A stretch of 64,000 nt of DNA from Phycisphaerales bacterium (GCA_020852275.1 JADZBE010000007.1:62001-126000); one strand, 5' to 3'; shown: positions 1-64,000, counted from the first letter of the stretch. Program-made: numbers and translations. Notes: generated by a model from the sequence alone, not told the origin.

Positions 1-1151
1 TGCTCGAAGCGCACCTTGTCGTCCACCAGGATGCGAATGCTCACGTCTCCGGCGGGACCGCTGTCGTCGTCAAGCCCGAACGACGTGACGAACTCGCTGA
101 ATTCTCCGGCGAGGTCGTACGCGAGGACGGAGCGGCTGTGAACGCCGATGCCATGCTCGTACACTCTTTCGTGCACCACGAGCGGTCCGCCGCGCACGCT
201 GCGGTTGCGGCGATGGGGCCAGTCGAGCGAGAGCATCGGCGTTTCGGTCACGCTGACGGGTTCCACGTCGGACAGCCAGCTCCAGCGTCCCCCGACCCAG
301 TGCATCGCGCGGATGTGGTCGGCGCCGGCGCGAACTTCTTCTCCGAAAACGGCCAGGCCGCGAATGACGTTGTCCTGCCAGGTGACGCTCTCGAGCGTGA
401 CGCGTCCGCCTTCGAGCAGGTCCACGCGGAAGCAGGGCGGGACGGTGCGCGCGTCGGGCGCGTCGGCGAAGCGCACGGCCACCACGACGTCGCGCGGGAT
501 CCTCGTGACGCCGGAGGGCGCGTCGAGCGTGAAGGCGTCGGAGTCGATGCTCGAGATGAAACCGGGCAGCGCGTCGCCGTTGGTCAGGAGCACGCGGTCC
601 TCCGAAGTCGCAGGGGTCATCAGGTCCACGACTCGGCGCGTCCACGCAGCGGTGCGTGCCGGGGCCAGCTCCAGTCCGGCGATCATCTCGATGGGAATGC
701 GCGCCAGACCCAGCTCGCGGTTCTGCAGGGACAGGACGTCCTCGACGCCCTCGGTGGGCCAGCCGTCGAGGATGTCGCCGTTGTGCAAGCGGACGCGCCA
801 GCAGGCCTGCGGCGGCTCGCCGGTTGCTTCCGTGAAGATGATGCGAACCAGATCGGGCAGGCGGATGGTGCGCTGCTCCTGCGCGTTGACGCGAAGCAGC
901 AGGCCGGCGGTCGGGTCAAGCCCGATGAGGCGACCGAAGAGCGCGTCTTCATCAACCGTTCGGACGGTGACCTCAGCGCCGGGCGGCGGAGTTTGAGGGA
1001 CGGCGCTACCGAGCGCGAGGCAGGCCGGCGCGGCGCTGGCGAAGGAGAAGACCAGCGCGGACGCGAGGCGCGAGGTGATCGCCTGCGCGGAGATGGGCGA
1101 TCCTTCCGGGTTTTGCACGGCGCGTTGTGCTGTGGTCGCGGCTTGGTTCAT
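1..1151 (-). CDS. NPCBM-domain secreted protein (3' end cut by window edge)
   Basis: The frame stays open from an ATG at 1151 to the left edge, so at least 383 residues are present and the C-terminus is missing. After a polar start, a hydrophobic stretch at residues 29-50 (about SALVFSFASAAPACLALG) looks like a signal peptide with a long n-region. The last visible part contains GVHSRSVLAYDL, then FGLDDDSGPAGDVSIRILVD, which fits the NPCBM/NEW2 putative carbohydrate-binding module common in secreted planctomycete proteins. The middle is beta-rich and unassigned. The likely role is extracytoplasmic carbohydrate or cell-surface binding. It lies about 630 bp downstream of the prenyltransferase-repeat gene on the same strand; that gap argues for a separate transcript. 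The domain call is by eye. Confidence 0.75.
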   Translation of the reverse strand, partial: MNQAATTAQRAVQNPEGSPISAQAITSRLASALVFSFASAAPACLALGSAVPQTPPPGAEVTVRTVDEDALFGRLIGLDPTAGLLLRVNAQEQRTIRLPDLVRIIFTEATGEPPQACWRVRLHNGDILDGWPTEGVEDVLSLQNRELGLARIPIEMIAGLELAPARTAAWTRRVVDLMTPATSEDRVLLTNGDALPGFISSIDSDAFTLDAPSGVTRIPRDVVVAVRFADAPDARTVPPCFRVDLLEGGRVTLESVTWQDNVIRGLAVFGEEVRAGADHIRAMHWVGGRWSWLSDVEPVSVTETPMLSLDWPHRRNRSVRGGPLVVHERVYEHGIGVHSRSVLAYDLAGEFSEFVTSFGLDDDSGPAGDVSIRILVDDKVRFE

Positions 1152-1782
1152 GGTTTCGGTCGGTGACGCTGACCTGATTTGCTGCCTGCAGCCGACGTTG
1201 AAGCCTGTTCGATGCTGCACCGCCGCCGGTTCGATCGTGCGCCCAGGTAGAACTGCAAGATGCCTCACGGTGTTCCCTCTACGCCCACCGACGGATGCTT
1301 CCTCTTACCGCGGATCGCGAGTCGTCCCTTGCTTCGTGCGGCGTCGCGCTTGGCCGGCTTCAGCCGGGCGGTTCTTGCCACCGCCTTAAGGCGGTGGGAA
1401 CCAGCCGGCCGCGCACGGGAAGCCGGGCTTCAGCCGGCTTGCAATCTCCCCCGGACAAGCCCGGCCCAAGCCGGCTCGTGCGGTGCGCTGGACGCCCACA
1501 CCACCCGCTTAGGCGGGTGGCAAGCGCCGGTCGGCTGAAGCCGACCCCATCCCTGCCTATGCGAGCAGAGACTCTCATCGCGATCTCCTTGGAGCCTTCA
1601 AGGCTTCCGATTCGACGCATGGCAAGAGGGCAGTCCTCTTGCGGTGCTACCTGGCGCATCCGTGCGCCCCCAGCCACAGCAGCGCCCTCCCCCTGCCCCC
1701 TCCCGTGGGGGGGCAGGAGCGCCGGCGATACCTGCCTTGCCGCGCTGCTGATTGCGGAATGATGGTTGATCGCACACTCTCC
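1152..1782. repeat. Gene-free stretch rich in GC palindromes
   Basis: No coding region is convincing here. Between about 1350 and 1546 there are perfect or near-perfect palindromes: CCACCGCCTTAAGGCGGTGG at 1378-1397, CCACCCGCTTAGGCGGGTGG at 1501-1520 and GTCGGCTGAAGCCGAC at 1530-1545, plus GCCGGCTTCAGCCGG-type copies near 1352-1367 and 1420-1440. They resemble REP-like intergenic elements able to form hairpins in DNA or RNA. The rest (1152-1340, 1560-1782) shows nothing recognisable. Confidence 0.6.
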
Positions 1783-2835
1783 CTACTTCTGAAAGATCGG
1801 CAGCAGGCGGTTGGGCATTTGGAGGATGATGAGCGCCATCGCCGCCCCATATTCCGTGCCCGCCTGCCCGCGCCAGTAGCCCTCTTCCGCCTGCGTGGCC
1901 ACCAGCTCGTCGCGGATGGCTGGGTACCAGCGCTGCCAATACTCGTCGCCGGCGAGGTACATGGCCTGCGCGGCGTAATAATGTCCGTAGAAATAATGCC
2001 CCACGGACTCGCTCTTGGGAGGCGTGAAGCGCTCCAGGTAGCGCAGCCCGCGCTCGATTTCGTCGCCCTCGTAGATGCCGGCGTACTGCAGCGCCGCGAC
2101 GCCGGCCGCGGAGCGGGCAAAGGCCGAGCCGCCGGAGTTGAGCATGTAACGGAATCCGCCGTCGGGGTTCTGGCTGTTCTTGACGTACTCCACGGCGCGG
2201 TCGATCACGTCCTTGTCCACGTAGAGTCCGGCGTTGCGCGCGGCGCGCAGCGCCATGATCTGGCAGATGGTGACGGAGATGTCGGCGTCGTTGCGCACGG
2301 GCTGGTAGCGCCAGCCGCCTTCCTCGTTCTGCGTGGCGACGATGAGGCGGACGGCGCGGCGCAGCGCTTCGCGGACTTCCGGGCGCGGGGACATGCCGTA
2401 GGCCTCGGCAAGAAACAGCGTCGAGAAGCCGTGCCCGTACATGGGACCATGCGAGGTTTCGGCGGCGAGCAGGCCGCTCTCCGACGTGTGCGAGAGGATG
2501 AAGTCGAGGCAGCGCCGCACCTGTGGCGCGTAGCGTCCGCGGGTCGGCGTGTTGCCGTCGAGGATGAAGGCCATGCCGGACAGCCCGGTGATGGCGACGT
2601 GCGGGCCGTAGTGCGAGAGGCTGCCGAAGGAGCCGTCCTGCGCCTGGTTGTCGGCGAGCCACTTGAGGCCCTTGTCGATGGCGGCGCGCGATTGAGGGGT
2701 GAATTCGCCGGCGGCGGCGGAGGCGCCGAGCGCGGGGCGCGCGGCGGGCGGTTCCTGTGCGAGGGCGAGGAGAGCCGATTGGACTGCGAGGAAGAGCAGA
2801 AAGAGAAAGCGCGCGGCAGATCGGAATCGTCGCAC
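1783..2835 (-). CDS. Secreted prenyltransferase/squalene-oxidase repeat protein
   Basis: From a GTG at 2835 the protein is 350 aa. It starts with a clear signal peptide (MRRFRSAARFLFLLFLAVQS, then cleavage near ALAQ), followed by alpha-alpha-barrel repeats typical of the terpenoid cyclase / prenyltransferase fold: QDGSFGS, EEGGWRYQPV, NPDGGFRYML and EEGYWRGQ. Planctomycetes commonly carry such a protein at the end of MoxR/vWA operons; substrate and activity are unknown. The start is ambiguous. The frame is open up to an ATG at 3099, two bases after the upstream stop codon and preceded by AGGAG, but the extra 88 residues are encoded by a 26-bp repeat array and would bury the signal peptide. 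I prefer GTG 2835, which itself lies in the first repeat unit and has no obvious ribosome site. Confidence 0.8.
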   Translation of the reverse strand: MRRFRSAARFLFLLFLAVQSALLALAQEPPAARPALGASAAAGEFTPQSRAAIDKGLKWLADNQAQDGSFGSLSHYGPHVAITGLSGMAFILDGNTPTRGRYAPQVRRCLDFILSHTSESGLLAAETSHGPMYGHGFSTLFLAEAYGMSPRPEVREALRRAVRLIVATQNEEGGWRYQPVRNDADISVTICQIMALRAARNAGLYVDKDVIDRAVEYVKNSQNPDGGFRYMLNSGGSAFARSAAGVAALQYAGIYEGDEIERGLRYLERFTPPKSESVGHYFYGHYYAAQAMYLAGDEYWQRWYPAIRDELVATQAEEGYWRGQAGTEYGAAMALIILQMPNRLLPIFQK

Positions 2836-3038
2836 AGGTTGGAAACCTGTGCTACAGACACCGGTTGAAAACCGGTGCCACAGAGACCGGTTGGAAACCG
2901 GTGCCACACGTACAGGTTGGAAACCGGTGCTACAGACACCGGTTGAAAACCGGTGCCACAGGCCCCGGCTAGAAACCGGTGCCACACGTACAGGTTGGAA
3001 ACCGGTGCTACAGACACCGGTTGAAAACCGGTGCCACA
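2831..3038. repeat. Eight tandem 26-bp palindromic units (TGFQPV-type repeat)
   Basis: Eight exact-length 26-bp units follow one another at 2831, 2857, 2883, 2909, 2935, 2961, 2987 and 3013. The core is ACCGGTTGGAAACCGGT, an inverted repeat with a 5-base centre, followed by GCCACA or GCTACA. Three variants alternate, and units 4-5 and 7-8 form a repeated pair. The array has no stop codon in several frames and reads as TGFQPV / GWKPV peptides. It fills most of the space between two operon genes and reaches into the start codon of the prenyltransferase-repeat gene. There is no spacer variation, so it is not a CRISPR array. Confidence 0.95.
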
Positions 3039-3101
3039 CACGGTGCTTGCAAGCACCCCAAGCATCCCAAGCAACCCACTTTGTTCGGCGCGGCGTCATG
3101 C

Positions 3102-3821
3102 CTACTCCTCTTCATCCCCCGCGGTTTGCAGCGCGCGGTAGTAGCGTTCGATCCAGTCGCGGAAGCGCGGAAGGACGCTTTCGTCCATGCCCTCGATGAC
3201 TTCATCGCGGTCGCGCAGGGGAAGGTTGCCCCAGCCGCGGCGGCGCTCGGTGAGGTCTCTCCCCTTGGAGGAGGCGGTTTGCCCGTCACCGGCGGGCGGA
3301 TCGCGCTCGACGGATTCACCATCCTGCTGCGGGGCGCCCTGCCTGCCCGCGTCGGGCTTGGGTTTGGAGGCGCCGTCGGACTTCTGCTTCATCGCCGTCC
3401 GCTTGTCAGAGGATGGCGAGGACTGCGACTTGTTCTTGCGCGTGTTGGCGGCGGCCTGCTTGATGGCGTCGTCGAGTTCCTTGATGAGCGTCTCCTGTGC
3501 CTTCTGGGTGTCGGCGCCGGGATTAAACTCGACCTCGAGGCGGCGGGCGGTCTGCCCCATCAGGGCGAGGATGCGCGACATGACGTCGCCGTCGTCGGCG
3601 CCGCCGGTGGTTTCCTTGATGAGCTTGCGCTTGAGGTCGTCCGCGGTGTCCTGCGCGTGGACGCATGGGGATGCCACGCACGCAAGCAGCGCCACGGTCG
3701 CCGCGAGCAGGAGGCGGGCGACGCGCGGGCGCGCGACGCTGCCCGGCTTCAGGAGGTCGACCTGCCGCGGATCGCTTGGTTCACGGCGCGACGCGCGGGT
3801 TGAGTTTTCGTTGTGTTTCAT
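3102..3821 (-). CDS. Secreted hypothetical protein of the MoxR/vWA operon
   Basis: This 239-aa product has a twin-arginine-like basic start, a hydrophobic segment near residues 35-55 (RLLLAATVALLACVASPCVHA) and a probable cleavage after HAQ. A helical region (about 60-110) and a long charged, low-complexity linker follow. The conserved C-terminal block contains WGNLPLRDRDEV and then RFRDWIERYYRAL, which resembles a motif in small proteins of planctomycete aerotolerance-type operons. Function is unknown; a periplasmic partner of the neighbouring vWA membrane proteins is a reasonable guess. It lies between the large coiled-coil gene (210-bp gap) and the prenyltransferase-repeat gene. Confidence 0.7.
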   Translation of the reverse strand: MKHNENSTRASRREPSDPRQVDLLKPGSVARPRVARLLLAATVALLACVASPCVHAQDTADDLKRKLIKETTGGADDGDVMSRILALMGQTARRLEVEFNPGADTQKAQETLIKELDDAIKQAAANTRKNKSQSSPSSDKRTAMKQKSDGASKPKPDAGRQGAPQQDGESVERDPPAGDGQTASSKGRDLTERRRGWGNLPLRDRDEVIEGMDESVLPRFRDWIERYYRALQTAGDEEE

Positions 3822-3983
3822 GCGATTTCGTTCATGGGCAAGACGGATACGCCGCTTCCTTACAAGGACGGCTCGAGAAGATCGCTTCCCACATACGGTT
3901 CCAGAAGATCATAGGCCTCGATCGATCTCCTGAGTTCATCTTACACACTGTTTCAGAACCCGCGGGTTCAGCGGGAATCCCTC

Positions 3984-4004
3984 GCTCCCTGACGGTCGCG
4001 GCTC
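3984..4004. repeat. Dispersed GCTCCCT-ACGGTCGCGG element
   Basis: A copy of a short dispersed sequence, GCTCCCTGACGGTCGCGGCT, lies in the 210-bp gap between two operon genes. Near-identical copies are at 24383-24405 and 24416-24438 (inside a coding frame) and at 44498-44520 and 45845-45866 (next to duplicated pepT tails). It is an unclassified small repeat that apparently inserts in varied contexts. The remainder of 3822-4032 shows nothing. Confidence 0.7.
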
Positions 4005-4032
4005 AGGGGTCCAACAGGGTCTTACATGGAAG

Positions 4033-7000
4033 TTACTCTCCCCCGCGGGCTTCCTCGACGAGCTTCTCGGTCAGGCGCCGCAGGTCCGCCTGGTCCTCGC
4101 CCAGGGTCCGCAGCCGGCGGAGCTGGGCTTCCGTGGGCTGCACGTCGGCCAGCTCGGCGCTGAGGTCTCGCGTGCGCTGGTTGATGTCGAGCTGCATGGC
4201 CTTGAGCACGAGCAGCTCCGTGACCGTCGGAACCGGCTTCTGCCCGGCGTTCTGTCCGCCCTGGCCGTCGCCGCCCCCCCCCTGATCTTCGCCGGCGAAC
4301 TGCGGATCGGTGACGAGCGATTCCGTGCTGTCCACGGCGCTGCTGAGCGTTTCCAGTTCGTGCTGGATGCGGGCGGCGAGTTGCACGAGGTCATCGTTGA
4401 TCGCGCGGCGCGAGAGGCGATCCGCGCCGTCGTCCATCCAACGGGTCACGCGCTGCAGCGACCAGTGGAACACCGGCGCGTCCTCCATGTCCGCCAGTGC
4501 GTCGTCGGCCTGCTTCTTGATCTGGGATTGATCACGCGCCAGGTCCGAGGCCGTTTTGGCTTCGAGCCTGCCGACGCGGCCCGCCTGGTCGATGCGCGCC
4601 TTGAGATCCGTCACGCCGGACGTGACGACCTTCTGCGCGTCCACGAGCGCGCGCAGCGCGACGCGGATTTCCTCCAGCGAGCGGCGCACGACCTCCTGCC
4701 GCACCTCCTCAGACAACTGAGAAAGCGCGGCGACCGCTTCCTTCAGGAGCCGGGCGGCCTCTTCCTGCGGCGCGAGGGCGTTGTCCGCGCGGGATTCGTT
4801 CAGCGCAGTCGCGGCATCGGTCATGGGCAAAACGGCTTGGCGCACCAGTCGCGCGGCGTCGGCGGCGCGCGGCAGATCGGCGATTTCCTCGCCGGCCCAT
4901 CGCGTGTTCGTGCGGAGCTGATCCTGCGTGGCGCCCATGTTGGTGAGCACATCAGCGGGCGCGGCCGTGGCGATGGCTTCCTGGGTGGAGGTCGTCAGAT
5001 CTTCCTGCTGATGAAGGAGGTCGGCGAGGATGTCCTCCGCCCGATCCAGCGACTTGCGCAGCTCGTCCAGCTCGCGGCGCTGACCCTCGCGCAGACCGGA
5101 GGCCATCTTGCGCATCGCGTCCTCGGCGGCCTGCTGGCTGATGCCGGCGGCGGCGGTGCGGTTCTGGCGGATGGCTTCCGCGGCGTCGTTCATGTGGCGG
5201 GACAGGTCGTTGCTCGCCGCCTCGCGCAGCGCCTCGTCGAGCGCCTCGCGCGCGGATTGCTGTTCCTCCGGCAGGGCGGCGGCCTGTTCGCGCAGCCGGG
5301 CGAGCGACTTGTCCACCTCGTCGTTGAGCTGCTCCTGCCGCCGGGCCACTTGCTCGAGGGCGGCTTTCTGGTCCGGCTTCAGCGCGTCGGCGGGGATGCC
5401 GACCATGTCCTTGCCGACTTCGCCGGTGGCGGCGTGGACGTTTTCCTGACGTTCGAGGAAGTCCTTGATGCGCGAGGCCAGCCCCTGCGCGTCGCCCCAG
5501 CGAGACATTTCTTCAAGCGCCGTTTCGAGGCGCTTCAGTGCGGCGCGCGATTGCTCCGCCGCTTGTTCGAGCGCCGCATCGCGTGCGGCCGCATCCTCCT
5601 GCTCGCGTGCTTCGCTGAGCGCGTTGATCGCCGCGGTCATCGGCTCGGCCGCGGTAGAGGCGAGACCCTCGCCGACCTTGCGGACTTCCGCGGGCCAGTC
5701 GCGGTCTTCCACGCCGTTGGCCTGCATCTGGGCTGACAGCGTTTTGAGCCGGCGGGCAAGATCCTTGAGGTTTCGCGCCAACCGCGACTCGCGCGAAACG
5801 GCGGCCGCCACCTGCTCCTTGCGCTGCGGGGTCCAGTCCTTCGACGCGTCTTCGGCGCCGAGCCGGTCGAGCGCCTGCAGCACGTCCTCCTGGTCCAACT
5901 GCGTCTGGCGAATCTGCCGCTCCACGGCGTGCAACTGCTCGCGCACGCGGCGCTCATACTCCGCATCGCTGATGACGCGAAGCTGCAGCGCCGGGGAGCG
6001 GCCGATCTGTCCGTGGCCCTCCTCGCCGGGGAAGTTGTCCGTGGCGGCGATGGAGAACTGAATCACGTCGCCGGGCTGGACGCCGAGCGCGCCCACGTCC
6101 CAGTTGTGCGCGACATCCGCGCCGATCTTCGCGCGTGCGGTGCGCGCCGTGGTTTCAAACGGAATCGGGGCGGCCGGCTGGTCCTCGCCGGTGGCGAGGC
6201 TGGATTCGAGGGCGACGTCGGCAATGCCGAAATCATCCTCGATTTCAGCCGCGAGCGGGATCACGCAGTGCGACGTGCACTCCAGCGCGGAGGTCGGCTG
6301 GATCAGGGATACGCGCGGTGGGGCGTCCTGTCGCGCGAGCAGCGTGTGCAGCGGCGCGCCCTGATTCTGGTATCCGTCCTCGTCTGAGATGGAGACGCGA
6401 AACTGTACGTCTTCCGTCACCTCAAACGAGCAGGCCAGCCGCCGGCCGTCCGCCGACGCGTAGGTGAACGGAATGAGCGGCTTCTCCAGGATCGCCAGCC
6501 CCATGTTCTCCGCGTCGACGCCCGAGGGCGCCGGCTTGCTGGAGCGGACGGAAATCTCCACCGTGCTGCCGCGAATCACCTCGACCGGCTCGGCGGACAT
6601 CGTCTGCACACTTGGCTCGACGCCCTTCGCGTAAACCGGTGGGTGAACGGTGAGCGTCACCTCCTCCACCTCCGGGCGGTGAACGACGGTAATGCTGCCC
6701 GGTTCGCGGCGCGTGTCGGCGTCACCGGCCTGGAACCAGTAGGTCATGTCCGAAAGCACGGGCTGGATGACGGCTTCAAACTCGTCACCTTCGCGGCTCA
6801 TGGCGAGCGTCGTGGTGCGCCCCTCCGCATCCTTCAGATGGACCATGCCGCGCAGCGTGTCGTGCAGGCCTCGCGTGACGGTCATGCGCACGCGCGCGGA
6901 TTCGGATATCGGCGTTTTGACGTTTCTCGTGAGCGCGGCGATCTCGACCTGCCGAGGCCACTCGACGGCGCCGAACGGATCGAGATAGCGGCTCATGCCC

Positions 7001-7524
7001 GTCCAGAGCCACTGCGGCGAGTTGAGCGCCACGGCGACGAGGATGGAGACGCTGGCACACAGGAAGGCGGTGCTGGTGATCAGCGGTCTGGCCGTCAGCA
7101 CGCCCTCCAGATCGCGCTGCGCGATGATGCGCTCGGTGTTGACGAGGAACTGGCGCACCATGGTGGGGGAGGTGTTCTCGCTCGAGCGGACGAAGCTGAC
7201 GAGGCTGGAGAGGCGGTCGTGAAAGTCGCCGAAGTAGCGCTCGACGCGCGCGGCGATTTCCGCCACGCCGATCCCGCTGCGAATGGGGCGGTAAATCCAG
7301 TGTGTGGCCGCGAGGGCGAATCCCACGAGAAAGACCAGCGAAATCGCCAGCCGCGGCGCGGAGGGCATGTTGAGCCACCAGTCAAGAAACAGGATCGTCA
7401 GGAGCGCGTACACGCCGCCGGACGCCACGGCGGTGATGCCGTACAGCACCCATCGGCGGTAGGCGATGAGCCGGATCCGTTCCAGGCGGGCGATCAGTTT
7501 CTGGCTTTCAGCGGTTGCGGGCAC
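4033..7524 (-). CDS. Large membrane-anchored coiled-coil protein (DUF4175-like)
   Basis: This 1163-aa protein begins with GTG at 7524. It has two N-terminal transmembrane helices (about residues 25-48 and 58-78), a third near 145-170, then a beta-rich periplasmic part (about 190-500) with an Ig-like feel. A very long alpha-helical, Q/E/R/A-rich region runs to the C-terminus (about 510-1080), with a Gly/Gln-rich linker (GEDQGGGGDGQGGQ) near 1090. Proteins of this size and layout accompany MoxR/vWA genes in planctomycetes and are often labelled DUF4175 or hypothetical. It may be a structural or signalling partner of the vWA proteins at the inner membrane. The function is inferred from context only. 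Confidence 0.75.
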   Translation of the reverse strand: MPATAESQKLIARLERIRLIAYRRWVLYGITAVASGGVYALLTILFLDWWLNMPSAPRLAISLVFLVGFALAATHWIYRPIRSGIGVAEIAARVERYFGDFHDRLSSLVSFVRSSENTSPTMVRQFLVNTERIIAQRDLEGVLTARPLITSTAFLCASVSILVAVALNSPQWLWTGMSRYLDPFGAVEWPRQVEIAALTRNVKTPISESARVRMTVTRGLHDTLRGMVHLKDAEGRTTTLAMSREGDEFEAVIQPVLSDMTYWFQAGDADTRREPGSITVVHRPEVEEVTLTVHPPVYAKGVEPSVQTMSAEPVEVIRGSTVEISVRSSKPAPSGVDAENMGLAILEKPLIPFTYASADGRRLACSFEVTEDVQFRVSISDEDGYQNQGAPLHTLLARQDAPPRVSLIQPTSALECTSHCVIPLAAEIEDDFGIADVALESSLATGEDQPAAPIPFETTARTARAKIGADVAHNWDVGALGVQPGDVIQFSIAATDNFPGEEGHGQIGRSPALQLRVISDAEYERRVREQLHAVERQIRQTQLDQEDVLQALDRLGAEDASKDWTPQRKEQVAAAVSRESRLARNLKDLARRLKTLSAQMQANGVEDRDWPAEVRKVGEGLASTAAEPMTAAINALSEAREQEDAAARDAALEQAAEQSRAALKRLETALEEMSRWGDAQGLASRIKDFLERQENVHAATGEVGKDMVGIPADALKPDQKAALEQVARRQEQLNDEVDKSLARLREQAAALPEEQQSAREALDEALREAASNDLSRHMNDAAEAIRQNRTAAAGISQQAAEDAMRKMASGLREGQRRELDELRKSLDRAEDILADLLHQQEDLTTSTQEAIATAAPADVLTNMGATQDQLRTNTRWAGEEIADLPRAADAARLVRQAVLPMTDAATALNESRADNALAPQEEAARLLKEAVAALSQLSEEVRQEVVRRSLEEIRVALRALVDAQKVVTSGVTDLKARIDQAGRVGRLEAKTASDLARDQSQIKKQADDALADMEDAPVFHWSLQRVTRWMDDGADRLSRRAINDDLVQLAARIQHELETLSSAVDSTESLVTDPQFAGEDQGGGGDGQGGQNAGQKPVPTVTELLVLKAMQLDINQRTRDLSAELADVQPTEAQLRRLRTLGEDQADLRRLTEKLVEEARGGE

Positions 7525-7564
7525 GGTGGTTCACTTCATCAAGCGTCAACGGCTGGCAAAAACA

Positions 7565-7692
7565 AATGCTGAATGCTGAATGCTGAATGCCGAAATGAGA
7601 GCCAGAACATTGAAAACTCGCGGCTCCTTTTTCTTTCAGCATTCTCATTTGGGTGTGCTTCATTCAGCATTCAGCATTCTGCATTCGCCATT
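7565..7692. repeat. Long imperfect hairpin built from GAATGCT units
   Basis: The 173-bp gap 7525-7697 holds a left arm with three GCTGAAT units (7568-7590) and a right arm with ATTCAGC units (about 7634-7692), in inverted orientation around a centre near 7620. The arms could pair over 30 or more bases with mismatches. A structurally similar hairpin made of CGAATAG units lies at 24267-24375. The element ends just before the stop codon of the vWA gene. Confidence 0.75.
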
Positions 7693-7697
7693 TCCCC

Positions 7698-10094
7698 TTA
7701 CACCATTCCAAACGACTTCCTCAGTCCCCACTCCAACGTGATGATAAGAATGAACAGGACGACGGTCAGCCGGGAGTCCCATAACGGCTCGGTCACATCG
7801 TCGGGCACTTGGACGCTGCGGTCGCGGAGGCCGCTCATCGTCGAAGCCAGCTCGTCATACTCGATGAGCCTTCCGCCGGTTCCCACGCAGATCTGCCGCA
7901 GCAGCTCGTGGTTGGCTTCAGGCTTGCGTGACTCAAGATCAAGCGCCGCGACCTGGATCGACGTGGAGGCCGGCCGCTCGGCGCTTCCCATCGTGGATTC
8001 AACGGCCACCACGAAGCTGCCCGGCGCCGCGGCGGTGATTCCACCCTCGAAGACGTCGGCGTCATCGCGGAGTCGGCGCACTTCGAGGCGCGCGACGGGC
8101 GCGCCGTCGGCGTCAGTGAGCCTCACGGCGAGCGTGGACGTCAAAGTCGAGACGACGTCAGGATCGAGCACCTTGACTTCGACGCCGATGCGTTCGCCCA
8201 GCGCGTAGCGGCGTCGATCCGTGGCGATGACCATGCGGCGATCCTGTCCCATGCGCCGCTGCGGCATGAGCGATCGCGCGACTTGGATCCAGTAAGCGTC
8301 GTGATGGAACTCGCCCGTGTGACGCCGCCACAGCCAGGTGTCGTCAGTGGCCTGAAAGAAGAGCTTGCCCGCGCCGTAGCGACCCGTGACCACGAGCGGC
8401 ATGGGGCCTTGCTCGGACTGCTGCGTTGGATGCTCGAGCAGCACGGTCGCGCCGGGCTTGGGTCCGAGCGTTCGGGAAAACCAGTAGAGATCCGGGAAGC
8501 CCTCGAAAATCCGCTCGTTCTCCTGGCGGTCGGCGGAGAAGCGGAAGAGGCGGCTGCCTTGACCTTCCAAAGTGAGCCGGGGATGGAAGCCGACCGTCAG
8601 CGCGGCGTCGGCGTGTCCGGTGGATTCGGGGTCGATGCGCACGGGGATGAGCCGTTCGAGCGGCGTTCCGAGGAAGCGCTGGGGCGCGTGCCTTTCCCCG
8701 GCGATGAGTCCGAAGCCGCCGCCTTCGTTGCCCACGAAGTCCAGAATCATTTTCATCTGCGCGACGCTGAGCCAGTTGCCGCGCGGATCGACGTCGCCGA
8801 AGAGCACGAGGTCGTAGCGGCTCAGCTCCTCCGGCGTTTCGGGGAAGCGGCGGATCGGGTCCGTGCCTTCCTGGATGAAGCCCTCGTCGGCTTCGAGCAG
8901 GAGAACGCTGACTTGAACGGTGCGCTCGCGCAGCAGCGCGGTCTTCAGGAAGCGGTATTCGTAGCGCGGGTAGCCGTCCACGTACAGCACGCGCAGCTTC
9001 TCGTCCGCGACGGCAACGTCCACCAGCTCGACATTGTTGGCCGTCTCGGTTTCATCAGCGAGCGGGACCATTTCGACGCGGAGGCGGTGGACGCCCGGTT
9101 CGGTGGGGCGCGTGCGGAGTTCGACGTCGCCGGCGGCGCCGGGCGTGATCGCAGCCGACTGCTCGGAGAGGACGCGACCGGTGGCGTCGTCCACAAGTCG
9201 CGCGATCACGCTCGTTTCGGCAGGTTGACCGGTGGCGGAGATTCTCGCAGTGACCGCGAGCACGTCGTTGGCGAAGACGGACTCCGGAGCTCGGACGGTT
9301 TCAATCGCCACGTCCGTCACGGGCGACGCCGATCCGACGCGGAGCGCATAAATCGGCACGTTCTGGGCCTGAGCAAGCTGGATCAGATCGAAGACGTCGG
9401 CGGTGGTGGTGGATTGGCCGTCACTGATGAGAAGGATGGAGGAGAGACGGTGATTCTGCTCACGGCGGAGGACGGTCTGCAGCGCGCCGACGACGTCGGA
9501 ATTGTCGCCGTCAGGGGTCATGGCGCGCAGCGCTTCGGCGATGGGGGCCGCCGACGCCGGAGCCGCGGGGGGGGGGCCTTCGCGCAGGGCGGCGGCGAAA
9601 CCGAACAGGTGCAGGAGATTCGGCGAAGGCACGCAGCGCAGCGCCGCGGCGTCGTCCCTGAGCAACGCGGCGCGAGCGAGGCCCAGCCGAGGTGATTCGG
9701 CAAGCGCCTTCCCGTCATCCATACCCGTGCCCGCAAACACGCGCTGCCGCTCGTCCGCCGAAAGGGCGTCGCTGCGGGCCATGCTGCGCGACTCATCCAC
9801 GAGCACGACGACCTTCGACGGCTCGACCCGGTTGCGCTGCAGCACAAGGGCAGGCCGGCACAGCAGCGCGCCCACCAGACCGATCAGCGAGAGCCGGAGC
9901 GTACCGAGCAGCACTCGTCTGCCGCGCGAACCCGGCTCGCGGTGGTACACAAAGCCCACCAGGAGGACCGCGCACACGGCCAGCCCGAAGATCGCCCACG
10001 GCTCCAGCGCGAGCTGCCACTTGAGCGAGACGGGGGCGTCCTTCCCCAGCCGGATGCTCTCGAGGTCCAGCAGCCATTGCAGCAAGCGGCTCAT
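7698..10094 (-). CDS. vWA membrane protein with class-I amidotransferase-like domain
   Basis: At 798 aa, it has two N-terminal membrane helices (about 32-50 and 62-82), then a von Willebrand A region starting VVVLVDESRSM, whose DESRS matches a MIDAS DxSxS motif, continuing to ILLISDGQSTT. After about residue 310 come CARDB-like beta segments. A glutamine-amidotransferase-like fold begins at VLYVDGYPRYEYRFL; no catalytic Cys is evident. A C-terminal helix (LTVVLFILIITLEWGL) ends the protein. It is typical of the BatA/vWA group in MoxR operons, with presumed metal-dependent protein-interaction roles at the membrane. Its ATG overlaps the stop of the upstream gene in an ATGA, indicating translational coupling. 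Confidence 0.85.
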   Translation of the reverse strand: MSRLLQWLLDLESIRLGKDAPVSLKWQLALEPWAIFGLAVCAVLLVGFVYHREPGSRGRRVLLGTLRLSLIGLVGALLCRPALVLQRNRVEPSKVVVLVDESRSMARSDALSADERQRVFAGTGMDDGKALAESPRLGLARAALLRDDAAALRCVPSPNLLHLFGFAAALREGPPPAAPASAAPIAEALRAMTPDGDNSDVVGALQTVLRREQNHRLSSILLISDGQSTTTADVFDLIQLAQAQNVPIYALRVGSASPVTDVAIETVRAPESVFANDVLAVTARISATGQPAETSVIARLVDDATGRVLSEQSAAITPGAAGDVELRTRPTEPGVHRLRVEMVPLADETETANNVELVDVAVADEKLRVLYVDGYPRYEYRFLKTALLRERTVQVSVLLLEADEGFIQEGTDPIRRFPETPEELSRYDLVLFGDVDPRGNWLSVAQMKMILDFVGNEGGGFGLIAGERHAPQRFLGTPLERLIPVRIDPESTGHADAALTVGFHPRLTLEGQGSRLFRFSADRQENERIFEGFPDLYWFSRTLGPKPGATVLLEHPTQQSEQGPMPLVVTGRYGAGKLFFQATDDTWLWRRHTGEFHHDAYWIQVARSLMPQRRMGQDRRMVIATDRRRYALGERIGVEVKVLDPDVVSTLTSTLAVRLTDADGAPVARLEVRRLRDDADVFEGGITAAAPGSFVVAVESTMGSAERPASTSIQVAALDLESRKPEANHELLRQICVGTGGRLIEYDELASTMSGLRDRSVQVPDDVTEPLWDSRLTVVLFILIITLEWGLRKSFGMV

Positions 10095-12301
10095 GCCGGC
10101 GACCTCCGCGACTCGGCTCGTCCGCCGCCCAGCGACGCCGCCAGCATCATCTCCATCAGGAGCAACGCCAGCACCCCCGCCAGCGCCGTGCCGCCGAGAT
10201 CCGAGGCGCGCAGGGTCCTGGTCGGCGCGGCGAAGTTCGCATCATCCGAGAGAATGGTCGCGCGCTCGCCGAGAAGCGACGTGAGTCGCGCCGTTTCGAT
10301 CGCACGAAGATTGGATTCCCCCGCGGGCCCATTGACGGCAAAGGGGCGGGATTCGCCGCCGACCTGCACGTGCATCAGTCCCGGCTCGAGCACCGGTCCG
10401 GCGCTGAACGTGAGCCGCGGGCCCATGCCTGATTGGAGCAACGTGCCGCGCAGAGGCTTGCCGGAAGGGGAGGTCGCCTGCGCCTGCATCGAGCCTTGTC
10501 CCACGCGGAGCGGCTCAGCGATCGTGGCGCCCACGGTCACGTTGCGATGCGCGCCGCGCTGCGGCAGCATCGACGACGTGAGGCTCAGCAGGAGCGCGAC
10601 GTAGTCGCCCTTGCCCGGCAGGTTGTTCCAGTCCATGTTCGCGGTGGACGTGAAGACGGCGCACGCGCCCTCGCCGAGGCGCCGCACCACGAGGGCGGGG
10701 TCGCCGTTGCCGTAACCCAGCGCGATCTGCGACTCCTTGGCGTCCGGTTCGATCGCCAGGTACTTCTCCACCCGCGCCAGAAAAAGCCCGCTTTCCGGCA
10801 TCAGTGCGAAGTCCGCGGTGAGCGGATGCGGCGGGTCGGTCAGTTTCAGCCGCGTCCAGGCGTGATCGCCCTCGACCGCGGTGACGACCCCGCCGAGCGT
10901 GCCGGGCAGCAGAGGGTGCGCGGGCGTGGCCGCGTGGCGGTTGTAGTGATCGGCGGACACGAGATCGCCGCCGAAGATCAGCAGCGCGCCGCCGGCGCGG
11001 GTGAACCCTTCGAGCCGCATCCACGATTCTTCAGCGAGACGCTGCACGTTGCACAGCGCGATCAGGTCATACTCGTCGAACACTTCGCCGGGCAGTTCGA
11101 GGTCGGTGATCACCTTCGGGTCGAACAGACCCGGTTCGCCGCGCTGCGTCTGCGGGGAAAGGGCCGTCGCCAGGTAGCCGGCCTGCCCTTCCATGCGCGT
11201 CGCGCCGGGTCGCCCATCCACGAGCAGCAGTCCCACGCTGCGTCGAACCTCGATGGACAGGTCGCGCCGATCGTCCGCGGCCAGGGCGTTGTCCGACGGG
11301 GCGGTGAGCGTGGCGGTCAACCCGAACGTGCCCGCGTCGGTGAAGTGGACGACTCCCTGCTCGACCGCGCGGGCGCCGGGTTCGATCGGCGGCAGCGCCA
11401 CTTCAGCAGCGATTCGATCCCCCTGTTTAACCTGGAGCGTCACACCCCGCAGCACGCGCGGGCCGAAGTTGACGACCTCCGCTTCGAACCGCGCGGGAAA
11501 GCCGATTCCGACCAGCGGATTTTGCAGTTCGAAGCGGGTGAGCGCCACGTTGGGCGGATGGGTCTGCAAGGGCTGGAACACCGTGAGATCGCAGTCCGAC
11601 GCAAGCTGCGCGACGGCGCTCGCGCCCGTGGTGAACTGACCGCTCGAATCCCAGTCTACCTCCGCCAGGTCCGTCAGCAGGTACACCGACTGGTTGCGCT
11701 TCAGGATCGTCGAGCGGTCGATCAGGCCGCGTATGGCGTCGGCGGTCGCATGAAGGTCTCCGGCTAAAAACGTCGGCTCGATCATGGAGAGGCGGTCCAG
11801 CGCCGCGCGGCGATCCACGGCTTCGGCAAGGCGAACCGGCTCGCCACTTGCACTGAGCGTCACCAGGCTCACGGCGTCATCGGCGGGAAAAGCTTCTATC
11901 AGCTCTTGCGCTCGTTGCCGGAGCGCGTCGAATCGCGTGCCCACGCCGGCGGGGATTTTGGCCTGCGCCGAAAGAGAATCGTCCAGCAGAATGATGCGAT
12001 GCGCCCGCGCTGCGCTCGACACTGCGAAGGACGCGGAGGAGAGAAACGGACGCGCGGCCGCCAGCCCGAGCAGGAGCACAACGGCTGCGCGGATCGCAAG
12101 CAGCACCCAGTGCTCCAGGAAAATCCGGCTGCGGCTCTGCCTGGTGGCGGCGAGCAGGAACGCCATCGCCGCCCAGGGGATCCGCCGGTGGCGACGACGA
12201 TTCAGCAGGTGGATGACCACGGGGATGGACGCCGCGGCAAGCCCGGCCGCCCCCAGTCCCGGATGCAGAAACCCGGATGCCTGTCCCGACAGTTCGAGCA
12301 C
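10091..12301 (-). CDS. BatA-like N-terminal domain and vWA membrane protein
   Basis: This 736-aa protein starts with GTG at 12301. Residues 10-75 match the aerotolerance-regulator (BatA) N-terminal region: FLHPGLGAAGLAAASIPVVI, HLLNRRRHRRIPWAAM, then a second membrane helix. A vWA-like segment follows with ILLDDSLSAQ, giving the DxSxS MIDAS pattern. A middle amidotransferase-like part contains LLLVDGRPGATR. A C-terminal membrane helix (LAGVLALLLMEMMLAASLGG) is present. It lies four bases after the DUF58 stop and shares an ATGA overlap with the next vWA gene, so the three form one transcription unit. The role is probably cell-envelope stress or complex assembly with MoxR, by family analogy. 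Confidence 0.85.
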   Translation of the reverse strand: MLELSGQASGFLHPGLGAAGLAAASIPVVIHLLNRRRHRRIPWAAMAFLLAATRQSRSRIFLEHWVLLAIRAAVVLLLGLAAARPFLSSASFAVSSAARAHRIILLDDSLSAQAKIPAGVGTRFDALRQRAQELIEAFPADDAVSLVTLSASGEPVRLAEAVDRRAALDRLSMIEPTFLAGDLHATADAIRGLIDRSTILKRNQSVYLLTDLAEVDWDSSGQFTTGASAVAQLASDCDLTVFQPLQTHPPNVALTRFELQNPLVGIGFPARFEAEVVNFGPRVLRGVTLQVKQGDRIAAEVALPPIEPGARAVEQGVVHFTDAGTFGLTATLTAPSDNALAADDRRDLSIEVRRSVGLLLVDGRPGATRMEGQAGYLATALSPQTQRGEPGLFDPKVITDLELPGEVFDEYDLIALCNVQRLAEESWMRLEGFTRAGGALLIFGGDLVSADHYNRHAATPAHPLLPGTLGGVVTAVEGDHAWTRLKLTDPPHPLTADFALMPESGLFLARVEKYLAIEPDAKESQIALGYGNGDPALVVRRLGEGACAVFTSTANMDWNNLPGKGDYVALLLSLTSSMLPQRGAHRNVTVGATIAEPLRVGQGSMQAQATSPSGKPLRGTLLQSGMGPRLTFSAGPVLEPGLMHVQVGGESRPFAVNGPAGESNLRAIETARLTSLLGERATILSDDANFAAPTRTLRASDLGGTALAGVLALLLMEMMLAASLGGGRAESRRSPA

Positions 12302-12305
12302 GCCG

Positions 12306-13250
12306 TCAACCCCTCCCCAGAACGCGCGACGACCGCTGCCTCATCCTCGTGGCGCGAGATGCCAGGTAGGAACTCAGCCCCACATCCATGGGCGTGGCCG
12401 TGTCGAACGTGACATAGTCGATGAGCATCCGGCTGCAGCCGGCCTGCAGGTGGGCGCGGAACTTCTCCACTTCCTCCAAGTAGCGCTCGCGCACCGTGCG
12501 CGGCTCGGCGAGCAGCCGCCCCGCGCCTTCCAGTCCCTCGAACATCGTGGGACCCGACAGCTCAAACTTGAGCTCGGCCCGGTCCCAAAGATGGCACGCG
12601 ACGACTTCGTGCCGACAGTAGCGCAGATGACGCAGTCCGCGGAGGATGCTGTCGGCGTCGTCAAAGAAATCGCTGATGATGAAGATGAGCATCCGCCGCG
12701 GAAGGCGCTCGGCCAGCTCGTTGAACACGGAGGCGAGCGAGGTCTTGGCCTTGCGCGTCTTGCCCTCCAGCTCGTGGATGATCGTCTTCCACTGCGCGGA
12801 ACTGCTGGAGGGGCGGACGAATTCCCGCAGGTTTTCGTCGAAAAGGGCGAGTCCCACGGCGTCCGCCTGCTGCAGCGCGAGATACGACAGCGATGCGGCC
12901 AGCGAGGTGGCGTACTCGTGCTTGGGCATCGGCGCGCCGGGCGACTGGAAGCTCATCGACTCGCTGGTATCGACGACCAGCAGGCAGTTGAGGTTGGTCT
13001 CCTGCTCATATTCCTTGATGTAGTGCTTGTCGGTGCGACCGTACACCTTCCAGTCGATGTGGCGTATGTCGTCGCCCTGAACGTACTGGCGGTGGTCGGC
13101 GTACTCGATGGACAGGCCGCGGTAGGGGCTGCGGTGCATGCCGGTGAAGTAGCCTTCCACGATGAGACGCGCGCGCAGCTCCAGCCCGCGTATCCGCGCG
13201 AGCACGCCCGGATCCAGAAACTTGCGATAGCTGACGTGCGATTCAATCAC
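12306..13250 (-). CDS. DUF58 domain protein
   Basis: The 314-aa product starts at a GTG at 13250 (VIESHVSYRKFLDPGVLARI), where family similarity begins, with AAAGGA nearby; an ATG at 13313 would add 21 unlikely residues. The DUF58 hallmark RGLSIEYADHRQYVQGDDIR, followed by HIDWKVYGRTDK, is present at about residues 42-75. A vWA-like region follows with VVDTSESM and later LIFIISDFFDD. DUF58 proteins almost always lie next to MoxR AAA+ ATPases and are thought to be their partners or substrates. Gene order moxR-DUF58-BatA-vWA is conserved across bacteria. The 248-bp gap to moxR holds palindromic repeats. Confidence 0.9.
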   Translation of the reverse strand: MIESHVSYRKFLDPGVLARIRGLELRARLIVEGYFTGMHRSPYRGLSIEYADHRQYVQGDDIRHIDWKVYGRTDKHYIKEYEQETNLNCLLVVDTSESMSFQSPGAPMPKHEYATSLAASLSYLALQQADAVGLALFDENLREFVRPSSSSAQWKTIIHELEGKTRKAKTSLASVFNELAERLPRRMLIFIISDFFDDADSILRGLRHLRYCRHEVVACHLWDRAELKFELSGPTMFEGLEGAGRLLAEPRTVRERYLEEVEKFRAHLQAGCSRMLIDYVTFDTATPMDVGLSSYLASRATRMRQRSSRVLGRG

Positions 13251-13313
13251 GCGCGATCCTTTGCATCTGACGATCCGGCATTCTGTGACCCTGTCGATAG
13301 CGCAGCTTTTCAA

Positions 13314-13444
13314 CGTAGGGCGGGCTACGCCCGCTTCGCATCGTAGGGCGGGCTATGCCCGCCGTTCTGCCGGCCCACAAGCCGGTGGGAATAGTCCGCT
13401 GCACGCCGGCGCCTGCGCTGTGAGGCGGGCATAGCCCGCCCTGC
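13314..13444. repeat. GTAGGGCGGGC(A/T)(C/T)GCCCGCC repeats between moxR and DUF58
   Basis: Three copies of a short GC-rich inverted repeat occur at 13314-13334, 13342-13363 and, in reverse, 13423-13444. Copies two and three are exact inverted complements over about 20 bases (TAGGGCGGGCTATGCCCGCC) and could fold into a long hairpin. The unit is a frequent type of planctomycete intergenic repeat. The rest of 13251-13498 has no gene. Confidence 0.8.
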
Positions 13445-13498
13445 GTTTTCAGGTGGCTGACAGCTAAGAGCTAACAGCCAACCGCGAACAGCCAATTG

Positions 13499-14605
<1,107 letters not shown>

Positions 14606-15103
14606 GTGTGATCCCCGCCCATCCTTCCAGTGATTGCCGCCGATCCATCGTCTGGTTCCCGCCCATCCCGCGCAGGCCGATCCCCTGCCCGTGAAATGTT
14701 CACGGATTCGCAGATTTGCAGCCGCCCTGAGCCTCGCGCCAGGCGCGCACTCCTGTTGGATTATCGGCGGCAAAGTTCGCCGGGTCAGCCCCGGCGCGTA
14801 AGAAATGTGAAGGATTTCATTGCGCAGGGCCTGCCGGGGGATGCCATCGCCCGGTTCCCGGCTCCAGGGCGGCCGATTAACGCGGGCGTGGGGCGAGCAT
14901 CTGAGAGAGGGGCGCCGCACGGCGGATCGACAGCCGTCCGCGGTCGGGCTCGAAACCGGGCATCGGGACCGTCACCCCCGCGCGGGCGGGGGTCCCGCCC
15001 GCCCTGGAAAATCGCCGCCTGCTCGCCGCCTCGCAAGCAACCGGCTGGATTCCCGCCTTCGCGGGAATGACACGTGTCGCCGTTCACGACGGGCTGACGG
15101 GAT
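14606..15103. repeat. Divergent intergenic region with composite REP-like element
   Basis: This 498-bp region separates divergent genes. Between 14969 and 15072 is a composite element: a GTCACCCCCGC hairpin at the left, a spacer, then GGATTCCCGCCTTCGCGGGA at about 15049-15068. Variants recur at 17504-17640, 21411-21512 and 35107-35213. The two ends are inverted relative to each other (GTCAC ... GTGAC / GTCAT ... ATGAC), like a miniature element with terminal inverted repeats. The rest of the interval has no recognisable gene. Confidence 0.75.
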
Positions 15104-16219
15104 GTGAGATGGATGGACCCGGAGACGCTTGACATATTCGAGAACGTGCACTTGCTGGCATGCCGCTGCGGGTTGACGCACCGGCTCGCGGAGACTCAGG
15201 TCGGCGTGCCGCTCGAATGCCCCCACTGCGGCGAGGTGTTCCTTGTGCCGCGCGCGGGTCAAGGGACGGAGCCGATCCCTCTGGTCGGCGCGGAGCAGGA
15301 TGAAAAGGCTCGGTTGGAGGCCGACCTGTGCCCGCGCACGCCGGGTGGCATGTTGACGCGCGCCGATGTGCAGTTTGATCCCCCTGCCGAGGTCGTGATT
15401 GAAGACGCGGAGTATCTTCAGCGGCAGGAGGCGATCAAGGAGGCGCGGCGCGGGAGCCAGTTCCGGCGCGACCTGGCGTGGAACCTGCTCTTCTTCGCCG
15501 ATGCGCGCAACGTCGGTCCGATGTTCGTGATCTGGCTGCTGGTGACGATCGAGATCGCCGCTGTCAGGGCCTCGATCGGGTCGCCCGTCTTCATGTTCAT
15601 GGTCTTCGCGCTCATCCTCGCCGGCATGATCGAAGGACTCATCGGCGGCATGATGCTCCACACCGTCGAGGGCGCCTCCACGGGCGCAGAGGACGTCGCG
15701 CGGCTTCCGTCGTTCGACGATCTTCTGGCAGAGTGGCCTCGGCATGTGATCGAACCGCTGCTGCTGTCCGGCGCGACGGGGATTGTGGCGCTGGGGCCGG
15801 GGCTGACGGTGCTCTCCGTTGCGTGGGCGAAGACACCCGTCGGCGCGAGCCTTCCCCTCGATGCGTGGGTCGCATCCGGTCTGGTGCTGGTCGTCGGGAT
15901 GATCTTCTGGCCCGTCCTGATTCTGGCGGCCGTCCACGGAGAGATCGGCGATCTGCTGCGATTTGACCTGATGGTCCGCACGATTCGCGCGACCGTGGGG
16001 GCGTATCTCTGGACGCTCGCCTACGCGGCGTTTGGCCTTTTGCTGACCGGCGTGGCGCTCGTCGCCCTGGTGCTTATAAACTCTCCCCTCATTCCTACCG
16101 GTTTTTTACTTGCCATGCTGCTGGCCGGCGTGCGATGCTATGGGCAGGTCGTGGTCATGCGCGGCATCGGGCTGTTCGCGCGGCATTACAAGCGGCGGTT
16201 CGCCTGGAACTGGGCTTAG
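15104..16219 (+). CDS. Zinc-ribbon multi-pass membrane protein, copy 1
   Basis: This product is 371 aa from GTG 15104; an ATG at 15113 is equally possible. The N-terminus carries a zinc-ribbon pair (LACRCG, then LECPHCGEVFLVP). A variable linker follows, then about five membrane helices between residues 135 and 350, ending LFARHYKRRFAWNWA. It shares order, linker type and the C-terminal HYK.RFAW.W signature with the gene at 16390-17481, so the two look like tandem duplicates. The family is planctomycete-type and unassigned. The zinc ribbon should be cytoplasmic if the C-terminal Arg-rich tail is inside. Function is unknown; divergent from moxR. Confidence 0.75.
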   Translation: MRWMDPETLDIFENVHLLACRCGLTHRLAETQVGVPLECPHCGEVFLVPRAGQGTEPIPLVGAEQDEKARLEADLCPRTPGGMLTRADVQFDPPAEVVIEDAEYLQRQEAIKEARRGSQFRRDLAWNLLFFADARNVGPMFVIWLLVTIEIAAVRASIGSPVFMFMVFALILAGMIEGLIGGMMLHTVEGASTGAEDVARLPSFDDLLAEWPRHVIEPLLLSGATGIVALGPGLTVLSVAWAKTPVGASLPLDAWVASGLVLVVGMIFWPVLILAAVHGEIGDLLRFDLMVRTIRATVGAYLWTLAYAAFGLLLTGVALVALVLINSPLIPTGFLLAMLLAGVRCYGQVVVMRGIGLFARHYKRRFAWNWA

Positions 16220-16239
16220 CAATCCGTGGTGGAACTCGG

Positions 16240-16338
16240 CAGGGTGGCACGGTCTGGCGTACTCGCCAGGCCGTGGTGAGCACGACAAACGCAGCCCTTC
16301 TTGCCACGCGACGGGTCCGCTGCTGCGGACCCGCGCCA
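16240..16338. repeat. GGTCTGGCGTACTCGCCAGG dispersed repeat, copy A
   Basis: This sequence has two palindromic parts: CTGGCGTACTCGCCAG near 16254-16269 and GGGTCCGCTGCTGCGGACCC near 16313-16332. Both parts recur in the same order at 52062-52152, and the first part recurs at 63807-63945. It fills most of the gap between two zinc-ribbon membrane genes. Confidence 0.8.
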
Positions 16339-16389
16339 CCCATCGAGCGTCGTTCTGTCTGCGTTGCTACATGCAAAGGATTTGACCCC

Positions 16390-17481
16390 ATGACGCTGGT
16401 CGCCTGTTCCTGCGGCGCGAAGTACAAAGTCCCTGAGGAGAAGCTCGGCAAGACCGCCAAGTGCGCCAAGTGCGGTCACGCCCTCCTGTTGCGACGCCCC
16501 GACGAGGCGGTCGAGCCGATTCCGCTGGCTTCGTCGGGAGGTCTGCTCGATGATGAAATCGCCTCCGCCGCCCAGCGCTCTATCGAAGCGCCGCGCGGCA
16601 TGAAAGACTCGCACGAGGCGAAGTTCGACGCCCGCCCGGAGGACTTCGGCTACGCCCCGGTGGCAGGCAGCCGGGGGGTGGCCGGTCGGCGTCGCACGGG
16701 CAATTTCTTCAACGACGTGGTGTGGACGCTGCTCTTCTTCACCAATCCGCACAACCTGGCGGTGATGATCGGCGTGTGGATCATCATGGGCCTGCTGCGG
16801 TTCGCGCTCTTCGGCGGTTTCCTCGCGATCCTCGCCTTTATCGTCGTCAAGGGCTGGTACGCCGCGTTCAAGTTCAGCATCATCGCCGCAGCCGCCAATG
16901 GGGAGGACGACCTGCCGCGCATGGGCGACGGTTTCGATGATTTCTGGGACGGCGTTCTCCTTCCGCTGTTTCGTTACATCGCCGCGTCGCTCCTGGCGAT
17001 GCTGCCGATCTTCATCTACCTCGTCTGGGTGTTCAGCAGATTCGAAACGGCCGACGGGTTGATGCTCAAGGACTACTTCATCGGTGCGTGGCGATACGAC
17101 GACTACGGGCCGTTTCTCGACAGCACCGAGGCGCTGGTCGTCGGCGGACTCGCCTGCATGTTGGCGGGGATGTTCATGTGGCCCATGTTCATGCTGGTGG
17201 CGGGGCTGGGCGGCGTAGCGGCGCTGGTCCGTTTGGATCTGATGTTCACCACCATCGTGCGCACGTTCCCCATCTACCTGCTGGTCGTCGTGCTGGTTTT
17301 CGGCTCGTTCGCCCTGGGCGGTCTGGCGGCGGCGCTGCTGAGTGCGACGGGCAAGGCGCCTCTGCTGCTGATGGGGGCACTGGTGGGCATGATGGACGTC
17401 TACCTGACGATCGTGGCCATGCGCGTCATCGGGCTGTACTACCACCACTACAAGAAGCGGTTCGCCTGGTCGTGGGGGTAG
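16390..17481 (+). CDS. Zinc-ribbon multi-pass membrane protein, copy 2
   Basis: This 363-aa protein starts at ATG 16390 with AAAGGA 11 bases upstream. Its N-terminus is a treble-clef-like ribbon: VACSCGAKYKVPEEKLGKT, then AKCAKCGHAL, similar to planctomycete MJ0042-type zinc fingers. After a linker there are about five membrane helices (residues 110-350), and the end is YHHYKKRFAWSWG. It is paralogous to the preceding gene and probably co-transcribed with it despite a repeat between. The function is not recognised; a membrane signalling or envelope role is speculation. Confidence 0.78.
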   Translation: MTLVACSCGAKYKVPEEKLGKTAKCAKCGHALLLRRPDEAVEPIPLASSGGLLDDEIASAAQRSIEAPRGMKDSHEAKFDARPEDFGYAPVAGSRGVAGRRRTGNFFNDVVWTLLFFTNPHNLAVMIGVWIIMGLLRFALFGGFLAILAFIVVKGWYAAFKFSIIAAAANGEDDLPRMGDGFDDFWDGVLLPLFRYIAASLLAMLPIFIYLVWVFSRFETADGLMLKDYFIGAWRYDDYGPFLDSTEALVVGGLACMLAGMFMWPMFMLVAGLGGVAALVRLDLMFTTIVRTFPIYLLVVVLVFGSFALGGLAAALLSATGKAPLLLMGALVGMMDVYLTIVAMRVIGLYYHHYKKRFAWSWG

Positions 17482-17861
17482 CATCGCGAGATGAAGGGTG
17501 AAGCCCGTCATTCCCGCGAAGGCAGGAATCCAGCTTCGTCGTTCCCGCGAAGGCGGGAATCCGGCTTCGTCGTTCCCGCGAAGGCGGGAATCCGGCGTTT
17601 TTCCGTGCGCCCTGGACCCCCACCTGCGCGGGGGTGACGGCTCCGCTGCCCCTCGGGGCTTCGATTGCCGTGAGTTTTCCCGGAAACGCGGTCAGCGCGG
17701 CGCGATTTCCCCTTGACCGGCCTCTGTCCGGGTTCCAATAATCCAGCGGCAGCGCGGTCGGGCGGCGGGTTCGCCGGCGGTTCTCATCCGATATATTTAA
17801 CGGTCGGCCTGTCGCGTTGCCCCGGATGCCTGGATCCTCAACCCTGAACGGGAGGCTCGCC
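17482..17861. repeat. Gene-free stretch with three tandem GTTCCCGCGAAGGCGGGAAT elements
   Basis: At 17509-17593 three nearly identical units (TTCCCGCGAAGGCGGGAATC; the first reads GGCAGG) repeat every 33 bp, followed by ACCCCCACCTGCGCGGGGGT to about 17640. It is the largest copy of the composite REP-like element in the window. An RBS-like GGGAGG just before the next gene lies at about 17849. Nothing else is recognisable. Confidence 0.85.
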
Positions 17862-19178
17862 ATGCGGAATGGGTGGTCTGCGAAGTGGAGCTTGTCGTCG
17901 GTTGTTTCCCTGTCGCTTTCGGGCGCGGCGCTCGTGCTCCTGCCGCTTGAGAGCCCGGTTATTGCCAGAGCAGCGACGAGGGAGGGCGCCGAGCCTGCGG
18001 TCGCCCGATCAGCTCCCGGCGTGGCCGCTGACGCTCAAGCGATTCAGGATGGTTCCGCCGTTCAGCGCGCCTTGGTGACCGCGCTGGATCATCGTCGCGC
18101 GGGGCGACTCGATGAAGCCGCGACCGTGCTGGACAAGGCGCTGGCGGAATTTCCGGGCAACGAGGCGCTCGAATACGAGCTGCTTGCGGTGAAGGAAGCG
18201 ACGGGCGATCTCAGTGAAGCTCAAGGCGTCGCGCTCGAAGCGATGCGTGCCGAGCGCCAGGCCGCGACGGAGCTTGCGGTGGGGGCGGTTCGGCTGAATC
18301 TGCTGCGCGCGCGGGCGAGGTTCGCGGCGGGAAAACTGGAGGACGCGGAGCGCGCGACGCGGGCGGCGCTGGACCGACTCGGCGACCTGCCGGCGGATGT
18401 GGATCGGGAGCCGCTGCGAGCGCCACTCGATGAGTTGTTAAGCAGGATCGCCGAGTCGCGCCGCAGCAACCCGCGCATCGGCTCGTCCCCGCGCGCCACG
18501 CCCACGCTGTCCGATTTCGGCTTTCTTCCGCAGGAGGAGCATGGGACATCCACCTCTGGAAACACTCCGCCGTCCACGCAGACTTCGCCGGATCAGCCCG
18601 CTGCGCCTCAGGACGCCGCCGCTTCCTCCGTCGAACATGCGAATCCGATGACGGGACCGCCGCCCTCTCCCATCGGCGCCGGCGGCATTTCCCGGCCTGA
18701 AAAAATCGACGCGAACTTCCAGGCGTATCACGACGCGCAGCTTCAGCGCTGGGGGGAGGATCCGCAGATTTACCAGCGCGTGATCGCCTACCCGCCGGAC
18801 TGGCCCATGATCTGCCGAATGCGCCAGCAGTACGCGTCGGGCCTGCTCTATCGCGGACCGGAGTTCGTCGGTGACGACGGGCAGACGAAGTACACAGCCG
18901 TGTACGACATCGCCGACTTGACCGCGGACATTCCGCATTTCAACTCCGCGCCGCTTCTCGACCTGACGGCCATGATGCAGGCGCACGCCGACCGCGTCGC
19001 GCTGCGCCAGTACAGCGACATCTTCACCGGCACCGCGGCCGATCTTGCGGCGGGCATCCCGCTGCTGGGCTGCTTCGGCGGCGTGGACGAGTACCACGTC
19101 CCGCCGATCAGCCCGGGGACGCAGTATCAGTACCAGGATGTGCTGCGCATGGTGGACGACGTGCTCAGCGAGAAGTGA
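17862..19178 (+). CDS. Secreted TPR-like hypothetical protein
   Basis: This 438-aa protein starts at ATG 17862, seven bases after GGGAGG; the ATG at 17817 is less likely. A signal peptide (MRNGWSAKWSLSSVVSLSLS then GAALVLLPL) precedes an Ala/Glu-rich helical region (about residues 60-195) with the look of TPR hairpins: RRAGRLDEAATVLDKALAEF is a typical TPR unit. A Pro/Ser linker (about 225-275) leads to a C-terminal domain (about 280-438) that I do not recognise. The window shows no partner for it. The next gene, pyrD, follows after 195 bp. Confidence 0.65.
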   Translation: MRNGWSAKWSLSSVVSLSLSGAALVLLPLESPVIARAATREGAEPAVARSAPGVAADAQAIQDGSAVQRALVTALDHRRAGRLDEAATVLDKALAEFPGNEALEYELLAVKEATGDLSEAQGVALEAMRAERQAATELAVGAVRLNLLRARARFAAGKLEDAERATRAALDRLGDLPADVDREPLRAPLDELLSRIAESRRSNPRIGSSPRATPTLSDFGFLPQEEHGTSTSGNTPPSTQTSPDQPAAPQDAAASSVEHANPMTGPPPSPIGAGGISRPEKIDANFQAYHDAQLQRWGEDPQIYQRVIAYPPDWPMICRMRQQYASGLLYRGPEFVGDDGQTKYTAVYDIADLTADIPHFNSAPLLDLTAMMQAHADRVALRQYSDIFTGTAADLAAGIPLLGCFGGVDEYHVPPISPGTQYQYQDVLRMVDDVLSEK

Positions 19179-19373
19179 TTGCAGGCACAGGTCGAATCTG
19201 AAAGCCCAAAGTTGCCGTTGGGGAGCGTGAGTCTGTGGCCAGTGTCGGCCAAGCGCGCACCAGGAGTCCGCCCGCGTTGCACGGGTCCGCCGCGAACCCG
19301 TTCCGGCCTTGACGCCGCCAGCGCCGCTGATCGAGCGTTGACATCAGGGCTGAGCAACGCGATTCTGGCTTGC

Positions 19374-20366
19374 ATGTCCGCAGATCAATTCACTCTCGCA
19401 GCGCAGCAGGCCGCCACGGATGCGCAACGAATCGTTCCGTCGGTCGTCGATCTGTCCGTCGAGTTGGCCGGACTGCGGCTGCGGAACCCCGTGATGACGT
19501 GCTCCGGCACCAGCGGGTACGGGCCGGAATACGCCGATGTGCTCGACCTTCGCGCGCTGGGGGCGTTTGTCACCAAGTCCGTCACGGCCGAGCCGCGCAA
19601 GGGGAACGCGCCGCAGCGAATCGTCGAGACCACGGGCGGGATGCTCAACGCGATCGGGCTGGCGAACGTCGGGCTGCGGCGGTTCATCGACGAGAAGGTT
19701 CCGTTCCTGCGCGAGCTGGGCGTGCCGGCGATCGTCAACGTCGCGGGGCACAAGCTGGAGGATTATCTCACGGTGTGCCGCGCGCTCGACGCGATTGACT
19801 GCGTGGCCGCGCTGGAGCTGAATGTCTCGTGTCCCAATGTGGCCGACGGGCTGGAGTTCGGCACGGACCCCGTGCGGCTGCGGCAGCTTGTTTCGGCGGT
19901 GCGCGCGGAGGTGCGGCGGGCGAAGTTGATCGTCAAGCTTTCGCCCAATGTCACGGACATTGTGGCCATGGCCTCGGCGGCGATCGACGGCGGCGCGGAC
20001 ATCCTGTCGCTGATCAACACGCTGGCGGGGATGGCCATCAACGCGGAGACGCAGCGCCCGATGCTCGCCAACACGTCGGGCGGGCTGTCGGGTCCGGCGA
20101 TCAAGCCCGTCGCGCTGCTCATGGTGCACAAGGTGTACACGCGCGTGGCGAAGGCCGCGGGAGTGCCGATCATCGGCATGGGCGGCATCGCCAACTGGCG
20201 CGACGCAGTCGAGTTCATGCTGGCCGGGGCGACGGCGGTGGGCATCGGGACGGCGCTGTTCATCAACGCGGGCGTCGTCTCGGACATCCTCGCCGGGTTG
20301 CAGGAGTACCTCCAGCGCAAGGGCGTCGCCCGGGTTTCAGACCTGGTGGGCGCTTTGAAGGCATGA
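19374..20366 (+). CDS. pyrD: Dihydroorotate dehydrogenase, class 1B catalytic subunit
   Basis: The 330-aa protein starts at ATG 19374 (MSADQFTLAAQQ); an upstream extension to 19179 is not conserved-looking. The FMN barrel motifs are clear: NPVMTCSGTSGYG, the lid motif ELNVSCPNV whose Cys is the catalytic base of class 1 enzymes, KLSPNVTDI, TLAGMAINAETQRP and the phosphate-binding GMGGIANWRDAVEFMLAGA. It oxidises dihydroorotate to orotate in pyrimidine synthesis in the cytoplasm. Class 1B enzymes normally pair with PyrK to use NAD+; no pyrK is adjacent here, so the partner must lie elsewhere or the subclass call is wrong. Confidence 0.93.
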   Translation: MSADQFTLAAQQAATDAQRIVPSVVDLSVELAGLRLRNPVMTCSGTSGYGPEYADVLDLRALGAFVTKSVTAEPRKGNAPQRIVETTGGMLNAIGLANVGLRRFIDEKVPFLRELGVPAIVNVAGHKLEDYLTVCRALDAIDCVAALELNVSCPNVADGLEFGTDPVRLRQLVSAVRAEVRRAKLIVKLSPNVTDIVAMASAAIDGGADILSLINTLAGMAINAETQRPMLANTSGGLSGPAIKPVALLMVHKVYTRVAKAAGVPIIGMGGIANWRDAVEFMLAGATAVGIGTALFINAGVVSDILAGLQEYLQRKGVARVSDLVGALKA

Positions 20367-20537
20367 TCGTTGGTGCCTCTGGAAGAGCGGCCTGTCATGT
20401 TGCGACCTTGGCGAACGGTCGATTGCGCGGCGCTGCAACGGCGATCGCTGAAAGGGGTGTAATAAGCAGGGTGGGGGCATCGCGGCGGCTGAGGGGAATC
20501 GCGGCTGAGGGCGAGATTCGGGGTGGAGGGATTGCGG

Positions 20538-21386
20538 ATGCAGGTGAGATTCGCGGTGGGATTGAGGTGTGCCGTGGGTGCGGCGCTCGCGGCGATGTTG
20601 TGCGCATGCGCCGGCGGGCCCGCCGATCCCACGGCGGGTCGCGGCGAGGAAGTCCCCGACATCAGCGAATTGTGCGGAACGCGCGTGACTTCGACGGTGC
20701 CGGCGCCGGGGCGGCTGCGGGCGATCAGCACGACGGTGCTCGAGTTCGACCCGCCTGATTCCGGACTCGCCAAGGTGATATCCGTGGTGCAGGACCTGGA
20801 CGGCTGCGAGGAAGATGCGAGCGAGACAGTGGAGCTTGAGATCGGTGAGGGCGGCGCGATCGTGTCCATCGACGGCGACCCCGCGCTGCAGGGGCAGCGC
20901 TTCGCCATCGCCGACGGATGCCTTGAGATCGCAGCCGATCCTCCCGCGGACAACACCAATGACAACGCGGACGGCGGAAGCGACTCCGGCGACGGCGACT
21001 CGGGCGCTTCCGGGGATGGATCGGGCGTGGCGGGCGATGGCTCGGATTCAGGCGACGGGACGAGCGGCAGCAGCGACGATCCCGGTCCTTGCGGGGTGGA
21101 CGGGTTCCCGATTTTTCAGGAAATCCTCAACGCCGATCCCGAGACGGATCCTTACATCTGCGTGCAGGTGACGGAAGGCGATTCCTGTCAGGACTGCAGC
21201 GAGGAAGCAGGGGCGTGGTTGTTCACGACGCGCTCCATCGTGACGTTTCGCGCGCTGCGGAGCCTCGCCGGCGTTCAGGCGGTGGACCTGTGCGAAGGTT
21301 CGGCGGAGCTGGTGGACATTCGCCTCGGGCAGACGGTGCGCATGACGGTCACGACGACGACGCGGTTTGAGGCCGTGATCGAATAG
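20538..21386 (+). CDS. Hypothetical lipoprotein with Asp/Gly-rich linker
   Basis: This 282-aa protein starts at ATG 20538, with GGAGGG six bases upstream. A lipoprotein signal peptide ends in AMLCAC, with Cys as the probable lipidated residue. The mature part has a small domain with LCGTRVTSTVPAPGRLR, then an acidic Asp/Gly/Ser-rich linker (about residues 135-185) and a C-terminal Cys-rich domain (CVQVTEGDSCQDCSEEAG). The acidic linker suggests Ca2+ binding or simply a flexible spacer. Function is not recognised. It may be the last gene of the plus-strand run. Confidence 0.7.
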   Translation: MQVRFAVGLRCAVGAALAAMLCACAGGPADPTAGRGEEVPDISELCGTRVTSTVPAPGRLRAISTTVLEFDPPDSGLAKVISVVQDLDGCEEDASETVELEIGEGGAIVSIDGDPALQGQRFAIADGCLEIAADPPADNTNDNADGGSDSGDGDSGASGDGSGVAGDGSDSGDGTSGSSDDPGPCGVDGFPIFQEILNADPETDPYICVQVTEGDSCQDCSEEAGAWLFTTRSIVTFRALRSLAGVQAVDLCEGSAELVDIRLGQTVRMTVTTTTRFEAVIE

Positions 21387-21410
21387 CAGCCTCTGGTGAA
21401 AGGCGACGCG

Positions 21411-21512
21411 CGTCATTCCCGCGAAGGCGGGGATCCAGCCGGTGACCGATGAGACGCAAGAAACTGGCGATTTTCCCGGGCGGACTGGAGCCCCGCGTGC
21501 GCGGGGGTGACG
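21411..21512. repeat. Composite REP-like element, copy 3
   Basis: It begins GTCATTCCCGCGAAGGCGGG and ends CCCCGCGTGCGCGGGGGTGA, so the two ends are different hairpins bounded by GTCA and TGAC. It lies between convergent genes, the lipoprotein gene and rex. The remaining part of 21387-21676 shows nothing else. Confidence 0.85.
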
Positions 21513-21676
21513 GATCCCACGACGGGTTTCGAGTCTCACCACGTGCTGATAGCGGCGGCGCGGAATCCGTCCCGGCCGCGTCGTGGCTTGGGTCGGACGC
21601 CGCTCACGGGGATTGGCTTCGCGCGGGAAGCGGCGGGAAGCAGTGCTGCCGCACCCGTTCTGCGGCGAACCTTCGA

Positions 21677-22345
21677 TCACGAATCCACGCTTATCTTCGC
21701 GCCTTCCGCGCCGAGATTCACCTGGAAGGCGAGCTGCTCCAACTGCACGGCCAAGTCCACGGAGGAGAGCGTGATGCCCGGGCGCGTCTGGAGGATCATG
21801 GGGGCGAAGTTCAGCAGTCCGCGCACGCCGGCAGCGGCGAGCTGGTCCGCGACGGCCTGCGCCGCCTGCGCGGGCACGGCGATGACCGCCAGTCGAACGT
21901 CGTGCTCCGCCACGATGCGCGGCAGATCGTCCAGCGATCGAATCCGCTCACCCGGCAGCTCCGGCGTCGGCAGTCCGATCTTGGTCGCGTCGTTGTCGAA
22001 GACGGCCACGAGGTCGAAGTTCTTCTTGCGGAAGCCGCGGTAGGACATGAGCGCGCGTCCGAGGTTTCCCGCGCCGACGAGAATCACCCGCCGCACCTGG
22101 TCCGCGCCGAGAATCTGCCGCATCCGCGCGATCAGCTCATCCACGCGATAGCCGATGCCCGGATGTCCGAACTGGCCGAAGTACGCCAGGTCCTTGCGCA
22201 CCTGGGCGTCCGTCACGCCGACCGCGCGGCTCAGCTCGCGGCTGGACACCGTGGCGTGGTTGCGCGCCTGCGTCGTCTCCAAGTGACGCAGGTACAGGCT
22301 CAGCCGCCGCACGGCCGGCGCGGGGATCCCTTCCGATTTGGCCAT
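21677..22345 (-). CDS. rex: Redox-sensing transcriptional repressor Rex
   Basis: At 222 aa this is the usual Rex length. An N-terminal winged helix (residues 8-80) contains PAVRRLSLYLRHLE and GVTDAQVRKDLAYFGQFG. The Rossmann domain carries the NADH-binding GAGNLGRAL and the conserved FDNDATKIG. Rex senses the NADH/NAD+ ratio and represses fermentative and respiratory genes at TTGTGAA-type operators. I did not find a convincing operator near this gene. It stands alone on the minus strand, convergent with the lipoprotein gene. Confidence 0.95.
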   Translation of the reverse strand: MAKSEGIPAPAVRRLSLYLRHLETTQARNHATVSSRELSRAVGVTDAQVRKDLAYFGQFGHPGIGYRVDELIARMRQILGADQVRRVILVGAGNLGRALMSYRGFRKKNFDLVAVFDNDATKIGLPTPELPGERIRSLDDLPRIVAEHDVRLAVIAVPAQAAQAVADQLAAAGVRGLLNFAPMILQTRPGITLSSVDLAVQLEQLAFQVNLGAEGAKISVDS

Positions 22346-22435
22346 GCGGGGATTCTAGGGCGAACGGCGGAAGGTTCTACCCTGCTGTGGCTGCGCCTGC
22401 GGGCGAACACGTAAGCTCAAGCGGCGGTCACTCGT

Positions 22436-22804
22436 TCAAGCTCCGGATGACCGCAACGGAGTTTGACGAAATTGCCCAGGGGCCGCGACGGTGAAGAACC
22501 CGTCCAGATCGGGCGCCGCGGCAAAGAAACTCTCCAGGCATGGAAGCACAACGGTCGGAGGTGATTGTCGAAGCCGAAACAGCACGATCCCGGGAGCGGG
22601 CCGGGCCCCTTGATGGAAGACGAGTTCCCCGTAGTCGCGGTCGAACGTCAAGACGATCCTGTCCTGCGCCCGCGCCGGCTCCAAGAGCGCGAGGTCTGAG
22701 GATCCCGCCAAGGTCTCCGCTGCGTGTACAACGTCGTCGCCCCGCTCACGCAGCCACAAGACCGTCTGGGCGGGGAAGTTCTCGTTGGCCAAGTACCTGC
22801 TCAT
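22436..22804 (-). CDS. DUF5615 PIN-like toxin
   Basis: This 122-aa protein starts SRYLANENFPAQTVLWLRER, then has VVHAAETLAGSSDLALLEPA and IVLTFDRDYGELVF, matching the DUF5615 (Mut7-C/PIN-like RNase) family. The acidic residues near E8, D37 and D55-D57 fit the PIN-type active-site layout. Its ATG overlaps the stop of the upstream DUF433 gene (ATGA), the normal order antitoxin then toxin. It likely acts as a ribonuclease toxin; the exact target is unknown. Confidence 0.85.
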   Translation of the reverse strand: MSRYLANENFPAQTVLWLRERGDDVVHAAETLAGSSDLALLEPARAQDRIVLTFDRDYGELVFHQGARPAPGIVLFRLRQSPPTVVLPCLESFFAAAPDLDGFFTVAAPGQFRQTPLRSSGA

Positions 22805-23070
22805 GCCGTTGTGGCTGCCGGCGGAAGAAGATGAAAGCGATCCTCCCGAAAGGTCTCAGCGGCGTACGCCAGCACGGCGCGAATGCGCTCCTCGGTCAGG
22901 TTGGGGTAGTTCCGGCGCAGGGATTCCCGATCCCAGTCTGCGGCCAGCATCTCCAGGACAAACTCGATGGAAAGTCGCGTTCCCTTCAGAGACGGCTTTC
23001 CGCAGAGGATCGCCGGATCGCAAACGACATGGTCGCGCCAGTTGACCGGCGGGGCCGTTGTCGCATTCAT
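22801..23070 (-). CDS. DUF433 antitoxin
   Basis: The 89-aa product starts at ATG 23070 (MNATTAPPVNW); ATG 23076 would add two residues. The DUF433 core is clear: CDPAILCGKPSLKGTRLSIE, then VLEMLAADWDRESLRRNYPN and LTEERIRAVLAYAAE. DUF433 proteins are HTH antitoxins of VapB type that pair with DUF5615 or PIN toxins. It overlaps the toxin gene by four bases. Its upstream region (23071-23120) joins directly to a copy of the 3' end of the adenylate-forming gene. Confidence 0.87.
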   Translation of the reverse strand: MNATTAPPVNWRDHVVCDPAILCGKPSLKGTRLSIEFVLEMLAADWDRESLRRNYPNLTEERIRAVLAYAAETFREDRFHLLPPAATTA

Positions 23071-23120
23071 TAACATATGAATTCTCTTGCCGGAAGTGTA
23101 CCGCTTCCTGCATTGCTCCT

Positions 23121-23231
23121 TCAATACACCCCCTCGACGATCGGCACCGCGAAGCCCGAGAAGGGGCGCACGTCGCCGGCGCCGTCCCAAGGGTAGCGAT
23201 CGCACGGCGGGTGGCGGACGGTCTCGTCGCG
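23121..23231 (-). pseudogene. Duplicated 3' end of the adenylate-forming enzyme gene
   Basis: These 111 bp align without gaps to 23767-23877, the true 3' end of the gene read from 25260, with six mismatches (about 95% identity). The copy includes the same final residues ([15 protein letters not shown]) and TGA stop. It lacks the rest of the gene, so it is a tail fragment. The two copies are in direct orientation 646 bp apart and bracket the brnTA pair. Confidence 0.93.
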
Positions 23232-23259
23232 CCGAGCCTGGCCAGGAAGAGTGGGCTTG

Positions 23260-25260
<2,001 letters not shown>

Positions 25261-25322
25261 GCCTGAGAATGGACCGGGCGTGGGCCGCAGTGTCAAGCCG
25301 AACTGGCACTTCAGCCTAATTG

Positions 25323-25511
25323 CTACGGCATAGGCACGCCGAGTTGCCGACAGATCAGGCGAGCCAAGTGCTCGTCAATCTCGCGATGGCTCGGCACGGT
25401 CGCCTGTCGAGAGCGATCCGCCGGATTCACGTAGCGGGAGTGCCTTGCCCCCTCAATCAGGAGGCGGCAGCCAAACGCTTCAAGGTGGCGGACAAGATCG
25501 CGCCGCTTCAA
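25323..25511 (-). CDS. hicA: HicA family mRNA interferase toxin
   Basis: The 62-aa product has the usual HicA length and pattern: MKRRDLVRHLEAFGCRLLIE, the catalytic-His turn GARHSRYVNP, then ATVPSHREIDEHLARLICRQ and LGVP at the end. HicA is a dsRBD-fold ribonuclease that cleaves mRNA and is neutralised by HicB. Its ATG overlaps the hicB stop (ATGA). It lies 62 bp upstream of the start used here for the adenylate-forming gene on the same strand. Confidence 0.92.
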   Translation of the reverse strand: MKRRDLVRHLEAFGCRLLIEGARHSRYVNPADRSRQATVPSHREIDEHLARLICRQLGVPMP

Positions 25512-25717
25512 ACTCGCACCCTGTCGTGGACCACGCGGAAGGAAGGCAATTCCTCGGCGCGGTCCTTCCTCAGCATGAGCCGGATGGCATCACGCAGATT
25601 GGCCTTGGCCTCCGCGAGCGTCTTGCCCTGGGTGAGCGCGCCCGGAACATCCTGCGACCAGGCCACCCACCACCGGTCTCTCTTCAGGAATGTTGCCTGG
25701 TAGCTCCTGGTTTGCAT
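25508..25717 (-). CDS. hicB: HicB family antitoxin
   Basis: This 69-aa protein starts at ATG 25717 (MQTRSYQATFLKRDRWWVAW); an ATG six codons upstream is less likely. The HicB fold signature is SQDVPGALTQGKTLAEAKAN followed by LRDAIRLML, a partial RNase H-like domain without an evident C-terminal DNA-binding part. It precedes hicA with a four-base overlap. Short HicB proteins of this type often rely on the HicAB complex for operator binding. Confidence 0.9.
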   Translation of the reverse strand: MQTRSYQATFLKRDRWWVAWSQDVPGALTQGKTLAEAKANLRDAIRLMLRKDRAEELPSFRVVHDRVRV

Positions 25718-25824
25718 TCGACGACCTGCCAACACCGGATCCCCCTTTGTTTGTCGTCATTCTATCGCGTCGCCATCCGTGGGTCGAGCCGCGTCGCTGC
25801 AGGCGAAGTCCCTTCGACCCGGCG

Positions 25825-28800
25825 TCACAGTTCCTCACCGATGTCCTCAGCTTCCGCTTCCGCCGTCGGTTCCTCGAACTCCTCGCCGCCGCCGCCGCGC
25901 TCCCAGGGACGGTAGTCGGGGAACTCGGGGTCCGTCTGGATCTGAAGCTTCTCAGTGAGCGTCTTGCCGTCCACTTTCAGCGCTACGACGTACTCGCCGG
26001 ACGGCACCAGTCCTGCACCGCCGCGGAAGCGGTTCTGCTGCGGCTGACCCTCCGGCGGCGTGCGGCGCAGGTCCCACGTGGCCTTGTGCAGGCCCGCTTC
26101 GTTTTTCGGCTCCAACTTGCAGACGGCCTCGCCTGCAGGATCCTGAATCTCAAGAGTGATGCGCTGCGCCCGCGACTTGAGCGCGTAGAAGACCTGCACC
26201 TGATCCGGCGGATTCTCTCCCACGAAGCGCCGCGTCGTATCGCCGCGACCCGGCTGCGGCCGCCAGTAGATGCCGTTGCCCGGACGGAAGAGCCAGGCGT
26301 CCGCGGTGACCGTCTTATCCGACATCTGCCGGATCGGCGTCACATCGAGGATCCACAGGCTCCGCCCATGCGTGGCGGCGACGACTTCGCCCGCGGTGGG
26401 ATGCACGGCGAAATCATGCACGGCCACCGTGGGCAGCGTGCCGTTCAGCCGGGTCCACGTGGCGCCGCGGTCGATCGTGACGTAAGCGCCGAACTCCGTG
26501 CCGAGGTAGAGAATGTTCTCGTTCACCACGTCTTCCCGCAGGGCCTTGGTCGAGCCGGCGGATGTGGGGAGGTTGCCGCGAAGGGACCGCCACGTCTTTC
26601 CTTCGTCCTCGGACGTGAACGCATACGGCTCGTCGTCGTTGGAGCGGTGGCCGTCGAAGGTGACGTAGACGCGGCCCTTCTTGTGACGCGACGTCTCGAT
26701 GCTGGAAACGTAACGCCAGCCGGGCAGGAGCTTGGTGAGCGTCGCGCCTTCCGGCTTCGGAGCGTCCTTTTTTGCATCAGGCGCCGCCGCGAGCTGCGGG
26801 TTGCTTGCGGCGGCAAGCGCCGCGGGTACGACCGTGCTGGTGCGCGTGCCTTCGAAGTCGGCCTCGAACATGCCGCCTTCGGCGTTGAGATGGCCGCTGA
26901 TCTTGCCGGACTTGATGGTCCCGGCGAAGGACATGCTCATGCCCGAGCGCTGTGAGGCGAAGGAGAACTTGCCGGAGGCGGCATCGAACTTCCCGTCGAG
27001 AAGCGCATCCTCTCCCATCTGGGAGTTGACCGTCCCGACGAAGTTGCCGCCACTTTCCAGCTTAAACGTCAGCGTGAAAGCACCCGCGCCCGGCGGAAGC
27101 TGGTCGCTGATGAGCTGCGCGGACCAGACGCCGGTCAGCGGGTCGTCGGCGCCGGAAGGCACGGCAGTCGCGGCGGCGCCCGTTGGCGTCCCTTCGGCGG
27201 GCGGAGCCGACGAGACCGCGGCGGGCGGGGCGGGCGCCGGCGCTGCGGGCACGCCCTGGGAAGGTGTCACTGTGGTGGCACTCGCAGAAGCTCCCGCCGC
27301 GGGCGGTGCTGCGGGCGGGCCTTGTGTCGGCGGTGCTTGGGGTGGGGGAGCCTGCGACGTCGGTGCGCTCCCGGCGGGTTTCTCACTCACAGGAGGTTGA
27401 GAGCCGGGCGCTGATTGCGTCACCGACGGGCCATGACCTGAATCAGCCTGCGGCGGAGTCGCGCCGGGCGGCGGTCCTTCGGACGGAGGCGGGCCTTGCC
27501 CCGGCGGAGGTCCTTCGCTCGGCGGAGGATTGCCGCCGCGGCCTCCCGGGGGACCGCCGCGAGATCGAAAACGCTCCGAGGCCGCCGCAATCTCATCCTT
27601 GTCGATCGCGCCGTCCTTGTTCGTGTCCATCCGATCGAACATGCCCTGCATCCGCTCGGGGACTTCGTCCTTCAGGATCTTGCCATCCCCGTTGGCGTCC
27701 ATGCGCTGAAGCATCTGCAACATGCCTCCCGGCCCAGCGGCGCCCGGCGGCGGCGCAGGAACGCCGGGAGGGGCGCCGGCCGGTGGGGGTGCGGCGCTGA
27801 CAGGCGGCGCCGCGGGCGGCGGCGCTGAAGTGGCGGCCTGCAAGGGTGCGGCCGTACCTTTTTCGTCCTTGGCTTTGGAAAGCCCCGCTGCCAGTCCGGC
27901 GGCATTCAGCAGCGATTTCACCACAGACTCCGCGGTCGAGGACAGCGAATCCGACTTCTTCGCTCCACCCTTGCCGGCCTCGCCCTTGTCCGCATCCGGC
28001 GGGAAATCGACCAGCTTGGTCCAGTCATGCCCGCCGTTGGTCGTGACCCAGAACGCGCCGTCATCCGTGCCGACATACACGACGTCGGGATCGAACTTCG
28101 ACTCAGCCAGCGCGGACGCGCTGCCCTGATCCGTTCGCGTGATCTCCGGAGAGATGCGTTTCATCTGATCGCCCTGCTTGAGCGAGCGGAAGACGTAGTT
28201 GGCGGCGGCATACAGGATCTTCGAATTGTGGTTGGAAAGTGTGATGGGCGTCTTCCAGTTCCAGCGGTAGCGAAGCTCGCGCTCGGTCTCGGGTCGGATG
28301 AAACCGCGCTCGCCGGTGCGCAGGTTGTAGCGACCCATGCCGCCGTTCTGGCTCTCGAAATACACCTGGTCGGCGTCCGTTGGATCGACGGCGCATACAA
28401 AACCGTCCCCGCCGCCGATGCTGATCCAGTCCTGATTGATCGGGCCGCTGTCCGACCGCGAGCGGCTTGGCCCGCCCCAGCTTCCGTTGTCCTGCAGCCC
28501 GCCGTACACGCGGTAGTCACGCCGGCTGTCCACCGCGACGTGGTAGAACTGCCCGATCGCCATGTGGTTGAGGTGGTCCCAGTGGTCCTGGCGGTCGTAG
28601 GAGACGTACAGCCCGCCGTCGTTGCCGAGAATCTGGTGCCGCCCGTCGCGCGCGTCGATCCACAGCGCGTGGTGGTCCGGGTGCGCATTGTTGCCGCCGT
28701 CGGCGGTGAACGTCATGCCGCCGTCCTTCGAGCGGTACAGCGAGATGCCGAGGACGTACAGGAAGCTGCTGTCGGAGGGATCGACGCGAATTTCGCTGAA

Positions 28801-30360
28801 GTACATCGGACGGGGATTGACGCTGTTAATGCGCGTCCAGGATTCGCCGGAGTCGCGCGAGACATAAACGCCGCCGTACTCGTGCCCCTGCGGACCCTGC
28901 TGATCGGTGACGTTTTCGCGCTGACCGCCCAAGCCGGAACTGAACGGGACCGACGCCTGCTCCTGCGAGCCGGTTCGGCCTGGAGGTCCGGACCGATCCG
29001 GCGCTGACTGCCGATTACCCGGCGCAGGGGGAGGCGCCGTTTCCGTCGTGGGGCGCGCCGTGAAGACGACATCGGCGAAGACGCTCTTGCGCTCGCGCGA
29101 GACTTCGACGCGGACTTGCTCCCCTGCCAGGCGGCGCTTGATCGAGCGGTTCAGGTCGTTGTAGGTGTGGACGGTCTCGTCATCCACGGCGAGCACGATG
29201 TCGCCGACCTTCAGACCGGCCTTTTCCGCCGGACCGCCCGCCGTGATCTCCGTGAGCCGGGCGCCGACGTTGGCGTCCTCGCCTCGCAGCCCCATGTACG
29301 CCGCGTTGGCGGGCTCCTTGCCGATCTGCTCGCTTTCCAGCACCATGTACACGAGGGAGGGATCCTTGCGAAAGAAGTCCAGCCCGATGCGCCCCAGATT
29401 CGATGTGGGCAGGCCTCGCGTGATCCGCACCCAGTTGCGCCCGCCGTCGGTCGTGCGGTAGAGCGCGGTGCCCGGTCCGATCTTTTTCGCCGGATCGTTG
29501 GAGCAGTAGATGTCGCGTTGGCGCTCGTAGGTCGCCGCCAGCAGCGTGTCCGGCTCGCCGGGTTTCATCTGCACGTCGATCACGCCGGTCTGGTCGTCGA
29601 TGTGCAGCGTCTTCTCCCACGTCTTGCCGCCATCGACCGTTTTGTAAAGCCCGCGCTCCTCGTTCGGGCCCCACAGCCGCCCCAGCGCCCCGACATAGGC
29701 GACGTTCGGATCCGTCGGGTGCAGCGCAATCTGGCCGATCTGAAAGCTGCCTTTCAGCCCGCAGTGCGTCCACGTCTTTCCGCCGTCCGTGGAGCGATAC
29801 ACGCCGTCGCCCCAGGAGACGCTGTTGCGCGGGTTCGCTTCGCCCGTGCCGACCCAGACGATGTTGGCATCACTTTGAAACACGGCGACGTCGCCGACCG
29901 AGCAGGTGTGTTCATGGTCGAACTGATGCTCGAAGGAGACGCCGTTGTTCACGGTCTTGAGCAGTCCGCCGGAGGCCGTGCCGACCCACCACATCGAGGG
30001 ATCCTTCTCATACACCGCCAGCGCCGTAATTCGCCCGCCCATGTTGGCCGGACCGATGCAGCGCCATTGCAGCTCCTTGACCCAGCTTTCGTCGAGCAGG
30101 GGTTTGGCGGCGACGGGATCCACCGGTCTTCCCGCTGAGGCGTCAACAGGTTTGTTCGCAGCGACATCGGCTGGTCTTGCAACCGCCGCATCGGCCGGTC
30201 TTGCAGCCGCCGCATCGGGAGATCTCGCAACCGCCCCTTCGGCCGGTCTGGCAACCGCCGCTTCGGCGGGGCGGTTCTGCGCGGTTGCGAACGAAACGGT
30301 CACGGCGCCGGCCACTGCTAAGACGATCCAGCCGGAAATGAAAGTTCGATGAAGCGTCAT
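25825..30360 (-). CDS. Secreted BNR-repeat protein with PDZ, EF-hands and Pro-rich linkers
   Basis: This 1511-aa protein starts at ATG 30360, seven bases after AGGAG. A signal peptide ([20 protein letters not shown]) is followed by Ala/Pro/Asp-rich repeats (about 30-85), then sortilin/Vps10-type BNR beta-propeller blades with Asp boxes such as STDGGKTW and [12 protein letters not shown]-like domain with [20 protein letters not shown] lies near 357-440. More blades follow, then a Pro-rich region holding two EF-hands ([14 protein letters not shown] and [14 protein letters not shown], near 880-925), a beta domain near 1070-1170, and final blades with [10 protein letters not shown]. Such proteins are widespread and poorly characterised, probably periplasmic or surface. 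The domain mix within one chain is unusual. No sialidase catalytic set was seen. Confidence 0.85.
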
Positions 30361-30600
30361 GGATGCTCTCCTGATAGAGACCGCCCTTGCAAGGTCGCTG
30401 AGGCGACTGTCCGGGGGAGGGCATTATACCGCCGCCGCGCCGGAATGATGCAAGCCCGGGTAGCGATGCGGGGCACGGGGATCAAGGCAACCGCGTTCGG
30501 AGAAATGCGGGACCGGCAGGTGGCACGGACCTCCGGGACGTGCCTTCTTCCGGGAAAGCCCTGTGCAGAACCCTGCGATTCGGAGAATTGCAACGGGCTG

Positions 30601-33447
30601 TCATTCGTCGGGTGTCGTTGACGCGGGCGCCGGGACGGCACTGGGTTCTACAGCGTTGACCGGCTCGGCTGATGAGTCGGGGCCTGGCGCGTCGGGCTGG
30701 CGCTGCGACCGGGTGAGTCGACGGCAAACCTCGATCAGTGCGTCCTTGTCGATGGGCTTGGTCGCGTAATCGGTGCATCCCGCTTTCATGCACCGCTCCC
30801 GGTCTCCTCTCATCGCGTGCGCGGTCAGCGCGACGATGGGCAGCCGGCATCCCTGCGTGCGGAGGAGCCGCGTGGCGTCGTACCCGTCCATAATGGGCAT
30901 CTGCATGTCCATGAGGACGAGGTCGAAGGCGGGTGGGAAGGCGAGCGGTCCGTCAAGTGAGCCATCGACGGTCATGGCCGCGACGGCTTCGGCCCCGTTC
31001 TGGGCGGTCGTGACGATCGCGCCCGCCTTTCGCATGTGGAAGCAGATCAGCTTGCGGTTGTCCACGCCGTCCTCGGCGAGCAGGACCCGGATTCCGGTGA
31101 GGAGCGTTTCGGCGCCTTCGTGTGGTTCGGCGCCGGGCAGTGCAGCTTGCGTTTCGCAGTCGGCATCGGCGCCGGCAATGACCTCCGGCGTGATCATGGC
31201 AACACCCTTCAGCGATCCGGTGGCCACGGTCAGGGTGAACGTGCTGCCCTTGCCGAGTTGGCTGGAGACGACGATGTCGCCGCCGAGCATGGCCGCGAGG
31301 CGCTTGGAGATGAGCAGCCCCAGCCCCGTGCCGCCGTATCTTCGGCTCATGCTCGAATCCGCCTGCTGAAAGGCATGGAAGAGTCGATTCGCCTGCTCGG
31401 CGGTCATTCCGATGCCTGTGTCCTCCACGGCGAATCGCAGTCGGGGATGGGCGGGGTCGGCGGAATCCATGCCGACGAGCAGCCGGACGTGTCCGACGTG
31501 GGTGAACTTCAGCGCGTTGCCGATCAGGTTGACGAGAATCTGCCGCAGGCGCACGGGGTCGCAGTCGATCACCGCGGGGACGGGCGTCATCCACAGGACG
31601 TCAAGCGCCAGGTGCTTTTCAGCGGCGCGGACCCGCATCAGCGACAGCACTTCCTGCACGAGGCGGCAAGGTGAGAACGTCAGGTGCTCGATGTCCAGCT
31701 TGTTGGCCTCGATCTTGGAGATGTCGAGGATGTCGTTGATCAGCGTGAGCAGATGTTCGCCGTTGCGTCGAATGATGGACACGTATTCGCGGCGCTGCGC
31801 GAGGGATTCTTCGTCGTCCGGGGAGTTCAGCAAGTCCGCATATCCCAAAATCGCGGTCATGGGCGTGCGGATTTCGTGGCTCATGTTGGCAAGGAAGTCG
31901 CTCTTGGCGCGGCTGGCGGCGACGGCCTGCTCGCGCGCCTGCGCGAGGTCGGCGGTGCGCTCTTCGATGCGTTCCTCAAGGTTGAGCTTCGCGCCTTCCA
32001 GCTCCGACATCGCGACGGCCAGTCGCTGCGTTCGCTGGTTGAACCAGTACGCCAGCAGGCCCAGCTCATTGGGTAGAGAGGCGTCGAGGAGATGCGAGGC
32101 GCTGGACGGCGCGACGGCAATGTGCCGCAGTTCACCGGTCATGCGCTTCAGCGGGTTGATGAGCTGGCGCTGCGTGCCCAGGAAGACCACGCCCCAGCCC
32201 AGCACGATCAGCACGACGGTGAAGAGCAGCACGTGCTGCGTGATCGACATGGCCGCGGACACGGCTTCCCGAACGGGCGCCACCGCGATGACTTTCCAAT
32301 GCGCTCCCGGGACGTCGAAGACATTGACGCTGGCCGGCTCGTGCAGGATCAGATCATCCTCCAGCGTCATCTGTGCAACGTGCAAGCCGACACGACCGGT
32401 GTCCGACTTGTCCTCCTGGAGCATCGCCGCGATCAGCGAGGCCTGGTCCGAGTCAATCTGATAGCTGTCGGCATCGAGCTGGGCAGCCAGGTCCGCCACG
32501 GTGGGGTCGGACAAAGACCGCGCGATCCGATCTGAATTGATGCGTGCCAGCGATTCGGCAATGGGACGGAACCTGGACTCCCTTTCGGCCAAGGCGTCCG
32601 TGGTGAGGTACTCTTCCGTCCGCTTGCCCGCGGAATCCACACCGTACACTTTCGCAAGCTCCGGCTGCGGGAAGCACAGAATCTTGTTGTTGCGATCCAC
32701 GGCGAACGCGTAGCCTTTGATGAGCTTGGCCTCGTTCGCGAGAAACTCGCGCAAACCGGAGAGCTTGACGTCCACCGTGCTGACGCCGCAAAACCGCCCG
32801 TTGTCAAACAGGCTGGCGGTGCAGGTGACCATCGGTTCGTAAGAGTAGGGGTCCATGTAGGAACTGGACCAGTACACGGCGCCGTCGGGCTGGAAGCGGG
32901 CCGGAACATACCATTCCTCATGGTGATAACCCGGACCGTCCGGTTTGTTGTAGTCGTCGTAATAGATGAGCGTGCCCGTCGCGTCACGCCCCCAGAAGAA
33001 GCTGCGACGTTCGACGCCGGGCGCGAAGGCGCCCGGCTCAGGCCAGACACCGCCGCCGGCGATGAACCGCTCGTCCCCGCCGCCGGCAATGACGCGAGGC
33101 AGAACGGTCTTGAAGATGGTTTCATCTCGCTCGAGGGTCTGTCCGATGTCCGCCAGCGCCGTCACGAGCGACTCCGCGCCGGCCATGCGCGTGCGCAACT
33201 CCGCGACCATCTTGCCGCCGGCCTGCTCGTACAGTCGAAACGACTCTTCGAGGATTCGGGAGCGCCCTGTGGTCCATAGAACGAGACTGATGGAGAGAAT
33301 CACGCCGCCCAGCAGCGCGACCAGCCCGAACGAGACGCGGAATTGGAGGCTGCGCAGCAGCGCGACGGATGGTGGCCGCCCGTTGCATCCGGGGATGACC
33401 GGGGCGCTGCGCGTCATTTCGGGGCGGTTCCTGGTCGATCTGGGCAT
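30601..33447 (-). CDS. Hybrid sensor histidine kinase with periplasmic Cache domain and receiver
   Basis: This 948-aa protein starts at ATG 33447 ([11 protein letters not shown]), GGAG eight bases upstream. The layout is: membrane helix (about 30-55), periplasmic dCache-like sensor (about 60-370) with [20 protein letters not shown] and [14 protein letters not shown], second helix (about 395-415), HAMP-like linker and coiled coil, then HisKA with SHEIRTPM. The HATPase boxes are [19 protein letters not shown] and [16 protein letters not shown]. The C-terminal receiver has [11 protein letters not shown], the phosphoacceptor Asp in [14 protein letters not shown], and the Lys in [10 protein letters not shown]. 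It presumably senses a small periplasmic ligand; no cognate output regulator is next to it. Confidence 0.93.
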
Positions 33448-33774
33448 AGTCGCGGACTCCACGTCCGTATCGGATGCACCCCGCCGCCGGCGTAGCGTGC
33501 GCCGCCTTATGCGTCCGGTATGTGCGGGTGATACCCGCGAACGGATGAGCGTCTGGTAATCCGGGCAGGGTTGAATGGCGGGTGAGATCCTCCCCGCTGC
33601 GCCGGGTTCCCCAGGCGAAGCGGGGGCGCGAGCGGGAGGCGCCACGACCTTCCACCGCCGGCCGGCGCACTCTCCCCAAACCGCGCGCCGACCGCTAACA
33701 TCCGCCCGGGCCGGCAGCATTTGTTTCCGCGCGTGATCGGGGGCGGATGCGCGCGAGGCTCCGCTCGTTCACTC
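33448..33774. other. Divergent intergenic region without recognised features
   Basis: This stretch separates the divergent histidine kinase and MFS genes, so promoters for both are expected here. I could not pick out a reliable -35/-10 pair or operator. Frames extending from both neighbours into it (to 33720 and 33721) lack conserved sequence. Confidence 0.5.
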
Positions 33775-35067
33775 ATGCTGGGCCAATACCTCAAACTGCC
33801 GCGGGCCGTGCACATCCTCTGCGTCGGCTCGTTCATCAACCGCGCCGGCTCCTTCTTCGTCGCTTTCATGTCGCTGTACTTGACGACGGTGCTCAACCTC
33901 GATGAGCGGTTCGCCACGCTTAACATGGGCCTGTTCGGCGTCGGCTCGATCGCCGCCGTCCTGATCGGCGGGCATTTCGCGGATCATCTGGGCCGAAAGC
34001 GCGTCATGTTGCTGAGCCTCTTCGCCGGAGCGGCCACGCTGCTTGCGTTCAGCTTCGCCCGGACGCAAGGCGTGGTGATGTGCCTGACGGTGGTCGCGGC
34101 GCTGCTCGCGGAGATGTATCGTCCGGCGGCGAGCGCGCTGATCGCCGACCTTACCCAGCCGCACGAGCGTCCCATCGCCTTCAGCCTCATGTACGTGTCC
34201 ATCAACCTCGGCTTCGCCGTCGGGGCGACGGTGGGGGGGATGCTCGCCGAAGTGAACTTCAGGGCGCTGTTCTGGCTCGACGCCGCCACGTCCGCGATCT
34301 ACGGTCTGATCATCCTGACGACGATCAAGGAGACGCTGCGCCGTGCGCCCACGACTCGACCTGCAACGCAACGCAGCGGCGGTGGTGGGAGTGATCCACC
34401 GGGGTGCGGCACAACTGACGACTCAGGCGCGCTTGCCGCTCAGCAGGCCGCGGTCGTCCCGCTGGCGCAGGCGGCGCTGCGCATCCTGCGCGACTCCCCT
34501 TTCCTTCTTTTCTGCCTGGGCGTGCACCTGAATGCTTACGTCTTCATGCAGAGCATGAGCACTTTGCCGTTGTACATGAAGCATCGCGGCATCGAACCGG
34601 CGCAGTACGGCCTGGTCGTGGCATTGAACGGAGTGCTGATCGTGTTCGGGCAGCTCCCGCTGGCGGCGCTGGTGGGGCGGTTCGACCGGGGGAGCGTTAT
34701 CGCTCTGGGGGCGCTGCTTACGGCCGTGGGATTCGGCCTGATCGCCTGGGCACAGACGATGCTGCACTATGCGCTGACCGTGGTTGTGTGGACCGCGGGT
34801 GAGATGTTGATGGCCACGTCGATGTCGGCCGTCGTGGCGGACCTCGCGCCCGCGGACATGCGCGCCCGGTACATGGGCGTATTCACGATGAGCTTTTCCA
34901 GCGCGATGATGATCAGCGCTCCGCTGGGCGGCTGGGTTCTGGCGCATCCGGTGGTGGGCGGACGCGGTCTGTGGGGCATGGCGTTTCTGGTCGGGATGGT
35001 CTCCACCAGCGTCTTCCTCGTGCTCCGCACTCGCATCGCGAAACACCCAGTCGTCTCCTCCGCCTGA
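33775..35067 (+). CDS. MFS transporter, drug-efflux type
   Basis: This 430-aa protein starts at ATG 33775 (MLGQYLKLPRAVHIL). Twelve membrane helices are readable, with MFS motif A as GGHFADHLGRKRVML in the loop between helices 2 and 3 and a second half-motif near GRFDRGS. Helix 5 carries a motif-C-like YVSINLGFAVGATVGG. A Ser/Gly-rich central loop (about residues 200-230) joins the halves. It resembles the DHA1 multidrug group (MdtH-like). The substrate cannot be told from sequence. Confidence 0.88.
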   Translation: MLGQYLKLPRAVHILCVGSFINRAGSFFVAFMSLYLTTVLNLDERFATLNMGLFGVGSIAAVLIGGHFADHLGRKRVMLLSLFAGAATLLAFSFARTQGVVMCLTVVAALLAEMYRPAASALIADLTQPHERPIAFSLMYVSINLGFAVGATVGGMLAEVNFRALFWLDAATSAIYGLIILTTIKETLRRAPTTRPATQRSGGGGSDPPGCGTTDDSGALAAQQAAVVPLAQAALRILRDSPFLLFCLGVHLNAYVFMQSMSTLPLYMKHRGIEPAQYGLVVALNGVLIVFGQLPLAALVGRFDRGSVIALGALLTAVGFGLIAWAQTMLHYALTVVVWTAGEMLMATSMSAVVADLAPADMRARYMGVFTMSFSSAMMISAPLGGWVLAHPVVGGRGLWGMAFLVGMVSTSVFLVLRTRIAKHPVVSSA

Positions 35068-35902
35068 CATGCCCGTGCTGGGACTCGAAAGCCGAGTTGC
35101 GACCCGTTACCCCCGCCTTCGCCGGACTGACGAGCAACTTCGTCACCCCCGCGCAAGCGGGGGATCTGGGCGTTTCGGCCAACCGCCGGATTCCCGCCTT
35201 CGCGGGAATGACGAGTGCCGACTTTCACGACGGGATATCAGCCGCTCAACGGCGGCTGACGGCTGCAGGGTGGTTGACTGGGCCCCTGCCCTGTTCCGCT
35301 GCGCCCGCCAGGCGGGCCGGGTTTGCCGGCGCTTCGGCGCGCGGGGTCGGCGCTCCTGGGATCCATCCTGCCGACCCGGCGATCATGGGCGAAAAAGACC
35401 CACCCACGACCGGCTGGGGGCATCCGATCGTGCGGTGGGTCAAGCTCGCCTGATGACTCAGGTCGCGCGGCTGATCTGGTTGTTTAGTCAGATGTCCCGG
35501 CAGGCCGCAATTTCTTACGCCATTCCCGCCGTCTTTTTTCAATAACGAGCCGCGGGCACCCTCAGTTCACGAATCCAGCCCAAAATCCTGCAAAACGATT
35601 GCCCGGCGTGCTCCTCGAATCCCCACACCGCGCGGACCTGCCTCTAGCCGAGAGGCTGTGCAGGATGCCGCAGCGGGGGGAGGTACCCTTACATCCGCCA
35701 ATACCCTCCGACCTGCCGCACCACCATTGGATGGCTTAATCCCTTGGATACCCCCAAGCGGAAGGACCGCCCGACGCACGCAGCGCGCACCGGCCCAGCG
35801 GGAGATGGATAGGAATCCGAGCTGAGATTTCAGCATGGCGGTTGGAGAAGCGGTCGAAATATCGCGGATTGCCGCAAATCGACATCGTCGCCGATTCACG
35901 GC
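35068..35902. repeat. Long gene-free stretch with composite REP-like element
   Basis: At 35107-35213 lies another composite element, with CACCCCCGCGCAAGCGGGGG near the middle and GGATTCCCGCCTTCGCGGGA near the end. Further on, GACCCACCCACGACCGGCTG (from about 35397) begins a short segment also reminiscent of repeated planctomycete sequence, but only one copy is in this window. From about 35560 to 35902 nothing is recognised. No tRNA or small RNA was found. Confidence 0.6.
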
Positions 35903-36631
35903 TCATTCGGACGTCCCGCCGCGCAGGCGCGCCTCGATGAACCCGTTCACCTCGCCGGCGTGCGTCATATTGACGAGGTGCCCCGCGCCCACCACGGTCA
36001 GGTCCGGGCTGACATTGCGCAGCGGAATGATGCGATCGTCGGAGCCATGAAGGTGATGCACGGGGACTTCCGACTCGCCCGGGCCCTGCCATTTGATGAT
36101 CGCCCGTCCGCCCCAACGCAGAAACGCAAGCGGCGTCGCCAGCAGCATCTCGCGCAGGAGTCGCTTCTGCGGCAGCGTGAGCCTGCGGAACTCCGCCCCG
36201 AGCAGCGGCGCACGGCGCATCCCCCATTCCAGCACCGAATCCGGCGCCCACCGCGAGGCGTGCTCCGCCACGTGCAGCGAACGCGGCACCTGCGCGCCGG
36301 ATCGCGCGCTGGCGATCAGCAAGACGCCGCGCACCGGGATGTGCTGCGCCGCCTCCAGTGCAACCATCCCGCCGAACGAGACGCCTCCCAGCCAGATCGC
36401 ATCGCCATCGCCGCATCGCACGTCGAACGGGGGCCGCTGCGACAGGCGCTCGGCGTAGGAGGCCAGCGGCTCGTCGACGAGCGGCTCAATCCACGGCGGC
36501 GTGACCACCTCGACGGGCAGTCCCCGCTGAGCATCGAACACCCGCCCGTCCGCGCCCAGGCCCGGCAGAAGGATGAGCTTACCCAGTTTCACGTAGCTTC
36601 CCGACGCACGGCAGTCCGTGGTGCAGGACAT
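35903..36631 (-). CDS. Alpha/beta hydrolase
   Basis: The product is 242 aa from ATG 36631; a GTG at 36592, next to GGAAG and where similarity begins (VKLGKLILLPGLGADGRVFD), is equally plausible. The fold is clear: LILLPGLGADGRVF, nucleophile elbow GVSFGGM (Ser), acid in HLHGSDDRIIPL (Asp) and base in GAGHLVNM (His). Compact HGSDDRII/GAGHLVNM hydrolases of this kind are common and of unknown substrate. It lies divergent from the POT genes; no functional link is evident. Confidence 0.85.
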   Translation of the reverse strand: MSCTTDCRASGSYVKLGKLILLPGLGADGRVFDAQRGLPVEVVTPPWIEPLVDEPLASYAERLSQRPPFDVRCGDGDAIWLGGVSFGGMVALEAAQHIPVRGVLLIASARSGAQVPRSLHVAEHASRWAPDSVLEWGMRRAPLLGAEFRRLTLPQKRLLREMLLATPLAFLRWGGRAIIKWQGPGESEVPVHHLHGSDDRIIPLRNVSPDLTVVGAGHLVNMTHAGEVNGFIEARLRGGTSE

Positions 36632-36963
36632 CCTCGGGTGGGGCACCGGCGTTCCAGCCGGCGAGGCCTCGAGCTTAGTAGCGCGATGACTGGCGGGGAA
36701 GCGCGTCTCCTTGAATTTCACATCCGGCTGGCAGGGTCGCGCCTTGGTTGCTGAAGCGCCGCACGACCGTGGCCACGGGGTCGAGACCCGCGCCCTGACG
36801 GAACCGGGGGCCGAACTCGAAACGGGTCAACGCCGCTGGCACGCGCTTGGCCGTGCAACTATGCTCTCGCTCCAAGCGGATGACGCAGCGCTGCGGCCGG
36901 AGCCGACCGCAACGCCCGCCGGGTCCGATTGGGATCGAAGTTCGCAAGCATCACCAACTCAGT

Positions 36964-36968
36964 GGAGG
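36964..36968 (+). promoter_or_regulatory. Ribosome-binding site deciding a GTG start
   Basis: GGAGG lies seven bases before the GTG at 36976. It decides that start over the upstream in-frame ATG at 36847, whose extra 43 residues are not transporter-like. Confidence 0.8.
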
Positions 36969-36975
36969 CCGTCGA

Positions 36976-38958
36976 GTGAACCACACACCCGCCGCCGCAG
37001 GCACGATTCTGGGGCACCCCCGTGGGCTGTTTGTCCTGTTCTTCGCCGAGATGTGGGAGCGGTTCAGCTTCTACGGGATGAAAGCGCTGCTGATTCTTTA
37101 CCTGGTGAACTACCTGTTTTGGCGTCAAGGGGAAGCTTCTCACCTTTTCGCCTGGTATACCGGTCTTGTGTACCTCACTCCCGTCGCGGGTGGATGGGTA
37201 GCCGACAAGTGGCTTGGTGCCCGATGGTCCGTGGTCATCGGAGGAGTGATCATCGCGATTGGGCACTTCCTGCTGGCTTTCGAGCCGATGCCGTTCTTCT
37301 ACTCCGGACTGGGCTGTCTGGTCGTCGGCACGGGTTTCCTCAAGCCCAACATTTCGACGCAAGTCGGCGCGATGTACCGCGCCACCGATGAGCGCCGCGA
37401 CAGCGCGTTCACACTGTTCTACATGGGCATCAACACCGGCGCCTTCCTCGGGCCGATCGTCTGTGGATGGCTGCAGACCACGTACAGCTACCACCACGGG
37501 TTCGCCGCCGCCGGAGTGGGGATGGTGCTTGGTCTGATCGTTTACATCATGGGCATGAAGACGGTGAGGGATCAAGAACGCCGGATCGCCGAGCCGGAGA
37601 AGGCGGATGCGGACGAGAAGGCAACCGGCGAGCCGAGCACTTCGCGCGAGGAGCCGATGCACGCCACGGGGGTACCGCTGTCAAAGGTATATCGTGACCG
37701 GAGCATTTTCCTGGTCGTGATCTGCATGTTTGCAATCCTGTTCTGGATCGGTTTTGAACAGGCGTCCAACGTCATGAACCTCTGGGCGGATCAGAACACG
37801 AATCTTCACGTGTTCCGGGCTGAGTCTCCTCCCGTGACCCTCCCCGGCGAAGCGCCGCCGCCTCCCCAAGGCGGGCTGGCCGACTGGCGGATGGGGGCCG
37901 CGTTGTCTCAGTCTATCAACCCCCTGTTCATCATCATCTTCGCAGGGGTATTCGCGTGGCTGTGGCAGTTTCTTGACAGGCGACGCCTGCAACCTTCCAC
38001 GCCCATGAAAATGGGCATTGCGATGGTGTTCCTCGCGATTGCGTTCGGCGTGATGCTGCTCGCCGTCCGCGCGGAGGGCAGGCCTGTCAGCGCACCTCTG
38101 TCCGCTCTTCCTCCAGGGATCCAGGTTGGCTCACAGGGGAATCTCTACAGCGTTGAGAAGGGGGAGAGGGTGGAGGATCGGACCGACTACGGTTGCACCC
38201 GTCTGCGATGGGCGGACGGATCCCTTGCGATGACCGGCGTCTTGACGGACATCGACTGGATGCGCGCGCTCGGCGCGTCGAGCAACGAAGCCTACCGCGC
38301 CGCTGTTGCCGAGCTGTCGAAGCAGGCGGATGCGAAGGCCGAAGAGGCTCGTGTGCTCAAGCTGCAACGAAAGACGAAGAAAGAAGTCGGCGCTGACGCG
38401 GATATCCCCTGGGAAGTGTCCGTCACCCTGCCCGCCGCCGCCGGCGATGCCGAACCGGTGGCGGGGTGGCCCACCAAGACCGTGGATGGCAAGGAAATGG
38501 CGAAGGTGCGTTGGGATCCCTCGACCCGAACGCTCGCGCTCAGCGACACGTTGGCATCAGACCGGGACAAGGCCCAGGTCTTGGCGGCCGGTGCCGAGCC
38601 GACGTTCCGGCGGGCGTTGACCGACGTGTACAGGCAGTCTTCCGTCAGCCGGGTTTCGATCGGCTGGCTTCTGATGTTCTACCTGATTCTAACGATCGGC
38701 GAACTTTGTTGTTCGCCGGTGGGTCTGTCGTTGGTCACCAAAGCCGCGCCGCCGAAGTACGTCGGGCTGTTCATGGGTGTCTGGTTTGTCTGCACCGGCG
38801 CGATCGCCAACTATGCGGCGCACACGGCGGGCGGGTACTGGGGCACCATGGAACCGACGACCTACTTCATGATTTTCGGCGCGGTGGGCGTCGGGGCGGC
38901 GGTGTTGATGCTCCTGATGATCAAGGCGCTTAAACCGAAAATGCACGGAATTCACTGA
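36976..38958 (+). CDS. POT-family peptide transporter with large domain between TM9 and TM10
   Basis: This 660-aa protein starts at GTG 36976 after GGAGG. POT/PTR2 hallmarks are present: FFAEMWERFSFYGMKALLIL (ExxER motif), and FYMGINTGAFLGP (FYxxINxG motif). Twelve membrane helices are readable. Between TM9 (AMVFLAIAFGVMLLAV) and TM10 (IGWLLMFYLILTIGELCCSP) lies a soluble insert of about 190 residues (about 369-560), with beta-rich and charged helical parts. Typical bacterial POT proteins are near 450-500 aa without this insert. The odd-numbered helix exit places it on the periplasmic side, the same loop that carries the extracellular domain in mammalian PepT1/PepT2. It imports di- and tripeptides with protons, by family knowledge. 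Confidence 0.9.
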   Translation: MNHTPAAAGTILGHPRGLFVLFFAEMWERFSFYGMKALLILYLVNYLFWRQGEASHLFAWYTGLVYLTPVAGGWVADKWLGARWSVVIGGVIIAIGHFLLAFEPMPFFYSGLGCLVVGTGFLKPNISTQVGAMYRATDERRDSAFTLFYMGINTGAFLGPIVCGWLQTTYSYHHGFAAAGVGMVLGLIVYIMGMKTVRDQERRIAEPEKADADEKATGEPSTSREEPMHATGVPLSKVYRDRSIFLVVICMFAILFWIGFEQASNVMNLWADQNTNLHVFRAESPPVTLPGEAPPPPQGGLADWRMGAALSQSINPLFIIIFAGVFAWLWQFLDRRRLQPSTPMKMGIAMVFLAIAFGVMLLAVRAEGRPVSAPLSALPPGIQVGSQGNLYSVEKGERVEDRTDYGCTRLRWADGSLAMTGVLTDIDWMRALGASSNEAYRAAVAELSKQADAKAEEARVLKLQRKTKKEVGADADIPWEVSVTLPAAAGDAEPVAGWPTKTVDGKEMAKVRWDPSTRTLALSDTLASDRDKAQVLAAGAEPTFRRALTDVYRQSSVSRVSIGWLLMFYLILTIGELCCSPVGLSLVTKAAPPKYVGLFMGVWFVCTGAIANYAAHTAGGYWGTMEPTTYFMIFGAVGVGAAVLMLLMIKALKPKMHGIH

Positions 38959-39035
38959 CGCGCAGCGACCGCGGCGCGCCGCCGGAACGCGGGGCGCCGC
39001 CGTCGGCCACCCGCGCGAATTGAGGAGTTGAAACC

Positions 39036-41423
39036 ATGAGCGAAGCAAAGCCCGGCTTTTTCCAGCAAGTCCAGAGCTTTCCCTCCACGTTTTGGGTCGC
39101 CAACACGATGGAGATCTTCGAGCGCATGGCCTGGTACGGCTTCTTCGCCGTTTCCTCGCTGTACATCACCGGTCCCGCCGAGACCGGCGGACTGGGCTTC
39201 ACCTCCGAGCAGCGAGGTCAGCTTCAGGCCATCGTGCCGTTCATCCTTTACCTGCTGCCCGTCATCACGGGGGCGCTGGCGGACCGGTACGGCTACAAGA
39301 AGATGTTCCTCATCGCCTACACCGGCATGGTGGTGTTCTACTACGCGATGGGGCAGTTCAAGACCTTCCCCACGTTCCTCGCCGCGTTTCTGGCGGTTGC
39401 CTTGGTGGCCGCCATCTTCAAGCCGGTCGTAGTGGGAACCGTCGCCCGCGTCACCAACGAGAAGAACTCGGCGATGGGGTTCGGCATCTTCTACATGATG
39501 GTGAACGTGGGCGGGTTCGTAGGCCCACTCGTGGCCGGCGCGGTGCGCGGCGTGTCGTGGAAGTATGTCTTCATCGCCTGCTCGTGCTGGGCAGCGGTGA
39601 ACCTGGTGATCGTCAGCGTCTTTTACAGGGATCCCAGCACGGAGGCGACCTCAACCCAGAAGCGCACGCTCGGCAAAGTCGCGCGCGACATGGTCGAGGT
39701 GCTCGGCAATGTCCGCTTTGGCATCTGCGCCTTCACGGCGCTGATCGCGCTGATGCTCGCCAATCAGGAGTTCGAGTGGTTCAGTTGGACACGCTGCCTG
39801 ATCTTCATTCCGGCATGGCTGCTGCTGAACTTCGTCTGGGACGCTTTGATGCCCGCCGGCAGCGGCAACCCGGCGCACCCGGCCTCGCACGGACGCTCGT
39901 TCCTCGCCAAGCGCATGCACTGCAGCAACTGGCGCTTCGCGCTGTTCCTCCTGATCATGTCGGGCTTCTGGACCAGCTTTAATCAAATATTCCTGACCAT
40001 GCCGGAGTACATCCGCGACTACACCGACACCAAGCCCATGGTCGATGCGGGTCGCAAGGTGTTTGACTGGCTCGGCAAGCCGGGATGGCTCGACGGGCTG
40101 GCGGCGATCGAGGAAACGGAAATGCTCGCGGAGTTTGACAAGCTTGCCCGCCAGGGAGCCGGCATCCCCTCCATGGTTCCGCCCGAGCCGGAGAAGGAAT
40201 GGACGGCGGACCAGGCCAAGGTCAAGTTGCTGGAGGCGGCGTCCAGTTTGCGCCAGTTGTCAAGAGACAAACTGCTCAGCGACAACGATCGAAAGCCGCT
40301 CCTGACGATGGCCGACGAGCTGACGAAGGGAGCAGGTTCGCTGGCGCCCGCGCAGGCGAAAACCCTGACGGACGCGGCCACCGACTTGCACGACGGCGTG
40401 GACCGCAACGTTCGCACCAGGAAGCTCGACGCCGATCCCAGCCTGACGGACGAGGATCGGTCGACCATCGCCGCGCTGCTGCCGAAGCTGAACGCCCCCG
40501 AGGCGAAAAAATCGCTGCAGTTGCTGGACATCGTTGACGGCGCCAAGGCCGCACTGCAATACAAGGTCCGCATCCAACCGGAAGAACTGGCAGAGCTGCT
40601 GGAAAAGGCCCGAAACGCCAAGGCCCAGATCGATGACGACGGATTGTCCGTTGCGGTCGCCACGATCAACAAGCGCTTGGATTCCAAAGGCAAGCTCGCT
40701 TTCGCCGGCGAAGAGGAGACGCGACTTCGCGCTGCGTTGAAAGCGGCATTGGAAGCCCACGGCCCATTCGTTCCGAGGGATGCGGTCGTCGCTACGGCGA
40801 AGGAACTCTCCACGCCGCAGCGGGAGCTGGAGCCGGCCGTCTTTGCCATGGGCGTGCGGGATCTGGCGTATCGACCGACCATCTGGGCGCGACTGGATGC
40901 CGGAAGGCAGGTCAACCCCGAGCACATCGTCAACTTCGACGCGCTGGCCATCGTGCTGCTCCAAGTCATCGTGTCATTCATCATGGGCAAGTTTCACCAG
41001 TTCACGACGATGATCGTCGGGATGGTGATCGCCGCGGTGGGCATCGGCCTCTCGTGCGTGGCGGGCGGGACGATGGTCGGCCCGGTCGGCGGCTTGTTCA
41101 GCATCGTCGTCGCGGGGATCGTGATCTTCGCCATCGGCGAGATGATGGCCAGCCCGACCAGCCAGGAGTACGTCGGACGCATCGCGCCCAAAGACCGCGT
41201 GGCTGTGTACATGGGCTACTACTTCGTGGCAGTGGCGCTGGGCAACCTCTTTGGCGGCATCCTCTCCGGGCAGCTCTATGGAAAGCTCGCGCGTGACATG
41301 CAGCGCCCGGACCTGATGTGGTGGAGTTTTGGCGCCCTGATGCTCGGGACGGCTGTGATCTTTCTGCTGTACAACCGCTTCGCCCTGCCCAAGTCAGGCG
41401 GTGCGAGCATGAGGACCGCATAG
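39036..41423 (+). CDS. POT-family transporter with ~310-residue insert after TM7
   Basis: At 795 aa this is far larger than usual POT proteins. It begins at ATG 39036, with TTGAGGAG a short distance upstream. ERMAWYGFFAVSSLY and FYMMVNVGGFVGP correspond to the POT ExxER and FYxxINxG motifs. Two extra helices (ICAFTALIALMLA and LIFIPAWLLLNFVW) follow TM6, as in bacterial POT proteins. After TM7 (FALFLLIMSGFWTSFNQIF) a soluble segment of about 310 residues (325-634) is Lys/Glu/Ala-rich and mostly helical; membrane helices resume at FDALAIVLLQVIVSFIM. Topology places the insert in the periplasm. It follows the first POT gene by 77 bp, the same strand, and is probably co-transcribed. Confidence 0.88.
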   Translation: MSEAKPGFFQQVQSFPSTFWVANTMEIFERMAWYGFFAVSSLYITGPAETGGLGFTSEQRGQLQAIVPFILYLLPVITGALADRYGYKKMFLIAYTGMVVFYYAMGQFKTFPTFLAAFLAVALVAAIFKPVVVGTVARVTNEKNSAMGFGIFYMMVNVGGFVGPLVAGAVRGVSWKYVFIACSCWAAVNLVIVSVFYRDPSTEATSTQKRTLGKVARDMVEVLGNVRFGICAFTALIALMLANQEFEWFSWTRCLIFIPAWLLLNFVWDALMPAGSGNPAHPASHGRSFLAKRMHCSNWRFALFLLIMSGFWTSFNQIFLTMPEYIRDYTDTKPMVDAGRKVFDWLGKPGWLDGLAAIEETEMLAEFDKLARQGAGIPSMVPPEPEKEWTADQAKVKLLEAASSLRQLSRDKLLSDNDRKPLLTMADELTKGAGSLAPAQAKTLTDAATDLHDGVDRNVRTRKLDADPSLTDEDRSTIAALLPKLNAPEAKKSLQLLDIVDGAKAALQYKVRIQPEELAELLEKARNAKAQIDDDGLSVAVATINKRLDSKGKLAFAGEEETRLRAALKAALEAHGPFVPRDAVVATAKELSTPQRELEPAVFAMGVRDLAYRPTIWARLDAGRQVNPEHIVNFDALAIVLLQVIVSFIMGKFHQFTTMIVGMVIAAVGIGLSCVAGGTMVGPVGGLFSIVVAGIVIFAIGEMMASPTSQEYVGRIAPKDRVAVYMGYYFVAVALGNLFGGILSGQLYGKLARDMQRPDLMWWSFGALMLGTAVIFLLYNRFALPKSGGASMRTA

Positions 41424-41616
41424 GATTGCAGCGACGTGGGTCCGCATCGAGGGAAGGGGTGTGCGCAGGCGGTGAGAGGCCGCCAGCGTGGCAGGTTGGA
41501 AGCGGTTTCGTTGCACCCGGGGAACCGGAGAATTATCCACCTTCTCATCCCTCTTGGTTTCGCGTACAATCCCGCCGCGCCCGGGAGGGGCGGTCTCTTC
41601 CGACGCGCGAGTGGTG

Positions 41617-41624
41617 AAAAGGAG
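41617..41624 (+). promoter_or_regulatory. Strong ribosome-binding site for a miniprotein
   Basis: AAAAGGAG lies seven bases before ATG 41632 and is among the best ribosome sites in the window. It is the main support for the 26-codon gene that follows. Confidence 0.8.
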
Positions 41625-41631
41625 ATTCAAG

Positions 41632-41712
41632 ATGAGCTGGTGGATTTGGCTGGTGCTGGCGGGCATTGGAGCTTTGTTGTTCTTCCCGAACCTGCTCACG
41701 CCGGCAGCGTGA
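41632..41712 (+). CDS. Single-pass membrane miniprotein (26 aa), MSW type
   Basis: The predicted peptide is MSWWIWLVLAGIGALLFFPN followed by LLTPAA. It is one hydrophobic helix preceded by a Trp-rich start, with almost no charge. AAAAGGAG with ideal spacing precedes it. It starts 208 bp after the second POT gene and before an unknown membrane protein, same strand. Its organisation resembles small transporter-associated peptides. A second peptide of the same size and MSW start lies at 42922-42999. Too short for homology by eye; support is ribosome site, hydrophobicity and recurrence. Confidence 0.65.
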   Translation: MSWWIWLVLAGIGALLFFPNLLTPAA

Positions 41713-41925
41713 TCGCGTCCGTTCGTGGGCCTCGCCAACCCGTCCGGTTGGCGAGGCCGCTTCCTTTCTTCGCCCCATGCGCACAGGCGAGCCGCGAGCT
41801 TCACCTCGCGCGGATTCCGATCCGCGCGGACTTCGGTTCGGGTGGACCTGACGTCCGGTGCCGAAGGAGCAACTCCGGACTCACTGCCTCGGGCAACCCT
41901 CTGCCTCAAACTGCAAAGGCACGTC

Positions 41926-42714
41926 ATGGCTTGGGAAAACCATCCCTTACCCACGCGCTCGACGACGCCTCAAGAGATTCTCGCCATCCTCGGGAAGGAC
42001 TACCGGCAAGGGGCGGCCTGCGGCGACATCTTCATGGACCTGGAGGAGTTGACGTTTGAGACGACCGTGGATCGGTGGATGAACTACGACGAGTTCCCGA
42101 ACTGGCGCCGCTGGGGCGAATGGTTGAACACCCGGTTCGACACTCACTTCACCCCTTACGCCTGGAAGCGCGTGCTGACGCCGATGAAGAAACGCACGCT
42201 TCGCGGAGTCTGCGAGTTGATCGCCGGCCGGGCGCGAGTGCCGGTTGTGGCGCCGGCGATGGTCTTGGGCAAACCGTGCGATTCCGCCGGTGCGTTCCTG
42301 ACGTTGCGTGAGCTGCTGCGTCAACGCAACGCCCATGTCGCGGAACTTCGCCCCTCCACAACGGTCGAGGATTTCGTCCGCAGCCATCCGGTTGACCTGT
42401 TGCCTGAGCTGGTTCGGCTTCGCCCCAACGGCTGGCCGGCGCTTGAGCTGACGTGGAGGGGGCACGCGAGTTCCACGTTGACGTTTGCAATGTTCCTTGC
42501 GGGCATGGCGGTGGCGATGCTTGGGGTCATCCTGCAATGGATGGGGTGGGAGCCGGGTTGCTTCCTGAGCCTCTTCGGAAGCACGTCGGCGCTGCTGGGA
42601 TATCTTGGACAGTGGTTCACCCCGGACGCGACGGTCGAGCGCGTCGAATTCGGCTCGTTGCGGACGTTCCGTGACATCTGCCACGCCCTGACGGCGCGGC
42701 CGTGCCAGGGCTGA
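41926..42714 (+). CDS. Unknown protein with two C-terminal membrane helices
   Basis: This 262-aa protein starts at ATG 41926 (MAWENHPLPTRSTTP); a frame open to 41725 has no ribosome site or conserved look. The N-terminal 180 residues are soluble, Trp- and Arg-rich (WMNYDEFPNWRRWGEWL, LTPMKKRTLRGVCELIAGRA), and resemble no family I know. Two helices (STLTFAMFLAGMAVAMLGVI and CFLSLFGSTSALLGYLGQWF) follow, then a short tail. It lies between the two MSW miniproteins in the POT/pepT locus. An accessory membrane role there is only an inference from location. Confidence 0.65.
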   Translation: MAWENHPLPTRSTTPQEILAILGKDYRQGAACGDIFMDLEELTFETTVDRWMNYDEFPNWRRWGEWLNTRFDTHFTPYAWKRVLTPMKKRTLRGVCELIAGRARVPVVAPAMVLGKPCDSAGAFLTLRELLRQRNAHVAELRPSTTVEDFVRSHPVDLLPELVRLRPNGWPALELTWRGHASSTLTFAMFLAGMAVAMLGVILQWMGWEPGCFLSLFGSTSALLGYLGQWFTPDATVERVEFGSLRTFRDICHALTARPCQG

Positions 42715-42910
42715 TGCGCACAATGCGGCAGCGCACCCCCCGGTCTCCTGCCGCGCACGAACCAGCACGAACACGCCGTCCTGGGCATCATGGTCCCCCA
42801 GCCATCGTGAGCATCGTGTTTCCTCCCCGCCGTCGGCGCATATCATGTCCCTGTGCGCCGCCGGCTTGGCGCGTGACGCCGGGTTTAGCACGCGGCGTGC
42901 AGGACTGCAG

Positions 42911-42915
42911 AGGAG
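42911..42915 (+). promoter_or_regulatory. Strong ribosome-binding site for the second miniprotein
   Basis: AGGAG lies six bases before ATG 42922, within GCAGAGGAGAATCTC. It supports translation of the 25-codon gene. Confidence 0.75.
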
Positions 42916-42921
42916 AATCTC

Positions 42922-42999
42922 ATGTCGTGGGGCTTTTTCGGACTGGTCGCACTGTACCTGGTGCTGATCGGCTACTTGATTCAGACGGCCGGATCGTGA
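42922..42999 (+). CDS. Single-pass membrane miniprotein (25 aa), MSW type
   Basis: The peptide is MSWGFFGLVALYLVLIGYLI then QTAGS. It is one hydrophobic helix with an MSW start like the peptide at 41632-41712, a polar C-terminus and no charged residue. AGGAG with good spacing precedes it. It ends 52 bp before pepT on the same strand and is probably co-transcribed. With the other miniprotein it may be a regulatory or assembly peptide for the nearby transporters, which is not shown by sequence alone. Confidence 0.65.
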   Translation: MSWGFFGLVALYLVLIGYLIQTAGS

Positions 43000-43051
43000 G
43001 CGGCACAAGGCGCGGGGGCCTGCCTTTTCACTGGATGAGGAGCACAATCGC

Positions 43052-44305
43052 ATGTCGGCACTCCTGGAACGTTTCCTTCGTTACGTGAAGATCGAAACCA
43101 CCGCCGATGAGCGGAGCACGACGTATCCGAGCACGGCCACGCAGCTTGAGCTGAGCAAGCTGCTGCGTGACGAGCTTCAGGCTATCGGCGCGGCCGATGT
43201 GCACATGAGCGAGTTCGGCATCGTCACCGCGACGATCCCTTCGACGATCAAGGGCGCTACGGGCGGCACGGGCGGCAAGGGTGAGCCGCCGACGATCGCC
43301 CTCTTCGCCCATGTGGATACCTCCCCCGAGTTCACCGCGAAAAACGTCAACCCGCAGGTCATCCGCAACTACGACGGCAAGGACATCGTGCTCCCCAACT
43401 TCAAGGAGCGCGTCATCCGCACGTGCGAAACGCCGGGCCTGGCGGAGCTGAAAGGCAAGACGCTCATCACCACCGACGGCACGACGCTCCTCGGCGCGGA
43501 TGACAAGAGCGGCGTCGCCGTCATCATGACCGCCGCCGAGCATCTGCTGAAAAACCCGAGCATCGCGCATGGCCGCATCCGCGTCTGCTTCACCTGCGAC
43601 GAGGAGGTGGGCCACGGCGTCGATCACGTGGACCTCAAACAACTCGGCGCGCAGGTCGGCTACACGCTGGACGGCGAGGCGCAGGGCATCATCGACGCGG
43701 AGACCTTTTCGGCCGACCTCGCGGTGGTCACGGTGACGGGCATCAACACGCATCCGTCGGAAGGCAAGGGCCGCATGGTCAACGCCATCCGCATCCTGTC
43801 GGACTTTCTCTCGCGGCTGCCGTGGCAGTGGATGTCGCCGGAGGCGACGGACGGGCGCGACGGCTTCATGCACCCGTACAAGATTGAAGGCGGCGTGCCG
43901 GAAGCGAGCGTGCGCATCCTCCTGCGCGACTTCGTCACCGCGAATTTGCGCAAGGAGGAGGCGATCCTAGAGAGCATCGCCGCCGCCCTCCGCGCCGAGC
44001 ACCCGCGCGCCAAGATCGACATCAAGATCACCGAGCAGTACCGCAACATGGCCGACGGGCTGAAGAAAGAGCCGCGCGCCATCGCCAAGGCGGTCGAGGC
44101 GTTCAAGGCGCTGGGCATCGAGCCGAAGCTCAACATCGTCCGCGGCGGCACCGACGGCTCGCGCCTGACCGAGAAGGGCCTGCCCACGCCCAACCTCGCC
44201 ACCGGCATGCACAACTTCCACTCCCCGCTGGAATGGGCGTGCCTGGAGGAAATGGAGACGGCGGTGAAGATGCTGATTGAACTGGCGAAGGCGTGGGGGA
44301 GGTAG
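43052..44305 (+). CDS. pepT: Peptidase T (tripeptide aminopeptidase)
   Basis: At 417 aa it matches the family length. M20B zinc-peptidase motifs are in place: LFAHVDTSPE (His and Asp), LLGADDKSGVAVIM (bridging Asp), CFTCDEEVGHG (catalytic and metal Glu), VNAIRILSDF and the C-terminal GGTDGSRLTEKGLP and GMHNFHSPLEW (metal His). It removes the N-terminal residue from tripeptides in the cytoplasm using two zinc ions. The location downstream of two POT importers fits uptake then hydrolysis of short peptides. Its last 115 bp (44191-44305) are repeated twice more downstream. Confidence 0.95.
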   Translation: MSALLERFLRYVKIETTADERSTTYPSTATQLELSKLLRDELQAIGAADVHMSEFGIVTATIPSTIKGATGGTGGKGEPPTIALFAHVDTSPEFTAKNVNPQVIRNYDGKDIVLPNFKERVIRTCETPGLAELKGKTLITTDGTTLLGADDKSGVAVIMTAAEHLLKNPSIAHGRIRVCFTCDEEVGHGVDHVDLKQLGAQVGYTLDGEAQGIIDAETFSADLAVVTVTGINTHPSEGKGRMVNAIRILSDFLSRLPWQWMSPEATDGRDGFMHPYKIEGGVPEASVRILLRDFVTANLRKEEAILESIAAALRAEHPRAKIDIKITEQYRNMADGLKKEPRAIAKAVEAFKALGIEPKLNIVRGGTDGSRLTEKGLPTPNLATGMHNFHSPLEWACLEEMETAVKMLIELAKAWGR

Positions 44306-44526
44306 CCTCCAATTTGGATTGCGATTTCTGAATAGCCCGAAATTCGAGCGCGCCGTCAGAGCCGCGCGCGTAAGCAAGCGGGCGCCTCCGGTCGAGAGTT
44401 GCGGGTGCGATCATCTGCTTTGCGTGGAGTCTTGGGGAATGGGTTAAACTCCGAGTTGAGAAGGAGGATCGTTCCCGCGTGCGGACCCGTTCGGGACGCT
44501 CCCTGACGGTCGCGGCTCTGAAACGC

Positions 44527-44640
44527 CAACTTCGCCGCCGGCATGCGCACTTCCGATCCCCGCTGGAATGGGCGTGTATGGGGGAGACGGGAACGGCGGT
44601 GAAGATGCTGATCGAACTGGAGAAAGCGTGGGGGAAGTAG
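44527..44640 (+). pseudogene. Second copy of the pepT 3' end
   Basis: These 114 bp align along the full last 115 bp of pepT, ending with the same GTGGGGGAAGTAG-type stop. One deletion within ATGCGCACTTCCGATCCCCG breaks the frame, and several substitutions are present. The copy is preceded at 44498-44520 by the GCTCCCTGACGGTCGCGG dispersed element, which native pepT lacks at that place. Confidence 0.93.
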
Positions 44641-44664
44641 ACGCCCTTTGGAGTTGACCGCGCT

Positions 44665-45546
44665 ATGACTTGGACCAATGCCACTGAAATCGTCAAGGCT
44701 GCGAGCGAGCCGATCTGCAAATTGATTGAGACGGTCGGAGCCTTTGTGGGCGAGGCATATCAGCCGAGGCTCATGGTCAGGAGTGCGCGGGCTGAAGTGG
44801 AATCCGCTATTATCCGTGCGGAAGGGCAGGAGAAACTCACAAAAATCCAGCAACGAACCCTCGAACGATTGTTTCGGACTGAAACCCGTCGTCAGCATAA
44901 CATCGAACGCATCGTTGATGAGGCGGCGAGTAGCATACCCGATGACGTGTCCCAAACACCGGTTTCGGAGGATTGGATCGTACGCTTCTTTGAGGGTTGC
45001 CAAGACGTATCAGAAGCCGAGATGCAAGCGTTATGGGGGCGCATCCTTTCGGGCGAGGTTACGCAACCAGGATCGTTCTCGCCCTACACTCTTGACATCC
45101 TCCGCTTGATCAGAAAACGCGAGGCGGAGATGTTCACTTTATTTTGCACGCTGGTCTGGCAAATCAACGGTCAGCCAACGGTGCTTTTCCCCAGAAAGAG
45201 CGAATATTCGAAGCGTTACGCGCCGCTTCAGAACTTGAATCACTTGGAGTCGCTTGGATTGCTGCGGTTCGAATCGGAGTTCATGCAGTACTCCTTCACA
45301 TGTCCCGGCCCGGCCGCGCTCCTTTCGTACTTCGGTCGGAAATGTGTTCTGAAGGCGGCAAAGGAGCCCATTAAGCTGGAGATCGGAAGTGTCCTGCTAA
45401 GCCCCTCAGGCATAGAGCTCTTCCGAGTCGTAACACCGATCTCGGATGCGAAGTGCTATGACGAAGTTGTGGAATCTCTCGGAAAGGCTGACTTCGAGAT
45501 CTATCCCGTGACGGCGGAGGTGACCCATGCACCGAACGCCCGATAA
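44665..45546 (+). CDS. DUF2806-like protein
   Basis: This 293-aa protein begins at ATG 44665. The central block KLTKIQQRTLERLFRTETRR, QHNIERIVDEA and DWIVRFFEGCQDVSEAEMQ, then LWGRILSGEVTQPGSFSPYT, matches my memory of the DUF2806 / TIGR03899 family, whose function is unknown; members are often found in accessory regions. G+C is clearly lower than its surroundings: 29 of 60 bases are G or C in 44821-44880. It overlaps the following small gene by 20 bases. It is bracketed by direct repeats of the pepT tail. Horizontal acquisition is likely; a role in defence is speculation. Confidence 0.7.
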   Translation: MTWTNATEIVKAASEPICKLIETVGAFVGEAYQPRLMVRSARAEVESAIIRAEGQEKLTKIQQRTLERLFRTETRRQHNIERIVDEAASSIPDDVSQTPVSEDWIVRFFEGCQDVSEAEMQALWGRILSGEVTQPGSFSPYTLDILRLIRKREAEMFTLFCTLVWQINGQPTVLFPRKSEYSKRYAPLQNLNHLESLGLLRFESEFMQYSFTCPGPAALLSYFGRKCVLKAAKEPIKLEIGSVLLSPSGIELFRVVTPISDAKCYDEVVESLGKADFEIYPVTAEVTHAPNAR

Positions 45547-45769
45547 CATCCGGCGCGAGGGATTGAAAGCTCTTCGGGAGCGTCTTGGCCACGCAGGCAT
45601 GATCTGCTTCCTCCAGCAGTTTGAGACTGGCCACGGCGACTACGCCGCGGAGCGTCGGGAGTGGGTGGATCGCATCACCATGGACGACATCAAGCAAGCA
45701 GCGCGCCAGCCGAGGCGAGCCCAGGCCAAGAAGAAGCCCCGCCGATCGAACCGGGGGCGATCGAGCTGA
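45527..45769 (+). CDS. Small conserved-looking protein, possible antitoxin-like partner
   Basis: The 80-aa product starts MHRTPDNIRREGLKALRERL with GHAGMICFLQQFETGHGDYA next, a pattern I recall from small hypothetical proteins in cyanobacteria and other phyla. The C-terminus becomes Lys/Arg/Pro-rich (RAQAKKKPRRSNRGRSS). Its last codons and stop lie in sequence that aligns with a remnant of pepT, so its original C-terminus may have been replaced at the junction. The 20-base overlap with the DUF2806 gene suggests co-translation. The function is unassigned. Confidence 0.6.
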   Translation: MHRTPDNIRREGLKALRERLGHAGMICFLQQFETGHGDYAAERREWVDRITMDDIKQAARQPRRAQAKKKPRRSNRGRSS

Positions 45770-45988
45770 GAAAGAGTCTCGTCCGCGATGGCGCCGACGG
45801 CGCGCGGCTGAAGGGAAGCGTTCAGCCCGGACGGGAAATAGACCACTCCCTCACGGTCGCGGATCTGAAACATCAACCTCGCTCCCGGCGTGCACAACTT
45901 CCACTCGCCGCTGGAATGGGCGTGCCTGGAGGAAATGGAGACGGCGGTGAAGATGCTCATCGAACTGGCGAAGGCGTGGGGGAAGTAG
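45758..45988 (+). pseudogene. Third copy of the pepT 3' end
   Basis: The last 115 bp (45874-45988) match the native pepT tail end to end with few changes (GTGCACAACTTCCACTCGCC versus ATGCACAACTTCCACTCCCC). Upstream, 45758-45818 also aligns with the GGTDGSRL-encoding part of pepT. In between lies about 50 bp not in pepT, including the dispersed element at 45845-45866. The same element precedes copy two, so the two extra copies share an origin. They stand 1347 bp apart in direct orientation. Confidence 0.92.
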
Positions 45989-45991
45989 GGA

Positions 45992-46510
45992 ATGCACAGC
46001 CGCAAAAAAGGTGCAGCGGCTTTCCCGATGAATCCGCGGCGATCACGGTTCCTCGTGCGAACGGGGCTGGTGTGCTCGGTGCTTGTTGCCTTCGCTTGGG
46101 GTGCGAGCATTTGGCGTGGCGTCTACTACAACGCAACAGGCATTGGACCTGGTGCTTCCGAACCAGGACTCAGTCGCGAACGCGTAGCGAGCTTCTGCAT
46201 TCGTGACGGGTACGTTTGCTTCGGATGGGGCTCGTGTTTCGCTGGGCCCAATGGGGAGTGGTATTGTCGCGTACCCGAACGGTTCGATCACGGGTTCGGA
46301 TTCTTCGATTTATGGACATTTTCCAATCCAACATCTATCTATGCTGGTATTCCTCTATGGGTCCCCTTGATGGCCTTAGCCGTTCCAACGACCATCGCGT
46401 GGCGTCGCTTGAATCGCAAATCGAAGCATTGTTGCAAAATTCGCGGCTACCACCTCACCGGCAACGTCTCCGGCGTGTGTCCGGAGTGCGGCACGGTGGT
46501 CAAACGATGA
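45992..46510 (+). CDS. Membrane protein with degenerate zinc-ribbon tail
   Basis: This 172-aa protein starts at ATG 45992, or ATG 46028 (MNPRRSRFLVR). A first helix (RTGLVCSVLVAFAWGASIW) and a second (IPLWVPLMALAVPTTIAW) enclose a Cys-rich extracytoplasmic loop (CIRDGYVCFGWGSC). The tail reads CCKIRGYHLTGNVSGVCPEC, the planctomycete zinc-ribbon tail, but the second Cys of the first CxxC pair is Arg, so metal binding may be lost. Its ribosome site lies in the duplicated pepT tail immediately before it. Its stop overlaps the next start (ATGA). Confidence 0.7.
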   Translation: MHSRKKGAAAFPMNPRRSRFLVRTGLVCSVLVAFAWGASIWRGVYYNATGIGPGASEPGLSRERVASFCIRDGYVCFGWGSCFAGPNGEWYCRVPERFDHGFGFFDLWTFSNPTSIYAGIPLWVPLMALAVPTTIAWRRLNRKSKHCCKIRGYHLTGNVSGVCPECGTVVKR

Positions 46511-47007
46511 ATCTCGCACGGCGTAAGATCGAACTGAGCACGTGGCTGGCGGCCGTCGCGACGACGATCGTGTGCGTTTTTCCCACAGGCGGGCGCCCCG
46601 TTTCGCGCGAAGACCTGCTATTTGGGCTTTTCGTCGTGGCGCCCTATCTCATCATCCCGATCGCGATATCGCTGATCTATTTTCGTCCGGCTCAGCTTCG
46701 GCCACCATTTCGCCAGGCAGCTGTATTGGCGATCGTAACTTGCGGTTTTTCGGTGTTGGCATACGTTGAAGCCGCGTTCTTCCCGACATCCTCGACAGCC
46801 GGGCTTATCTTCCTATTCATGCCGATATGGATGCTGCTGGGCTCACTCGTGCTTGTTCCACTGCTGCTGGGTCGACCCAGCCCGGAAAAGGTGCGCGGAA
46901 ACTGCCAGACCTGCGGCTATGACTTGACTGGCAATGTCTCCGGGAAGTGTCCGGAATGCGGGGAAGTCGCAGGAGGACGCCAGACACGGTCGGATCATGT
47001 CGCCTAA
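46507..47007 (+). CDS. Four-helix membrane protein with zinc-ribbon tail
   Basis: The 166-aa product starts at ATG 46507, overlapping the preceding stop. Four hydrophobic segments are readable (about residues 10-25, 38-60, 70-90 and 98-122). The cytoplasmic tail has a full zinc ribbon: CQTCGYDLTGNVSGKCPECG. It belongs to a set of small planctomycete membrane proteins that share this tail but differ in their membrane part. No function is known to me. It overlaps the next gene by 11 bases. Confidence 0.75.
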   Translation: MNLARRKIELSTWLAAVATTIVCVFPTGGRPVSREDLLFGLFVVAPYLIIPIAISLIYFRPAQLRPPFRQAAVLAIVTCGFSVLAYVEAAFFPTSSTAGLIFLFMPIWMLLGSLVLVPLLLGRPSPEKVRGNCQTCGYDLTGNVSGKCPECGEVAGGRQTRSDHVA

Positions 47008-47749
47008 TCTGGAATCCGATCCTGCTGCTGAAGCGCCGCCTCGGCGACTCCGCCTCGCACGTTGGGTCGGCGGGAGATTTGCGGCGACATGCCTCCTGAT
47101 TGCGGTCCTCGGCGTTACACTCGCGATCGTTTCACGCCATCATCCATTCAGTCGCGGTATTGCCATCGGCCCACAATGGATCGAGGTGTCCGTCTTCCAC
47201 GGGCTTCTCGAGCTCCGTTGGGCAGACTTGGGCGGCACGGGCATTGAGGACGTGTTGGCGGGTTCGCGGCGCGAGTGGCGCTTCATGCGCGAAATACTCA
47301 GCATGGGGGAGTGGCTCTCTTCCTACGTGCCGCGCGATCCGAAAACTCGGCCACACTTCTCGAACGCCTCTATGGACACGCGCAACCACAGCGACATCGG
47401 CGCATGGATTCACGATGTGGAAACAACCGTAGTCGTGAAGTCGTGGGATACGGAAGCGTGGAAACCATCGCCCGGCGCTAACGTGACGGTCACCCCTTGG
47501 CTGCTCCACAGCAGAACGGTCTACAGCGCCACGGTCGAACTTCTGATGATCGGAATCCCGCTCCGGTTGACCGCTTCATGCCTCTTCGTGCTGTGCGCCG
47601 TTCACGCTGCCATCAAAGTTCGCCGGCGCCAGCTCCGCAAGCGCAGCGGAACCTGTATGAAGTGCGGCTACAACCTCACCGGCAACGTCTCCGGCGTGTG
47701 TCCGGAGTGCGGCACGGCGTGTGGCGGAACGAGTGGTTCCAGGACATAG
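46997..47749 (+). CDS. Two-helix membrane protein with zinc-ribbon tail
   Basis: This 250-aa protein starts at ATG 46997 (MSPNLESDPAAE), inside the end of the previous gene. Helix one (FAATCLLIAVLGVTLAIVS) and helix two (IPLRLTASCLFVLCAVHAAI) flank an extracytoplasmic domain of about 150 residues that I do not recognise. The tail is an intact zinc ribbon, CMKCGYNLTGNVSGVCPECG. The nucleotides of this tail are identical to those of the gene ending at 46510 over 45 bases (47673-47717 and 46452-46496), far more than expected for otherwise unlike genes. Confidence 0.75.
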   Translation: MSPNLESDPAAEAPPRRLRLARWVGGRFAATCLLIAVLGVTLAIVSRHHPFSRGIAIGPQWIEVSVFHGLLELRWADLGGTGIEDVLAGSRREWRFMREILSMGEWLSSYVPRDPKTRPHFSNASMDTRNHSDIGAWIHDVETTVVVKSWDTEAWKPSPGANVTVTPWLLHSRTVYSATVELLMIGIPLRLTASCLFVLCAVHAAIKVRRRQLRKRSGTCMKCGYNLTGNVSGVCPECGTACGGTSGSRT

Positions 47750-48483
47750 TCCAATCACCCCAAAGGGGCTTAGGAAACGGACAGGACGTTGCATTCGCCC
47801 TGAAGGGGCAGCCTAGCGCCAGCCCAGGGCAACGCCCTGGGTGTCAATGCGGCGGCACCGAAAAGCCCTGAAAGGGCGGTCTAGCATGACGTGGAGTTGG
47901 GTCGCCCTTTCAGGGCTCAATGTGTTCAATGGGCGTCCTTTCCCCAGGGCGTTGCCCTGGGCTGGGGCTAATGCGCCCCGTCGGGGCTTGGGAAGCGCCC
48001 CGGTTCCAATCCCGTCGGTCCGAAACCCATTCGCCCCGAAGAGGGTTTGGAAGCAGACAGGACGTTGAATTCGCCCCGAATGGGTTTAGTGGGCGGCCAG
48101 AACGTGGAATTCGCCCCAAAGGGGCAACCTAGCACCAGCCCAGGGCAACGCCCTGGGTGAACGAAGCGGCGGTCGTGGGCAGCCCTGAAAGGGCGACCTA
48201 GCGTTAGCCCAGGGCAACGCCCTGGGTGTCAAGGCGGCGGCACACGAAAGCCCTGAAAGGGCGGCCTAACCCTAGCCCAGGGCAACGCCCTGGGTGAACG
48301 GAGCGGCGGTCGTGGGCAGCCCTGAAAGGGCGACCTAGCGTTAGCCCAGGGCAACGCCCCGGGTGTCAAGGCGGCGGCACCGGCAAGCCCTGAAAGGGCG
48401 ATCTAGCATGGCGTTGAGCTGGAGCGCCCTTTCAGGGCTTTGAAGACGGGTTGGGTCGATGACCCAAGGCGTTGCCCTGGGCT
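47750..48483. repeat. Array of two alternating stem-loop motifs
   Basis: Two palindromes recur: GCCCTGAAAGGGC and CCCAGGGCAACGCCCTGGG. The second begins at about 47823, 48139, 48208, 48276 and 48345 in one direction and at about 47943 and 48467 in the other. Within 48137-48410 they form four units of 68-69 bp, alternating two spacer types, so the larger period is about 137 bp. Outer parts carry GCCCCAAAGGGGC-type variants. No transposase or RAYT gene is adjacent. No reading frame here is credible. Confidence 0.92.
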
Positions 48484-48525
48484 ACCGCTGAAGCGCCCCG
48501 TTGGGGCTTGGGAACCGTCCTGGTC

Positions 48526-48615
48526 CCAATCCGGTCGGCCCCAATCCCGTCGATCCGAATCCCGTCGATCCGAATCCCGTCGGTCCGAATCCCGTCGGTG
48601 CCAATCCGGTCGGTC
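48526..48615. repeat. Six tandem 15-bp units
   Basis: Six consecutive 15-bp units of the form CGAATCCCGTCGGTC start at 48526, 48541, 48556, 48571, 48586 and 48601. One related unit is at 48006-48020 in the neighbouring array. Because 15 is a multiple of three, all frames stay open and give simple five-residue repeats, which should not be taken as coding. Confidence 0.92.
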
Positions 48616-48619
48616 CCAA

Positions 48620-48832
48620 GCACGCCGATCTCAGGCACATCGATCGCAGGCATCTCAGGCGCAAACACAACGATCGCGATCACGTCGGTTGCGGTCTGGG
48701 TGGTCGCGGTCACGTTCCAGATTCTCGGGGCATGTGTTGCTATTTTCATGTCGCACCTGCGGCTACGACCTCACGGGCAACGTCTCCGGCGTGTGTTTGG
48801 AATGTGGTCAACCGACGCCAACGGGGTCGTGA
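48620..48832 (+). pseudogene. Frameshifted remnant of a zinc-ribbon-tail membrane gene
   Basis: One frame encodes a hydrophobic helix (SVAVWVVAVTFQILGACVAI, about 48679-48738). A different frame, starting within a few bases, encodes the tail CRTCGYDLTGNVSGVCLECG (about 48753-48812) with its stop at 48830-48832. The intact relatives nearby have exactly this order, helix then zinc ribbon, so a frameshift near 48745 is the simplest reading. No start with a ribosome site is visible, and the 5' side is tandem repeat. Confidence 0.65.
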
Positions 48833-49423
48833 CCGCTAGCCCAGGGTTGGACGCCGTGGGCGGCCTGCCCCGAGGTGGGAGGGCACATTCCTCCACGCCA
48901 ACCGCAACGGTGTTGCGGCGGGTTTGAGGGAATGTCCGGGCCGGTGCGGATCGATGGACGAACCGGTTGCGTGCATCATCGACGCCGCGATCGACCAGAA
49001 ACAGGGACGATGATCCGTCCGTCATCGAGCAGCGCGCGCGAGACCAGGATGCCGTATGATAAATGCCATGATTGTGGCACTGCAGCGACGAGCGAAGCCG
49101 CAACCGTCTCAGGATAGGGTTACAGTCGACGCCGCATTCCCAGGGTAGTCGCTGCGCGGCAACCATGGGCTATCGGTCGCAACGCCGTTGGCGCTGTTTT
49201 GGGCCGCATCCATCGCGGGCCGAAGCGTCGCCCGCGCTGGCGTGATCTGCGTCAGATGTGCACCACGACGCCGTCGGCGATTCCCTGTGCCGCGTCGGCC
49301 GTGTGCCACGACGCCGTCGGTGATTCCCTTCGCTGCGTCAGCCGTGTGTCATGACGCCGTCGGCGATTTCCTGTGCCGCATCGGCCGTCGGCCACAGCGC
49401 CGTTCGCGTTCCCTTGGACTGGG
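48833..49423. repeat. Gene-free stretch with 43-bp tandem repeats
   Basis: Three 43-bp units start at 49265, 49308 and 49351, with a partial one to about 49414; the core is ACGCCGTCGGCGATTCCCTG. A degenerate unit may lie near 49180. No gene is convincing, and 48833-49170 shows nothing else. Confidence 0.8.
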
Positions 49424-49876
49424 TCAGTCCTTTGACCCGATGTCCTGCGTGAACACCAGCTCGACCAGGTCGTTTTCCTCGTTCTCGTGATGCTGGACGT
49501 AGTGCAGCGTGTCGATCACGCGGTTGCACCAGTCCCGCGCCAGGAGCAGATCATCCGCCTTCATCTGATCGATGCGCCCGTGCAGATCGTGAAGCAGGAT
49601 TTCGATCTCGCGGTGTTCATGCCGCAGGCGCGTCAAGCGCGGCTCCAGCCCGGCGCGATGATGCGCCGGATTGACGAGGTATCCGTCGTGTTCCTCGAAG
49701 GCCATGTGGTGGAGCAAATGCGCGCGAAAACGCTCAAACTCGTCGCGCACCTCGCCGACCCACCGTTTCACGTCGCCCCGAGGCGCCACGGCCACCTTGC
49801 CGTGCAGCCGGTCCGCGAGTTCCTGCACGATGCGATGCTCGTTGAGGACCCGTTCGCTCTCTTGGGTGATGGTCAT
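49424..49876 (-). CDS. Hemerythrin-like (HHE) protein
   Basis: The 150-aa protein starts at ATG 49876, eight bases after AAGGAG. Metal-ligand residues typical of the HHE cation-binding fold are spaced over four helices: NEHRIVQEL, LLHHMAFEEHDGYL, LRHEHREIEILL and HYVQHHENEENDLV. It should bind a di-iron centre and act in O2, NO or iron handling. It stands alone, divergent from the malic enzyme gene. Confidence 0.9.
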   Translation of the reverse strand: MTITQESERVLNEHRIVQELADRLHGKVAVAPRGDVKRWVGEVRDEFERFRAHLLHHMAFEEHDGYLVNPAHHRAGLEPRLTRLRHEHREIEILLHDLHGRIDQMKADDLLLARDWCNRVIDTLHYVQHHENEENDLVELVFTQDIGSKD

Positions 49877-50304
49877 GGCGGTTTCTCCTTAACGGCGACC
49901 CGGCAACTTGTCCCCGCTTGCGGCGACGGGATGTCTCGGACGACAGGCAGGCGCATTTCTGCTGCTGATTCCGCGCGTCAAGTCGCATACTGCCGGTGCT
50001 TTCGGCGGCCCGCCCCAGCCGCGTCGATTCGGTCTGGGGAGCCGTTCCCCGCTGGCACCGTGCGCCCAGACCGCGGGCCTGCCCTCAGTGGACCGATACC
50101 TGCATATCACATGCCATGCGGTTGGAGTCCGTGCGCAGACGCGCATTGAAGCGGCCTGTCGCCTGATCCGCTTGCCCGGGTTGAGGGTTGGCATCGAAAT
50201 TGCTCGCCTGTCCGTCCGAGAAGCGCACAAGTCGCAACAGCAGCCGCGGTCTGGTGGGGGGTCGGATGGACTCGCCCGACGCCGCGGCGATGGGGAGGTG
50301 CAGC
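49877..50304. other. Divergent intergenic region, no recognised feature
   Basis: This region lies between hemerythrin (minus) and malic enzyme (plus) and should contain both promoters. Apart from GGGGAGG at 50292-50298, the ribosome site of the malic enzyme, nothing is recognised. Confidence 0.5.
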
Positions 50305-52005
50305 ATGATCATGCCTTACGATCTCGATCGGGAAGAAGCCGCCCTGCGGGGAGAAGCGGTTCTTCGTCATCCCATTCTCAACAAGGACAACGCGTTCACG
50401 AAAGACGAGCGGCAGGAACTGGGGCTGGAGGGGCTGCTCCCGCCGAACATCCTGACGATCGAGCAGCAGGTGGCGCTCGAGTTAGAGAAGCTGCGCGCCA
50501 AGAAGGACGATCTCGAAAAATACATCGGGCTTTCAGCGCTGCTCGACCGCAACGAGACCCTGTTCTACCGCGTGCTGGTCCAGAACCTTCCGGAGTTGAT
50601 GCCGATCGCCTACACGCCGACGGTCGGCCGCGCCTGCCAGCTTTACAGCCACATCTGTCGGCGCCCGCGCGGGCTGTGGATTACGCCGGGGGACATCGAG
50701 CGCATCCCCGAGCTGCTGCGCAACACCGGTCGCCGCGACATCCGCCTCATCGTCGTCACGGACAACGAGCGCATCCTGGGACTCGGCGATCAGGGCGTGG
50801 GCGGCATGGGCATTCCCGTCGGCAAGATCGCGCTGTACTGCGCGGCCGCGGGAATCCACCCGTCGCAATGCCTGCCCATCAGCCTAGACGTCGGGACGAA
50901 CAACTCGGACCTCCTGAACGATCCATACTACTTCGGCGTGCGCGAGCGGCGCCTGCGCGGGCAGGCGTATGAAGACTTCGTCGAAGCGTTCGTTCAGGCC
51001 GTCGTCGATGTCTTCCCCAAGGCGCTGCTCCAGTGGGAGGACTTTCACAAGGAGACCGCGTTCCTGCTGCTGGACCGCTATCGCAAGCGCCTGGCGTGCT
51101 TCAACGACGACATTCAGGGCACGGCGGCGGTGGCGCTGGGCGGCATCCTCGGCTTCCTGCGGCTGACGCGCGAGCGGCTTGAGGATCAGCGCATTCTCTT
51201 CATCGGCTCCGGCGCCGCGGGCGTGGGCATCGCCCGGCTCATTCGCGCGGCCATGCAGGAGAACGGCGCGACCGAGGACGCCGTGCGCAGAGCGCTGGTC
51301 TTTGTGGATACGCACGGACTGCTGCACGAAAACCGCGAAATCCGCGAGGAATACAAGAAGTTCTTCGCCATGAAGCGCGACGTGCTGGAGCACTACTCCC
51401 TCACGCCGCACGACTTCACCGATCGCGTGGCGCTGATCCGCCAGGTCCGGCCGACCATCATGATCGGTACGACTGCCACCGCCGGCGAGTTCACCGAGCC
51501 GATGATCCGCGAGATGGCCCGCCACGTGGAGCGGCCGCTCATCATGCCCTTCAGCAACCCGACCGCGAAGTCGGAGTGCACGCCCGCCGAGGCGATTCGC
51601 TGGACGGATGGCCGCGCCATCGTCGCCACCGGAAGCCCGTTCCCGCCGGTGCAACACCTGGGGCGGATGCACACCATCGGGCAGGGCAACAACGTGTTTA
51701 TCTTTCCGGGCGTGGGGCTGGGCTGCATCGTCTCCGAGGCGCATGAGGTGACCGACGCCATGTTCCTCGTGGCCGCGCGAACGCTGGCGACTTGCATCAA
51801 GCCGGAGCGCCTCGATTCGGGTGCGATCTACCCGGACCCCAGTGATCTGCGGGAGGTCAGCGCCAAGATCGCGGGCGCCGTGGTTCGGCAGGCGCAGCTC
51901 GAACGGCGCGGTCGGCGCCTGCGCGATGATCAGATTGAGAAGGCCGTAGCCGAGGCGATGTGGTTCCCGAATTACGCGGCGCATCCGAGCATGGCAGGCG
52001 ACTGA
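50305..52005 (+). CDS. NAD-dependent malic enzyme (large type)
   Basis: This 566-aa protein starts at ATG 50305, six bases after GGGGAGG. It shows the long-form malic enzyme motifs: [21 protein letters not shown] (catalytic Tyr), [48 protein letters not shown] (metal Asp residues) and the Rossmann [14 protein letters not shown]. It converts malate to pyruvate with CO2 and reduced cofactor in the cytoplasm. Size and motifs match the tetrameric eukaryote/E. coli SfcA-type family rather than MaeB fusions. Cofactor preference cannot be settled by eye. Confidence 0.93.
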
Positions 52006-52061
52006 CCCTTGGGCGCTGTAAAGCGATGCGGTGCAATTGGGTGAAGCAATGCCGTGCAACC

Positions 52062-52152
52062 GGGTGGAACGATCTGGCGTATTCGCCAGGCCGTGGCGGA
52101 GGCGCGCAAGCTCGTCCTGATGCATGACGGGTCCACTGCTGCGGACCCGCGC
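52062..52152. repeat. GGTCTGGCGTACTCGCCAGG dispersed repeat, copy B
   Basis: GATCTGGCGTATTCGCCAGG (about 52071-52090) and GGGTCCACTGCTGCGGACCC (about 52129-52148) reproduce both halves of the copy at 16240-16338 in the same order with similar spacing. The remaining part of 52006-52300 shows nothing else. Confidence 0.82.
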
Positions 52153-52300
52153 CGGCCGGAACTTACCGGGTTTCAAGTCACGCCGGCAGCAGCGCAACTC
52201 CTGCAATGCTGATGCCTTGCCATGTAAGGTCCCGCCACCGTGTGACTCACCACGCCCGGCAGCGATAGGCTTGCCGTCCGCGCTGCGGTACAATCCCCAC

Positions 52301-52666
52301 ATGGTCGAGTTCGTCAGTGAAGCCATCCAGCCGGCGGGGGGGGCGTTTGAGACGTCCTGCCTCTCACAGGGCGAGCCTGGCCTGCCGCAGGCATTTGAAT
52401 GGCGCGGGACCTTCGCCGCCATCGTGGCCGTCATGGAGCGATGGAGACACTGTACGCGCGAGGGCGCGTGGGCGCAGGGACATTTGTACCTTCGCCGGCA
52501 CTATTTCCGCACGCGCATGGACGACGGCTCGGCGTGGACGGTGTATTGCCTGCGCCAAGGTCCGCGCAACCGGAAGCATGGTTCGCGCTGGTTTCTTGAG
52601 ACCATAGATCACGGCGATAACGCGTTGCCCGCGGCAACCTCATGCGACTCCTCGGCCTCATCCTGA
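52301..52666 (+). CDS. DUF6504-like protein
   Basis: The 121-aa product starts at ATG 52301 (MVEFVSEAIQPAGGAFETSC). FEWRGTFAAIVAVMERWRHC, then RRHYFRTRMDDGSAWTVYCL and RWFLETID fit the small beta-rich DUF6504 pattern of an FxWRG strand, a Trp-rich middle and a WxLE end. The function is unknown in the family. The last 25 bases overlap the next gene, and the C-terminal residues (ATSCDSSASS) look unconstrained. Confidence 0.6.
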   Translation: MVEFVSEAIQPAGGAFETSCLSQGEPGLPQAFEWRGTFAAIVAVMERWRHCTREGAWAQGHLYLRRHYFRTRMDDGSAWTVYCLRQGPRNRKHGSRWFLETIDHGDNALPAATSCDSSASS

Positions 52667-52908
52667 TGGCCATCGGTGCCTCGCCGCTGGCGTGGACGGT
52701 TTCCGGCGTGATCAGCGCCTACAGCTCTCTGCGCGATGCTTCACTGGACCTCGCCTCTACGGAAGGGGCGGAGCGCGTCCTGCAGATGGAAGTCGCGAAG
52801 ACCCTGAAATACCTGCCTTACGGGCTGCCCCTGATTGCGCTGGGGCTGGCGCTCTATGTCGCCGGGTGGAGGCGCCGCCGTCGCGCCATCATCCGAAAAC
52901 AAGCCTGA
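52642..52908 (+). CDS. Small two-helix membrane protein
   Basis: This 88-aa product has two hydrophobic helices (MRLLGLILMAIGASPLAWTV and LPYGLPLIALGLALYVAGW), a short polar loop, and an Arg-rich cytoplasmic end (RRRRRAIIRKQA). It overlaps the preceding gene by 25 bases. No strong ribosome site is seen, so coupled translation is likely. The family is not recognised. Confidence 0.6.
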   Translation: MRLLGLILMAIGASPLAWTVSGVISAYSSLRDASLDLASTEGAERVLQMEVAKTLKYLPYGLPLIALGLALYVAGWRRRRRAIIRKQA

Positions 52909-53009
52909 TTGCCGCAGTCGTCCGGTAACGGCTTGCCCCGGCCTGTCTTGTATTCGACCGTCTGGTGGAGCCTTGGCGTTCGCCGCGCAGGCTCCGCCGG
53001 AGAGCCTCC

Positions 53010-53603
53010 TTGAAGCGCGTGTCGGGCATCGCACTGCTGCTGGCAACCGCCGGATGCGCCACCCTTTCGTCTCCGTCGACGCAGCGGCTCGGCGGCGCCG
53101 CAGGCAGCCTTGCCGAGTCACGCGAAGGCCGGGCGGCTGCATTCCTGCTCGAAGCCCGATACGGAGGCATCCACGAGGATTCAGCGGCGACGCTGCGGCT
53201 GGAGGAGATCGCCGCCCGACTCATGCGCGCTTGCCCGCAACTGCCGCAAGAATGGCGGTGCCACTTGCTTGACACCTCCGCGCGAAACGCATTTTCGCTC
53301 CCGGGGCGCGTGTATCTCACAAGAGCACTTTATGAGGATCTGGAGAATTCCGACCTCCTGGCGGCCGCACTGGCGCATGAGCTGGCCCATCTTGCTCATG
53401 AGGACAGCCTCAAGCCGCCATGCGCATCGGACAGCGAAGCGCTGGAGCGGGAAATGTCCGCCGACGCGGCCGCGGCGCGCATCCTGCGGAACAGCGGCTT
53501 TGATGAAGCGGCCATGCGGGGGCTGATCCTGCTGGTGGGTCGTGAGCAGCCGGACGACTGGGTGCGGCGGCGCGTGCAGCGCCTCGACACGGCCGTGCCA
53601 TGA
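53010..53603 (+). CDS. M48-type metallopeptidase lipoprotein
   Basis: Starting at TTG 53010 (LKRVSGIALLLATAGC) gives a 197-aa lipoprotein with lipobox ATAGC; a GTG at 52965 is the alternative. The zinc site ALAHELAHLAHED (HExxH) and the downstream EREMSADAAAARIL (third ligand Glu with following Asp) define a minimal M48/gluzincin domain. SLPGRVYLTRALYEDL is the usual strand before the helix. No TPR extension is present, unlike BepA. The probable role is outer-membrane or envelope proteolysis. Confidence 0.8.
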   Translation: MKRVSGIALLLATAGCATLSSPSTQRLGGAAGSLAESREGRAAAFLLEARYGGIHEDSAATLRLEEIAARLMRACPQLPQEWRCHLLDTSARNAFSLPGRVYLTRALYEDLENSDLLAAALAHELAHLAHEDSLKPPCASDSEALEREMSADAAAARILRNSGFDEAAMRGLILLVGREQPDDWVRRRVQRLDTAVP

Positions 53604-53639
53604 GCAGACTAAATGAGGCCTGCAGCCCAACCGTCGCAT

Positions 53640-54527
53640 TCACACATCGCACAACCCGGTTGCCTGGCGAAGTGAGGTCATCGGATCCCGCCTTGGGATG
53701 AACTCCTGCGCCAAATATCCGGTGAAGCCGGCCTCGACGATCGCGCGGCAGATGGCGGGGTACTGCAGTTCCTGCGTCTCATCAATTTCGTTTCGCCCGG
53801 GCACGCCGCCGGTGTGAAAGTGAGCAATGTGCGGCAGATGGTCCAGCACCGTGCGAATCACGTCGCCCTCCATGATTTGCATGTGATAAATGTCGTACAG
53901 GAGCTTAAAGCGCGGCGATGAAACGCCCTGCACAACCTCGACTCCCCAAGCCGTGTGATCGCACTGGTAATCCTTGTGGTCCACTTTGCTGTTGAGCAGT
54001 TCCATGACGACGGTGACGCCGAGTTGCTCGGCGAGCGGCGCAATGCGTTTGAGGCCGGCAACGCAGTTCTTGATGCCCTCGCGGTCGTCCAGCCCTTCCC
54101 GGTTTCCGGAAAACACGATCATGTTCGCAAGGCCGGCCTGTTTGATAAGCGGCAAGAGTCGCTCGGACTCCTTCACGAATTCATCATGATGCGCAGCGCG
54201 GTTCCAGCCGCGGGCAATCGAGGTCGGGCCGTTGGCGACGGCGCACGTGAGGCCGTACTTTTCAGGAATGGACCATTCGCTCTCGCCCAGAAGTTCCACC
54301 GACTTTAATCCCATCGCGGCTGCATTCTTGCAAAGGTCGTCCACCGACATCTTGCCATAGCACCAGCGGCAGACCGACTGCTTCAGCCGTCCCTTCAGCG
54401 ATTCCCCTGCGGGCGCGCCGGACGTCGCCTGCGCTGCGACGCGAAGCGTGCCGCCGCCCAAGGCTGCCGCCCCCAGTGCCGCCGTCGTCTTCAGCACAAA
54501 CCTTCGATCCACCGGTTGTGACGTCAT
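53640..54527 (-). CDS. Hydroxypyruvate isomerase-like TIM-barrel protein, exported
   Basis: This 295-aa protein starts at ATG 54527 (MTSQPVDRRFVLKTTAALGA), whose DRRFVLK resembles a Tat signal, ten bases after GGAGG. The barrel resembles hydroxypyruvate isomerase (Hyi): WCYGKMSVDDLCKNAAAMGL, KSVELLGESEW, and the likely catalytic Glu residues in VVMELLNSKVDH and LAQEFIPRRDP. Metal ligands fit the xylose-isomerase-like superfamily. Export of such an enzyme is common in planctomycetes. It is the last gene of the sialate/sugar operon, 59 bp after the esterase gene. Confidence 0.85.
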   Translation of the reverse strand: MTSQPVDRRFVLKTTAALGAAALGGGTLRVAAQATSGAPAGESLKGRLKQSVCRWCYGKMSVDDLCKNAAAMGLKSVELLGESEWSIPEKYGLTCAVANGPTSIARGWNRAAHHDEFVKESERLLPLIKQAGLANMIVFSGNREGLDDREGIKNCVAGLKRIAPLAEQLGVTVVMELLNSKVDHKDYQCDHTAWGVEVVQGVSSPRFKLLYDIYHMQIMEGDVIRTVLDHLPHIAHFHTGGVPGRNEIDETQELQYPAICRAIVEAGFTGYLAQEFIPRRDPMTSLRQATGLCDV

Positions 54528-54586
54528 TCTCAGTGCCTCCGCTCAACTCAACAAAATGGCCGCATTGGCCGCCTGCGCCGACTCAA

Positions 54587-56545
54587 TTACCAGCGCGCCT
54601 TCTCTGTCGACAGCGGCCAGTTGTCCGTCCGAAACGGCGAGGCCGGGTAGCCGTCACGATTGAAAAAGCTCGGCACCGGCGCATCCTCCCAGGCAAAGCG
54701 CACGGCGACCGGTCGCTTGACTTGTGGGGAAGACACCATAATCGTTTCACCGTCCCTCTTCGCATCGGCCGCGACAAACTGCCGGTCTTCCCCGGCAATC
54801 GCAAATCCGGAAAGCGTTCCGCCGCGAACGTCGATCCCACTACCGATGTGATCAAAAGACAGTCGGATAGCGCCACCCTCAATCTTCATCGCTCGATAGC
54901 CGGGGCCATTGCAGGAAATATCCTTGCGTCCATAGGCGTCCGCCAGCGCCAGCCGCGAAAGACGCAGCCCCACGGTTTGCTTGTTCAATGGGTGAATGTC
55001 GCCCAAGTCCGGGACAAGGTCGGTGGTCACGACCATGCCGGTGTGAGGAACTTTCAGTGTCAATCGCTGCGCCTCGCGCAGCTCCGCAACAGAACCCACA
55101 GGTAAATTCCAGGTAGAGTATCCCGAGAATGGTGCAATCTGGACAAAGAAGAATGGGAGTTCATCGTCTCCCCAAACTTTGCGCCAGGCAGCAATCATCA
55201 TTGGAAAAGCCCTCTGGTACTGTGCTGCTCGGGCGATATTAGACTCTCCTTGGTACCAAATAAAGCCGCGAATTACCATCGGCGTCAATGGCGCAATCAT
55301 GGCGTTATACAAAACAGAGTTCTGCGGCGCAGGCGATTCCGGCGGGGGCGTTAGAGCGGATTGTAACACGCCCAGCCGATACTTCCATTGGCCGACGGGG
55401 GCCTTCTCCCCGCCGCGCTTCGCACAGGGCTGATCCGCCCCGGCCGTGAACCCGCCAAGTCCACCTGTGTCGTGCACGCGGATGACAATGCTGTTGCGCC
55501 CTGACTGCAGGTCGCTTCCAGAGACAGCGTAGACACGCGGAGTGCTCCAGTCAGAGGTCGCGCCGACGAGCTTTCCATTCACGTAGGTCCGGTCCTGATC
55601 GTCAATGGCGCCCAGCTCCAGTGTGACGGTCTGGCCCGCCCAAGAAGTTGGAATGTCAACGCTGCCGCGGAACCACGCCACGCCGTCGAAACCACCAAGT
55701 TCGGGCAAATCCCATGTCTTGTAAGCCGGCAGCGCCGTCCAGTCCTTATCGTCCAGAGAGGGATCTTCCCAATGACCCGCGGCCCCAGGATCCGCGGCGT
55801 CGTTCTTCGTGCGCCACGCAGCCATTGCGACATCGTAATCCTTCAGCGCTGCACGCCGCGATTCAAGGGAGGCCGCAAATTCCGGGTCCGCCAGCATCGC
55901 CGCTTCGGGAATCCACTTCTCGATCTCGGTCCCTCCCCACGAAGAGGCAATCAGGCCGATGGGGGTCTTGAGTTCCGTGTGCAAAGATCGCCCAAAATAA
56001 TAAGCCACGGCCGAGAATCTCCCCACTGTCTGTGCAGAGCACACTTCCCATTTACCCGTCACGTTGTCCAGGGGGGTGTTTGAACTGGATCGCTCCACCG
56101 TAAACAGGCGAATCTGGGGATGCTCTGCGGAGGCGATTTCCTCCTTGGAGTTCAGCGATGACGCCACGGGCCACTCCATGTTGGACTGGCCCGAGGCAAG
56201 CCACACATCGCCGAGGAGAACATCGTTAAGCGTAATGGTATTCTTGCCGGCAATGGTCAGGGTGTAAGGTCCGCCGGCATTGGGGGTTTTCAGCGCTACT
56301 TTCCATCGGCCTTCCGCGTTCGCCGTCGTCGCCGCAAGCTTGCCATCCCACGACGCCGTCACGGTAACGGACTCCATGGCGTCCGCCCATCCCCAGACTA
56401 CAACGTCGCAGTTCTGCTGCAAAACCATGTGATCCCCCAGCACGGCTGGCAATCGCACGTCCGCTGAAACAAAGCGAGCCAACAACGTGCAAGCAGCGAT
56501 CGGCGCAAAAACTCCTGTTACGCGACGCAATACCCGCTGGTTCAT
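54587..56545 (-). CDS. Sialate O-acetylesterase-like protein
   Basis: The 652-aa protein starts at ATG 56545; a signal peptide covers about residues 1-28 (ACTLLARFVSADVRLP). The SGNH/SASA blocks are clear: WLASGQSNMEWP (nucleophile Ser in GQSNMEW), ASSWGGTEIEKW, GFIWYQGESNI, and the Asp/His pair in DLGDIHPLNKQTVG. A jelly-roll insert (about 250-350) sits between blocks, as in family members. It should remove acetyl groups from sialic acids or related acetylated sugars in the periplasm. The gene lies between the symporter accessory gene and the isomerase. Confidence 0.92.
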   Translation of the reverse strand: MNQRVLRRVTGVFAPIAACTLLARFVSADVRLPAVLGDHMVLQQNCDVVVWGWADAMESVTVTASWDGKLAATTANAEGRWKVALKTPNAGGPYTLTIAGKNTITLNDVLLGDVWLASGQSNMEWPVASSLNSKEEIASAEHPQIRLFTVERSSSNTPLDNVTGKWEVCSAQTVGRFSAVAYYFGRSLHTELKTPIGLIASSWGGTEIEKWIPEAAMLADPEFAASLESRRAALKDYDVAMAAWRTKNDAADPGAAGHWEDPSLDDKDWTALPAYKTWDLPELGGFDGVAWFRGSVDIPTSWAGQTVTLELGAIDDQDRTYVNGKLVGATSDWSTPRVYAVSGSDLQSGRNSIVIRVHDTGGLGGFTAGADQPCAKRGGEKAPVGQWKYRLGVLQSALTPPPESPAPQNSVLYNAMIAPLTPMVIRGFIWYQGESNIARAAQYQRAFPMMIAAWRKVWGDDELPFFFVQIAPFSGYSTWNLPVGSVAELREAQRLTLKVPHTGMVVTTDLVPDLGDIHPLNKQTVGLRLSRLALADAYGRKDISCNGPGYRAMKIEGGAIRLSFDHIGSGIDVRGGTLSGFAIAGEDRQFVAADAKRDGETIMVSSPQVKRPVAVRFAWEDAPVPSFFNRDGYPASPFRTDNWPLSTEKARW

Positions 56546-56630
56546 TGTTCAATTCCAGAAAAAAGGAGATTTGCACGTGCCGCCCGGCACCCATGCCCTT
56601 TTATTGTAAGGCGGCCGCGCAGGCTAATCT

Positions 56631-56768
56631 TCAAGGTTGCGCGGTCGATCTAATCCGGCGCAGCATGGCGCGGATGTCCACAAGTCCACGCACAGCCACA
56701 TACACTGTAATCGTGGAATACCAGATCAGGCACGCGGTCACCAGCATTCCCCATAGCCACTTGTACAT
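56631..56768 (-). CDS. Small accessory membrane protein of the SSS symporter (45 aa)
   Basis: The predicted peptide is MYKWLWGMLVTACLIWYSTI followed by TVYVAVRGLVDIRAMLRRIR and STAQP. One helix carries an aromatic CLIWYSTITVYV core, and a basic amphipathic tail follows. GGGGGGAGA lies upstream with seven bases spacing. I recall peptides of this form directly after sodium:solute symporter genes in planctomycetes and other bacteria (symporter small accessory protein). It lies 49 bp after the symporter stop and before the esterase gene. Confidence 0.8.
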   Translation of the reverse strand: MYKWLWGMLVTACLIWYSTITVYVAVRGLVDIRAMLRRIRSTAQP

Positions 56769-56817
56769 TGCAAAGTCTCCCCCCTGCGCTCGCGGCAGTC
56801 GATGGCGCCGGAATATC

Positions 56818-58347
56818 TCAACCTGGGCTGATACCAGGGTCCTGCGGCGAAGCCGGCTTCAAGCAGGACCCCACGAACATCGCCAGCGCCGCAGCCGCAT
56901 AGGCCGCAATTCCCGAGTAGTTGGGTCCGATGCGCTGGGTCAGCTCAGCCGTAGCCGGAATCTTCTGCATGATCAGAAAACCCAGCGGAAACACGGCGCC
57001 GCATACAATCGCGCCCACCGCGCCCCAACTGTTCGCCCGCTTCCAGTAGCAACACGCGATCAGGAGGACCGACATGCTCGAAAGGTAAACAGAACCGGTA
57101 ATCGTGCAATAGGTCCAGAGATCACCTTCAAGCTTGTACCAAAGCCCGAACACAAGGAGATAAATCCCGATGCCGGCGACAATGAACCGGTTCCACAGAA
57201 GACCGCGACGTTCGGTCATTGCGCGTGTGCGGCGGAACGGCGCGAGGATGTCGTTGTAAATGACGCTCGCCCACGTCAGCATATAGGAGGAATCCGTGGA
57301 CATGTCGGCGGCCAGCATCGCCGCAACGAGCAGTCCCATTAACCCGACCGGCACAAACCGCGAAAGGAAGACGGGCATGGCGTACAGCGACGGATCCCTC
57401 TGCATGTCCGCGGTGAGCGGCTCCATCCATCCGCCGGCAAGGACGGCCAGAGCCGCAATTCCCCATAATCCCGGCACAAGGAACCGTGCGAAGAAGAAGA
57501 AAGCCGCGCCCGTGAACACCTTGCGCCCCGTGCGGGAATCCTTTGCGGCCAGAAGGCGCGCCGTCACGGCTTGCCAAGTCAAGGTGGCAGCGGTCTGAAT
57601 ACATATCTGATAGATGACAAAGGAGGGGCCCAGGTCCTTGTGGAGGAAAGGATTGAAGCCGCCGACTCCGTGGTGCGTCTCGACCGCGGTGACCAGCCTG
57701 TCCCATCCGATACTGCCGAGAATCAGGAAAGTAACCGCAAGGAGACCGGCGCTCATCACTACAAACTGCAGAAAATCGGTCACCAGGACAGACAGCATTC
57801 CACCGAGAATGGTATAAGCGGCAATGGCGGCAAGCAGCACGGTCATGGTGACACGCAAGTACCCGACGTCGAATCCGACCACGAGTACGAGGAATTCTCC
57901 ACCCACTCGGAGAAACATGCCCATATTCAGCAAACCGCCGAGCACGATCACGACGCCCGCAAGCCAGCGGATTCTCGATCCGAAGCGCTTTTCAAACAAT
58001 TCGGGAATGGTCACGACGCCAGAATCGCGCAACGGCTTGATGCAAAAGCCGGTGGCGCCGATCATCAGCATGGCGAGCGCCTGGATCAGTCCGGGCGTCG
58101 CGCCGGAGAAGCCGTACTTGTAACCGGCCTGAGCAGTATAGAGGCAGGTAATAATGCCGAATTCCGTGGCCGCCAGGGAAGCGATCCCCAGGTACACGTT
58201 CATTTCGCGCCCCGCGACAAGAAAATGATCGACCTTGGAGACGTACTTGCGGACCCAAAGCCCCGCGAGCATCGTGGCCAGCAGATAGAGTCCCACAATG
58301 GAACCGTCGATGTTCCAGTTAAAGTTTGTCACACTGCGGCTCCGCAT
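56818..58347 (-). CDS. Sodium:solute symporter (SSS family)
   Basis: This 509-aa protein starts at ATG 58347 or at GTG 58332. About thirteen membrane helices are readable. SSS features include VDHFLVAGREMNVYLGIASL, ATEFGIITCLYTAQAGYKYG, SGVVTIPELFEKRFGSRIRW and MLAADMSTDSSYMLTWASVI (sodium-site Ser/Thr region). The operon partners, sialate O-acetylesterase and a sugar isomerase, suggest import of a sialic acid or related sugar with Na+. It leads the operon; promoter elements are not evident in 58348-58510. Confidence 0.92.
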   Translation of the reverse strand: MRSRSVTNFNWNIDGSIVGLYLLATMLAGLWVRKYVSKVDHFLVAGREMNVYLGIASLAATEFGIITCLYTAQAGYKYGFSGATPGLIQALAMLMIGATGFCIKPLRDSGVVTIPELFEKRFGSRIRWLAGVVIVLGGLLNMGMFLRVGGEFLVLVVGFDVGYLRVTMTVLLAAIAAYTILGGMLSVLVTDFLQFVVMSAGLLAVTFLILGSIGWDRLVTAVETHHGVGGFNPFLHKDLGPSFVIYQICIQTAATLTWQAVTARLLAAKDSRTGRKVFTGAAFFFFARFLVPGLWGIAALAVLAGGWMEPLTADMQRDPSLYAMPVFLSRFVPVGLMGLLVAAMLAADMSTDSSYMLTWASVIYNDILAPFRRTRAMTERRGLLWNRFIVAGIGIYLLVFGLWYKLEGDLWTYCTITGSVYLSSMSVLLIACCYWKRANSWGAVGAIVCGAVFPLGFLIMQKIPATAELTQRIGPNYSGIAAYAAAALAMFVGSCLKPASPQDPGISPG

Positions 58348-58510
58348 TCACGACAGGGCACCTGACGCACATACCAGACAGTGGGCAATTGCACCGGGTG
58401 GGAACCGAGGCTCGGCGCTTCTGATGACCCGCGCGACGATGCCGCCGGGCATCATCGCGCGGGTCCACACGAAACTCGGGCACGCGGAAATCAGAATCTC
58501 CCTTGCACGG

Positions 58511-60721
58511 TCACGGCCCGGACACGGTCAGCGTAAACGAGCCGGAAGCGCCGCGGTAGCCGGCCACTCGTATGTAATAAGTCGTTCCCGCGGTGACGGC
58601 GCGCGAAAGACAGGAGTTGGCGCCGCCGCACGGCGAGCCGCCGCAGTCGTCGTTGCAGACAAGCTGGTTGCCGGAAGTCCCCGGACAGGCGGTATGCAGC
58701 GACAGCACGGTATCGTACAATGAGTTGCACGTGTTGACGTTCAACGTGCCTCCCCGCGGCGCTGTGTATTTGAACCAGACGTCCTTGCTGGTGGTGGATC
58801 GTCCGCAGGAAGCCGACCCGTCATTGGTCGCCGTAGAAGTCGAGCCGGAATACGTCCCGTTGCCCACGGTCGTGGCGTTGGCGCAGTTATTATTGTTTCC
58901 ACCTCCGCCTCCGCCGGACAGGGAGACGGTCATGCTGTATGTATTGCGGGTGTCATTGTACAGGTAGGCTCGGGCGTAGTAATCCGCGGCGCTGCCGCCG
59001 GCATGCGTGTAAGTGACCGTTTCGCTGTTTCCACTGCCCGTTGAGGAAGCGAGGATGGCCCCGCCGCAAGCAGAGTAAAGCGCGAGGTCGATATCACCAT
59101 TGGCATGTGTAAAGTTGAGGGTCAAGGTCAGGGTCTGCCCTGAGTTGAGCCTTACGGCATACCAATCCTCGTCGCCGCCGGAGTAGCGCTTGAGGACCAG
59201 GCTGGAATAAGTTCCCGCCGTCACGGTGCGCGCGGCGGCGCAGGAGTCGTTCTGCTCATACGCATCGTCGCTTCCCGCGCTGAGGTAACTGGAAATGTTG
59301 CCGTACGATGTGGCGAATGCCCCGTAATCATCATAACTCTCATCCGCGCAGGACGATGGTCCGCCATACAATTGACCGACCAGTTGCTGCGTGTCATTGC
59401 GGAAGATGCCTGAGCCGGAAGAGCCCGGCTCCGTCGGCGCGTCCGTCCAATCGATGCGGATAAAGCCCGCGGCGGCGCCGGAAACCTTGTTTCCAAAGCT
59501 GATGCGCTTGTACGCGCCGTCCGGATGGTGAATGCCCGTGCAGGCGGTGCCATTGGCCACGGCGCTGGAGCTCCATCCGGCCCAGCCCAGCCCACCGGGG
59601 ATGACGCCCTCCACCATGAGCAGGCTGTAGTCGGATCCACTGCTGTAAGACAGTCGCGTGCACACGGCGGATTGCGGCACGCTGGAGAGCGCCGGCGGTG
59701 TTCCATTGCAGGTGGACGTCTGGAAGAGCCAATAGATCTCCGAGTTCTGCGCGGTCCCGTTGGAGCCGATGCAATGGTTCGCGGTGAGCCAGTACGGCGT
59801 CTGGTCATTGGCCGTCGTGGTTATCATTGTGCCGGAGCAGAAGAGTGCGTCAGAGTTGATCGTGCCAATGCCCGCCGCAGCCCGCGCGACGGTCGCCCAT
59901 GCAGGGTAGCAGGTGACATCGTTATGGCACGCGCCCTCCAACCCGACGCCCTCGGCGAGCGGATCTTTGTACACCTGCTGACAGGCGGCGACCTGGAAGG
60001 AAACTTCCTGAAGGTCCTGTGGGAGGTCGAAGGCGTAGGCATGCGACTCGGCCTGCCCCGCGGCATCGGGGGTCGAGGTGCCCGGCACGAAATACTCGAT
60101 GCGGACGCGAGAGCCGAACGTCGTGGGCGTCCAGACTTCTCCATTCTCAAATGGCCCGGTTCCCTGATATGGACCCCAGACGCGCTGAGGAGCGTCCGGA
60201 GAATAGACGAAAACCTCCGCGCCCTCGGGCAGGTCCATGTCCGTCAGGTTGAGCCGCACGCCCAGCGCGTCCGGGACATCCACGTCCAGCAGCCAGACGT
60301 GGCCTACGCCGAAGATTTCGTACCAGCTTCCAAAGGCCGTGGCATTCAGCCCGAGCGCCCGCAGGAAACCGTAGCGAACGACCTTGTCCTCCAGCGCGCG
60401 CTGCGTATCCTCCGCGTGAATTCGGGCCCACGCCTGCTCGTTGACCGGGTCGAGCGCGAACGCCTCCACCGGCTCTGCCTGGAGGCCGAAGCGAATCGAG
60501 GGCGGCTCGATCGGCGCTTTCGCCGGGTTCTCGTGAAGGGGATCAACCAAGCCCCCTGCGCCGTCCATCGCCGCATCACCCAAGCCGGGCTGCTGCGCAT
60601 TGGCAGCACCGAGGGCCAAGCCCACCCACACTGCGAGCGCCGCCCACCCCCGTCCACACCCCTGAGCGGAGCCGACGCACCCGGAGGCGCGCCCCCACGA
60701 AACATGCTTGCTGACGGACAT
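58511..60721 (-). CDS. Secreted trypsin-like serine protease with C-terminal PPC domains
   Basis: This 736-aa protein starts at ATG 60721, six bases after GGAGGAA. A long signal peptide (about residues 1-42, ending GAANAQ) precedes an unassigned beta domain. The catalytic triad is visible: His in WLTANHCIG, Asp in GSDYSLLMVEG and Ser in EPGSSGSGIF, as in lysyl endopeptidase-type S1 proteases. Two PPC-type beta-sandwich domains follow (DDAYEQNDSCAAARTV, about 510-600, and CANATTVGNGTYSG, about 620-736), separated by a Gly/Asn linker. It probably digests extracellular protein, which fits the peptide importers elsewhere in the window. Confidence 0.92.
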   Translation of the reverse strand: MSVSKHVSWGRASGCVGSAQGCGRGWAALAVWVGLALGAANAQQPGLGDAAMDGAGGLVDPLHENPAKAPIEPPSIRFGLQAEPVEAFALDPVNEQAWARIHAEDTQRALEDKVVRYGFLRALGLNATAFGSWYEIFGVGHVWLLDVDVPDALGVRLNLTDMDLPEGAEVFVYSPDAPQRVWGPYQGTGPFENGEVWTPTTFGSRVRIEYFVPGTSTPDAAGQAESHAYAFDLPQDLQEVSFQVAACQQVYKDPLAEGVGLEGACHNDVTCYPAWATVARAAAGIGTINSDALFCSGTMITTTANDQTPYWLTANHCIGSNGTAQNSEIYWLFQTSTCNGTPPALSSVPQSAVCTRLSYSSGSDYSLLMVEGVIPGGLGWAGWSSSAVANGTACTGIHHPDGAYKRISFGNKVSGAAAGFIRIDWTDAPTEPGSSGSGIFRNDTQQLVGQLYGGPSSCADESYDDYGAFATSYGNISSYLSAGSDDAYEQNDSCAAARTVTAGTYSSLVLKRYSGGDEDWYAVRLNSGQTLTLTLNFTHANGDIDLALYSACGGAILASSTGSGNSETVTYTHAGGSAADYYARAYLYNDTRNTYSMTVSLSGGGGGGNNNNCANATTVGNGTYSGSTSTATNDGSASCGRSTTSKDVWFKYTAPRGGTLNVNTCNSLYDTVLSLHTACPGTSGNQLVCNDDCGGSPCGGANSCLSRAVTAGTTYYIRVAGYRGASGSFTLTVSGP

Positions 60722-60981
60722 GCAGTTCCTCCGTGAAAAGAATGGAATGAAAACAGCCAGCCCCCGTGGGGTGACATATCGCAAGTGCATGAAGGCGGAT
60801 TGTGCAGGCGCGGAGAGGCCGTTGCAAGGGAAAAACGGCGCCGGTACGCGGGCGGCACGGGTTCGCTGCTGCAGACCCGTGTCGTCCGGCGGGCGCCGTG
60901 GGCCGTTTCCACACCGTCGGCGCCCCGCCCCCGGGCGACACCCTCCTGGCAGCGAACCCGCGCGTCGGCGTCAGAGTGTGC
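60722..60981. other. Intergenic region with a partial dispersed repeat
   Basis: GGAGGAA at 60726-60732 is the protease ribosome site on the minus strand. At about 60856-60880 ACGGGTTCGCTGCTGCAGAC resembles the GGGTCCGCTGCTGCGGACCC half of the dispersed repeat at 16240-16338. Nothing else is recognised. Confidence 0.5.
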
Positions 60982-61905
60982 TCAGGGACCGTAAATCGTC
61001 TTGCCCATCATCGACAGGATCAGCTCCGTGGCGAGTTCGGCCGTGCTGTTGCGCACATCCAGCGCCGGGTTCGTCTCGACCACGTCCAGCGCGATAATGT
61101 GCTTCAGCTCGGCGGAGAGGAGCTCCATCACCAGGTGCGCCTCGCGGTAACTGAGCCCTCCGGGTACGGGCGTGCCGGTGCCGGGCGCCACCTGCGGGTC
61201 GATGACGTCCATGTCGAACTGCACATGCACCGCGTCGGCGCGCGCGCCGACCCACTCCACGGCCTGCTGCATGACGCGGTACATGCCCTGCTCGTCGATT
61301 TCGCGCATCGTAAATACGCGAATTCCCTGTTCGCGCAGCGTTTCGCGCTCACCCGGGTCGAGGTCGCGCACGCCGACCAGCACGACGTCCGCGCCGCGCA
61401 CCTTCGGTCCATCAACCTGCAGATTCACGAACGCCGGCCAGCCGATGCCCAGCGCCACGGCCAGTGGCATGCCGTGGATGTTCCCCGTGGGCGTCGACTG
61501 CGGCGAGTTCATGTCGCCGTGGGCGTCGATCCAGAGGAGGCCGAGCCTCCTGCCGCTTGAGCGCGTGAACGAAGCGCTGCCGGCGATGCTGCCGATCGCC
61601 ACGCTGTGATCGCCCCCGAGCACAAGAGGAAACTGCCCGCCCTGAAGCGTCTCCTGGACCAGAGCGGCGAGCTGGCGGTTCACGTCCAGGACCGGCTCGT
61701 GAAAGCGCAGCTGCGGGTCCTTTGCTTCGACGGTCTCGAAGACGCGCGTCTTGATGTCGCCCCAGTCGGTGACCTGGTGGCCAAGCTGCTGCAAGCGGCG
61801 CTGCAAACCGGTCACGCGGATGGCGGACGGACCCATGTCCACGCCGCGCCTCCCCGCGCCCATGTCGAGGGGCACGCCAATCAATCGGATATCGCGTTTC
61901 TGCAT
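60982..61905 (-). CDS. rocF: Arginase
   Basis: The 307-aa protein starts at ATG 61905 (MQKRDIRLIGVPLDMGAGRR); the open frame up to 62043 enters the tRNA gene and is rejected. The ureohydrolase metal-site motifs are all there: GGDHSVAIGSI, WIDAHGDMN and FDMDVIDPQVAPGTGTPVPG. It hydrolyses arginine to ornithine and urea using two Mn2+ in the cytoplasm. Formiminoglutamase or agmatinase are less likely given VTGLQRRL and the overall match with the arginase class. It follows the tRNA gene on the same strand. Confidence 0.92.
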   Translation of the reverse strand: MQKRDIRLIGVPLDMGAGRRGVDMGPSAIRVTGLQRRLQQLGHQVTDWGDIKTRVFETVEAKDPQLRFHEPVLDVNRQLAALVQETLQGGQFPLVLGGDHSVAIGSIAGSASFTRSSGRRLGLLWIDAHGDMNSPQSTPTGNIHGMPLAVALGIGWPAFVNLQVDGPKVRGADVVLVGVRDLDPGERETLREQGIRVFTMREIDEQGMYRVMQQAVEWVGARADAVHVQFDMDVIDPQVAPGTGTPVPGGLSYREAHLVMELLSAELKHIIALDVVETNPALDVRNSTAELATELILSMMGKTIYGP

Positions 61906-62003
61906 GAATCTGCTGATCCGCCAAACCGGGCGTTGCTCTTCTCCACCGAAGCGGGCGTCACACCAATACGCCAAGCCGTCCCTGACCCACAGCCCGTCGC
62001 CAA

Positions 62004-62086
62004 TGCGGCTGAGAGGACTCGAACCTCCACGCCTTTTGGGCACCAGATCCTAAGTCTGGCGCGTCTGCCAATTCCGCCACAGCCGC
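62004..62086 (-). tRNA. tRNA-Leu (anticodon UAG)
   Basis: The reverse strand folds as a class II tRNA of 83 nt: acceptor GCGGCTG pairs with CAGCCGC, anticodon stem CCAGA/TCTGG with loop CTTAGGA (anticodon TAG), a variable arm near TGCCCAAAAGGCGT, and T-loop GGTTCGAGTCC. The 3' CCA is not encoded. It decodes CUN leucine codons, mainly CUA and CUG. Confidence 0.97.
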
Positions 62087-62233
62087 CCGGCGGTCGCCGT
62101 CCAACGACCGATCCTGTCTCGCGCGAGCCAGTTTCCGGCGCGCGGGGGCTTCGTCCAACGAAGCACCCATTATTCCCTCGAAGGCGGCATAAGCCAAACG
62201 GGGCGGCCTACTCCCGGGGGCCGGCGCGGAGCT

Positions 62234-63643
62234 TCACGCCGGTTCACAGACAAACGGCGCCAGCTCCGCGTGGCCTTGGGTGATGATGCGGCGATCGAGG
62301 TGTCCGGTCTGAATGAGGATGATTCGGATCAGGTTGGCGGCGCATAGGAGGGCCACCGACGGGAAGACCCACGCTCGCAGCCGTGGGCGTGACCTCGCAT
62401 GTTCAAGGAGGGCGGACAGTCCCAAGACCAGGAGGACGGCGCAGCAGGTGTACCGTCGCGAATAACCCGGACAGTAGGCAAACGAGTAGATGGCGACGTA
62501 GGCCGCAAAGCCCACCGCCAGGGCGGCCAGCACCGGATCTTCCCGCCGGCGTCGCAGCGAAATCGCCAACCCTGTTAGCGCGAAGGCGGTCAGCGGATAA
62601 ACCGAAAGCAGGCCCGTCTGCGGCGCCCACATCTCCAGATCGAACCGGGGCAACGTCAGCCTGGGTCCATACTGCGCCACGCGACCCAGCAGGCTACCCT
62701 CCGTCACGAGGTTCAGCGTCACCTGCGGCAGCAGGCACACCGCCGCCGCCGGCATGACCAGCATGATCCAGCGCAGACCTGGGCGATGACCGGTCTCCTC
62801 GTTTCGCTCGAGGATGCGAGGCCAGACGACCAGCACCGGGACGAGCAGCCAGACCACGTCGTAGTACCGGACGGCGACGGTCATGCCGCAGCACAGTCCC
62901 AGCGCCAGCGCGCCGCGACGGCTCCAGCCACCGCGGCGAATCCGATCAGACAGCCGGCAGGTCAGCGCGAGCAGCCCCATGCTTGCGGCATGGCTCATCG
63001 TCGGTTCGGCGAAAGCGTAGTACATCGCGCCGGTCCCGGCGGACACCGCGGCGGTTGCCCAGGCCGCTGCCGCCGGCGAGGTTCGCCGGCGCGCCAGGAC
63101 GAATGAAGCCCAAAGACCGGCGCATCCCAGCCCGAGATGAGGAAGGGGGACGACGGTTGCGTAGAAGAACGAGTAGCCATCCCGCGGAAGCGGGCGCGCG
63201 GCGAAGAGGTTGTGCAGCGCGGTGAGCGCGTCGGCGATGGGCAGCGCCGGAAGCGCGAGAATCGACCAGCCGACGGGCATGATGTTGGAGACCCGATTGT
63301 TGGTGGACAGGAGGGACAGGTACGTCTCTCGCGCGGCGCCGAGACCGGGCGAGGATCGAAGGTCGTTCGCCAGGTCGAGATCGCCGTCGAAATACCATGA
63401 GTGGGCGTGAGCGTAGTAGAGGTAGCCATCGACGGTGGCAAACGCGTGCCCGTAGTGCCTGATCGTGTACGTGTAGAGAGCAAGCCCGGCGAGCAGGGTC
63501 GCAAGAACCGGCAGGGGAAGGGATTTGACCCAAGCCACGAGCAGGTTCCGCCAACCCGCCTGAACCGCGCGCAGGGAACGCAGCGGCGCCCGCTCCAATT
63601 CAAGAGTCGGAGAGGTCCAGGTGGATCGGCTGTACCCGTTCAC
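62234..63643 (-). CDS. GT39-like glycosyltransferase / multi-pass membrane protein
   Basis: About 469 aa from a GTG at 63643 (VNGYSRSTWTSPTLELER); the frame is open to 63982, but those residues derive from dispersed repeats. No ribosome site supports either start. About ten membrane helices are present. The first periplasmic loop has an acidic pattern (FATVDGYLYYAHAHSWYFDG, then DLDLANDL) like the catalytic loop of ArnT/PMT-type GT-C enzymes. It likely transfers a sugar from a lipid-linked donor, with unknown acceptor. Confidence 0.65.
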   Translation of the reverse strand: MNGYSRSTWTSPTLELERAPLRSLRAVQAGWRNLLVAWVKSLPLPVLATLLAGLALYTYTIRHYGHAFATVDGYLYYAHAHSWYFDGDLDLANDLRSSPGLGAARETYLSLLSTNNRVSNIMPVGWSILALPALPIADALTALHNLFAARPLPRDGYSFFYATVVPLPHLGLGCAGLWASFVLARRRTSPAAAAWATAAVSAGTGAMYYAFAEPTMSHAASMGLLALTCRLSDRIRRGGWSRRGALALGLCCGMTVAVRYYDVVWLLVPVLVVWPRILERNEETGHRPGLRWIMLVMPAAAVCLLPQVTLNLVTEGSLLGRVAQYGPRLTLPRFDLEMWAPQTGLLSVYPLTAFALTGLAISLRRRREDPVLAALAVGFAAYVAIYSFAYCPGYSRRYTCCAVLLVLGLSALLEHARSRPRLRAWVFPSVALLCAANLIRIILIQTGHLDRRIITQGHAELAPFVCEPA

Positions 63644-64000
63644 CCGTGCATTTTCGTCCGGTAATCGGACAGACTTGAGTGCGAGCTGCGCAGGGGGTTC
63701 AAGCGACGCCCGCCGCGCCGGATCCCCCCGCGCACTTTCCGCCTTGTCGACTCGAGCCGCCGGCGCCCGCGCTGGATCACCGCATTGTGGCCTCGCATCC
63801 GGGAGGCGCAGTCTGGCGTACTCGCCTGACTGTGGCGAGCGCGGCAGACCACGGAGCGCGGCAGACCACGGCCACCGGAGTACCGTTGACCGTGCCACCC
63901 TGCCGTCCGCCGGGTGGTACGGTCTGGTGTACGCGCCTGACCGTAACGAGCGCGGAAAACGCTTATCCCGTCGCGACTCCACGGGTTCACTTCCGCGGAC
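63644..64000. repeat. Dispersed repeats upstream of the GT39-like gene
   Basis: The CTGGCGTACTCGCC motif occurs near 63812-63825, and a diverged form (GGTCTGGTGTACGCGCCTGA) lies near 63921-63940. Between them GCGCGGCAGACCACGG is repeated (about 63840 and 63856). These are relatives of the elements at 16240 and 52062. No separate gene is seen; the sequence runs to the window edge. Confidence 0.6.

Follow-up and report, generated by a model that had tools for sequence, protein, structure and literature searches.

The 3' end of pepT occurs three times in the stretch of a Phycisphaerales genome that was analysed (the window, 64,000 nt), and the distal copy stands behind a DUF2806 gene and a small partner gene. 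The same layout, in which a host gene is followed by toxin-antitoxin or defence cargo and then by a 58- to 210-nt copy of its own 3' end, was found at nine host genes in a scan of the window genome and a sister species and in later searches with nuoF. At two of them, 'lig' and nuoF, comparison with empty relatives indicated that the element restores the host 3' end and that the old 3' end lies distal to it.

The window genome (G000; 5.05 Mb, 43 contigs) is a MAG, as are all genomes of the genus that were compared. These include the sister-species MAG Bin_14R (G003; JAJVHU010000013.1) and two sister genomes of the same genus, G001 and G002, which served as the reference for empty sites. Genes were called with our own codon model. 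The host-gene names other than pepT are provisional and give the authors' reading of the sequences, and 'lig' is a working label for a 509-aa host gene.

The pepT locus and its cargo

The features of the locus are as follows.

43052..44305, + strand: host gene pepT (tripeptide aminopeptidase), intact; NCBIfam TIGR01882 peptidase-T, over cutoff
44191..44305, + strand: native pepT 3' tail; homology to c2 reaches back to 44136
44356..44521: REP-like pair with inverted arms 44356-44380 and 44497-44521 (80%); right arm with CTCCCTGACGGTCGCGG
44526..44640, + strand: extra tail c1, decayed, seen in G000 alone
44665..45546, + strand: cargo gene 1, DUF2806 protein, 293 aa; PF10987, E 1.1e-39
45527..45769, + strand: cargo gene 2, 80-aa protein with FLQQFE motif; overlaps cargo gene 1
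45779..45811, + strand: extra tail c2, 5' part; 85% to pepT 44136-44168, begins 9 nt past the cargo stop
45846..45862, + strand: REP-like element within c2, missing from the G003 copy
45874..45988, + strand: extra tail c2, main part; 94% to native, ends at the pepT stop
44499-44515, 45846-45862, 3985-4001 and 24384-24433: sites of the REP-like family CTCCCTNACGGTCGCGG

The native tail, c1 and c2 are direct copies that all terminate on the TAG stop, and sequence comparison bore out the initial annotation of a pepT 3' end present three times. Within the 5.05-Mb genome, the tail occurs in three places, all at the pepT locus, which rules out an independent repeat family. The second extra copy is real as well but longer than first described, as homology resumes at 45779-45811; c2 is what is left of a tail of some 170 nt, split by a REP-like element. 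The c1 copy matches the native tail at 75% ungapped and 85% gapped, with one frameshifting deletion. A DGR template/variable repeat was rejected because the tail differences are of several kinds and not adenine-specific, and no RT was found among the cargo.

The cargo had been described as DUF2806 with lower G+C, and both the PF10987 match and a G+C content of 53-58% (versus 62-68%) agree with that description. Inspection of the cargo likewise agreed with the earlier remark that no integrase or transposase lies between the pepT tail copies. PADLOC gave no match for the DUF2806 protein and the small protein; the company that they keep suggests that they may form a toxin-antitoxin or defence module. 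Behind pepT in G003, homologues of cargo gene 1 (72% aa identity) and of cargo gene 2 (55% identity) stand in the same place, and a small protein resembling cargo gene 2 was also found in the acyl-CoA dehydrogenase (ACAD) array of G003 and behind ACAD in G031. The stretch 44306-44500, considered as a leftover of the DUF2806 unit, gave a weak match only.

The REP-like element stands before the shared part in both c1 (44499-44515) and c2 (45846-45862), as had been noticed initially. The two copies share this REP junction and therefore derive from each other. Because the tail copy of G003 lacks the element, it was not an original part of the unit, and the initial reading is corrected on this point. 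Five sites are present in the window against 0.11 expected, and exact copies number 117 in G000, 13-74 in four relatives and 4 in G029, with 0 copies of the reversed-sequence control in G000. Homologues of Y1/REP-associated transposases occur in six of six genomes, and in G031 one sits about 450 bp past pepT. As a cause of the layout the element was ruled out, since it is absent from the G003 copy and from the junctions of the other loci.

Three relatives of the same genus differed at this locus: one has a single extra tail with DUF2806, one has pepT without an extra tail, and one gave no pepT match. The order in G003 is pepT, a gap of 19 nt, DUF2806, the small protein and a single pepT tail, degenerate and about 180 nt long, with neither the REP-like element nor c1; in G002, pepT has neither DUF2806 nor extra tails. 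The pepT protein is 93% identical (aa) to those of G002 and G003. The proposed search for loci with zero, one or several extra tails gave zero in G002, one in G003 and two in G000. Relatives alike in arrangement and cargo, named initially as counterevidence, were not what was found: the relatives differ, and eight more genes carry other cargo. Neutral shared inheritance with constant cargo is ruled out by G002 and by the other loci.

A further correction to the initial reading is that c1 is found only in G000; the DUF2806 unit with its distal tail is present in the sister species too, with the same pepT junction. The cargo ends and the tail starts at an identical pepT position in both genomes, and this junction therefore arose once. 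The extra tail of G003 has TAC, as G002 does, and the native tails of G000 and G003 both have TGG; this one codon weakly favours the native tail of G003 as the newcomer.

Among 51 genomes of the family, extra pepT tails were found only in G000 and G003. When 88 other pepT loci were screened, tails were detected in two, the sister species and one Bacteroidetes MAG (L076; PLYN01000040.1). Behind pepT, this MAG has an antitoxin-like gene, a ParE toxin and then the extra pepT tail, in which EERS-stop is kept in different codons (AGG AGT TAG versus CGA TCT TAA).

The pepT neighbourhoods of G000, G002 and G003 differ, with no synteny in the compared stretches; a POT transporter upstream of pepT is common to G000 and G031. 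Elsewhere in the window, neighbouring genes have a common zinc-ribbon C-terminus (GNVSGVCPECG) at 46443-46496, 46913-46961, 47664-47717 and 48758-48807, with up to 98% DNA identity over 54 nt. The same zinc-ribbon 3' end also stands behind pepT in G003 and G029, a 3'-end-only repeat that may reflect gene conversion. Tandem or nested direct repeats were found by window self-comparison at 2831-3041 and 47755-48548.

Recurrence at nine host genes

Gene tails repeated at most 6 kb away were sought in 1.30 Mb of G000 and 0.46 Mb of G003, with mirror-image controls. The scan gave 14 downstream tail copies outside same-strand genes, of which about two are zinc-ribbon or PIN paralogue noise; the controls gave one head upstream, no tail upstream and no head downstream. 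This asymmetry was counted in favour of recombination through gene tails. A gene-head copy (128 nt, 94%) just 5' of its own gene in G003 (C2:157647-157773) is a rare 5' counterpart. At another G003 site (C7:128104-129772), the last 48 nt of a gene are followed directly by about five near-perfect copies with a 50-nt period.

The host genes are pepT, 'lig', fabI, icd, an aldehyde dehydrogenase, ACAD, nuoF, argC and an aminotransferase. The cargo contains known toxin, antitoxin or defence domains and includes a BrnT module, DUF433 with DUF5615, an aspartyl protease, PIN proteins (with Pfam matches under the curated cutoff at ACAD and argC), VapBC-type pairs, ParE-type and Fic proteins, a CopG-type antitoxin with a trypsin-like protein, DUF6883 with DUF4926 and, behind icd, a HEC-01A/B-like pair.

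All listed cargo is co-directional with its host gene and starts at a median of 45 nt past the host stop. The tail then starts at a median of 16 nt (1-71) past the last cargo stop in 14 of 14 units, which measure 0.3-6 kb. The modules of one array are mostly unrelated, as with BrnT followed by PIN, or Fic, PIN and others at ACAD. In G003, the ACAD array comprises several modules and three tail pieces across 6 kb. ACAD in G000 is followed by a PIN protein and a 302-aa protein as in G003, with an identical junction, and the cassette-tail junction is common to the two genomes at both ACAD and pepT. Some of the shared cassettes could reflect vertical inheritance with loss from G001 and G002.

No integrase was detected among the cargo ORFs listed and Pfam-scanned. 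Inspection of the 14 junctions by eye gave no common motif or att core, and a site-specific end motif was rejected. In contrast to transposons and IS elements, the junctions lack terminal repeats and the duplications of 58-210 nt come with no transposase. No IntI was found in the cargo examined, and the repeats are specific to each host gene rather than attC, unlike in integrons.

The layout was absent from 200 kb each of G027 and G046, which belong to other families, and from 449 kb of other planctomycete pepT loci, and 415 kb from other phyla gave one case outside genes. It is therefore either strongly enriched in the genus or short-lived elsewhere. Between G003 (L232 for icd, L231 for fabI) and G002 (L236 and L235), synteny breaks exactly at the icd and fabI stop codons, and these two 3' ends of G003 look as if they were insertion sites too.

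Empty sites and displaced 3' ends

The second case in the window is a BrnT module behind 'lig', with the following features.

23767..25296, - strand: host gene 'lig', 509 aa
23474..23770, - strand: BrnT toxin; PF04365, 1e-28; start overlaps the host stop
23260..23571, - strand: partner in the BrnA position; MKKATR... start within the ORF; no Pfam match
23121..23236, - strand: extra copy of the last 116 nt of 'lig', 94%
22436..23205, - strand: second module of the 'lig' array, DUF433 antitoxin-type (PF04255, 1.2e-17) with DUF5615 PIN-like toxin-type (PF18480, 1.9e-19)

Window self-comparison gave the 'lig' repeat as about 116-117 nt (23121-23236 versus 23767-23883) with the same stop codon, and five of the six altered codons in the copy are synonymous. 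The 'lig' locus carries no insert in G001 and G002, and this comparison proves the empty site. In G003, the gene is followed by the BrnT module, a 58-nt tail (x1), the PIN module, a 186-nt tail (x2) and the flank. Together, x2 and the flank are collinear, base by base, with the native tail of G002 and, past the stop, with the old flank; x1 and x2 have one private base in common.

At nuoF, the order in G001 and G002 is nuoF, a Zn-ribbon gene and a methyltransferase gene. In G003 it is nuoF, a VapBC-type pair, x1, the Zn-ribbon gene, x2, a second VapBC-type pair and the methyltransferase gene. The x1 copy runs into the Zn-ribbon gene in the manner of the native tail of G001 and G002 and is therefore the displaced original 3' end of nuoF. 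Its 5' part has the VapC-tail junction in common with x2, as a single crossover would predict, which suggests that x1 is a mosaic of donor 5' and recipient 3' parts, distinguished at few sites. A different module, ParE-type with a 78-nt tail, follows nuoF in G000, and such different modules at one gene were counted for recombination through the tail. Among 114 genomes of the order, a search with a cutoff above the 78-nt G000 copy gave extra nuoF tails only in G003, plus a weak fragment on another contig in G063. Replacement tracts traced by sliding informative sites were suggestive at pepT and nuoF; fabI without an insert dips similarly, and the tracts were not used as proof.

The 90 differences between native and extra tails (c1 excluded) are distributed over the codon positions as 21/16/53. 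The third-position excess has p 6e-7 against 1/3 and p of about 0.008 against 0.456, the latter (about 46%) being a rough estimate of the third-position share for a neutral copy beside a constrained gene. The copies appear to differ as two functional alleles do and not as one decaying copy, a reading that the altered codons of the Bacteroidetes tail and the similar third-position bias of the integrative case e14/icd also favour. Some third-position excess is, all the same, expected of a neutral copy next to a constrained gene.

Route of entry and known systems

We hold it somewhat probable that a module with its host-gene tail enters by RecA-type recombination through the tail. A circle would form when a donor fragment of tail and module is ligated, or when two tails of an array recombine and release it, and would integrate through a single crossover in the tail of the recipient gene. 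That gene would remain intact with a donor 3' end and the module directly behind it, and the recipient's old 3' end would be displaced downstream as a scar. This downstream tail would have a donor-type 5' end and a recipient-type 3' end joined to the old flank. The scar could then act as a second homology arm for further transfer, array growth and precise loss, and repeated entry would build arrays. We infer the circle, RecA, the transfer between cells and the arm function. A unit that carries a target-gene tail and enters by Campbell-type insertion had been proposed in the initial annotation; the nine-gene layout and the empty site support it, and the element appears to work like a Campbell-type integrant with a host tail. 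Two points count against a single crossover: the donor and recipient segments are inseparable for most tails, and random fragment ends do not account for how compact the cassettes are at their right end, unless some selection is assumed.

Homology-facilitated illegitimate recombination (HFIR), the main rival, would have the same outcome of displaced 3' ends and arrays and was proposed for the Vibrio T6SS immunity arrays, in which old 3' ends are shifted back (PMC5361080). A linear gene-module fragment would recombine in the gene while its other end joins illegitimately in the recipient 3' end, which would stay as a remnant, and repeated events would give arrays. The absence of a conserved motif at the junctions fits this route. 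However, a wholly recipient-type distal tail is predicted, whereas at nuoF the 5' junction of x1 is also that of x2; random donor DNA is predicted past the module, whereas all 14 units have the tail 1-71 nt past the cargo stop. In E. coli, HFIR occurs about a million times less often than homologous recombination, and linear DNA is integrated more commonly by ligation and single crossover (PMC3240628). Both the entry by HFIR and the growth of arrays by it are considered unlikely here. An integrase or transposase acting in trans could place modules at gene 3' ends with a long target duplication (60-210 nt). The strong 3'-end specificity and cassette B of G003, which resembles a target duplication of 195 nt that extends 8 nt beyond the stop, speak for such an enzyme, but none was present among the cargo tested, the junctions have no end motif, the duplication length is variable, and the extra tails share private variants with each other and not with the native tail. 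This explanation is considered improbable.

Local tandem duplication of tail and module in one genome, followed by deletion or decay without any transfer, might be read from the two VapBC-type modules of G003 nuoF with tails between them and from the REP element and cargo-end-like junction common to c1 and c2. It is nevertheless very doubtful, given that the modules of one array are mostly unrelated, that the flank of the empty site meets the distal tail with no second module, and that the copies differ like two functional alleles. Ordinary decay or an assembly artefact, with tails retained by chance, is scarcely credible: although the genomes are MAGs and c1 and parts of c2 are degenerate, independent MAGs agree at the same genes and the mirror controls are nearly empty.

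Recombination through the tail might extend to a broader, more tentative proposal: integrase-free mobile cassettes, each a module with a host-gene tail, whose flanking copies would serve as homology arms ('knock-in cassettes'), whose retention would be selected by addiction or defence, and which would occur in several phyla. How chromosomal toxin-antitoxin and small defence modules move without an integrase has long been asked. With a host-gene tail behind it, a module would carry a readable scar of its insertion that records the host allele and often a displaced 3' end, and gene-tail fragments beside modules would be signs of recombination rather than random pseudogenes. If general, the mechanism would turn the question into a genome-scale count, explain the co-directional placement of modules behind core genes, and predict precise loss by tail-tail recombination.

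Tests for integrase and shared-site features found neither, and the layout was accordingly placed in no known family of elements; there is a fair chance that the pattern is a class of its own. No description of it for toxin-antitoxin modules was found in the literature searched, which included few subscription journals. Integron gene cassettes are also small, co-directional, rich in toxin-antitoxin genes and arrayed behind one site, but they share attC, whereas the repeat here is the host gene's own tail and no IntI was seen in the cargo examined. Orphan toxin/immunity modules of Rhs/CDI systems likewise have displaced 3' fragments between modules, but these belong to the toxin gene and not to a core metabolic gene. 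The Vibrio T6SS effector-immunity arrays (Kirchberger 2017, PMC5361080) are alike in that insertions displace old 3' ends and genes and arrays form without an integrase; they differ in that the host gene itself is the toxin, whereas the present modules are anchored on unrelated housekeeping genes. In E. coli, ligated linear DNA that integrates by single crossover (PMC3240628) gives the same order of gene, insert and partial gene copy and involves RecA, but this is a laboratory construct and not a natural recurrent class with typical cargo.

The nearest precedents are the Vibrio arrays and the cryptic prophage e14 (and phage 21) in E. coli icd. The latter resembles the present units in leaving an intact host gene with its last 165 nt repeated (92.7%) beyond the insert. 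It is unlike them in measuring 15 kb, in carrying intE, xisE and other phage genes, and in occupying one site, compared with 0.3-6 kb, nine genes and arrays here. The differences between the e14/icd tails fall on the codon positions as 1/0/11, that is, 11 of 12 on the third.
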